Assembly (NCBI GenBank): GCA_011051615.1
Contig: DRKU01000193.1
Span: forward strand, 1 to 41,648
Origin: Gammaproteobacteria bacterium
Lineage (GTDB): Bacteria; Pseudomonadota; Gammaproteobacteria; CAMYNG01
DNA: 41,648 nt
Direction: 5' to 3'
Positions within the stretch are counted from its first letter, which is position 1. Each line of letters opens with the position of its first letter. Shown in pieces: positions 1 to 41,648 of this stretch. The translations under genes were made by a program, and so were the position numbers. Below the pieces are notes generated by a model. It was not told where the DNA came from and did not search any database. It was given only the letters and a program-made list of their open reading frames with translations.

Positions 1-145
1 AGTCGTCATCAAGGGCATCGACAAGCAGAAGGTTGGTCAGGTGGCTGCGGAAATTCGCGCCTATCGTCCGCCTGAGCCGTACAAGGGCAAGGGTGTGAAG
101 TATGCGGGTGAGCATATCGTGCGCAAAGATGCCAAGAAGAAATAG
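1..145 (+). CDS. rplF: 50S ribosomal protein L6, C-terminal part
   Basis: Only the last 47 codons are inside the window; the reading frame enters at base 2 and stops with TAG at 143-145. The visible peptide contains the typical L6 tail (R[15 protein letters not shown]) ending in a lysine cluster. L6 binds 23S rRNA near the factor-binding region of the large subunit. It is followed 14 bases later by rplR, as in the spc operon of gammaproteobacteria. Partial only because of the window edge. Confidence 0.95.
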
Positions 146-159
146 GGCAGGTAAAGTAA

Positions 160-513
160 ATGGATAAGAAAGCAAAACGGTTGCGCCGCGCGCGCCGTAC
201 ACGGGCCAAAATCAGCGAGCTGGGTATTCAGCGTCTGTGCATCCATCGCACGCCGCGGCATATCTATGCCCAGGTGATTTCGGCCGACGGTGGCAAGGTC
301 CTGGCTACTGCCTCGACCGTGCAGGCCGAAGTAAAGGGCAAGGTAAAGTCGACGGGCAATGTCGAGGCCGCGGCTGAGGTGGGCCGGATGATCGCCGAAA
401 AGGCGAAGTCTGCCGGTGTCAGCAAGGTGGCATTCGATCGTTCCGGTTTCAAGTATCACGGTCGGCTCAAGGCGTTAGCAGATGCTGCGCGCGAAGCCGG
501 TCTGGAATTCTAA
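160..513 (+). CDS. rplR: 50S ribosomal protein L18
   Basis: Full-length 117-residue L18, which binds 5S rRNA together with L5 and docks it on the large subunit. It starts with a very basic N-terminus ([15 protein letters not shown]), followed by the conserved [14 protein letters not shown] segment and the ending [21 protein letters not shown]. Length equals the E. coli protein. It lies between rplF and rpsE in the spc operon and must be co-transcribed with them; no promoter or terminator is visible in the short spacers. Confidence 0.97.
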
Positions 514-523
514 GGGCACAGTT

Positions 524-1030
524 ATGGCAGTAGCGGATAGTTCACAGAGCACAGACGGTCTGCAGGAGCGCCTGGTCGCGGTACGCCGCGTCGCCAAGGT
601 GGTCAAGGGTGGCCGTATCTTCGGTTTCTCGGCCCTGACCGTCGTCGGTGATGGCAATGGCAAGGTCGGTTTCGGTACCGGCAAGGCACGCGAAGTGCCG
701 GTGGCCATCCAGAAGGCGATGGAAGCCGCGCGCAAGAACATGGTTTCCATCGACCTGAAGGAAGGCACACTGCAGTATCCGATTACGTCTTCGCATGGTG
801 CGGCCAAGGTCTACATGCAGCCGGCCTCCGAAGGTACCGGCGTCATCGCCGGTGGCCCGATGCGTGCGGTTTTCGATGTGGTTGGTGTGCATAACGTGCT
901 GGCCAAGTGCATCGGCTCGAACAACCCCATCAACGTCGTGCGTGCGACCATCAAGGGGCTGGGCGACATGTTCTCGCCGGAGAAGATCGCCGCCAAGCGC
1001 GGAAAGAAAGTCGAAGAAATCCTGGATTGA
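524..1030 (+). CDS. rpsE: 30S ribosomal protein S5
   Basis: 168-residue S5, a small-subunit protein needed for decoding accuracy and mRNA unwinding at the entry tunnel. An N-terminal double-stranded-RNA-binding-like domain ([20 protein letters not shown], then [18 protein letters not shown]) is followed by the C-terminal S5 fold ([13 protein letters not shown]-type loop, here [13 protein letters not shown]). I start it at ATG 524, which gives the usual [22 protein letters not shown] beginning; an in-frame upstream ATG at 482 lies inside rplR and would add 14 residues without homology. Confidence 0.97.
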
Positions 1031-1034
1031 TACC

Positions 1035-1223
1035 ATGGCAGACAAGAAGACAGTCAAAGTGACGCTGGTGCGTTCCACCAACGGTCGCCTCAAGTCCCAC
1101 AAGGCCTGTGTTGCCGGTCTGGGAATTCGCCGCATGCACCAGACGGTGGAGGTTGAAGATACGCCTTCCGTGCGCGGCATGATCAACAGGGTCAGCTATA
1201 TGCTGAAGGTCGAGGAGAACTGA
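1035..1223 (+). CDS. rpmD: 50S ribosomal protein L30
   Basis: 62-residue L30 of the bacterial short type. The start is ATG 1035, four bases after the rpsE stop; the larger open frame that contains it begins inside rpsE and is an artefact. Recognisable features are [11 protein letters not shown] near the N-terminus, the [12 protein letters not shown] motif in the middle and a Met-Leu-Lys-Val ending. Tight spacing on both sides (4 and 2 bases) implies translational coupling with rpsE and rplO. Confidence 0.96.
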
Positions 1224-1225
1224 GC

Positions 1226-1660
1226 ATGCGCCTCAATACACTCAAGCCCGGCAAGGGCGCCAGGACCGCCGCCAAGCGTGTCGGTCGTGGTATTGGTTCT
1301 GGTCTGGGCAAAACCGCCGGCCGTGGCCACAAGGGTCAGAAATCCCGTTCGGGCGGTTTCCACAAGGTCGGTTTCGAAGGCGGCCAGATGCCCCTGCAGC
1401 GGCGCCTGCCCAAGGTCGGGTTCCGCTCGCGCAAGGCCATGGTGACGGCGGAGATTCGTCTCCACGAGCTGGCCAAGGTGGAGGGTGACGTGGTGGACCT
1501 GCCTGCACTCAAGGCGGCCAACATCGTCAACCAGAATACCCGTTACGCACGCGTTATGAAGTCGGGTGAGATCAACCGCGCCGTTACCGTACGCGGCCTT
1601 GGTGTAACACCAGGTGCGCGCGCTGCCATTGAAGCCGCTGGCGGCAAGGTCGAGGACTAA
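1226..1660 (+). CDS. rplO: 50S ribosomal protein L15
   Basis: 144-residue L15, a late-assembly large-subunit protein. The first half is the characteristic glycine- and arginine-rich extension ([22 protein letters not shown]), which threads into 23S rRNA; the second half is the globular domain, ending [15 protein letters not shown]. It begins two bases after the rpmD stop. The stop codon is followed by the TTG start of secY with no gap beyond one base, so the two genes are probably translationally coupled. Confidence 0.97.
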
Positions 1661-1661
1661 A

Positions 1662-2993
1662 TTGGCGGGTCCCAACTCAGCGATTGCGGGAGCCATGCAG
1701 GCGGGGCGTTTTACCGAGCTTCGCCAACGCATCTTCTTCCTGATTGGTGCCCTGCTGGTATTTCGCGTCGGGACCTTTATCCCGGTGCCCGGGATAAACC
1801 CGGACAAGCTCGAGGCCCTGTTCAAGGCGCAGGAAGGGACCATCCTCGACCTGTTCGGCATTTTCACCGGTGGCGCGCTGGAGCGCATGTCGGTATTTGC
1901 CCTTGGTGTGATGCCGTACATCTCGGCATCCATCATTATTCAGCTGCTGACCAAGGTACACCCGAAGCTGGAGCAGCTGAGCAAGGAGGGCGCGGCCGGC
2001 AAGCGCAAGATCACGCAGTACACGCGTTGGGCGACGCTGGGCCTGGCGGCCTTCCAGGCCGTGGGCGTGGCGGTGGCACTGTCGCGGCAGCCGGGCCTGT
2101 TGTTGCTCGATGCCTCGACGTTCTATTTCACCACGGTCGTGACCCTGGTGACGGGGACCATGTTCCTCATGTGGCTGGGTGAGCAGATCACCGAGCGTGG
2201 TATCGGCAACGGCATGTCCATGCTGATTTTTGCCGGTATCGTGGCCGGTCTGCCGTCGGCCATTGGCGGAGTGCTGGAGTCGGCGCGCACGGGCCTGTTG
2301 AGTCCGGGCTTCATGCTGGGTCTCATCATCCTGTCGGTGCTGGTGATCGCCTTCGTGGTGTTCATGGAGCGCGGCCAGCGACGGATCTCGGTGACGTATG
2401 CCAAGCGGCAGCAGGGGCGGCGGATGTATGCGGCTCAGAGCAGTCATTTGCCGTTGAAGGTGAACATGGCGGGCGTGATCCCGCCCATCTTTGCCTCGAG
2501 CATCATTCTGTTTCCGGCCACCATGATGGGCTGGTTCGGGGATGCCGATGGTATGGGCTGGCTGCAGGACATCGCTGCGACGCTGTCCCCCGGGCAGCCG
2601 ATCTACGTCATGCTCTATGCGCTGGCGATTATATTTTTCTGCTTTTTCTATACGGCGCTGGTGTTCAACCCGCGTGAAACGGCAGACAACCTGAAGCGCT
2701 CAGGGGCATTTATTCCGGGGATCCGGCCCGGTGAGCAGACCGCACGTTATATCGACACGATTCTCGGGCGGCTGACGCTGATCGGTGCCCTGTATATTAC
2801 GGCAGTGAGTATCCTGCCGGAGTTCATGATTCTGTACGGGGGCGTGCCGTTCTATTTTGGCGGCACCTCCCTGCTCATCATCGTGGTAGTGGTGATGGAT
2901 TTCATGGCCCAGGTTCAGACCCATCTGGTCTCCCACCAGTATGAGGGGCTGATGAAAAAGGCCAATCTGAAAGGCGGTGGCCGCGGCCTCTAG
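1662..2993 (+). CDS. secY: Preprotein translocase subunit SecY
   Basis: SecY is the channel-forming subunit of the SecYEG translocon in the inner membrane. The 443-residue product has about ten hydrophobic segments and conserved stretches such as [29 protein letters not shown]-type cytosolic loop 4 (here [11 protein letters not shown]) and [21 protein letters not shown] in loop 5. I choose the TTG at 1662: a GAGG lies six bases upstream, and the resulting N-terminus aligns in length with E. coli SecY (17 residues before the conserved E-L-R/K motif). An ATG at 1695 would cut this helix; an ATG at 1614 lies within rplO. It is the last-but-one gene of the spc operon. Confidence 0.96.
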
Positions 2994-3026
2994 GCGGGCC
3001 GGGTTCGGTATATTTGGAGCACAGCA

Positions 3027-3140
3027 ATGAAAGTTAGAGCATCGGTCAAGAAAATTTGCCGTAACTGCAAGATCATCCGTCGCCACGGCAGTGTGCGCGT
3101 GATCTGCAAGGATCCCCGGCACAAGCAGCGCCAGGGATAA
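3027..3140 (+). CDS. rpmJ: 50S ribosomal protein L36 (zinc-binding form)
   Basis: 37-residue L36 that completes the spc operon after secY. It is too short for many gene callers but unmistakable: it begins [15 protein letters not shown] and ends HKQRQG. Cys11, Cys14, Cys27 and His32 form the complete zinc ribbon, so this is the C+ type. A GGAG sequence precedes the ATG by about nine bases. In other bacteria the C+ form can be replaced by a zinc-free paralogue under zinc shortage; no such paralogue is in the window. Confidence 0.96.
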
Positions 3141-3172
3141 GCCCCCAAACAGGGGAAAAATCGTTGATTTTC

Positions 3173-3202
3173 TTGAAAAATCACCTTATTTGGATGTACC
3201 AT
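3173..3202 (+). promoter_or_regulatory. Putative sigma-70 promoter for the alpha operon
   Basis: In the 117-base spacer between rpmJ and rpsM there is a TTGAAA (3173-3178) and a TACCAT (3197-3202) separated by 18 bases. These match the -35 box at five of six and the -10 box at four of six positions. Position in front of rpsM matches the place where gammaproteobacteria start the alpha operon, so an internal promoter is reasonable. The leader from about 3209 to 3257 is also where S4 binds to repress the operon in E. coli; I could not trace a pseudoknot. Confidence 0.45.
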
Positions 3203-3257
3203 AGCGCGTTTTCCGTGGCGCTTTGGCAGTAAATCAAGTACTTGAGGGAGTGGCTTC

Positions 3258-3614
3258 ATGGCCCGTATAGCAGGTATCAATGTTCCGGATAACAAGCACG
3301 CCGTGATCGCGCTGACGTCGATCTATGGTGTCGGGAACACGCGCGCACGTCAGATCTGCGAGGCCGCCGGGGTGACGCCTTCGGCGCGGATCCGCGATCT
3401 GACCGAGAGCGAACTCGAGGCATTGCGCAGTGAAGTCGGCAAGTTTACCGTCGAAGGTGATCTGCGCCGCGAAGTGTCCATGAACATCAAGCGTCTCATG
3501 GACCTGGGTTGCTACCGCGGCCTGCGTCATCGTCGCGGTCTGCCGCTGCGCGGTCAGCGCACGCGCACCAACGCCCGCACCCGTAAGGGTCCGCGCAAGA
3601 TGATCAAAAAGTAA
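3258..3614 (+). CDS. rpsM: 30S ribosomal protein S13
   Basis: 118-residue S13, which sits in the head of the small subunit and contacts the P-site tRNA and the large subunit. The N-terminus [20 protein letters not shown], the helix-hairpin-helix [18 protein letters not shown] and the basic tail [17 protein letters not shown] are all present. A good GAGGGAG ribosome binding site lies upstream. First gene of the alpha operon (S13-S11-S4-RpoA-L17). Confidence 0.97.
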
Positions 3615-3647
3615 TCGTTACCAACCTAACGTTTTTCAGGTAAAAGC

Positions 3648-4037
3648 ATGGCAACAAAACCCGGTTCGCGGAAGAAAAAGGTCAAGCGCAACGTCTCTGA
3701 TGGCATCGCGCATGTCCACGCTTCCTTCAACAATACCATCGTGACCATCTCTGATCGCCAGGGCAACGCCCTGTGCTGGGCCACCGCCGGTGGTTCCGGA
3801 TTCCGTGGTTCGCGCAAGAGCACGCCCTTCGCTGCGCAGGTGGCTGCAGAACGTGCAGGTACGGTAGCCAAGGAATACGGCATCAAGAACCTGGAAGTAT
3901 GTGTCAAGGGTCCTGGACCGGGACGTGAGTCCGCCGTGCGCGCACTCAATGCACAGGGTTTCAAGATCATCAGTATTACTGACGTTACGCCTATCCCGCA
4001 CAACGGGTGTCGGCCACCGAAAAAACGTCGCGTTTAA
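3648..4037 (+). CDS. rpsK: 30S ribosomal protein S11
   Basis: 129-residue S11, located on the platform of the small subunit near the Shine-Dalgarno/anti-Shine-Dalgarno helix. Conserved blocks seen are [34 protein letters not shown], the [15 protein letters not shown] motif and the ending [18 protein letters not shown]. Same length as in E. coli. It is followed after 15 bases by rpsD. Confidence 0.97.
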
Positions 4038-4052
4038 TTCAGGAGCAGACCA

Positions 4053-4679
4053 TTGGCCAGATATATCGGTCCCAAGTGCCGCCTTTGCCGTCGCGAAGGT
4101 GACAAACTTTTTCTGAAGGGTGAGAAGTGTCATTCCGGGAAATGTCCCATGGAATCGCGCCCCTTCCCGCCCGGGCAGCACGGCCAGCGCCGTACGCGTC
4201 TTTCTGACTATGCCACGCAGTTGCGTGCCAAGCAGAAGCTGCGTCGTATCTACGGCATACTGGAAGATCAGTTTCGTCGCTATTATAAGGAAGCTGACCG
4301 TATCAAGGGTTCCACGGGTGAAAACCTGTTGCAGTTGCTGGAATCCCGCCTGGACAATGTCGTGTTTCGCATGGGCTTCGGTGCCTCGCGCTCTGAAGCT
4401 CGTCAGCTGATCCGCCACAATGGTGTCACCCTGAACGGCAAGAAGATGAATATTCCTTCTGCCAGGGTCAAGCCCGGTGATGTCATCGCCCTGACCGAGA
4501 AGGCGCGTAACCAGTTGCGCATCAAGACCGCGATGGAGATGGCCGAGCAGCGGGGTATCCCGGAGTGGTTGAGCGTTGACGCCAAGAAAGCAGAAGGCAC
4601 CTTTACGACTATGCCTGAACGCAGTGATCTGCCTTCCGACATCAACGAACAGCTGGTGGTGGAGTTGTACTCGAAGTAA
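4053..4679 (+). CDS. rpsD: 30S ribosomal protein S4, zinc-binding type
   Basis: 208-residue S4, a primary 16S rRNA-binding protein and, in E. coli, the translational repressor of this operon. It starts with TTG at 4053; AGGAG at 4041-4045 lies seven bases upstream and no ATG would keep the conserved [16 protein letters not shown] start. Cys9, Cys12, Cys26 and Cys31 form a complete zinc site like that of Thermus S4, whereas E. coli S4 has lost it. The S4 RNA-binding domain ([20 protein letters not shown]) and the ending [20 protein letters not shown] are typical. Confidence 0.97.
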
Positions 4680-4763
4680 GTATCGTCCTGTGGCGGCACA
4701 GGCCTGCCACGGTCTTTGAGGCAATAGCGGATTTAATACAGGGAAACAAACAAGAGGCTTTCC

Positions 4764-5771
4764 ATGCAGGGGTCTGTAACAGAATTTCTCAAGCCACGTA
4801 TTGTGGATGTACAGCAGAAGAGTGAAACTCAGGCGCGTATCGTGCTCGAGCCGCTGGAACGCGGTTTCGGCCATACACTGGGCAACGCCCTGCGCCGGAT
4901 CCTGCTTTCTTCCATGACCGGTTGTGCCGTCACGGAAGTGGAAATCGAGGGCGTGCTCCATGAATACACTTCGGTCGAAGGGGTGCAGGAAGACGTTGTC
5001 GAAATCCTGCTCAACCTCAAGGGGCTCGCCTTGCACATGAGCAACCGCGATGAAGCCACCCTGACCCTGAACAAAAAGGGCCCGGGTGTGGTGACTGCCG
5101 GTGACATCATGCTCGATCATGATGTCGAACTGGTCAATCCGGAGCATGTTATCGCCCACCTTACCAAGGCCGGCGAGCTGAACATGACGCTCAAGGTTGA
5201 ACGCGGGCGCGGCTACGAGCCGGCTACCGTACGCACCGAAAGCGAAGAAGGTGATCGCCCTATCGGTCGCATGGTTCTGGATGCCAGTTTCAGCCCGGTT
5301 TCGCGCGTGGCCTACGTGGTCGATAGCGCACGCGTCGAGCAGCGTACCAACCTCGACAAGCTGATCATCGAGCTGGAGACCAACGGTACCATCGATCCGG
5401 AAGCGGCGATTCGCCAGTCGGCAACTATCCTGCAGGACCAGCTGTCCGCCTTCGTCGATCTGAAGGGCAAGCAGGAAGCCGAGCCGCAGGAAGAAGAGCC
5501 GGAGATCGATCCCGTGCTGCTGCGCCCGGTGGACGATCTGGAATTGACCGTACGTTCGGCGAACTGTCTCAAGGCAGAGCAGATCTACTACATTGGTGAC
5601 CTGATCCAGCGTACCGAGGTAGAGCTGCTGAAGACGCCCAACCTGGGCAAGAAGTCGCTGACGGAAATCAAGGATGTGCTGGCCTCGCGCGGTCTTTCAC
5701 TGGGTATGCGGCTGGAGAACTGGCCACCCGCCAGCCTGAAGGACAAGACAGGCGAAAAAACCGGAACCTGA
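4764..5771 (+). CDS. rpoA: DNA-directed RNA polymerase alpha subunit
   Basis: 335 residues, compared with 329 in E. coli. The N-terminal dimerisation domain carries the conserved [20 protein letters not shown] and a linker rich in acidic residues (about 237-250). The C-terminal domain, which contacts UP elements and activators, has the [10 protein letters not shown]...IGDLIQRTE and [17 protein letters not shown] helices almost unchanged from E. coli. That similarity is strong support for a gammaproteobacterial host. Follows rpsD after an 84-base spacer in the alpha operon. Confidence 0.97.
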
Positions 5772-5815
5772 GCGTTCTTTCCGAATTCACGAATTGCAGT
5801 TGAAGGTAAGCAATC

Positions 5816-6223
5816 ATGCGTCACCGTAAGAGTGGTCGACAACTAAACCGTAATAGCAGCCATCGCAAGGCCATGTTTCGCAACATGGCGGCTTCGCTGT
5901 TCCGCCACGAACTAATCCGCACCACCTTGCCCAAGGCCAAGGAACTGCGTCGCGTGGCCGAGCCGCTGATCACTCTTGCCGGCACCGACAGTGTCGCCAA
6001 TCGCCGCCTGGCCTTTGCCCGCCTGCGTGATCGTGACATCGTCACCAAGCTGTTCGATGAACTCGGTCCGCGTTACGCCAAGCGTCCGGGTGGTTACCTG
6101 CGCATCCTCAAGTGCGGTTTTCGTCCTGGTGACAATGCGCCCATGGCCTACGTGGAACTTGTCGATCGCCCCGCCACGGGTGAAGCCACCGAGGCCGTGG
6201 AAGGCGAGGCTGCCGAGGCCTGA
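5816..6223 (+). CDS. rplQ: 50S ribosomal protein L17
   Basis: 135-residue L17, the last gene of the alpha operon. The start [20 protein letters not shown] and the segment [12 protein letters not shown] are diagnostic; the last 17 residues are an Ala/Glu-rich acidic extension beyond the E. coli length (127). A strong rho-independent terminator follows 27 bases after the stop. Confidence 0.97.
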
Positions 6224-6250
6224 GTCAGGCGCTACGGCATACATACGAAG

Positions 6251-6275
6251 AAACCGGGCCTTGCCCGGTTTTTTT
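6251..6275 (+). terminator. Rho-independent terminator of the ribosomal operon
   Basis: AAACCGGGC (6251-6259), loop CTT, GCCCGGTTT (6263-6271), then four more T residues. A nine-base-pair perfect stem with a T tract immediately after rplQ; it closes the spc/alpha transcription unit. Confidence 0.92.
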
Positions 6276-6305
6276 GTGCGCTATACTTTTTCCGATGCCT
6301 GATGG

Positions 6306-7052
6306 ATGGCCCTGGCCTGCATGCGCATGATCGCTCTGTTTACCGACTTTACCCTCAACGGTCCCTATGTGGGTCAGATGCACGCCGTGCTCGGGCAACT
6401 GGCGCCAGGTGTGTGTCTTGTGGATCTGATGCACGATGCGCCGCGCTGTGATCCCCGTGCGGCGGCCTGCCTGCTCGCCCGCATCGTGGCGCCCCTGCCT
6501 GATGATGCCCTGGTGCTTGCCGTCGTGGATCCCGGGGTGGGGGATCCCGGCCGCCGCGCGGTGGTGCTGGAGGCCGATGGGCGACGCTTCGTCGGTCCCG
6601 ACAATGGCCTGCTGGAGTCGGTTGCGCGTACCGCGAAACTGTCCCGCTGGTGGCAGATCACCTGGCAACCGCCGCAGCTCTCGGACAGCTTCCATGGCCG
6701 CGACCTGTTTGCCCCCGTCGCTGCCCAACTGGCCACCGGGACACCGCTGGAGCAGCTGGCACACATGATCCCCGCGGGTCACTTTGCAGACTGGCCCACG
6801 GAGCTGGCGGAAGTCATCTATGTGGATGCCTTTGGCAACCTGATCACCGGGCTCGACGCCGGGGACATCGATGTGTCGGCCCGGCTTGTCATCGCCGGGA
6901 ATACGGTGGCTGGTGCGCGTACCTTTTCAGCCGTGCCGGAAGGCGAGCTGTTCTGGTATCACAACTCGATGGGCCTGGTGGAAATTGCACAGAACAGGGG
7001 AAATGCGGCGCTCAGTCTGGGCTGCGGGATTGGTACGCCGGTAGAACTATAG
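6306..7052 (+). CDS. SAM hydroxide adenosyltransferase (DUF62 family)
   Basis: Member of the DUF62 family, which splits S-adenosylmethionine into adenosine and methionine by transferring hydroxide; related to the bacterial fluorinase and chlorinase. The product is 248 residues if it starts at ATG 6306; ATG 6321 or 6327 would begin directly at the conserved MIALFTDF strand and are equally likely. Seen motifs are YVGQM near residue 20, DPGVGDPGRRA, VGPDNGLL and FHGRDLFAP, followed by a C-terminal beta domain (AEVIYVDAFGNLITG). A TATACT hexamer at 6282-6287 could be its -10 box, just behind the rplQ terminator. It converges on the diguanylate cyclase with eight bases between stops. Physiological role in bacteria is not settled. 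Confidence 0.88.
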   Translation: MALACMRMIALFTDFTLNGPYVGQMHAVLGQLAPGVCLVDLMHDAPRCDPRAAACLLARIVAPLPDDALVLAVVDPGVGDPGRRAVVLEADGRRFVGPDNGLLESVARTAKLSRWWQITWQPPQLSDSFHGRDLFAPVAAQLATGTPLEQLAHMIPAGHFADWPTELAEVIYVDAFGNLITGLDAGDIDVSARLVIAGNTVAGARTFSAVPEGELFWYHNSMGLVEIAQNRGNAALSLGCGIGTPVEL

Positions 7053-7060
7053 CGTGATGG

Positions 7061-8539
7061 TCAGTTCCCCAGCACCTGCTCGCTGGTGGCAGGTGGTGTA
7101 TCCATTTCGATACGGTTGCGGCCATTTTTCTTGGCGGCATAGAGCAGGGCATCGGCACGGCCAATCAGCGCATCGCTGTTGTCCGTATAAAGGCAGGACG
7201 TGAGTCCGGCGGAGAACGTCGGGGTGGAAAGCGTATCGTGGGCCATGACCAGCTTGCTGTCCATGGCCTGCTGGCGTGCCTTTTCCAGCGCGCGCAGAGC
7301 TTCGTCGATACTGGTGTTGGGAAAAAGGATGGCAAATTCCTCACCACCATAGCGCGCCACCAGGTCGTGGCGACGGAACTGCGAGAGGATATCGCTGGCG
7401 TACTGCTTGAGCATCTGGTCGCCCACCGCGTGGCCGTGTCGGTCATTGACCTGTTTGAACTCGTCGAGATCGAGCAATGCAATGGTCAGCGGATACTGGT
7501 AACGCCGTGAACGATCGATTTCGTCTTCCAGGCGTTGCAGGAACGCGCGTCGGTTGGGCAGCTGCGTCAGGTCGTCGGTGAGGCTGAGCGTACGCACATG
7601 GTCGAGTTCCTGGCTCAGTTCGTCGCTGTTACGCTTGATGAGGTGCAGGAAGGCCTCGGTCTCACTGAGCATGCGCACCACCTGGTTCTGCTCGGCAAGT
7701 ATATGATTGATCTCGGAAATGGCATGCTGGCGCACGTTCTCCACATCCTGCTTGTTTTCCGCCTGTTCCAGTTGATAGAGCGTTTCTTCGAGCAGGAGAC
7801 CGAATTTTTCCTGGTGTTGAATGGTTTCCAGGATCCTTGCCGTCAGGGTTTCCTGCAGGTCGTGTAACTGCTGGGTCTGGTTGCTGAGCCGCTTCTGGAA
7901 GCCCGGTGGAATACCGGGCGAGGGGACGTTGCCCCCAGCCGGTGGACGGGTGATTTCGGCCTGGGAATTCATGTTCAGGTCACCCAGAGTGATACTGGCC
8001 TGTGACTCCATGGGCTCCAGCTCTGCTTCCTCGGCAGACTCATCGACGGCTGTCTCTGGTGCTGGCGCGTCCTGTGGGGGTTCCGTGCCCGCGGTCTCCG
8101 GCCCGGGTTCGCGGACCGGGCTATGAGGACCCGTTGCCGTGGCTCCTATCAGGGGGGCGAAGGCCTCGCGCAGGAGATCGGCGTCCGGGTCGGCCACTTC
8201 GGTAGCGAGGCGAATGGCCTTTTGCAAATAGACCTGCAGGGCGGCCAGTTCCGCCAGCGTGATGGGCGGCATGAGCCGCTTCTGCACCATCTTGAGTTCA
8301 AGGTTGAGCAGGGAATCGCCGGGTAACTGCTTACGCAGCACGGCCAGCAGGTTGTGCAGTACTACGGCATAGCCGCGACTGACCTTGTTCTGGGTACGTT
8401 CCATTTCACGCACCACATGGGAAACATGACGGTAGATGACGCTGCCGCCGGGATCGGTTTTCAGGGGCTCGAGCAGCCGAAGTACGTTCTCGGCACTCAA
8501 TCCCTGAACGACTGGTGTGTTCTTTTCTTTGTCAGACAT
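7061..8539 (-). CDS. Diguanylate cyclase (GGDEF), cytosolic
   Basis: 492-residue protein that should make cyclic di-GMP from two GTP. The C-terminal GGDEF domain (about 320-480) has LSLTDDLTQLPNRRAF, DLDEFKQVND and the active-site variant GGEEF at 398-402, which is a catalytically competent form. An RxxD inhibitory site (RRHD) lies five residues before it, so product feedback is expected. The N-terminal 310 residues hold no membrane segment: a helical region, a Pro/Glu-rich linker (about 140-220), then a coiled coil rich in Gln and Glu (about 225-320) that may mediate dimerisation. The signal sensed is unknown. Convergent with the SAM hydrolase gene. Confidence 0.92.
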   Translation of the reverse strand: MSDKEKNTPVVQGLSAENVLRLLEPLKTDPGGSVIYRHVSHVVREMERTQNKVSRGYAVVLHNLLAVLRKQLPGDSLLNLELKMVQKRLMPPITLAELAALQVYLQKAIRLATEVADPDADLLREAFAPLIGATATGPHSPVREPGPETAGTEPPQDAPAPETAVDESAEEAELEPMESQASITLGDLNMNSQAEITRPPAGGNVPSPGIPPGFQKRLSNQTQQLHDLQETLTARILETIQHQEKFGLLLEETLYQLEQAENKQDVENVRQHAISEINHILAEQNQVVRMLSETEAFLHLIKRNSDELSQELDHVRTLSLTDDLTQLPNRRAFLQRLEDEIDRSRRYQYPLTIALLDLDEFKQVNDRHGHAVGDQMLKQYASDILSQFRRHDLVARYGGEEFAILFPNTSIDEALRALEKARQQAMDSKLVMAHDTLSTPTFSAGLTSCLYTDNSDALIGRADALLYAAKKNGRNRIEMDTPPATSEQVLGN

Positions 8540-9014
8540 TAACGGTCGACTGCACAGCTGGCCCGCGCGGGGCGCTGACCCTTAATTCATTGTTGTCCAG
8601 GGCTTCCGGTCCGTTTCCGTGGGAAGGGGAGGTTTCCGTATTGTCGTTATTCTCTGTGGGCGCCCAGCCTTTTATTTATGTATTCAATCTAACCCGATTC
8701 CTTGCCGCTGTCGAGATTGTAAATTTACTAATCCACATGAGTCTCTCGGGTACTGGGAAACTCGTCAGCGGCGGCGTGTGGAATCGATTCAAGCGATTTG
8801 AAGTGTGAATAACGGAAATCAGGGGCTTATCACTGATTGGTAAAGTAATGCGAGAAATGAACGCTGTATTGTCAGATTCTCTGCATATTTCTGACCTAGA
8901 TTTGCCAAAATAACGGCCCCGATAAGTGGTATTGCCGTTAGCAGAATAACGACGTGGGGCAGAGAGATGGGTTGGCAGCGGTCTTAATCCCCACAGAAAA
9001 TCGAGGAGAAAGGC
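8540..9014. other. Gene-free divergent control region, 475 bp
   Basis: Lies between the start of the diguanylate cyclase (-) and the start of the alpha-2-macroglobulin gene (+), so it must carry promoters for both. It is clearly more AT-rich than the genes around it. I see no credible reading frame, no tRNA and no complete cyclic di-GMP riboswitch. The only clear structure is the inverted repeat at 8911-8940, described separately. Confidence 0.6.
8911..8940. repeat. Inverted repeat TAACGGC-N16-GCCGTTA
   Basis: Two perfect seven-base arms, TAACGGC at 8911-8917 and GCCGTTA at 8934-8940, centred about 90 bases before the alpha-2-macroglobulin start. Could be an operator for a dimeric regulator with half-sites two turns apart, or a chance repeat. 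No T tract follows, so it is not a terminator. Confidence 0.35.
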
Positions 9015-12000
9015 GTGAAGAAGAAACTGTTCTGGAGTGCGGCGGGACTGGTGGTCCTCGCCCTTGGGATTCTCGTCTGGATGGGAGGCGGTGAGCACGG
9101 CGCGGATGGCGGCAGCCTCCGCCCCGGCGCAGGAACTCCGGAACGTCCACTCGCGGTACGGGCCGACGACACACCCGTGGAGGTGCTGGACATCTCCGAA
9201 CGCACGCTGGACAACCACCCTGCGCTGGCGGTGATTTTCGCCACACCGCTGGATGCCGAGCGTGACTACCAGGATTTCCTGCACGTGACGAGCGATGGCA
9301 AGGCTGTCGATGGCGCATGGGTGCTGAGCGATTCGCGCCGTATTCTCTATTTCCCGCATATCCAGCCGCAGCGTAGCTACACCGTACGAGTACGCCGGGG
9401 CCTGACCGCCGCCAACGGTAGCCAGCTGGTGCGTGCCATGGAAGTGAAGGTCACCACGCGCAAGATCACGCCGGCGGCGGGTTTTGCCAGCCAGGGCAGT
9501 GTCCTGCCCGGTGCCATCAGCGAAGGCTTGCCGATCATGACGGTCAATGTGCCGGAGGTGGATATCCAGTTCCTGCGTGTCAAACCCGACAAGCTGGCCA
9601 CCTTTCTCAATGCCTATTATCACGGTCAGCGCAGTTACGGTTACTACGAACTGAATCGCATGACTTCGTTTACCGAGAGTGTCTACCTGGCGCGGTTCAC
9701 CACGGAGGCGAAACCCGATACCCGCACCATTACCCATATCCCGGTGCAGGATATCGATGAACTCAGGACTCCCGGCCTGTACATCGCCATCATGAGCCTG
9801 CCGGGCAAGTTCACCTACAGCTACAACACGACCTTCTTTGTGACCTCCGATCTTGGTTTACATACGCGCGTCTATGCCGACAGCATGGATGTCTACATGA
9901 GTTCGCTGAATAGTGGCAAGGCGCTTGCCGATGTGCGGGTTGAGCTGCTCGATGGCAAGGGCAAGCTCATCGAGAAGGTATTTACCGACGCCGCAGGTCG
10001 CGCGGTATTCCGTGGGCGGCCTGAGAAGGATCAGGTACTGGTAGCACGCCAGGATGACAATCTCGCCATTCTTTCCTTCCAGCAGTCGGCGCTGGACCTG
10101 TCTGAATTTCCGGTCACGGGTGCGCCGCAAAACGACCTGGAGGTCTTCGTCTACAGTAGCCGCGATCTCTATCGGCCCGGTGAGAGCGTGGATCTTTCCC
10201 TGCTCTTGCGCGACGGGGATGGTCGCAGTGTTACGGCACAGCCACTGAGCCTGAGCCTGAAACGTCCCGACGGCCAGGTCGCATCCCGTTTCACCCTCAG
10301 GCCAGAAGCCCTGGGTTACTACCAGCACATGTTGCCCATCTCCGCCGATGCACCCACCGGCAAGTGGTCGCTGGAGGTGCGCACCGCCCCCGGAAGCGAG
10401 GAGCCGGTGCAGACCTGGTTGTTCAATGTGGAAGAGTTCCTGCCCGAGCGCATGAAGCTTGTCCTCGAGTCGGCGCGCGAGTTTCTTTCTGCCGAAGAGG
10501 ACTTCATCATCGATGTCAGTGGTGCCTACCTCTATGGCGCACCGGCGGCAGGCAATCGCTTTACCGCCGCACTGGCGGTGGCACCGGCCCATCATCCACT
10601 GGAGAAGTTCAAGGAGTATTATTTCGGTGACGTGCAGGAGGACAATCAGGCGCGCTACCGCGAATTGCTCGATACCAAACTGGACGCACAGGGAGAACTG
10701 CAGATCACGGTGCGGCCACTGGAGTCGCGGCTCAATACGCCCATGCGTGTACGCGTCACCGGTAGTGTCTTCGAAAGTGGTGGGCGACCCGTGACGCGCT
10801 CCATCAGTCGCATTGTCTGGCCGGCCGAGGCCGTACTGGGTATACGCCCACGCTTCAGCGGCGAGTATGCCGAGTCCTACAGCACCGCTGAGTTCGAAGT
10901 CATTCGCACGGGCCCGGATGGCAAACTGCTGGCCGCCAGTGATCTGGAAGTGCGTGTCATCCGCGAGGATCGTGACTACTACTGGACTTTCGATGACAAT
11001 CGCGGTTGGCACTACGAGTATTCAGAAGCCCAGTACCCTGTGTTGACGCAGGAGCTGACTTTCAGGGCCGACCAGCGTGGCACGATCCGTGTACCGGTGG
11101 AGTATGGCGCCTATCGTATCGAGATCAGCGATGCCGATACCGGCCTGGTAGCCCGCTACCGTTTCTTTGCCGGCTGGAACTGGGCCAGTCGTGATACGGC
11201 ACGTAGTGCGCGACCGGACAAGGTCAAGCTGGTGCTTGATAAACCCGCCTACGGCAAGGGTGACTCCCTGCACGTGACGGTGACGCCGCCGCACGCCGGT
11301 GAAGGCATGATTCTGATCGAAAGCGACCGGTTGCTATGGAGCCGTCGCGTATCCATCCCGGCCGAAGGCCTGACGCTGGACATTCCCCTCGCCGAGGAAT
11401 GGCTCAAGCGTCATGATCTCTATGTCAGCGCAGTGGTGTTCCGCCCTGGCAAGGCAAGGGATCGCGCGACGCCCAATCGTGCCATCGGCGTGGCGCCCAT
11501 ACCGCTGGATCGCAGCGCGCGACGCCTGGAAGTCAATCTCGAGTTGCCCACGCGTATGCGTCCGCAAAATGATCTGGCCGTGCGCATCAAGGTGCCGGGC
11601 CTGGCACAACAGCAGGCCATGGTGACGGTGTCGGCGGTGGACGTGGGTATCCTCAATATCACCAATTACGCTACGCCCGATCCCTGGGGGCATTTCTTTG
11701 CCAGGCGTCGCTACGGTATCGAGGCTTACGACATCTATCAGCGTATCATCGAGAATCTTGCCGGGGTACGTGCTCGCCTGCGTTTCGGCGGAGACGCGCC
11801 GCTGGAACGAGCGGGTCCGCAGCGTAGCAAGCGTGCCGATGCCAGGGTGAAGACCGTGGCCCTGTTCAGTGGGCCGCTCAAGCTGGATGCCAATGGTGAA
11901 GCGCTGGTCAAACTGCCGATCCCCAATTTCAACGGTAGCCTGCGGGTCATGGCGGTGGCCTTCAGTACGGATCGCTTTGGCTCTGGCGAGGCGGAAGTCA

Positions 12001-13916
12001 CTGTTGCTGCACCGGTGGTGGCCGAGATCGCCACGCCACGTTTCCTCAGTCCTGGTGACCGCTCGCTGGTGACGGTGGATGTACATAACCTCAGTGGCAA
12101 GGCGCGCAAGTTGAAACTGAAACTCACTGCCAGTGCGCCGCTGCGGCTTGAACCGGTGACGCGCACCCTGTCACTGGGCGACGGCAGGAAAACTACACTG
12201 CGTTTCGATCTCTCTGCTGCGCGGGACTTCGGTGTCGGCACCATTCGCCTGGAACTGAAGGGTGACGATATCGACATTGCCCGTGAATGGGAGCTGGGTG
12301 TGCGCCCGGCCTGGCCGGCCGAGACCCGGCGCCTGCGCTTCAGGCTGGAAACCGATGAAGAATGGGTTCTGCCGCCCGCGCTCATTGCCGGGCTCATGCC
12401 CGATACCGTGGACGCGACGCTGGTGGTTTCCAACCTGCCACCGCTCAATATCCGCGACGCGGTACAGGGGTTGTTACGCTACCCTTACGGTTGCCTGGAA
12501 CAGACCACCAGTAGTGCCTTCCCGCTGGTCTACGTGGATGCAGACAGCGCACGCCGCCTGGGACTCAAGCCACTCAGTTTGAGTGAGCGGGCGAAGCGTC
12601 TCGACGTGGCCTTCAAACGCATTCAGTCCATGCAGCTGCCCAGTGGCGGCTTTGGTTTGTGGAGCGCCAACAGCATCGAAGAGTTATGGTTGACACCCTA
12701 TGCGGCTGACTTCCTGCTCGAGGCACGCGAAAAGGGTTTCGATGTGCCGCCGCAGATGCTGCAACGTGCGCTGGAGAACCTCCTGCGCCGCCTGCAATCG
12801 GGCAACACCCAGTTGGGTACGCGCTACTATACCCAGTCACCGGGACATTTCCGCTTTGCCGCGCAGGCCTACGCGGCCTATGTGCTGGCCCGGGTGCAAC
12901 GCGCACCGCTGGGTACGCTGCGCACGCTCTTCGATCACCATCGCAAGGATGCCGAATCGGGCCTGCCCCTGGTACAACTGGGTATTGCTCTGCGCCTCGC
13001 CGGTGACCAGCGCCGGGGGGATACGGCCATTGCCGAGGGTCTGAAAAAGGCGCGTACTGCACACCGCTACCTGGGTGACTATGGTTCCCCCATCCGTGAT
13101 CTGGCCCTGACCCTGGCCTTGCTGGATCGTCACGGCATCGAGACCGCTGAGAGGGCACAACTGCTGTTCGCACTGGCCGACGAGATCCGCTCTCGCCGCT
13201 ACTTCAGTACCCAGGAACGCCTGGCCCTGTTCCTTGCCGGCCGTGACCTGGATCGTCACGCCGGCGAACCCTGGCAGGCGGTACTTCGCGAAGGCGAGGC
13301 CCGGCGTGAGCTCGGCGAGGCGGGCCGTCTGGTGCTGCCGCTGGATGCCGGACACTGGCGTACAGGCCTGCGCTTGCAGTCCCGTAATGCAAGTCCCCTG
13401 TTCGCCGAGCTGGTCGTCAATGGCTATACCATCAAGGCACCGGCACCAGTACAGGGAACGGTGCGCATCAACCGTGCCATCTATGATCTCAAGGGCAGGC
13501 TGGTGGACCAGCGCACGCTCAGGGTCGGTGAGTTACTGCTGGTACACCTGCAGGCGAGCACCGATGAACGCATCGAAGACGCCCTGGTGGTCGATCTGCT
13601 GCCCGCCGGGCTGGAGGTAGAAAACCTCAATCTGTCACAGGGCACGACGCTGGACGAGTTGCGTATCAATGGTGTCGATCCGCGTGCGGCCATGAGCGCA
13701 GATCTCATCAAGCACAGCGAGTACCGCGACGATCGTTTCGTCGCTGCGGTATCATTGCAGCGCTGGCGCTCCACGGACTTGTTCTACCTGGTGCGCGTGG
13801 TCTCACCGGGCACCTACACCGTACCACCACCGTACCTTGAGGACATGTATCGCCCGGAGATCCGCGCCATTGGCATCAGCGGCAAACCGTTGCACATCGT
13901 CAACGAGGCAGAGTGA
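9015..13916 (+). CDS. Bacterial alpha-2-macroglobulin with intact thioester
   Basis: 1633-residue protease-trapping protein of the E. coli YfhM (ECAM) type, expected in the periplasm attached to the inner membrane. It starts at GTG 9015 with AGGAG six bases upstream. The N-terminus has a single hydrophobic segment (about 5-23) but no lipobox cysteine, so it appears to be a signal-anchored protein and not a lipoprotein as in E. coli. Multiple beta-sandwich domains follow; the thioester motif CLEQ is at 1160-1163 within PYGCLEQTTSS, inside an alpha-helical toroid. The pbpC gene starts four bases after its stop. The family is known to pair with PBP1C, suggesting that it protects the envelope when peptidoglycan is breached. 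Confidence 0.94.
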   Translation: MKKKLFWSAAGLVVLALGILVWMGGGEHGADGGSLRPGAGTPERPLAVRADDTPVEVLDISERTLDNHPALAVIFATPLDAERDYQDFLHVTSDGKAVDGAWVLSDSRRILYFPHIQPQRSYTVRVRRGLTAANGSQLVRAMEVKVTTRKITPAAGFASQGSVLPGAISEGLPIMTVNVPEVDIQFLRVKPDKLATFLNAYYHGQRSYGYYELNRMTSFTESVYLARFTTEAKPDTRTITHIPVQDIDELRTPGLYIAIMSLPGKFTYSYNTTFFVTSDLGLHTRVYADSMDVYMSSLNSGKALADVRVELLDGKGKLIEKVFTDAAGRAVFRGRPEKDQVLVARQDDNLAILSFQQSALDLSEFPVTGAPQNDLEVFVYSSRDLYRPGESVDLSLLLRDGDGRSVTAQPLSLSLKRPDGQVASRFTLRPEALGYYQHMLPISADAPTGKWSLEVRTAPGSEEPVQTWLFNVEEFLPERMKLVLESAREFLSAEEDFIIDVSGAYLYGAPAAGNRFTAALAVAPAHHPLEKFKEYYFGDVQEDNQARYRELLDTKLDAQGELQITVRPLESRLNTPMRVRVTGSVFESGGRPVTRSISRIVWPAEAVLGIRPRFSGEYAESYSTAEFEVIRTGPDGKLLAASDLEVRVIREDRDYYWTFDDNRGWHYEYSEAQYPVLTQELTFRADQRGTIRVPVEYGAYRIEISDADTGLVARYRFFAGWNWASRDTARSARPDKVKLVLDKPAYGKGDSLHVTVTPPHAGEGMILIESDRLLWSRRVSIPAEGLTLDIPLAEEWLKRHDLYVSAVVFRPGKARDRATPNRAIGVAPIPLDRSARRLEVNLELPTRMRPQNDLAVRIKVPGLAQQQAMVTVSAVDVGILNITNYATPDPWGHFFARRRYGIEAYDIYQRIIENLAGVRARLRFGGDAPLERAGPQRSKRADARVKTVALFSGPLKLDANGEALVKLPIPNFNGSLRVMAVAFSTDRFGSGEAEVTVAAPVVAEIATPRFLSPGDRSLVTVDVHNLSGKARKLKLKLTASAPLRLEPVTRTLSLGDGRKTTLRFDLSAARDFGVGTIRLELKGDDIDIAREWELGVRPAWPAETRRLRFRLETDEEWVLPPALIAGLMPDTVDATLVVSNLPPLNIRDAVQGLLRYPYGCLEQTTSSAFPLVYVDADSARRLGLKPLSLSERAKRLDVAFKRIQSMQLPSGGFGLWSANSIEELWLTPYAADFLLEAREKGFDVPPQMLQRALENLLRRLQSGNTQLGTRYYTQSPGHFRFAAQAYAAYVLARVQRAPLGTLRTLFDHHRKDAESGLPLVQLGIALRLAGDQRRGDTAIAEGLKKARTAHRYLGDYGSPIRDLALTLALLDRHGIETAERAQLLFALADEIRSRRYFSTQERLALFLAGRDLDRHAGEPWQAVLREGEARRELGEAGRLVLPLDAGHWRTGLRLQSRNASPLFAELVVNGYTIKAPAPVQGTVRINRAIYDLKGRLVDQRTLRVGELLLVHLQASTDERIEDALVVDLLPAGLEVENLNLSQGTTLDELRINGVDPRAAMSADLIKHSEYRDDRFVAAVSLQRWRSTDLFYLVRVVSPGTYTVPPPYLEDMYRPEIRAIGISGKPLHIVNEAE

Positions 13917-13920
13917 GATC

Positions 13921-16341
13921 ATGCGCACCGCCATAATGCAAAGTGGCGGCCGGGAACTGGCAGGCCGCTGGGTGGTTTCCTTACCGGTGATATTTCGTCG
14001 CTACCGACGTCATATCCATGCGGCGCTGTTGCTGGTCATCGGGCCGTGGCTGGCTTTTGTTACGCTGGATCGCCTCGCGCCGCTCCCGGTCCGACAGGCC
14101 CTGGGAGCACAGAGCGTCATCGTCACCGCCGAGGACGGTACGCCGTTGCGCGCCTTCGCGGACGAGGAGGGTGTGTGGCGCTACCCGGTTTCACTCGATG
14201 AGGTCTCACCTTTATATATAGAGGCACTGCTCAACTACGAGGACCGCTGGTTCTATCGCCACGGTGGGGTCAATCCCTTCGCCCTGTTGCGCGCGGGTGT
14301 CCAGTGGGCGTGGCACGGGCGGGTGGTATCGGGTGGCTCGACGCTGAGCATGCAGGTGGCGCGCCTCATCGATCCCCATCCACGTACCGTGGCGGGCAAG
14401 CTGCGGCAGATGTTTCGCGCCCTGCAACTGGAGTGGCATTACGACAAGCGTGAGATCCTCGAGCTGTATGTCAACCTGGCGCCCTTCGGCGGGCCCCTGC
14501 AGGGTGTGCAGGCCGCCAGTTATGCCTACCTCGGTAAACCGGTACGCGAGCTGAGTCACGCCGAAGCGGCCCTGCTGGCCGTATTACCGCAATCACCCAG
14601 CCGCCTGCGACCCGATCGCCATGCCCCGCGCGCGCGGCGGGCACGCGACAAGGTCCTGCGGCGCCTGGCGCGTTTCGGTGTGTGGCCGGCGCAGACCGTA
14701 CGCGAGGCGCGCCAGGAACAGGTGTTGCAGCAGTTCCATGCCCAGCCACTGATCGCGCCCCTGCTGGCGCGGCGCCTGCGCGCGCGCCACCCGCAGGTGG
14801 GCCTCATTCGCACCACGCTGGATGCCGGCCTGCAGCTGCGCCTCGAGGACCGCCTTGCCAATTACATCAGCCGTTATCCGGCCGGGACCTCCGCCGCCAT
14901 CCTCGTGGTGAGCAATGAGACCCTGGCGGTGCGCGCCTATCTGGGGTCGGCACGTTTTGGTGATGCGCGTCGCTTTGGTCACATCGACATGGTTACCGCG
15001 CTGCGTTCACCGGGCTCGACGCTCAAGCCGTTTCTCTATGGCATGGCCATGGACGAGGGCCTGATCCATTCCGAGAGCCTGCTGGTGGACGCGCCCCAGA
15101 ATTTCGATGGTTACCGGCCACTCAATTTCACGCGCGAATTTCACGGTCCGGTGAGTGTCAGCTATGCCCTGCAGCAGTCCCTCAATGTGCCAGCGGTGGA
15201 TCTGCTCGCGCGTTTTGGTCCGCAGCGCTTCGTCGCACGCCTGCGCAATGCACACATTCGCCTGCATCTGCCCGATGGCCGGCCCAACCTGTCGGTGATC
15301 CTCGGCGGTGCCGGTACGCGCCTCGAGACCCTGGTGTCGGCCTATACCGCGCTGGCGCGCGACGGCATGAGCGCGCGCCTGCGCTATCGCCCGGAGGATC
15401 CGCTGGTCCAGCGGCCGCTGTTGTCCGCCGGTGCAGCGTGGATCATCCGCGACATCCTCGAATCCCGCGCGCGTCCCGAGTTGCGTAACGCCGGTATCCG
15501 GCTCGCCGGCTGGCGCCGGGTGGCGGTCAAGACCGGCACCAGCTACGGGCTGCAGGATGCCTGGGCCCTGGGCGTGACGGACCGCTACACCCTCGGCGTT
15601 TGGGTAGGGCGGCCGGACGGTACCGCCTCGCCCGGTGAGTACGGTGCCGTGACCGCGGTGCCCCTGCTGTTCCACCTGGTCGACAGCTTGCCCGACCATG
15701 CGCTGTGGGGACGACGGCGGCCGCGCCCGGCCACGGTGCGCCAGACTACGGTTTGCTGGCCGCTGGGCGGGGAGCCGGATCCGCGCCATCCCGCTGCCTG
15801 CCAGGTACGGCGCACGGCCTGGGTGCTGGGGGATCAGGTGCCGCTGACCCTGCCGGATCGCATCGAGGCGCGCTGGATGCCCCGCCTGCAGACGGTGTGG
15901 GTGGACGCCGACAGCGGGCAGCGCGTGGGGGCCGCCTGTGAGCGCGAGGGCGGTGCACGGCAGGCCCGCACCCTGGTGCGCTGGCCGGTGGCGCTGGAGC
16001 CCTGGCTGACACCCACCCAGCGCCGCGCCTCCCTGCCACCGCGCTGGGCCGAGGGTTGTGTTCCACAGGGGATCCCCATCGAACGCTCGTTGCGCATCGT
16101 TGGTCTCGCGCCGCGTACCGTGGTGCGTCGCGCCGGTCCCAATGCACCGCGACCGGCGGTGGCCCTGCGTGCGGTGGGTGCACGCGGCGCCCTGTTCTGG
16201 CTTGTCAATGGTCGCCTGGTCAATACCACCGGTCCCAATGGCGGTTGGCGCTATCCCCTGCGCCGTCCCGGGCGCTACGAGATCACGGCACTGGACGAGA
16301 ATGGCGGTTATGATCGTGTGCTCGTGAAGTATGTTCCGTAA
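13921..16341 (+). CDS. pbpC: Penicillin-binding protein 1C
   Basis: Bifunctional peptidoglycan synthase of 806 residues. After a transmembrane segment (about 40-58) comes the glycosyltransferase 51 domain: catalytic Glu107 in NYEDRWFYRHGG, then GGSTLSMQVARL and ELYVNLAPFGGPLQGVQAAS. The transpeptidase domain has all three signatures: STLK with Ser366 and Lys369, SLN at 420-422, and KTG at 537-539. A C-terminal beta domain (about 715-806) matches the PBP1C-specific BiPBP_C type. Start at ATG 13921 gives a four-base gap after the alpha-2-macroglobulin stop; ATG 13936 is an alternative. The frame extends upstream into that gene without homology. Confidence 0.93.
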   Translation: MRTAIMQSGGRELAGRWVVSLPVIFRRYRRHIHAALLLVIGPWLAFVTLDRLAPLPVRQALGAQSVIVTAEDGTPLRAFADEEGVWRYPVSLDEVSPLYIEALLNYEDRWFYRHGGVNPFALLRAGVQWAWHGRVVSGGSTLSMQVARLIDPHPRTVAGKLRQMFRALQLEWHYDKREILELYVNLAPFGGPLQGVQAASYAYLGKPVRELSHAEAALLAVLPQSPSRLRPDRHAPRARRARDKVLRRLARFGVWPAQTVREARQEQVLQQFHAQPLIAPLLARRLRARHPQVGLIRTTLDAGLQLRLEDRLANYISRYPAGTSAAILVVSNETLAVRAYLGSARFGDARRFGHIDMVTALRSPGSTLKPFLYGMAMDEGLIHSESLLVDAPQNFDGYRPLNFTREFHGPVSVSYALQQSLNVPAVDLLARFGPQRFVARLRNAHIRLHLPDGRPNLSVILGGAGTRLETLVSAYTALARDGMSARLRYRPEDPLVQRPLLSAGAAWIIRDILESRARPELRNAGIRLAGWRRVAVKTGTSYGLQDAWALGVTDRYTLGVWVGRPDGTASPGEYGAVTAVPLLFHLVDSLPDHALWGRRRPRPATVRQTTVCWPLGGEPDPRHPAACQVRRTAWVLGDQVPLTLPDRIEARWMPRLQTVWVDADSGQRVGAACEREGGARQARTLVRWPVALEPWLTPTQRRASLPPRWAEGCVPQGIPIERSLRIVGLAPRTVVRRAGPNAPRPAVALRAVGARGALFWLVNGRLVNTTGPNGGWRYPLRRPGRYEITALDENGGYDRVLVKYVP

Positions 16342-16358
16342 CGCAGAAGGAAACGAAG

Positions 16359-17441
16359 GTGGCACGCATCGTCTATGGGGTATCGGGAGAAGGCTCGGGA
16401 CATTCGTCACGCGCCAGTGAGATCGCTGCGTGGCTGGAGGCGCAGGGACACGAAGTGCGTCTCGCCAGTTATGATCGCGGCTATCGCAATCTGAAGGATC
16501 GTTTTACTGTCATCGAGATCAGCGGCCTGCATATCGTCAGCGAGGACAACCGGGTGGCACGGCGAAAGACCCTGCGACGAAATCTGGCTGCCTTGCCGGA
16601 CGGTATCGACTCGGTCAGGGGAGTGCGCCGCGAATTGTTCGAGGGGTTTCGCCCGGATTGTGTGATCACCGACTTCGAACCCACCACGGCTTATCTGGCA
16701 AAGCATTACCGCCTGCCGCTCATCAGCATCGACAACCAGCACCGTATGCGTTACATGCGCTTTCCCTGTCCGCGGCACATGCGCGTGGACGCGGCAGTGA
16801 CAAAGACCGTGATTCGGGCCATGGTGCCACGCCCCACGGTGGCGCTGGTGACGACCTTCTACTTCGGCGAGGTAAAGAACACGCGTACCTTTCTGTTTCC
16901 GCCCATCCTGCGTCGCGCGGTGCTCGACAGCCGGCCGCGCGAAGGAACGCACTGCCTGGTGTATGCCACCGCAGGTCACGAAAGCCTGCTGCATGTGCTG
17001 CGCCAGTTCCGTGACGAGCGCTTCCTGGTCTATGGTTATGAACGCGAGGGCAGCGATGGGCCGCTGGAGTTTCGCCCCTTCAGCAAGGACGGCTTTCTCG
17101 ACGACCTGGCCGGCTGCAAGGCGGTGATTGCCACCGCCGGTTTTACCCTCATCACCGAGGCACTGCACCTGGGTAAGCCGTACCTGGCCCTGCCCATGGC
17201 CGGCCAGTTCGAACAGATGCTGAACGGGGTGTTACTGGAGGCGGCAGGTCTTGGTCGGTCACTGGCGGCACCGGATGTCGATGAGGTCGGCGCATTTCTC
17301 GCGGGGCTCGACGACTATCGCGCGGCATTGAGTGACTATCCACGCGCCGACAACCGCGCCATTCTCGCGAAGCTGGAAGAGTTGCTCGACGACGATCTCC
17401 ACCTCTTACGCTACCTGCATAAACCCTGTACTTCCTGTTGA
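16359..17441 (+). CDS. Glycosyltransferase of the MJ1255/VC2487 family
   Basis: 360-residue protein with a GT-B fold. It starts at GTG 16359, preceded by an AGAAGGA sequence. The first Rossmann domain begins ARIVYGVSGEGSGHSSRASEI, and the second has the donor-binding region with TAGFTLITEALHLGKPYLALP near residues 262-285, like MurG and UDP-glycosyltransferases. The natural donor and acceptor of this family are not known to me. It follows pbpC after 17 bases and is probably co-transcribed, which hints at an envelope polysaccharide role, but that is inference. Confidence 0.85.
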   Translation: MARIVYGVSGEGSGHSSRASEIAAWLEAQGHEVRLASYDRGYRNLKDRFTVIEISGLHIVSEDNRVARRKTLRRNLAALPDGIDSVRGVRRELFEGFRPDCVITDFEPTTAYLAKHYRLPLISIDNQHRMRYMRFPCPRHMRVDAAVTKTVIRAMVPRPTVALVTTFYFGEVKNTRTFLFPPILRRAVLDSRPREGTHCLVYATAGHESLLHVLRQFRDERFLVYGYEREGSDGPLEFRPFSKDGFLDDLAGCKAVIATAGFTLITEALHLGKPYLALPMAGQFEQMLNGVLLEAAGLGRSLAAPDVDEVGAFLAGLDDYRAALSDYPRADNRAILAKLEELLDDDLHLLRYLHKPCTSC

Positions 17442-17621
17442 TTCAGAGGGCAGGAATTTGCACTACTTCACACTCTGACGCCCTTACTTAGGGATATCCC
17501 TAGTTTTCCAATCGGCCGCCCTGTGACATGGTGTGCACAACCCGCCAGCAGAAGCGGGTAGGCTGTGCCAGTCTAATAACGACAACCCGGTAATACCCGA
17601 CTTGCACAAGGGAGGAACGCC
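17442..17621. other. Intergenic leader with palindrome and hairpin
   Basis: A 180-base spacer before the small TPR-like gene. It contains a perfect 14-base palindrome TAGGGATATCCCTA at 17489-17502 and a two-part stem at 17535-17568: GCACA and ACCCGC pair with GCGGGT and TGTGC, with the four extra bases AGGC on the 3' side and an eight-base loop. No T tract follows the stem. GGAGG at 17611-17615 is the ribosome binding site of the next gene. The palindrome may be an operator and the stem part of its mRNA leader. Confidence 0.45.
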
Positions 17622-18101
17622 ATGACGGCAGTCTCACAGAAGTCACCCGCGCCTGATGAACTTATGCGCAATGCGCTGACACTTCTGGAACGTGGTGAGC
17701 ACGGCGATGCGCTGGTGCTTTTTCGGCAACTTGAACAGATTACTCCCACCAATGCGCCCAGCTACAATCGGGTGCGTGCTTATTATGGCCTGACCCTGGT
17801 GGGGCTGGGCAGCCGCGACGAGGGGCTGGCCGTATGCCAGGAGGCGGCACGGGGCGAGTTCAACGATGCCAGGGTCTTCTATGCGTTTGCGCGCGCGGCA
17901 CTGCTTTGCGGCCGTCGGCAACTGGCGCTCAAGGCGGTCAGCATGGGTCGCGTCATCGATGCCTCGGATCCCGATCTCGAGGCGCTGCGCCAGAAAATGG
18001 GGATCCGCCAGAAACCCGTGATCAGGTTTCTTTCCCGTAACAACCCTATCAATATTGCCCTCGGTCGCAGCCGACATCGGCGCCAGTCCGCACAACGCTA
18101 G
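17622..18101 (+). CDS. Small TPR-like protein of unknown function
   Basis: 159 residues, no signal peptide and no membrane segment, so cytosolic. The sequence reads as two to three helical repeats of TPR type: NALTLLERGEHGDALVLFRQLE (about 17-38), YGLTLVGLGSRDEGLAVCQEA and FARAALLCGRRQLALKAVSMG. The C-terminus is basic (GRSRHRRQSAQR). It has a strong GGAGG site six bases before the ATG. I do not recognise a specific function; it may be a protein-interaction adaptor. Stop codon lies seven bases from the stop of the convergent uvrA. Confidence 0.75.
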   Translation: MTAVSQKSPAPDELMRNALTLLERGEHGDALVLFRQLEQITPTNAPSYNRVRAYYGLTLVGLGSRDEGLAVCQEAARGEFNDARVFYAFARAALLCGRRQLALKAVSMGRVIDASDPDLEALRQKMGIRQKPVIRFLSRNNPINIALGRSRHRRQSAQR

Positions 18102-18108
18102 GTTGTAT

Positions 18109-20958
<2,850 letters not shown>

Positions 20959-20987
20959 GATTTTTTCGTTTGCCAGCGTAACCTGCT

Positions 20988-21017
20988 AATATACTCCGTC
21001 TGCGACGGGGAAGCCAA
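20988..21017 (-). promoter_or_regulatory. Putative uvrA promoter
   Basis: On the minus strand TTGGCT (21017-21012) and TATATT (20993-20988) are separated by 18 bases. The -10 box matches five of six and the -35 box four of six consensus positions. Transcription would begin near 20981, about 23 bases before the uvrA ATG. Confidence 0.45.
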
Positions 21018-21179
21018 AGCGCCACCCCGTTACCCGGTAGCATTGCAGTCCGGGTATGAACCAGACTTCGGTCACCGTTGTGTTACAGCCCGAGTTGGAA
21101 GCCAGTTGCCGAACCCCCAGCATCCCCCACAGATCCCCCGAGTCCCCAGGTGAGCTCCCGTTTGACGCCGTCCTCCACC

Positions 21180-22532
21180 ATGACCGCCACCGAGCGGCGC
21201 ACCGCCCTGTCACTGGCCAGCATCTTTGGCGTACGTATGGTGGGGTTATTCATGCTGTTACCGGTGATCGCCCTCTATGCCGAGGTACTCAAGGCCTATA
21301 CGCCGTTTCTGGCCGGGCTGGCGGCCGGCATTCACGGGCTCTCCCAGGGCCTGCTGCAGATCCCCATGGGCGCCCTGTCCGACCGCATTGGCCGCAAGCC
21401 GGTGATCATCGGCGGCCTGCTGGTGTTTGCCCTCGGCAGCCTCGTTGCCGCACTGGCCGATGACCTGTGGTGGGTCATCATCGGCCGCTTCATCCAGGGT
21501 GCCGGCGCCGTCGCCAGCGCCATGATGGCCCTGGCGGCGGACCTCACCCGCGAGGAACACCGCATGAAAGTCATGGCCGTGATCGGCATGAGCATCGGCA
21601 TGTCGGTGTCGCTGGGCCTGGTGCTGGGGCCGGTGGTTTATGCCGCGCTGGGTGGGCCCGGGATCTTCGCCATTACCGCCGTACTGGCGCTGGTGGGGGT
21701 GCTCATCGCCTGGCTGTGGGTGCCTGAGCCGGTGAGCCAGCATTTCCACCCCGACGCGGAGGTGGAGCTGGGCTGGCTGCGGGCGGCCCTCATGCACCCC
21801 CAGCTGCTGCGCCTGGATGCCGGCATCCTCATCCTGCACATGATCTTTACCGCCAGCTTCCTCATGCTGCCCTACGTCCTGCGCGACGACCTGGGGCTGG
21901 GCGAGGGCCGCCACTGGCTGGTCTACCTGCCCATCCTGCTGGTCTCCATGGCCGCCATCGTACCGCTGCTCATCGTCGCCGAGCGCCGCCGTCTCCTCAA
22001 GCAGAGCCTCGTCGGCGCGGTGCTGGTGCTGGGTGTGGCCTCGCTGGGGCTGGGTGTCTGGCACGTGAGCCTGGTCGGCGTGGTGGCCCTGCTGTGGCTG
22101 TTCTTCGCCGCCTTCAACCTGCTCGAGGCCAGCCTGCCCTCGCTGGTGGCCAAGTACGCCCCCGTGGCCCACAAGGGCACCGCCATGGGCGCCTTTTCCA
22201 GCGCCCAGTTCCTGGGGATCTTTCTCGGCGGCCTGCTGGCCGGCAGCCTCCATGCCCGCTACGGGCTGGCGGCAGTATTCGAGGCCAACGGCCTGCTGGC
22301 CGGGATCTGGCTGCTGCTGGCCGTCACCATGCGCCAGCCAGCCTACCTGAGCAGCCGTCTGCTGCGCGTGTCGGTCCCCGACCGGGAGGCGGCCACCGAA
22401 CTGGCGCGGCGTCTCCACGCGGTGCCTGGCGTGGCTGAAGCGGTGGTCATCGCCGCGGACGGGGTGGCCTACCTCAAGGTGGACAACGACACCGTCGACG
22501 AGGCGGCACTGGCCGCCTTCGCCAGCGACTGA
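21180..22532 (+). CDS. MFS transporter, YajR-like with C-terminal domain
   Basis: 450-residue inner-membrane transporter with about twelve hydrophobic segments. The family motif A in loop 2-3 is present as GALSDRIGRKPVII. After the last helix there is a soluble tail of about 70 residues (RVSVPDREAATELARRLHAV...AYLKVDNDTVDE) that looks like the ferredoxin-like YAM domain of E. coli YajR (454 residues), so overall architecture agrees. I start at ATG 21180 because the frame upstream to 21078 encodes a Pro/Ser-rich stretch with no homology. The substrate is not known. Divergent from uvrA across about 220 bases. Confidence 0.85.
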   Translation: MTATERRTALSLASIFGVRMVGLFMLLPVIALYAEVLKAYTPFLAGLAAGIHGLSQGLLQIPMGALSDRIGRKPVIIGGLLVFALGSLVAALADDLWWVIIGRFIQGAGAVASAMMALAADLTREEHRMKVMAVIGMSIGMSVSLGLVLGPVVYAALGGPGIFAITAVLALVGVLIAWLWVPEPVSQHFHPDAEVELGWLRAALMHPQLLRLDAGILILHMIFTASFLMLPYVLRDDLGLGEGRHWLVYLPILLVSMAAIVPLLIVAERRRLLKQSLVGAVLVLGVASLGLGVWHVSLVGVVALLWLFFAAFNLLEASLPSLVAKYAPVAHKGTAMGAFSSAQFLGIFLGGLLAGSLHARYGLAAVFEANGLLAGIWLLLAVTMRQPAYLSSRLLRVSVPDREAATELARRLHAVPGVAEAVVIAADGVAYLKVDNDTVDEAALAAFASD

Positions 22533-22724
22533 GCACGGGCGGCGGTATATTTTCCTGCCGCTTAAGTGCTTGTTTGGCGAAAAAATATTGATAAATAACT
22601 ATTTAAAACAATGGGTTGCAACCGAAAGAAAGACCGCCGTGGCGGTTCGCGGCCCGCCGGCTTTGTGCTAAGGTGAGCGCGGCCACACTTACATAAGCAG
22701 AAATCAGATACGGAGAACAGCTAC

Positions 22725-23171
22725 ATGGCACGGGGAGTGAACAAGGTAATCCTGATCGGCAACCTGGGGGCGGATCCCGAGGTGCGCTACATGTCCAACG
22801 GCGGCGCGGTGTGCAATGTCACCCTGGCGACCTCGGAATCCTGGAAGGACAAGAATACCGGTGAGCAGCAGGAGCGCACCGAATGGCATCGCGTGGTGTT
22901 CTATCGCCGCCTGGCCGAAATCGTCGGCGAGTACCTCAAGAAGGGCTCGAAGATCTACGTGGAAGGCAAGCTGCAGACGCGCAAGTGGCAGGACAAGAAC
23001 GGCCAGGATCGTTACACCACCGAGATCATCGCCAACGAGATGCAGATGCTGGATTCACGCGGCGGTGGCGGCAACTTCGACAGCGCGCCCGCCAGCCGAC
23101 CCGAGCCGGTGGCCGAACCGGCCGCCATGGGTGCGGGGGCAGGCGAGTTCGACGACGATATTCCGTTCTAG
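22725..23171 (+). CDS. ssb: Single-stranded DNA-binding protein
   Basis: 148-residue SSB. The OB-fold (1-110) begins [19 protein letters not shown] and includes [21 protein letters not shown]; a Gly/Pro/Ala-rich linker follows, ending in the acidic tip DDDIPF that binds partner repair and replication proteins. It lies downstream of uvrA and the MFS gene; the uvrA-(MFS)-ssb neighbourhood is common in gammaproteobacteria. A strong bidirectional terminator follows at 23192. Confidence 0.97.
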
Positions 23172-23191
23172 GCGAAATCCCTGTTTGCATG

Positions 23192-23225
23192 AAAAAGCCG
23201 CGCCTGTTACAGGCGCGGCTTTTTT
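23192..23225. terminator. Bidirectional rho-independent terminator
   Basis: Arms AAAAAGCCGCGCCTG (23192-23206) and CAGGCGCGGCTTTTT (23210-23224) around a TTA loop. The A tract on one side and the T tract on the other make it work on both strands, ending ssb (+) and the long envelope operon (-), whose last stop codon is at 23253. Confidence 0.93.
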
Positions 23226-23252
23226 GATCGCGACATTTCACCGCGTGCCGTT

Positions 23253-25316
23253 TCAGCCACCACCGGGCACGGCGGGTTCTTCGGCAGGTGTCTCGACTGG
23301 TGGTGTTTCGGCAGGCGTCGTGGCCGGTGTTTCTGCCGGGGTCTCTGCTGGGGTCTCTGCTGGTGCAGCGGGCTCGTCGGGGGCGCTGCCGGGACGATAG
23401 AGCTGGTCATAGAGGCGCACCATGGAGAAGCGTGCGCGTGCGATCTGCTGCTGCAGGACGTTGCGGCGTCGGTTGAGCTCGGTTACCGCCAGCGATTGCA
23501 GGCGCGCTTCCTGACCGACGATGGCACGGGTCAGGCGCGGTGCCAGGGATCTGAGGCGTGAGTTCAGAGCCGTGAAGCGCGGCGTAAAACCGGAAAATGC
23601 CCCCGTGGCAGCATTTTGCATGTCACTGATGTTTGCCTTGACGCGATTGAGATCCTCCAGCTGCCGGGCCAGTTCGGCCTGTTGCAGGCGGGCATCCCAC
23701 AGGCGTGGTGCGAAGTCACGCATGATATTCCAGCGTAGCTGGCCACGCAGCAGGCGGATGCGATCCAGCAGGGCCTGGGCCTCGGGGCTGGCCGGTTGCT
23801 GTCGGCGGATATGGTCAGCGAGCTGTCCGAGGCGAGCCAGGGTGCGGGCCTCGTCCACGCTGGCAAGTTCCATGGCGTGGCTGGCCTCTCGGGCCTCGAT
23901 GGTGTCCAGGCGTGTAGCGAGGGCGCGGAAACGCTGGTTGATACGCGCGGCACGTCCCTCGAAGCCCAGTTGGGCCACGCGCCGTGAGGTCTCCTCCCAG
24001 GCGCGGGCGCGGGTCTGTACGGCGGTCATGAAGCTGGGCAGGCGATCCTGCCAGCGCTTGAGGACATAATCCAGATAGAGCAGGGTGCGGAAATCCTCGA
24101 AGGCCCTCTGGAAGGCGTCACTGGTGAGTAACTGGGTAATGTAAGGTGCGGCATCGCTGTCGGGCAGTTCCGATAACTGCCAGCGTGCGTCGGACTCGTC
24201 GTCCACTACCTGCGGGCGCAGGGCACGCAGAAAATCGCCGGAGCGTACGCGCAGGATGACGTTGTCCAGTTTGGCCAGGGCGGTCTCCAATGTGGCAATG
24301 GCCTTTTCATAATGGGAAATGGCCAGTTCCGGTTTGCCAAGGCGTTCGATAACGTGCGGGATGGTGATAAGGGATTCCTGCACGCTGGGATCGATGGCGT
24401 GGCGTTTCTTCAGCTCGAACCAGGGTACCAGCGCCTTCTGGTAGTCCTTGTTTGTGGTATAGGCCCAGCCCAGCCCCAGCAGGGCCTGGTTGGAGAAGGG
24501 GCCTTCGAGGCGCACACGGCTGAAATATTTCACCGCTGCCGCACCCCTGTCCTTCGAAAACCAGGCATAACCCAGTGCCAGGTTGGCGCGATCGGCCAGT
24601 GACTTGAGCTCTTCGTCGTCACTTTCCAGTTCGGCGACTTCCTCAAGCAGGTCGCTGCCTTCCTCGAGCTTGCCAAAGCGGATCAGCGAAACACCGGTAT
24701 TGTAATGGGCATAGTAGCGCCAGGGTGAATCGTCATCGAACTCATCGAGGACCTTGATCGCGTCGTTGATCTTGCCCTGTGCGCGTAATACGTCCACCAG
24801 CAGGTTGTAGCGTTCGTTGTTGCGCTCCGTTGGCAGGGTATCCCTGATTTGCGTCAGGGCGTGCTCCGCGCCGGCAAGATCACCCTTGAGGTAACTCAGT
24901 TTGGCGCGATAGAACCAGGCAATGTCACGGGTCTTGAGCGGTCGTTCCGGTGTCAGCAGGGGTTCCAGTTGTTGCTCGGCCAGATCGTAGAGGCCGTAGG
25001 AAACCGCCAGACCGGCGAGCAGCAGGTCTGGTTCGTCACCCTGGAAGGTCAGTGGATGATGGCGCTCGGCGACGATGAGATCAGTGAGTGAAAAGAAGTG
25101 TTTCTGCTGGTAGAGATGAAAGAGTATCTCACCATAGTAGAGGCGATCGATGGCCTTGCGCCCGGCCAGCGCGGCCTCTTCTTCAGTGGTCGAGTGGCCG
25201 GGGGCTGTTACGGCGAGCAGCGCCGCGGTTGCCGCGCCCAGTATCAGTGTCTTCCCCCGCCGTATCCTTTTCATCATTATTATCCCGGCCTGTGCCTTAT
25301 TCCCAGATGCGGACAT
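23253..25316 (-). CDS. Large exported TPR/coiled-coil protein with PAET tail
   Basis: Up to 687 residues; the likely start is one of two ATGs at 25277/25274, giving a signal peptide (MKRIRRGKTLILGAATAALLAV) with cleavage near GHS-TTEEE. Residues about 60-360 form TPR-like helical repeats (WFYRAKLSYLKGDLAGAEHAL, NQALLGLGWAYTTNKDYQKAL and others). Residues about 390-640 are long Arg/Leu/Gln-rich helices resembling coiled coil. The last 45 residues are repeats of Pro-Ala-Glu-Thr ending in GGG. It should be a periplasmic scaffold. Last gene of the envelope operon; the preceding gene overlaps or abuts its start. In architecture it recalls the periplasmic TPR proteins of myxobacterial Glt complexes, but I cannot assign orthology. 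Confidence 0.75.
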   Translation of the reverse strand: MSASGNKAQAGIIMMKRIRRGKTLILGAATAALLAVTAPGHSTTEEEAALAGRKAIDRLYYGEILFHLYQQKHFFSLTDLIVAERHHPLTFQGDEPDLLLAGLAVSYGLYDLAEQQLEPLLTPERPLKTRDIAWFYRAKLSYLKGDLAGAEHALTQIRDTLPTERNNERYNLLVDVLRAQGKINDAIKVLDEFDDDSPWRYYAHYNTGVSLIRFGKLEEGSDLLEEVAELESDDEELKSLADRANLALGYAWFSKDRGAAAVKYFSRVRLEGPFSNQALLGLGWAYTTNKDYQKALVPWFELKKRHAIDPSVQESLITIPHVIERLGKPELAISHYEKAIATLETALAKLDNVILRVRSGDFLRALRPQVVDDESDARWQLSELPDSDAAPYITQLLTSDAFQRAFEDFRTLLYLDYVLKRWQDRLPSFMTAVQTRARAWEETSRRVAQLGFEGRAARINQRFRALATRLDTIEAREASHAMELASVDEARTLARLGQLADHIRRQQPASPEAQALLDRIRLLRGQLRWNIMRDFAPRLWDARLQQAELARQLEDLNRVKANISDMQNAATGAFSGFTPRFTALNSRLRSLAPRLTRAIVGQEARLQSLAVTELNRRRNVLQQQIARARFSMVRLYDQLYRPGSAPDEPAAPAETPAETPAETPATTPAETPPVETPAEEPAVPGGG
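23275..23372. repeat. Short tandem repeats coding for PAET motif
   Basis: Within the 3' end of the TPR gene the unit GGGGTCTCTGCT and close variants (GTGTTTCTGCCG, GTCGTGGCCG) recur in tandem, encoding the minus-strand series of AETP units. Such in-frame 12-base repeats can change copy number by slippage without shifting frame. Confidence 0.6.
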
Positions 25317-25845
25317 CGAACTCCGGTAAGCGACGACTGCGAATATTGGTGATCTTCAGTTCGGTGAACTGCGGTTTTTCGCTTTTGACGAAATTGTGTG
25401 ACACGCCACGGCGATAGTCGCGCTTCTTGTGGTCGGTGCCAAGGAAGTAGGCTACGAGTTCGTGTTGACCAGGCGCGATACTGCCAATATAGATCTGGTG
25501 CATGCCGCCACGCTGCAGGGCATAGACCTCACGCTCGGAGTAGATATGGTGCGCCACGATGCGGTCATCGAGACGTACCTCGACCGAGCGCAGGTCGAAC
25601 AGTTTGGCCGTGTCCATGGAGACAAAGACCGTGAGGCGCGTACTGGCCGGGAAGAGAAAGTCCTGTTCGGCGGCCTGTAACTCGCTGTTCATGTCTATGA
25701 TTTCCTGGCGCAGGGCGCGGATCTCTGCATCCAGGGTGGCGTCCGGTGCCGGCTCCTGTGCTGATCCTGACAACGGCAGCAGCAGGGTCAGTAGCAGGGC
25801 GGCCTTTATCAGTTTGCTCGATATCCCGGTCATGATTGTTCCCAC
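25297..25845 (-). CDS. Exported coiled-coil protein, operon member
   Basis: 182 residues (178 if started at the second Met, codon at 25833). A signal peptide (SSKLIKAALLLTLLLPLSGSAQ) is followed by a predicted coiled coil (ATLDAEIRALRQEIIDMNSELQAAEQDF, about 38-65 with gaps) and a beta-rich domain (LTVFVSMDTAKLFDLRSVEV..., GQHELVAYFLGTD). No cysteines and no catalytic motif were seen. It is probably a periplasmic partner of the TPR protein whose gene starts within 20 bases of its stop. I do not recognise the family by name. It lies 11 bases after the DUF3570 gene. Confidence 0.7.
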   Translation of the reverse strand: MGTIMTGISSKLIKAALLLTLLLPLSGSAQEPAPDATLDAEIRALRQEIIDMNSELQAAEQDFLFPASTRLTVFVSMDTAKLFDLRSVEVRLDDRIVAHHIYSEREVYALQRGGMHQIYIGSIAPGQHELVAYFLGTDHKKRDYRRGVSHNFVKSEKPQFTELKITNIRSRRLPEFDVRIWE

Positions 25846-25856
25846 ATGTCGTTGTT

Positions 25857-26972
25857 TTAATAGAACAGGCTGAAGTAGAACTGGAAGACATTGGCCCGGA
25901 AAGAATAGGGCTCGCCGGTTACGTAATTACTGAAATTATCATAATTGAACTTGAAACGATTATAGGAAAAATTCAGCTTGCCCGCCTTGAAGGTGGCCGT
26001 CGGGCGTCTGAAGATATCCCACTCGATCTTGAAACCCATGGAATAGCTGTTGAAGGTGCTCAATTCCTTGTCACGGGCCATGTACTGCTGGATGCCGGAA
26101 AAGTTGTCCGAATAGAAAGAGGCATCGGACTGGGTGTAGTAACGCAGGCGGTACTCCGCCAGCACATCCTTGCTGTAGTGGTGGGTATAGCCGGCTTCGA
26201 CGGTATGCGCACGAATATCCCAGTCATCGCTGTAGAAACGGTAGTACAGGCGCAGGGAATCGCGGTTGCCCAGGTAGACGATACTGCTGACCGCGGCGGC
26301 CTGGCTGGCACGGCTGTCCGGGTAGCGTTCCGGCACATTGGGTACGCCATTGATGATGGCAACGCGATAAGGGTTGTTGAGGAAACCCTCTGCGGTAATG
26401 ACTTCGTAGTCAAAGTTCATGACCATCTTCGGGGTGATGACCTGCGAGACGCCGAAGTGGTACTTGTAACGGTCGACATCCTCGGCAAAGGTGTCATCGG
26501 TGGAGTCGCCCACCGTGTCGAAACCACGTGAAACGCCGAGATTGAGCGTGGTCATGCCATTCATGAACTCGTGCGCCAGGCTGAAGGCAAAGGTGTCCGC
26601 ATCATAGTCGTTTTCGGCACTGTTGACGTAGTTGAAGCTGATGATGGTGTCTTCATGCAGATAATCCACCCCGACGCCAACCTCGTCGCGTTGCTCGCGG
26701 TATTCACTGGCGTTCATCTCCACGTCGATGGAGGCACTGGTCACATTGTCGATGTAATAGTGGCCGGAGAAGGACAGGGATTCACCGTAGCCCTTGCGCA
26801 CCAGTACCGCCGGACCGGAAATGCGCACCCCGCCACCATCATAGTAGTGGTAGAGCATGTCCGAACGGTCCTCGGGCAGCACGGCGGCCTGTGCCAGCCA
26901 TGGTGCGAGGCATGCCAGCACCAGCAGCGGCCGAACGCTGCGCCTTACCCCCTGTGCAAGCGTCTTGTTCAT
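25857..26972 (-). CDS. DUF3570 outer-membrane beta-barrel protein
   Basis: 371 residues with a signal peptide cleaved near AQA-AV. The mature part begins with LPEDRSDMLYHYYDGGGVRISGP, matching the start of DUF3570 proteins, which follow small DUF4266 proteins in many proteobacteria. The rest is a series of alternating amphipathic strands rich in Tyr, Phe and Asp (SFSGHYYIDNVTSASIDV, SLRLYYRFYSDDWDIRAHTV) and ends FYFSLFY, a C-terminal aromatic signal for insertion by the Bam machinery. Substrate or function is unknown. Upstream DUF4266 gene is 30 bases away. Confidence 0.85.
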   Translation of the reverse strand: MNKTLAQGVRRSVRPLLVLACLAPWLAQAAVLPEDRSDMLYHYYDGGGVRISGPAVLVRKGYGESLSFSGHYYIDNVTSASIDVEMNASEYREQRDEVGVGVDYLHEDTIISFNYVNSAENDYDADTFAFSLAHEFMNGMTTLNLGVSRGFDTVGDSTDDTFAEDVDRYKYHFGVSQVITPKMVMNFDYEVITAEGFLNNPYRVAIINGVPNVPERYPDSRASQAAAVSSIVYLGNRDSLRLYYRFYSDDWDIRAHTVEAGYTHHYSKDVLAEYRLRYYTQSDASFYSDNFSGIQQYMARDKELSTFNSYSMGFKIEWDIFRRPTATFKAGKLNFSYNRFKFNYDNFSNYVTGEPYSFRANVFQFYFSLFY

Positions 26973-27002
26973 TATGATTGTGATTGTTTCCTGTACTGCC
27001 AG

Positions 27003-27236
27003 TTAGTTACAGCCGCAACCGCCGCCCGAGCCGATACCACCACCCTGCGAGGCTTCACGGGTCTCGTAGACATGCAGCAGGTACATGTCATAGACGGGAT
27101 CGCGTGACAGGGCCATCACCGGGTCGGCAAGAAACTCGCGCTCATAGGGCTGTACCCAGGGTTCGGAAGCGCAGCCGCCCAGCCCTCCCAACATGAGGAG
27201 GGCGAGCAGGGCAGAGCCGATTTTCAATGCCTTCAT
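27003..27236 (-). CDS. DUF4266 lipoprotein with GGGCGCN tail
   Basis: 77 residues. A lipobox LGGC places the lipid on Cys22, giving a mature peptide of only 56 residues. It has the DUF4266 core WVQPYEREFLADPVM and HVYETREAS, then a Gly-rich tail GGGIGSGGGCGCN with Cys74 and Cys76. The conserved terminal Cys-Gly-Cys-Asn is unusual and suggests metal, cofactor or disulfide chemistry at the end of a flexible arm. In other genomes the family is often next to an ApbE-type flavin transferase, which is not found in this window. A thioredoxin gene lies directly upstream (18 bases), a possible reductase for the Cys pair. Confidence 0.88.
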   Translation of the reverse strand: MKALKIGSALLALLMLGGLGGCASEPWVQPYEREFLADPVMALSRDPVYDMYLLHVYETREASQGGGIGSGGGCGCN

Positions 27237-27254
27237 AACAGGATACCTGTGCGT

Positions 27255-27758
27255 TTATCTGGCCAGCAGGGCCTTGATGTTTTTGGCGTACTTTTTCTCA
27301 TAGCCCTTCTTGTAACCAAGATGGACGTAACGCACCTTGCCGGAGCGATCGAGGATGACCGTACTCGGCATGGCCTTGAGCTTGTAGCGCTTGCTGATCT
27401 TCTGCAGGTTGTCGAACAGCACCGGGAAGCTGATCTTGAACTCGGCGGCCATCTCGCGCGCCACGTCGGGATTCTTGTCCACGTTGACGCCGAGCAGGAC
27501 GAAGCCCTTGCCCTTGTACTTTTTGTACAGCGCCTCGAGGTAGGGCAGCTCCTTGCGGCAGGGCGCACACCAGGTGGCCCAGAAGTTGATCATCACCACC
27601 TTGCCGCGGTAGTCGGCGAGGCGCAGATTCTTGCCGGTCATGCTGGCGAGGGTAAAGTCGGGCGCGGCCTTGCCAACGTCCACGGCCCACACCGGCGAGG
27701 CCAGCAGCAGACCGAGCAGCAGGGAAATGAGAGCCAGGGAAGTCTTGTGGAAGTTCAT
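27255..27758 (-). CDS. TlpA-like exported thioredoxin
   Basis: 167 residues: signal peptide (LALISLLLGLLLASPVWA) then a TlpA/ResA-type thioredoxin fold. The active site is WCAPC with Cys64 and Cys67 in INFWATWCAPCRKELP; the cis-Pro loop is MPSTVILD. The family keeps thiols of periplasmic proteins, for instance apocytochrome c, reduced. Within this operon likely targets are the Cys pair of DUF4266 or the CX4CH and CXXCH motifs of the neighbouring cytochrome-like proteins; that is inference. Lies between a beta-barrel gene and DUF4266. Confidence 0.92.
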   Translation of the reverse strand: MNFHKTSLALISLLLGLLLASPVWAVDVGKAAPDFTLASMTGKNLRLADYRGKVVMINFWATWCAPCRKELPYLEALYKKYKGKGFVLLGVNVDKNPDVAREMAAEFKISFPVLFDNLQKISKRYKLKAMPSTVILDRSGKVRYVHLGYKKGYEKKYAKNIKALLAR

Positions 27759-27788
27759 GTCGATACCTCGTGGTTCCTTAATCGCATT

Positions 27789-28427
27789 CTAGAAAAAGTA
27801 ACTGGCGCCAACGCTCAGCTCGATATTATGAGTGGTCTTGTCGATATCCAGGATCGTCGTCTTGTAGATGTGATCACGAAAATCGATATGTACCGCCAAC
27901 CAGTCGATGGGCACCATCCGCAGTCCTCCCCCGAGCACCAGCGTAAAGTTGCTGTCGTTATTGAGCTTGGTGGTACCCAGTCCGGCGACGAAGTAGGCCG
28001 AACTGGTCCACGCCCGCCCGGTCTGGGCGAATACCTCGCCGGGCAGGATGTTGTATCCAAAGAGGACATTCAGGTAGGTGAGGCCATCGTCCTGCAGGAT
28101 GGTCTGTCCCAGCAGGTCGGCGGTCTCGGAGGTGACGGTACTGACCCCCACCGTCCCCTGGATGAAGATGTCCTCGGTCAGATGGTAAGTGCCGAAGATG
28201 CCGACCACGGCGTTGGCACCAAAGTCCTCGGCACTGTAGAGACCAACGAAACCACCCACTTCGATATCATCCACCTCGATCTGGGGCGGCTTGATCTCGC
28301 GCCGTTCCACGTTGGGGGTGATGATGTCACGGTTGGTCGGTGGTGCGGCCAGGGCCGAGCTGCCGCCAGTGATCAGCAGCAGGAGTGCGAGGACGGAGTT
28401 GAGCTTGTGGTTCAGTTTGCTGGGCAT
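27789..28427 (-). CDS. Outer-membrane beta-barrel protein, OMP_myx_plus-like
   Basis: 212 residues with a signal peptide ending ALA-AP. After a short linker (ITPNVERREIKPPQIEVDDIEV) it forms a small barrel of about eight strands: GTYHLTEDIFIQGTVGVST, YLNVLFGYNILPGEVF, LVLGGGLRMVPIDWLAVHID and terminal HNIELSVGASYFF. The strands FGY-NxLPGE, Gly-rich MVPxDWLAV and the H-N-x-E-x-x-x-G ending fit the outer membrane beta-barrel family seen in myxobacteria and other proteobacteria (TIGR04565, recalled, not searched). It is a paralogue of the next upstream gene. Probably a structural OM partner of the TPR protein. Confidence 0.78.
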   Translation of the reverse strand: MPSKLNHKLNSVLALLLLITGGSSALAAPPTNRDIITPNVERREIKPPQIEVDDIEVGGFVGLYSAEDFGANAVVGIFGTYHLTEDIFIQGTVGVSTVTSETADLLGQTILQDDGLTYLNVLFGYNILPGEVFAQTGRAWTSSAYFVAGLGTTKLNNDSNFTLVLGGGLRMVPIDWLAVHIDFRDHIYKTTILDIDKTTHNIELSVGASYFF

Positions 28428-28439
28428 GATTCTGCGTCC

Positions 28440-29189
28440 TTAGAAAAAGTAGGAAACGCCGGCGTTGAACTGGGAAAAGCGATCGCTGCGATTGTTACCA
28501 CGCACGGTGGCATGTTCCACCACTTCACCACGAATGAGAAAGCGATCAGTGATAAACCATTGTACGCCGAAGCCGGCATTGAGCATATCCAGGTTGTGTC
28601 GGTTGGTGAGGATGACCCCACCGCCGCCGCCAAGATTGTCGGGGACGTTGAGAAAACGGCTGTAACCGATGAGGAAAAAGGGTCGCAGGCTGTCGAGTAC
28701 CTGGATGTCCACCAGCACGTTGGCCTGGATGAGCGCGGAGTCGGCGAAAATACCGGACACCGTCGAGAGGGCCATCTCCACGGAAATGTGCTCGCTGGTG
28801 CGGTAACCGGCGCGGATGGTGATGATGCCTTCCTGATCGAAGATACCGCCCGCGGCGCCGAAACGGAAACGGTCGGCGAGAACCTTTTCAACCAGGTTGT
28901 CACGCCAGGTGGGTGGCACCTGGGCACGTTGCAGGGTTTCTTCCAGTTGCTGTTTCTTGACCCAGCCCTGGCGATTCTTGCTGGCGCGCACCTCGAACCA
29001 GTCGGTGCGGCGGCGCAGGATCTCGATGAACTCACCGCGTTCCACCACGTCGTAGACGGGGTAGCTGGCACCGGGTCCGCCATGCAGTTCGATAAAGGGA
29101 TCCGCCACGCGCACCCGTAGTGGCGGGGTACCGGCCGCCTGGCCGGCAAGCGGGACGAGAAACAGAATAAGCAGAAAAAGGTGCCGCAT
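28440..29189 (-). CDS. SH3-domain outer-membrane beta-barrel protein
   Basis: 249 residues: signal peptide (LFLLILFLVPLAGQAAG), then an SH3b-like domain (about 22-85: LRVRVADPFIELHGGPG, YDVVERGEFIEILRRRTDW, GWVKKQQL) and a barrel related to the downstream gene, ending FNAGVSYFF. Shared landmarks are SEHISVEM-LSTVSG versus TEDIFIQ-GVSTVTS and the F-x-x-x-DRFL(I)-R-x-E/D strand near the C-terminus. SH3b domains usually bind peptidoglycan or peptides, so this protein could link the outer membrane to the wall. The downstream paralogue starts 12 bases after it, showing gene duplication in tandem. Confidence 0.78.
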   Translation of the reverse strand: MRHLFLLILFLVPLAGQAAGTPPLRVRVADPFIELHGGPGASYPVYDVVERGEFIEILRRRTDWFEVRASKNRQGWVKKQQLEETLQRAQVPPTWRDNLVEKVLADRFRFGAAGGIFDQEGIITIRAGYRTSEHISVEMALSTVSGIFADSALIQANVLVDIQVLDSLRPFFLIGYSRFLNVPDNLGGGGGVILTNRHNLDMLNAGFGVQWFITDRFLIRGEVVEHATVRGNNRSDRFSQFNAGVSYFF

Positions 29190-29237
29190 GGGTTTTCGGT
29201 ATTGTTGTTTTTACGCTGGAAACCTGTCTACCGGAGT

Positions 29238-29687
29238 TTAACTGTTCTGGATCCAGATCAGTATGGTCTGGTAGCCCATATCCGCCGTATTGGGAAAGCC
29301 GACGGAGCCGGGATGGCTGTCACCGTCCCCCTGCAGCGGCATGGTCAGGACACGGCTCTGGGGGGGGTTCGAGAAATTGACCATGGCTTCCATGGACAGC
29401 TGGTTGTCCAGCAGCTGCTGCTGACCCTGGGCGGTCATGGGGTCGGGGTTCGGCCAGATCTTGAACGATCCTCCCGACACGCCCCCGGCTTCGTGGCAGC
29501 CGGCCTGGGAGCAATTGTACGGTGCCATGTCCAGTACCGAGGACTGCACGATGGGAAAGGTGGAGGTATCGCCGATGGGGATGGCCGGGCCCGATTCGAT
29601 GGCATCGCCACCGCAGGCGCTCAGACCCAGGGTGGCCGCCAGCAATAGCCAGGGGAAACGGGGAAACTGCTTCATGATAGATGCCAA
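29238..29687 (-). CDS. Cytochrome-like lipoprotein with CX4CH motif
   Basis: 149 residues (145 from Met5 at 29675, the better start). Lipobox LSAC puts the lipid on Cys25. A single haem-type motif is seen as Cys59-S-Q-A-G-Cys64-His65, a CX4CH spacing in place of CXXCH. The following segment (GGSFKI, DNQLSMEAMVNF, SHPGSVGF, TILIWIQNS) has the look of planctomycete-type or CxxCH-peroxidase-associated small c-type domains with a terminal helix. If haem is attached, it is an outer-membrane or periplasmic electron carrier; if not, the Cys pair may bind metal. First gene of the leftward run and divergent from the 30259 operon. Confidence 0.7.
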   Translation of the reverse strand: MASIMKQFPRFPWLLLAATLGLSACGGDAIESGPAIPIGDTSTFPIVQSSVLDMAPYNCSQAGCHEAGGVSGGSFKIWPNPDPMTAQGQQQLLDNQLSMEAMVNFSNPPQSRVLTMPLQGDGDSHPGSVGFPNTADMGYQTILIWIQNS

Positions 29688-30258
29688 ATGCCTTCCTGCG
29701 ATGGGTACAACGGACTCAACGGGGCGATTTTACCGCCACGAAATCGCACGGTAACAGGGTCTTCGTCGCAAAACCGCCAAAAATCAACTTCTTGGGCATC
29801 GAGCGGCGATGGCCCCCCATTTCGCGGGTCCGATGCGGAGTGTCGGTCGGGCTGTTAAGCAATTGAAAAACCTGTCAATAATATTGCCCGTCAAGTTTAG
29901 TTCAGGGCCTGGCAGACATCAGCCACCTGAATGTAGAACCCGTCACAGATCCGGCATCGTCGCTTCATGGGTGGAACCATTTGCCGATCCATGGGGTGAA
30001 TAACCCTTTTGGGTGAGGGAATGCCGCCTGTGTCTCACTTTGGCAACACGAAGTGACGTGTGCTTCACAGAAATCGACCCCGGGGCTTTTCCTGAGGGTT
30101 CTAATGCGCTTTAGTTCACCCCTGAGAGCACGCAAACGACAGGGAACGCCGTTTGGGTTCACGGAGACCATGCTTGAATACTGTGCTCCGAGGGCAATTT
30201 CTTTACTAAAACTATGGATTTATGACCCGTATGCAGGTGTGGATACGAGGGTAGGCAA
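29688..30258. other. 571-bp divergent control region
   Basis: No convincing gene is found. It separates two divergently transcribed groups of exported redox proteins and must carry promoters for both. It includes an AT-rich core around 29858-29900, and an inverted repeat TCACTT-N10-AAGTGA at 30035-30056 immediately followed by TGTG-CTT-CACA (30059-30069). I could not pin down -35/-10 pairs with confidence. Reading frames inside it are short and lack homology. Confidence 0.55.
30035..30056. promoter_or_regulatory. Inverted repeat TCACTT-N10-AAGTGA
   Basis: Perfect six-base arms at 30035-30040 and 30051-30056 around TGGCAACACG. A second small hairpin, TGTG-CTT-CACA, follows directly. The spacing (16 bases between arm starts, about one and a half helical turns) fits either a regulator half-site pair or an mRNA hairpin in the leader of the 30259 operon. 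Confidence 0.4.
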
Positions 30259-31467
30259 ATGACAACAGGTCGAAAAACAGTGAAAACAGTAACCGGATTC
30301 ATCCTGGCTGGCATACTCCTGTGCAGCTTTGGCGCCGCCAACGCGGCCAATCGCGACGTCGCGCGGCGCATCCACGATCGGCTCACCGGGACGCCTCCGT
30401 CGGCCCTTGTCGATCCCACCCTGCTGGACCAGATGGAAGCCCTGGTGGCTGCCGGCAACGCTACTGGGGCCGCCCAGTTGGCTATCGATCAGGCCGGCAA
30501 TACCGGCTTCTATAATTCGGTGCTGAAGAACTTTTTCGCCACCTATACCAGCACCGACGGTTCGGTCTACGTTCCGCTCAACGATGCCACGGCCACCATG
30601 GTGGGCATGGTGCGTGACAATGTCCCGTTCGACCGGGTGCTCTACGGTGACGTGCTCTACACCGGTGGCAACGCGGTTTCCACGCCCTACGCCATCGACA
30701 GCAACCAGCATTACCAGGAACTGGAAGACAATGGTGTCGATCTCAAGGCCAGCCTGGTGTCGGCCTCGCAGGCCCTGTTGCATCCCATGCTGGGCGTCAA
30801 TGATGTGGCCGGCGTGGTCACCACGCGCGCCTTCGCCCAGTCCTTCTTCTCTGCCGGCACCAATCGGCGCATGCTGGCCTTCGTATTTCAGAACTTCATG
30901 TGCCGCAGCCTCGAAGAGATCAACGATGTAACGCGTTCCCCGGATCGTATTCGCCAGGACGTGTCACGCGCACCCGGTGGCGACTCGGCCATTTATCTCG
31001 GCAGCTGTGTCGGTTGCCATGCGGGTATGGACCCGCTGGTTGGTGCCTATGCCTATTACGAGTGGGACGATCAACTGGGTCAGCTGGTATTCGATAATAC
31101 GCAACCGCAGCCCAAGAACTTCATCAACAACACGGTTTTCCCCTCGGGTTTTGTGACCACCGACAACAGCTGGATCAATTACTGGCGACGTGGCCCCAAC
31201 TCGGTGCTGGGCTGGAATCAGACCATGCCGGATCGGGGCATGGGGGCGCAGTCCATGGGCCGCGAGCTGGCGGCATCCAGGGCGTTTGCTTCCTGCCAGG
31301 CGGAAAAGGTCTACGAGGCCGTTTGCCTGCGTAAGCCCAAGAATGGTGCGGAGCGCCAGATGCTCGAGACGCTGACTGACAACTTCATCGCCAACGGTTA
31401 CAACATGAAGACCCTGTTTGGTGATGCAGCGGCCTATTGTGCCACGCAGGACGTCGGCGGGCTGTAA
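30259..31467 (+). CDS. Exported CXXCH protein, DUF1588/DUF1585-like
   Basis: 402 residues with a Sec signal peptide (TGFILAGILLCSFGAANA). The body is mostly helical. One haem-type motif is at Cys250-V-G-Cys253-His254 within GSCVGCHAGMDPLVGAYAYYEW, which matches the CxxCHxxMDPxG pattern of DUF1588-type proteins found with planctomycete cytochromes. The C-terminus (ELAASRAFASCQAEKVYEAVC then ERQMLETLTDNFIANGY) resembles the DUF1585 pattern. Four further Cys could form two disulfides. The role is unknown; these families occur in gene sets with cytochrome lipoproteins and DUF1501 proteins, as here. First gene of a three-gene operon. Confidence 0.75.
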   Translation: MTTGRKTVKTVTGFILAGILLCSFGAANAANRDVARRIHDRLTGTPPSALVDPTLLDQMEALVAAGNATGAAQLAIDQAGNTGFYNSVLKNFFATYTSTDGSVYVPLNDATATMVGMVRDNVPFDRVLYGDVLYTGGNAVSTPYAIDSNQHYQELEDNGVDLKASLVSASQALLHPMLGVNDVAGVVTTRAFAQSFFSAGTNRRMLAFVFQNFMCRSLEEINDVTRSPDRIRQDVSRAPGGDSAIYLGSCVGCHAGMDPLVGAYAYYEWDDQLGQLVFDNTQPQPKNFINNTVFPSGFVTTDNSWINYWRRGPNSVLGWNQTMPDRGMGAQSMGRELAASRAFASCQAEKVYEAVCLRKPKNGAERQMLETLTDNFIANGYNMKTLFGDAAAYCATQDVGGL

Positions 31468-31539
31468 CGGCGACACTGACAGACATTCGTTCCTAGAGAG
31501 ATATTTAGAGTTAAATAAAAGGTTTCGGGAGATAGGGCA

Positions 31540-33471
31540 ATGAGTATGACACGCGGAGAAAGCAAGGCAGTGCGGTCGGCGACAGAAGACCGACTGACAC
31601 AACGCGTCTACCGTAGCGGTGCACTGGCCGCCATGTTGCTGGGCGCAGTGTTGCTGTCTGCCTGCGGCGGCGGTGCACGTACCGGAGTGGCACCGGATCA
31701 GGGGCCGCCTGCTGTCAATCCTCCGGCCGGTGGTGGCGGCGGTGGTCCTGCCCCGGTTACCAATACCGGTATCGATGAAACCGTCAGTGTCATCTGGTTC
31801 CGTGACAACATCTGGCGTCCGGTGCTGGAGCCGACCTGTTCCGGCTGCCATTCCAGCGGTCCGGGTACCGGCCAGTTCGCACCGGCCAAGGTGGGCGGCG
31901 CCGATCCGGATATTTCAGTTTTCCGTGCCGCGCATGATGACTTCAAGGGTCGCGTCAATTTCCAGGATCCCACCGCCTCGCGCGCAGTACAGAAACTGCC
32001 GCTGGAACAGCACAACTGTGGCCCGCAGATAGGTGCCGAGACGCGTCTCGAAACCTGCATCCGCGTTGCCGGCTGGAATCCCGCTGATGCTACTTATGTG
32101 GCGACACCGGGTTCGCTGGTGGACCTCATTGCCCAGTGGCGCGATTTCCGTTCCGCCAATGGCCTGGTCAACTTCGTCATGACCAGCGGCATTGCGCAGC
32201 TCTCCAGCGCCAACCCCGAGCAGCTTTATTTCGATGTGAGCATGCACACGCAGATCCCGGACAGCTACATCCGTTTCGACGTGCAGCCCTACGATGCGGC
32301 CAATGCAGCCTACCTGTTCGAGAATCCGACCTTTGTCATTGCCACGGGTGGTAACAATGGTCCCGACGGCGAAGCACTGTATATTACGCGCTGCCAGGGC
32401 TGTCACGGGGTGCGTGACAACCCCGACCCCGGCGGTGTGAACACGCGGCCGATTACCGGCACCATCATCCAGAACCAGATCGCCACCAATGGCGCCATGC
32501 AGAACAACGTCGGCGACCTGCAGAACGATCTGGCCAGCCTGGATGCCATTGCGGACTACATCATGAACGGTCCGCAGCCGACCGGCGCGCTGGTGGAGGT
32601 CACACCGACCCTGCTGCCCGCCAACCAGCAATTCCAGTTGAGTGAGATCAAGATCGCCATCAACGGCGTGCCACCCTCGGTGGGTCAGTCCTATCGCAAC
32701 GTGGACCTGATGGTGAACAACACCCAGCAGGCGATTTCTCCGCTGGGCGCGGTCGTGCCGCAGGCCAACGGCTGGGCACAGGACCAGTTCAGTCTGGAAC
32801 TGGGTTATATCGCCGTGCCGGATCCCGTCAATGCGGGGCAGATGATCGAAACCGATGCCCGCGTGGCCGATCCCATCTTCTCCGCACCACCGGTGGACCT
32901 GGTGACAGTCAATCTGGTACCTAATAACGGTCTGCGTAACTTCTCGGAGATCAATGCCACCATGTCGGTGCTCACGGGTGTCGATGGCCAGGCGGTCAGT
33001 GCCATTCGCAACCAGTTCAACAGCCTCAGGCAGCAGTTGCCGGGCGGCAATGACCTGGGCAGCTACGTGGCCTCGCACGAGGTGGCCATCCTCAAGCTGG
33101 CAGTGGAGTACTGTGATGTCTTCATGGGGGATGCCACCCTGCGGACCAACTTCTTTGGCACCGACCCGCTCAACCCGTTCGATCGTAACCTGCTGTTCAA
33201 CGGCCTGATCGACAACATGGTCATGTCCGGGCCGACGCAGATCGCCCTGCAGCCGCTCAAGACGGATCTGCTGGCCGATCTCAACGCCCTGTTCGATGGA
33301 GTTACCACGGATGCCCTGGGTAATCCGCTGGTGGATGCAATGGGTAATCCGGCGCCGATCCCCGGCATCTGTGTGACCAACGATTGTGTCAACAGTGCTG
33401 CGGCGCAGAGGCTGGCGGCTCGCGCTGCCTGCATGGCGGTGTTGAGCAGCGCCGCGGTGAACGTACACTAA
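31540..33471 (+). CDS. Lipoprotein with two CXXCH haem motifs
   Basis: 643 residues. A long basic N-terminus (about 25 residues) precedes the hydrophobic stretch and lipobox LLSAC, lipidated at Cys42. A Pro/Gly-rich linker follows. Two haem motifs are seen: Cys100-S-G-Cys103-His104 and Cys285-Q-G-Cys288-His289 (ITRCQGCHGVRD, typical of class I cytochrome c domains, with ADYIM supplying a possible Met ligand). Between them is a beta-rich domain; the C-terminal 300 residues are uncharacterised, with paired Cys near 612-617. Looks like a diheme electron carrier on the outer membrane or periplasmic side. Second gene of the operon, 72 bases after the first. Confidence 0.78.
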   Translation: MSMTRGESKAVRSATEDRLTQRVYRSGALAAMLLGAVLLSACGGGARTGVAPDQGPPAVNPPAGGGGGGPAPVTNTGIDETVSVIWFRDNIWRPVLEPTCSGCHSSGPGTGQFAPAKVGGADPDISVFRAAHDDFKGRVNFQDPTASRAVQKLPLEQHNCGPQIGAETRLETCIRVAGWNPADATYVATPGSLVDLIAQWRDFRSANGLVNFVMTSGIAQLSSANPEQLYFDVSMHTQIPDSYIRFDVQPYDAANAAYLFENPTFVIATGGNNGPDGEALYITRCQGCHGVRDNPDPGGVNTRPITGTIIQNQIATNGAMQNNVGDLQNDLASLDAIADYIMNGPQPTGALVEVTPTLLPANQQFQLSEIKIAINGVPPSVGQSYRNVDLMVNNTQQAISPLGAVVPQANGWAQDQFSLELGYIAVPDPVNAGQMIETDARVADPIFSAPPVDLVTVNLVPNNGLRNFSEINATMSVLTGVDGQAVSAIRNQFNSLRQQLPGGNDLGSYVASHEVAILKLAVEYCDVFMGDATLRTNFFGTDPLNPFDRNLLFNGLIDNMVMSGPTQIALQPLKTDLLADLNALFDGVTTDALGNPLVDAMGNPAPIPGICVTNDCVNSAAAQRLAARAACMAVLSSAAVNVH

Positions 33472-33529
33472 GTGGATTGTTTCAGGCGCAACGGCGCAGC
33501 AAACAGATTTACGTCAAGAGGCTAAAGTC

Positions 33530-35137
33530 ATGGCGAAGAAAGAAATAAACGAAACCGAGAAGCAGTTCGACGATACGCCCCTGTGTCACGAGGGTCACAA
33601 GAAGCCGGTTACCCGGCGCGACTTCCTGGCCCAGGGTGCTATCGCTGGCGGTGCCTACGTGATGGCGCCGAGCCTGCTGGCCGGGCTGCTGGGACGCTCC
33701 AGCGAGGCCCATGCCGCGGCGGTCAACTGCGGCCAGGTCACGGCTGGCGGCCTCGGTATCCCCTTCATGTGCTTCGATCTTGCGGGTGGCGTGAGCATGT
33801 CCAATGCCAACGTTATCGTCGGTGACCAGGCGGGAGACCCGACCACATTCACCGATGCGGGCATGATCAAGTATGGCCTCATTCCCGGGGACACGACCGA
33901 AGATATCCGTATCAACAACGGCCTCATCGACAACCAGTTTGGCCTGCCGTTCCACGTGCAGAGTGGTTTCCGCCTTGGCATGCTCTCGAAGATGTCGGCC
34001 ACTACCATTGCCAATACCGATGGCGCCGTGATCTGCGCACGCTCGGGCAACGACACCAGCAATAATCCGCACAACCCCATGTACGGGCTCTACAAATTCG
34101 TCAACATGGCGGCCGGTGGTGCCGGTGCCAGCATGGGTGAGCTGGTCAATTTGATCGGCAGCCGTGATCGTGACTCGGGTGGGCGTTCCATCGCACCCGA
34201 CTCCATGATCGACCTGACCCAGCGGCCGACCAAGGTTTCGCGTCCCTCGGATGCCATGGGTGTCGCCGATGCCGGTCGCCTGGGTCAGATCCTGTCCGAT
34301 GCGAATGATCGTAGCGCCCTGCTTACGACCATCCAGCGCATGAGCCATCGCAAGGCCGATGCCCTGCGTGAAGATGCCATGGCCCTGCAGGACGCCATGC
34401 ATCGCGCCACCTTCTGTTCGGCCAGCGATGCGCGCGAGACTTTCACCCGCGTGGGTAACCCCAGCCTGCTGGATCCGCGGATTGATCAGGCCATCACCGG
34501 TGGTGGTGGCTTCACACCCCTGTTCAGCACGGCCGAGGCCGATCGTGGCGGTAGCCGCAACGATATCTTTGCCAAGACCGCCTCCATCATGAAGCTGGTG
34601 GTCAACGGCTGGGCGGGCGCCGGGACGGTGGAAGTAGGTGGTTACGACTACCACAACGGTACCCGCACCACGGGTGACACACGCGACTTCGAGGCCGGTC
34701 AGGCCATCGGTGCGGCGCTGGAATATGCCGCACGCATGAACCAGCAACTCATGGTCTATGTCTTCAGTGACGGCTCCGTGGCCGGTGACCGCGATGGGGA
34801 TGCTGATCCCAACAATGGCCGTATTGTCTGGCGTGGTGACAACGGTGGTACAGCTGCCGTATTCATGCTGGTCTACAATCCACCGGGACGGGGTGGACGC
34901 GTGGCCATGCGCCAACGTCAGATCGGTTATGCGCGAAATTCCGCGTCGGTGGAGACCAATGCCAATGCCGTGGCCAATAACGTCGAAGGTCTGGCCTATT
35001 CCATCGTGCTCAACTACATGGCCTTGCACAACATGGAAGGGCAGTTTACCAATTACTTCGGTACTAACATTCTGGGTTCTGGTGCGGACCTGGATCAGTA
35101 CATCGCGTTCTCCAATATTCGTACCGCACTGGTTTAA
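33530..35137 (+). CDS. Tat-exported DUF1501-like protein
   Basis: 535 residues. A twin-arginine signal VTRRDFLAQGA (Arg29-Arg30) with a hydrophobic stretch and an AHA cleavage site near 62 indicates export in folded form, often with a cofactor. The region VEVGGYDYHNGTRTTGDTRDFEAGQAIG then AARMNQQLMVYVFSDGSVAG mirrors the DUF1501 pattern (an Asp/His-rich metal region, then a strand followed by Ser-x-Phe/Gly in the family). DUF1501 proteins have an alkaline-phosphatase/sulfatase-like fold by family knowledge, but the active-site residues differ here, so activity is uncertain. A good AAGAGG ribosome site precedes the ATG. Terminator follows at 35200. Confidence 0.75.
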   Translation: MAKKEINETEKQFDDTPLCHEGHKKPVTRRDFLAQGAIAGGAYVMAPSLLAGLLGRSSEAHAAAVNCGQVTAGGLGIPFMCFDLAGGVSMSNANVIVGDQAGDPTTFTDAGMIKYGLIPGDTTEDIRINNGLIDNQFGLPFHVQSGFRLGMLSKMSATTIANTDGAVICARSGNDTSNNPHNPMYGLYKFVNMAAGGAGASMGELVNLIGSRDRDSGGRSIAPDSMIDLTQRPTKVSRPSDAMGVADAGRLGQILSDANDRSALLTTIQRMSHRKADALREDAMALQDAMHRATFCSASDARETFTRVGNPSLLDPRIDQAITGGGGFTPLFSTAEADRGGSRNDIFAKTASIMKLVVNGWAGAGTVEVGGYDYHNGTRTTGDTRDFEAGQAIGAALEYAARMNQQLMVYVFSDGSVAGDRDGDADPNNGRIVWRGDNGGTAAVFMLVYNPPGRGGRVAMRQRQIGYARNSASVETNANAVANNVEGLAYSIVLNYMALHNMEGQFTNYFGTNILGSGADLDQYIAFSNIRTALV

Positions 35138-35199
35138 CCTGTTCCCCTTCGTTGCGCCGCAAGGCGTGATGGAGTTTTGCCGGGGATGGCATGAAGCAG

Positions 35200-35232
35200 A
35201 CCGTCACTTCATCTGGAGTGGCGGTTTTTTTT
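35200..35232 (+). terminator. Terminator inside the end of the convergent gene
   Basis: ACCGTCACT (35200-35208), loop TCATCTGG, AGTGGCGGT (35217-35225), then a run of T to 35232. One G-T pair, otherwise perfect. It ends the cytochrome/DUF1501 operon and overlaps the last codons of the MocR gene, whose stop is at 35209-35211 on the other strand. Confidence 0.88.
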
Positions 35233-36669
35233 GTGCGCAGGGATATCGCACATCTCTGTTGCCATGCGGCCAAGTTGACTGATGGCACGCCGTGCCGTTT
35301 CACCCTCCACCGCGCCACAGCTGAGGCGAATGTGGTGTGTATATTGTGCCTGGGCCGAGAACAGGATCCCGGGCGTGATGGCGATCCCCTGTTGCATGGC
35401 CTGTTGATAGAGGGCGAGGCTGTCAACGTTCCCGGGTAGCTCAACCCAGAGAACGAATCCCCCGTCTGGATTGGTGGCACGCGTGCCGGCGGGAAAGTAC
35501 CGCGCTATCCATTCACGTAACTGCGCCATGCGCTGCTGGTAACGGGTGGCAACACGCCGGTGGTTGCGCTCGAGGCTGCCACGCGCGAGCAGCTCTGCCA
35601 GCGCCAGCTGGGGATGGATGGCGGTGCTGATATTATCGAGAAACTTGCGATAGCGTACTGTCTCGAACCACCGCCCGGGCAACATCCAGCCAATGCGCAG
35701 GCCCGGCGCCACGGTCTTGGAAAACGATGAGCAGTAAATGATCCCGCCCTGCTCGTCCCATACCTTGACGGGACGGGGTCGCCGACGCGAGTAGCTGAGG
35801 GGGCCGTAGACATCATCCTCGATGAGCGCTACCTCCGCCGCGCTCAGTACGTGCGCGAGATGCTGACGGTTCTCCTCCGCGATGGTCGCACCCAGCGGAT
35901 TGTGAAAGGTGGGTTGCAGGACACAGGCCCGGATGGGCTGTCGCACCAGGGCCTGGGCCAGGGCATCGATATCGATGCCATCGCGGGGGTGGGTGGGGAT
36001 CTCCACGGCACGCAGGCCCAGGCTCTCGATGGCCTGCAGGATGCCAAAATAGGTAGGTGATTCGATGGCCACGCTGTCGCCGCGCGACGTGGTGCTGGCC
36101 AGTGCCAGTCCCAGTGCTTCCAGGCAACCATTGGTAACGATGATGTCCTCGGGGCGGCAGGGGCAGCCGAGTTCACGCATGTCACGCGCGATCTGCTTGC
36201 GTAGCAGGGCGTTACCACTGGCATCCTCGTAGCTGGACGGTGCCCGATAATGCCGCCGTGATACACCGGCCAGGGCGCGCGACAGGGGGCCCAGCGGTTG
36301 CATGCTGGCATCGGGTACCGCCGCACCCAGCTTGACCAGGCCGGACTGGCGAGCCTCATGGACCAGCGACATGGCCAGTTGCGCGACGTTGACCGGCGTG
36401 GCCTGCTCCGCGGGACGGCTGGTGGCCGGCTCCCCCGGTCCGCTCTCACCGACGGTAAGGAAGTAGCCCCGTTTTGGCCGTGCCTCCACATGGCCCTGGC
36501 TTTGCAGCCAGGCATAGGCCTGTACCGCGGTGGCCAGACTGATCTCGTACTGCTCGCACAGTCGGCGCACCGACGGCAGTCGGTCGCCGGGCTGATAGAC
36601 GCCACTGGCAGCACTCTCCAGCAATGCACTGGCCACTTGTTGGTACAACCAGGGGGCTTTTTGTGCCAT
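35209..36669 (-). CDS. MocR/PdxR-type GntR regulator with aminotransferase domain
   Basis: 486 residues. An N-terminal GntR winged helix-turn-helix (about 5-75: GDRLPSVRRLCEQYEISLATAVQAY) is fused to a fold-type I aminotransferase domain (about 115-480). PLP lysine is Lys318 in SSFSKTVAPGLRIGW, with Asp285/Tyr288 in IEDDVYG. Proteins of this class sense PLP or amino-acid adducts and regulate a divergent gene. Here the divergent gene is a class IV aminotransferase, and the 113-base spacer has triple direct repeats AACTG. The regulated pathway is thus likely amino-acid metabolism. Its C-terminal coding end forms the terminator of the opposite operon. Confidence 0.88.
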   Translation of the reverse strand: MAQKAPWLYQQVASALLESAASGVYQPGDRLPSVRRLCEQYEISLATAVQAYAWLQSQGHVEARPKRGYFLTVGESGPGEPATSRPAEQATPVNVAQLAMSLVHEARQSGLVKLGAAVPDASMQPLGPLSRALAGVSRRHYRAPSSYEDASGNALLRKQIARDMRELGCPCRPEDIIVTNGCLEALGLALASTTSRGDSVAIESPTYFGILQAIESLGLRAVEIPTHPRDGIDIDALAQALVRQPIRACVLQPTFHNPLGATIAEENRQHLAHVLSAAEVALIEDDVYGPLSYSRRRPRPVKVWDEQGGIIYCSSFSKTVAPGLRIGWMLPGRWFETVRYRKFLDNISTAIHPQLALAELLARGSLERNHRRVATRYQQRMAQLREWIARYFPAGTRATNPDGGFVLWVELPGNVDSLALYQQAMQQGIAITPGILFSAQAQYTHHIRLSCGAVEGETARRAISQLGRMATEMCDIPAHKKNRHSR

Positions 36670-36683
36670 GTTTTGTGGGACTC

Positions 36684-36715
36684 AAACTGTTATGGTCAAC
36701 TGAATCATAAACTGT
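36684..36715. promoter_or_regulatory. Triple AACTG direct repeats, candidate MocR operator
   Basis: AAACTGT at 36684-36690 and 36709-36715 with an AACTG at 36698-36702 between them; AACTG starts are spaced 13 and 12 bases, slightly more than one helical turn. They lie between the mocR ATG and the aminotransferase ATG. MocR regulators typically bind direct repeats in such divergent spacers. Confidence 0.5.
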
Positions 36716-36782
36716 ATCTGTATCGGTCTCCACTCTGGCGTTACTGTTGGTCACAGGCGCGATTCAAGACGGAGACGGAACA

Positions 36783-37661
36783 ATGACGAAATGCTGGGTA
36801 AACGGGGAACTGGTGGACAGGGCGGCGGCTACCGTCTCCCTGTTCGATCATGGCCTGCTCTACGGTGACGGGGTCTTCGAGGGGATCCGTTTCTACCACC
36901 GCCGGGCCTTTCGCCTTGCCGCTCACCTGCGGCGCCTGCGGGATTCGGCACATGCCATTCACCTGGATTTACCGTATGACGAAGCGGCCCTGACACGCGC
37001 GGTGTGCGAGGTAATCGCCGCGGCGGACTGCGAGGACGGTTATCTGCGCCTCGGCATCACACGCGGGGTCGGCCCGCTGGGGCTGGACACCGAGGGCTGT
37101 GGGCAACCGACCAGTTTCATCCTCGTCGGCCCCCTGCGCCGACTGGCAGACGGCGAGGCAGGGGGGCTGCGGCTGGTGGTGGCCAGTACCCGGCGCACCC
37201 CGGCGGACTGTCTCGACCCCCGCATCAAGTCGCTTAACTATCTCAATAACATCCTTGCCCGGGAGGAGGCGCGTCGTGCCGGCGCCGACGAAGCCATTCT
37301 CCTGAACCTGCAAGGCAGGGTGGCCGAGGGGGCCTCGGACAACCTGTTTATCGTTCGTGACGGGGTGCTGGTGACGCCACCGGTGAGCGACGGCAGCCTG
37401 GATGGCATCACGCGCGCACTGGTCATGGAACTGGCTGGCGAGCTGGGCATACCCTGCCGGGAACGGTCATTGACGGTGACCGAACTCTACGCCGCCGATG
37501 AATGCTTTCTGACAGGTACCGCCATCGAGATGGCAGCGGTGGCCGACATCGAAGGGCACCGCCTGCTCGCCCCCGGACCGGTATTTACTCGCCTGCAGGA
37601 AGCCTTTCGTGTGCACATCGCAGCGGAGACACAACCGTCGACACAGGCCCGCGTGTCATGA
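36783..37661 (+). CDS. ilvE: Class IV aminotransferase, IlvE-like
   Basis: 292-residue PLP enzyme of fold type IV. It starts with MTKCWVNGELVDRAAATVSLFD and the conserved DHGLLYGDGVFEGIRFY; the PLP lysine is Lys149 in RIKSLNYLNNILAREEA. EGASDNLFIV and TGTAIEMAAVADIEG (phosphate-binding loop) are also typical. Most likely a branched-chain amino acid aminotransferase; D-amino acid transaminase is an alternative that needs substrate tests. ATG 36783 is used; an upstream in-frame codon at 36747 has no homology. Its stop overlaps the argC start (ATGA), so the two are translationally coupled. Divergent from the MocR gene. Confidence 0.85.
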   Translation: MTKCWVNGELVDRAAATVSLFDHGLLYGDGVFEGIRFYHRRAFRLAAHLRRLRDSAHAIHLDLPYDEAALTRAVCEVIAAADCEDGYLRLGITRGVGPLGLDTEGCGQPTSFILVGPLRRLADGEAGGLRLVVASTRRTPADCLDPRIKSLNYLNNILAREEARRAGADEAILLNLQGRVAEGASDNLFIVRDGVLVTPPVSDGSLDGITRALVMELAGELGIPCRERSLTVTELYAADECFLTGTAIEMAAVADIEGHRLLAPGPVFTRLQEAFRVHIAAETQPSTQARVS

Positions 37662-38725
37662 TCCGCGTTGGCGTACTCGGCGCGACAGGTTACATGGGCG
37701 GTGAAGTGCTGCGTGTCCTGCTGGATCACCCCGAGGTGGAGATCGCCTGGGCCACGGCACGTCGCGGCGGCAACATTGAGGACTACCACCCCAATCTCTT
37801 CGGGTCGGGGATCACGTTGACCCCACCCGATGAGACCGACACCCCTGACGTGGTCTACACGGCCCTGCCCACGGCGGTGAGCATCAAATGGACACGTCGT
37901 TTTCTCGATGCGGGTAGCCGTGTCATCGATCTGGGTGCGGCCTTTCGTCTCACCGATCGCGCGCAGTGGGAGGCCACCTACGCACAGTCGCACTCCGATT
38001 GGCCGCTGGCGGAGGAGGCGGTGTATGGCATCAGTGAATTGCACCGAGAGGCGATCACCGCCACACGCCTGGTGGCCAACCCGGGCTGTTTTGCCTCGGC
38101 GGCCATCTTCGCCCTTGCGCCGCTGCTGGCCGAGGGAATAGTCGAGCCCGGGCAGCTGGTGGTCACGGGACTGTCCGGCAGCGCCGGCATGGGTGCGGGC
38201 CTGTCGCGCGCCGCACATCATGCGGAGATCGGCAATAACCTCGTGCCCTACAACGTTGTCGATCATCGTCACAGCTACGAGATGGAACAGGAACTGCGTG
38301 CCCTGGTTCCGGCCGCAGTGGCGGAAACCCTGCAGGTCCATTTCACGCCGGTGTATGCGCCCATCACGCGTGGCATATTGAACATCTGTCATGCCTTTGC
38401 CGATCCTTTGCCGGACAGGCCTGCCCTGCTGGAGCTGTTTCGTACGTTCTATGCAATGCACCCCTTCGTACGGATCTACGACGTGGAAGGGGACAGTGGT
38501 GAGGCATGGCACTATCGACCGTGGCCGTGGGTATCGGCCGTCAGTGGCAGCAATTACTGCTACCTTGGTCTGGAGGTGGATGAAAAGCGTGGAAGAATCG
38601 TCGTCTTCAGTGTGCTGGACAGCCTGGGCAAGGGTGGCGCACAGGCCGGGATCGAGAACATGAACCTGATGATGGGTTTACCGCGCACGATGGGCCTGCG
38701 GGCACGCGCCTGTCATCCGGCATAG
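37658..38725 (+). CDS. argC: ArgC/LysY-family N-acyl-phosphate reductase
   Basis: 355 residues. N-terminal NAD(P)-binding site LGATGYMGGEVLRVLL, catalytic Cys144 in LVANPGCFASAA, then LSGSAGMGAGLSRAAHHAE and the HRH motif (203-205) of the second domain. The family reduces N-acetylglutamyl-phosphate (ArgC) or the LysW-bound aminoadipyl-phosphate (LysY). The S-A-G...H-H block here differs from the usual ArgC S-G-A-G-R block and reminds me of LysY. I still call it argC as the commonest function. Start at ATG 37658 overlaps the aminotransferase stop by four bases. Convergent with the GGDEF-EAL gene, eight bases apart. Confidence 0.85.
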   Translation: MIRVGVLGATGYMGGEVLRVLLDHPEVEIAWATARRGGNIEDYHPNLFGSGITLTPPDETDTPDVVYTALPTAVSIKWTRRFLDAGSRVIDLGAAFRLTDRAQWEATYAQSHSDWPLAEEAVYGISELHREAITATRLVANPGCFASAAIFALAPLLAEGIVEPGQLVVTGLSGSAGMGAGLSRAAHHAEIGNNLVPYNVVDHRHSYEMEQELRALVPAAVAETLQVHFTPVYAPITRGILNICHAFADPLPDRPALLELFRTFYAMHPFVRIYDVEGDSGEAWHYRPWPWVSAVSGSNYCYLGLEVDEKRGRIVVFSVLDSLGKGGAQAGIENMNLMMGLPRTMGLRARACHPA

Positions 38726-38733
38726 GCGGTAGC

Positions 38734-41295
38734 CTAGTGAACTGCCTGCAGGCGGTATTTCTGGTACCAGGCGAGGAGTTCAGGTTTGCTTAATGGCCGT
38801 GAAATATGGAAGCCCTGGGCCAGGTCACAGCGGTGTTGGCGCAGCTGCAACAGGGTTGCCTGGTTTTCGACACCCTCGGCAACGACCTTGAGTCCGAGAT
38901 TGTGCGCCAGTTCGATAGTGGAGCGCACGATGATGGCATCGTTCTCATCATCGAGCATGTCGATGACAAAGGATTTGTCGATCTTGAGGCTGTTGACAGG
39001 CAGCATCTTGAGGTAACCCAGAGAGGAGAACCCGGTACCAAAGTCATCCACTGCCAGGTCCACACCCATGGCACTGAGCTGGTGAAGCACCTCCCGTGCG
39101 CGTACGGGATCATTCATCATGGCACTTTCGGTGATCTCCAGCGACAGCCTGTCAGGTGGCAGGCCCAGGGAGTCAAGGGCATTCTGGATCTCCGTCGGCA
39201 GGTCCGGATCCTGCAGGTTCCAGGCCGACAGGTTGATGGCAACTCTTGCCCCCTGATCGCCGAAACGACATTCGGCACAGTCACTTATGGCGGTATTGAT
39301 CACCCACCGGCTTAGCGGGCCAATCAGGCCGGTATGCTCGGCGAGGCCAATGATTCTTTCTGGTGAAATAAAACCCAGTTGCGGGTGTTGCCAGCGCAGC
39401 AGCGCTTCAACAGCGATGACTTCACGGCTGAGGAGATCGATCAAGGGTTGATAGAAGAGGGTCAGATGTTGGGGGGTCTCGATCTCCTTGTGCAGGTCTC
39501 CGACCAGTGCAAGCTGGTCTACGCTATGCAGATCATGCTGTTTCTCATAGACGAAGACATCGAGATTGTTCTGTTTGGCAACATACATGGCGATGTCGGC
39601 GTGTTTTATAAGATTAATGGCATCTTCGCCATGCTCAGGGAATGTGGCGACGCCGATACTGGCGCCAACATAGAGATTCTGCTGCTGAATTGAGAAGACC
39701 TGATTGATGGTAGTTGCGATTTTCTCTGCAAAGATACGTGCCTGTTCCGAGCTGGTATTCGGTGCAACAATGGCAAACTCATCACCACCCAGGCGTGCAA
39801 TGGTATCGGAGTCACGCATGCAGTCTTCGAGGCGTTGCCCAACCTGCTGAAGAAGTTCATCGCCCACCTGGTGGCCAAGAGCATCGTTAACCTCCTTGAA
39901 CCGGTCCAGATCGAGTAACAATACAGCGACGGGTTGTTCGGCACGGCGCATCAGGTGAATGGCCTGTTCAAGACGATCATTGAGCAGCATCCGATTGGGT
40001 AAACCTGTCAGGGCATCATGCAGGGCCTGGTGTTCCAGTGCCATCTGGCGCTCGTGGATCTGATGCCGCATGGTATTGAAGGCCTGGATGAGCGTGCTGA
40101 TTTCCCGGCTGCTCTGGTCTTCAAGCTGATAGTTTGCAGTCTGGCCTTCACTGGCCAGGGCATCGGCGATTCTGGCAATGGGGCCAAGTATCGAGCGGTC
40201 CATCATCACGTAGACCAGCACCATGAACAGCAGGGCGATACCGGTAAGTGTCCAAAGCATGTGGCTGAGCTGGTTGGCAGCATTCTGAACTCTCGCGGTA
40301 TTGCTTTCCGACCACGTAATGATGGTTTGTTCCATGTTGCCAAGGAGTTCAAGTACCCGGTGTTGCACGGGCCGCAGGTTTTTCTTGAGAAACTGAACAT
40401 CTCCACGCCAGATGTTGGCGGAGCGCAGTTTCTTGACCGACTCCCAGTTCCTTTGCCATGTTCGGGAGGCCTCGCGCATGGCTTCCAGCGCCTCCTCTGA
40501 TTCAAGGCCCAGCTTGCCTGCTTTCTTCAGTGCTTCCAGCCCATCGAGTTTTTGCTCGATGACTTCGTGGTACTGACCGATGTTGATTTCCTGTGGCGTG
40601 GTTTCGATGTCCCGCAGCCCGGCAAAACGGATCACCACGGCGCGAAAGTTCAGGATCTTCTGACGCCACAGGCTGCGCACTTCCGCAAAGCGTCCGTACA
40701 GGGCCGATGCATAGGGTTGGCCATCCTGCAGGGCGATCTCATTCAAGGCCTGGGCGACCGCCGTCTCAAACGTGTTGTTGGGTTCGAGGAGTTTCCTGCT
40801 GATATAGGGCAGGATGGGATAGACCCAGTTCGTATCCTTGCGCATTTCAATCAGCTGCTCGGCGCGGGCAGACAGTTTTTCCAGTTGTGCACGTAGTGCC
40901 GCCAGTTCCTGTGACAGCTTGCCAAGTTCACCGAGATCATGGCGGCCAATATTGTCCAGGTGCGCATGGGCGCGAGACAGACGTTCCAGAATGATCCGTT
41001 CGTGCTCCGGCTGCGGAGAGATCAACATGGCATTGAGTGTGGCATCCGCCGCCCAGATCTCGTCGCGGGTCTTGCCGAGCAGGGCGGTCAGTTCATCACG
41101 TAATACCAGTGAGGCGGTGTTGGCCTGGTTGACGTTGCGGATATACCAGCTGGAGGCCAGTGCACTGGCCAGCAGGAGGACGGCCAGGATGGCGGCCACA
41201 CGCAGGTAGCGGGCACGGAGACTTCTGGGTTGTGAGGTGGGCGCGGTCATGTCAGCTGGTGTCGTATTCCGGCCCTCTTCCCTGTATGGCATCAA
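38734..41295 (-). CDS. Membrane GGDEF-EAL cyclic-di-GMP enzyme
   Basis: 853 residues. A transmembrane segment near 30-48 and a second near 345-370 flank an all-helical periplasmic sensor domain. A HAMP-like linker (RSILGPIARIADALASEG) leads to the GGDEF domain, with GGDEF at 503-507 and an RxxD inhibitory site (RDSD) five residues upstream. The EAL domain follows: EALLRW from 630, NLS, EITES, DDFGTGFSSL at 749-758, KID and AEGVEN. Both domains keep catalytic residues, so it could make and degrade cyclic di-GMP; which dominates is unknown. Met16 is an alternative start. A TATAAT is seen upstream on the minus strand at 41392-41397. Confidence 0.93.
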   Translation of the reverse strand: MMPYREEGRNTTPADMTAPTSQPRSLRARYLRVAAILAVLLLASALASSWYIRNVNQANTASLVLRDELTALLGKTRDEIWAADATLNAMLISPQPEHERIILERLSRAHAHLDNIGRHDLGELGKLSQELAALRAQLEKLSARAEQLIEMRKDTNWVYPILPYISRKLLEPNNTFETAVAQALNEIALQDGQPYASALYGRFAEVRSLWRQKILNFRAVVIRFAGLRDIETTPQEINIGQYHEVIEQKLDGLEALKKAGKLGLESEEALEAMREASRTWQRNWESVKKLRSANIWRGDVQFLKKNLRPVQHRVLELLGNMEQTIITWSESNTARVQNAANQLSHMLWTLTGIALLFMVLVYVMMDRSILGPIARIADALASEGQTANYQLEDQSSREISTLIQAFNTMRHQIHERQMALEHQALHDALTGLPNRMLLNDRLEQAIHLMRRAEQPVAVLLLDLDRFKEVNDALGHQVGDELLQQVGQRLEDCMRDSDTIARLGGDEFAIVAPNTSSEQARIFAEKIATTINQVFSIQQQNLYVGASIGVATFPEHGEDAINLIKHADIAMYVAKQNNLDVFVYEKQHDLHSVDQLALVGDLHKEIETPQHLTLFYQPLIDLLSREVIAVEALLRWQHPQLGFISPERIIGLAEHTGLIGPLSRWVINTAISDCAECRFGDQGARVAINLSAWNLQDPDLPTEIQNALDSLGLPPDRLSLEITESAMMNDPVRAREVLHQLSAMGVDLAVDDFGTGFSSLGYLKMLPVNSLKIDKSFVIDMLDDENDAIIVRSTIELAHNLGLKVVAEGVENQATLLQLRQHRCDLAQGFHISRPLSKPELLAWYQKYRLQAVH

Positions 41296-41391
41296 CTCCC
41301 TGAAGTTATGGTTGGTGGGACGGCGTTTGTCGTCGCAAAACGTCGCATGCCGATGTTGAGAACATCCCCAGGTGCCCTCGTGTCTCTCCTT

Positions 41392-41397
41392 ATTATA
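41392..41397 (-). promoter_or_regulatory. Perfect -10 box upstream of the GGDEF-EAL gene
   Basis: TATAAT on the minus strand, about 97 bases before the first ATG, in the most AT-rich part of this spacer. I see no good -35 box at 16-18 bases, so an activator or read-through from the tRNA may also be involved. Confidence 0.35.
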
Positions 41398-41552
41398 TGT
41401 TTATGTATCGCCCATGGTGCTATCGGCTTTAGGGTAACGCAGCGGGAACGGGCCGGATCCTCGTTGATCACGTATGGATAGAAGGGATAAGCAGCGATTT
41501 TGCCATTGTTTCGTGTAGCGGGTGTATACAGGACCGGCCGTGCTGGCAGCAG

Positions 41553-41571
41553 GGCTCGGTGGCACCGAGCC
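41553..41571 (-). terminator. Hairpin downstream of tRNA-Pro
   Basis: GGCTCGGT (41553-41560), loop GGC, ACCGAGCC (41564-41571): eight perfect GC-rich pairs, 30 bases beyond the tRNA 3' end on the minus strand. No T tract, so it may be a weak terminator or a processing signal. Confidence 0.5.
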
Positions 41572-41599
41572 GACCGTGCATATGGAAACAGGCAGTGAA

Positions 41600-41648
<49 letters not shown>

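Follow-up and report, generated by a model that had tools for sequence, protein, structure and literature searches.

We analyzed an operon that lies in a stretch of gammaproteobacterial DNA of 41,648 bp, here referred to as the window. Eight ORFs are orientated in the same direction on the minus strand, from 29675 to 23253. Direct reading of the sequence showed an N-terminal signal peptide in each of them, as well as lipoboxes in genes 1 and 5 (LSAC and GLGGC, respectively). The genes of the operon, its terminator and three divergent neighbours are as follows:

29238..29675, minus strand: gene 1, lipoprotein of 145 aa with the lipobox LSAC and a CX4CH motif at 29493-29513; counterpart of GltK/CglC by position
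28440..29189, minus strand: gene 2, SH3 domain and small outer-membrane beta-barrel in GltB-like position (SH3_3, PF08239, 31.5 bits; OMP_b-brl, PF13505, 29.6 bits)
27789..28427, minus strand: gene 3, OMP_myx_plus outer-membrane beta-barrel in GltA-like position (TIGR04565 120.4 bits)
27255..27758, minus strand: gene 4, TlpA/ResA-like periplasmic thioredoxin with CxxC at 27558-27569 (PF00578, AhpC-TSA, 111.6 bits)
27003..27236, minus strand: gene 5, DUF4266 lipoprotein with a C-terminal CXC at 27009-27017 (PF14086 70.9 bits)
25857..26972, minus strand: gene 6, DUF3570 protein, Glt-linked clade; predicted to form an outer-membrane barrel of 16 strands (PF12094 146.6 bits)
26730..26750, minus strand: ApbE site in altered form, DNVTSAS, at residues 75-81 of the DUF3570 protein (compared with Dxx[ST]GA[ST])
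25297..25833, minus strand: gene 7, here named p182, exported protein with a predicted coiled coil and Ig-like beta-sandwich (AlphaFold2 model); marker of the core cluster
23253..25277, minus strand: gene 8, exported TPR protein of about 674 aa, probably GltC-like (TPR models)
23192..23225, no strand assigned: bidirectional intrinsic terminator between gene 8 and ssb (sequence read directly)
30259..31467, plus strand: c21, divergent, exported protein with a single CxxCH and weak similarity to PSD2/DUF1585; present as divergent neighbour in 20 loci
31540..33471, plus strand: c26, divergent, exported, cytochrome-c-like; its relatives carry a LamG domain and cytochrome-like parts
33530..35137, plus strand: c30, divergent, Tat-exported; Tat-type RRxF in 39/40 members of the family

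The gaps between genes 1 to 8 amount to 48, 12, 30, 18, 30, 23 and 19 bases, given the likeliest start codons (ATG at 29675 for the lipoprotein, at 25833 for p182 and at 25277 for the TPR protein). The description of the locus in the first-pass annotation, eight genes for exported proteins on one strand with short gaps, was confirmed by these gaps of 12-48 bases and by signal peptides in 8/8 products. Inside the operon one weak promoter-like match was present, compared with 2.9 expected by chance. The operon ends at a perfect, long inverted repeat with A/T tails (23192-23225), which the automated scan did not flag, probably because the stem runs through the T-run.

Gene 3 matched TIGR04565 over its full length (positions 1-161 of 161) with 120.4 bits at a cut-off of 60, and gene 2 remained below this cut-off (32.1 bits). 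Profile comparison showed that both are homologous (97.3%, E 2e-11) and share a common barrel; a C-terminal aromatic residue was found in 56/58 members of the gene 2 family. Together with the PF08239 match, this homology bears out the earlier proposal of two paralogous outer-membrane barrels, one of them with an SH3 domain. Genes 5 and 6 exceeded the gathering cut-offs of PF14086 (70.9 versus 27 bits) and PF12094 (146.6 versus 25 bits), and the HMM searches once suggested as a check were therefore positive for all three families.

The gene for p182 adjoins the GltC-like gene in 119 loci, and no plasmid was found to carry p182. Its AlphaFold2 model (mean pLDDT 88.4) gave no match in the PDB at E<=0.001. 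Gene 8 has no further family member in this genome, and one copy was present in each of six genomes. It did not match the GltC models; the published distribution, gene order, size and context suggest by analogy that it is likely GltC-like.

The order of lipoprotein, barrel, barrel and TPR protein as well as the paralogy of the barrels are shared with cluster G2 of Myxococcus xanthus, gltK(cglC)-gltB-gltA-gltC (PMC3169522, PMC4488436), and the resemblance to GltA/GltB/GltC of Myxococcus noted at first sight is thus substantiated by gene order. In M. xanthus these three proteins bind pairwise and are part of the gliding complex (PMC4488436). Even the size of the TPR protein agrees, with 673 aa in M. 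xanthus GltC (PMC3169522) and about 674 aa here. Our locus differs from G2 in TlpA-DUF4266-DUF3570-p182 between the gltA-like and gltC-like genes, in the SH3 domain on one barrel and in the CX4CH of the lipoprotein. With the Nfs spore-coat machine of M. xanthus there is a common core as well, put to a use other than motility. To our knowledge, no redox module belongs to the Nfs machine. NfsA-H are paralogous to GltA-H (PMC4488436).

Clustering of ORFs around p182 sites revealed a conserved cluster. Its first part consists of an HZS-alpha-like heme protein, the lipoprotein, the SH3 barrel, the second barrel, TlpA, DUF4266, DUF3570 and p182; its second part of the GltC-like TPR protein, TPR proteins of about 930 aa and about 215 aa, the small c4, TolQ/ExbB, two ExbD and a GltG-like protein. 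ApbE is often present, and c21-c26-c30 are divergent or neighbouring. Family scans of the cluster confirmed ApbE, MotA_ExbB, two ExbD and the AgmX/PglI C-terminal domain.

In six genomes of the order to which the window belongs, the operon was present as far as the contigs allow: the full eight-gene order was found in the window genome, G003, G001 and G002, and contig ends cut G004 and G005. Among the loci fetched by p182 or DUF3570, which do not represent a random sample, 19 carried all eight genes in the order of the window, and 32 carried the seven genes from the SH3 barrel to GltC, without the lipoprotein. The latter bear out the early reading that TlpA-DUF4266-DUF3570 is inserted into a GltABC-like set. 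The motor core was present in 74 loci, and in 23 loci DUF3570-p182-GltC continued uninterrupted, apart from a permitted ApbE or second TlpA, through the GltG motor operon (AglRQS/GltG-type). Since the eight-gene set is conserved, a chance arrangement is excluded.

Within the sample of 369 gammaproteobacterial genomes p182 was found in 83. A Glt-linked DUF3570 accompanied it in 53 of the 55 genomes with a strong p182 match (Fisher p about 1e-55 over the 369 genomes, a value that overstates independence as the genomes are related). For this comparison the DUF3570 types were split by Pfam score, high scores being taken as canonical and low scores as Glt-linked. Both genes shared a contig in 43 of these 53 genomes, always within 30 kb; in the remaining 10 they were found on different contigs of fragmented assemblies. 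A canonical DUF3570 lay beside the best p182 copy in 0/25 genomes, which applies to the best copy per genome only; a secondary p182-like match (G348:C35) has a canonical DUF3570 set (L181) at a distance of about 4 kb. Among 84,980 species genomes, a scan with a closer subset of the p182 alignment, the full alignment being too diverse, identified at least 507 encoding stretches, 80 of which were examined. Judged by these sequence comparisons, the Glt/redox fusion occurs in hundreds of other gammaproteobacterial genomes as well. The gene order had been predicted to be conserved across Gammaproteobacteria; that it should be confined to this strain is decisively contradicted.

The motor is encoded elsewhere. 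TolQ/ExbB, two ExbD and TPR proteins form one cluster outside the window, on another contig of this genome (C155), where ApbE, a second p182, two TPR proteins, c4, TolQ, two ExbD and a GltG-like protein were found, and no GltC. The GltG-like protein contains the NF033768 (AgmX/PglI C-terminal) domain (76.6 bits versus 40) and scores below the cut-off of the full GltG equivalog (55.6 versus 650 bits). A motor half without GltC at a separate site was present in G003 and G001, as in the window genome. Each of the six genomes carried one GltC and one GltG-type gene, at separate sites, so that neither half has any partner available other than its counterpart. The split is not an artefact of assembly, since it is also seen in the single-contig genome G002: GltG lies at 386 kb, GltC at 898 kb and the second p182, together with ApbE, at 2,399 kb. 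Consequently, the operon represents the outer-membrane half only, with the motor half on C155, and elsewhere both halves are joined in one cluster. The trans-envelope complex with a redox or cofactor function envisaged in the first-pass annotation is thus not self-contained, while its redox character, as we infer, is likely.

The locus shares the TolQ/ExbD motor, the GltG-like transducer, TPR proteins and GltC with the Agl/Glt core (gltC, gltD, gltE, gltG, aglRQS), which was reported to be present in non-gliding Gammaproteobacteria (PMC3169522). This published distribution also agrees with the previous assumption of core relatives in this class. In Gammaproteobacteria the core was described as a single cluster with an extra gene lacking a Myxococcus counterpart, to which p182 or c4 would fit (PMC3169522); here, in contrast, the complex is divided over two loci. 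The consulted sections of the same paper name no ApbE, TlpA, DUF4266, DUF3570 or heme genes, and report gltA and gltB solely from Myxococcales and Bdellovibrionales.

AlphaFold2 modelled the DUF3570 protein as a barrel of 16 strands (mean pLDDT 89.4), and the matches of this model in the PDB were the outer-membrane porins FadL, OccK and CymA as well as PelB. DUF3570 is thus a predicted outer-membrane barrel with 16 strands, in which strand counts would place the ApbE site between strands 3 and 4, on the outer side by strand parity. Flavinylation of DUF3570 with DUF4266, thioredoxin and DsbD partners has been published, together with a proposal for the CXC of DUF4266 (PMC8238504). The TlpA-DUF4266-DUF3570 set, the CXC and the linkage to ApbE are shared with those clusters. 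Different are the separate clade of DUF3570, its mostly altered flavin site and the connection to an outer-membrane, TPR and motor machine; the main text of that study names no TolQ, ExbD, tetratricopeptide or beta-barrel partner (PMC8238504).

The site of the window protein, DNVTSAS, does not fit the Dxx[ST]GA[ST] motif, with SGAS replaced by TSAS. The glycine form was found in 19/19 canonical and 13/73 Glt-linked DUF3570 proteins, 49/73 of the latter having the [ST]SA[ST] form; loss of the Asp or of the final Ser is rare among DUF3570 members. In another protein a G-to-A exchange at the ApbE site reduced flavinylation to about 50% (PMC12052999), and no test of a G-to-S exchange was found in the literature. 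Inspection by eye showed no link between an ApbE in the cluster and the glycine form. Another cluster protein as flavin acceptor was considered and rejected, since none of the other families retains Dxx[ST]GA[ST]. In a quick tree, 70 Glt-linked rows fell on one side (SH-aLRT 99, stem 1.31) and 18 canonical ones opposite, and the score-based split is upheld as the tree separates the same two groups. By its sequences, the Glt-linked DUF3570 therefore forms a clade of its own, apart from the canonical ApbE-linked DUF3570. The low-scoring L193, which has no Glt neighbours, falls between the two clades.

Further redox and heme motifs are conserved. The C-terminal CXC was present in 78/78 DUF4266 members and a heme-type CX4CH in 20/21 members of the gene 1 family. 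One CxxCH was found in 47/47 members of the c21 family and two in 36/40 of the c26 family; c30 had no significant match in Pfam. The system extends into the three divergent genes (30259-35137), two of which carry heme motifs. The HZS-alpha-like proteins of other loci mostly contain two CxxCH, and a search with positive controls found no such protein in the family of the window. DsbD is absent from the operon cluster and its vicinity and is encoded on C52, with a short DsbD-like frame on C102. The genome has two ApbE, one next to the motor half on C155 (287.7 bits) and one on C216 beside a canonical TlpA-DUF4266-DUF3570 set. Redox genes are not universal to the Glt machine, since in 12 loci no redox gene lies within reach of the Glt core.

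Taken together, we consider the operon to be the outer-membrane half of a PMF-driven trans-envelope machine that belongs to the Agl/Glt core type and has acquired a redox module (probability roughly 0.6). Its architecture is very probably correct: the G2 order and the fixed linkage to an AglRQS-like motor, a GltG-like protein, TPR proteins and ApbE were found by comparison. As in M. xanthus, GltC and the TPR proteins would be the connection between the barrel pair on one side and the motor with GltG on the other. The DUF3570 barrel in the outer membrane may receive FMN at its altered site from the ApbE of the motor half, and could then pass electrons across or within this membrane. With DsbD as the source, TlpA (CxxC) and the DUF4266 lipoprotein (CXC) may act as a thiol relay for reduction of the flavin or heme partners. 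Candidate redox partners at the surface are heme proteins, namely the CX4CH lipoprotein, c21, c26 and elsewhere the HZS-alpha-like protein, and the work of the motor might gate, assemble or move the module. A redox role of the outer part is probable, as we infer from the conserved genes, and electron transfer specifically across the outer membrane is a tentative suggestion with the odds somewhat against it. Rather unlikely is a PMF-driven outer-membrane redox machine in the full sense, in which the motor would be mechanically coupled via GltC to the flavoprotein barrel and surface heme enzymes, and external polymers or metals would receive electrons, or come under redox attack, powered by ion flow.

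TlpA/ResA-like proteins function in cytochrome c maturation. This general knowledge, the heme proteins encoded next door and the erosion of the flavin motif in most Glt-linked DUF3570 would also suit a machine that builds or exports surface heme proteins, with the barrels and the TPR protein as placement platform, TlpA and DUF4266 keeping heme-binding cysteines reduced, and DUF3570 as a porin-like protein whose flavin site is a relic and which transfers no electrons. However, the linkage to ApbE persists (within 10 kb in 43/80 named loci, beside p182 in 39), and the altered site retains Asp, Ser/Thr, Ala and Ser, which goes beyond the needs of a relic; we therefore regard this explanation as unlikely.

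The motility roles of the barrels, GltC, AglRQS and GltG in M. xanthus (PMC3169522, PMC4488436) and the lectin-like LamG domain on relatives of c26 would fit a Myxococcus-like machine for surface attachment or motility, in which the redox genes have no essential part and serve only for modification or sensing. Luciano et al. judged the core alone unlikely to drive gliding (PMC3169522), and the redox genes are linked as tightly as the scaffold genes, which makes such a machine quite improbable. That a canonical TlpA-DUF4266-DUF3570 set became by chance the neighbour of an independent GltABC-like set is hardly credible. Although canonical sets do exist elsewhere, including on C216 of the same genome, this is already contradicted by the association of p182 with DUF3570 (p about 1e-55), by the same arrangement in many families and by the separate DUF3570 clade.

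We thus favour the outer-membrane half of an Agl/Glt-type machine with a redox module. The literature search, to which subscription journals and preprints did not belong, found no paper joining a Glt machine and a redox module. The gene set is a real, widely conserved redox-equipped variant of the Agl/Glt core machine, with a well supported architecture and a chemistry and task that are putative. The cluster is common, with at least 507 encoding stretches. With its barrels, the range of GltA/GltB-like proteins would no longer be limited to myxobacteria and Bdellovibrio, and the DUF3570 proteins of an orphan class gain a context. For the Agl/Glt core of non-gliding Gammaproteobacteria, the function of which was left open in 2011, the conserved set of redox partners may offer a testable chemical role.

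Two features of the window's genome (G000) lie on other contigs:

Contig C216, 5531-8584: canonical TlpA-DUF4266-DUF3570-ApbE set, separate from the window operon (locus L026)
Contig C155, 11220-11849: second copy of p182, the exported coiled-coil and Ig-like marker of the core cluster, as found in the window's family (locus L015)

The DUF3570 proteins of the window and of L026 shared ~25% identity. In a deviant DUF3570 subgroup (L150, L166 and L211) the flavin site read EQVNDDS or EQVRESS, and the barrel set of these loci was divergent from p182. Near-identical clusters of gammaproteobacterial type were present in L139 and L150, whose bins bear the names Janthinobacterium lividum and Candidatus Planktophila in their titles; either these titles or the binning look wrong.

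The divergent neighbouring gene c26 (31540-33471, + strand) encoded 643 aa compared with ~840 aa usual in LamG-carrying relatives, and the window protein gave no match to the LamG domain.

Within the window's family the second p182 was strongly diverged, with a long branch, and was accompanied by ApbE as well as, where contigs allow, by the motor half. Loci L079, L081, L083-L089 and L091 were motor cores with a diverged p182, mostly placed outside the redox-linked p182 clade, and no redox genes were found within ~9 kb. These cores are a second subtype of the complex.
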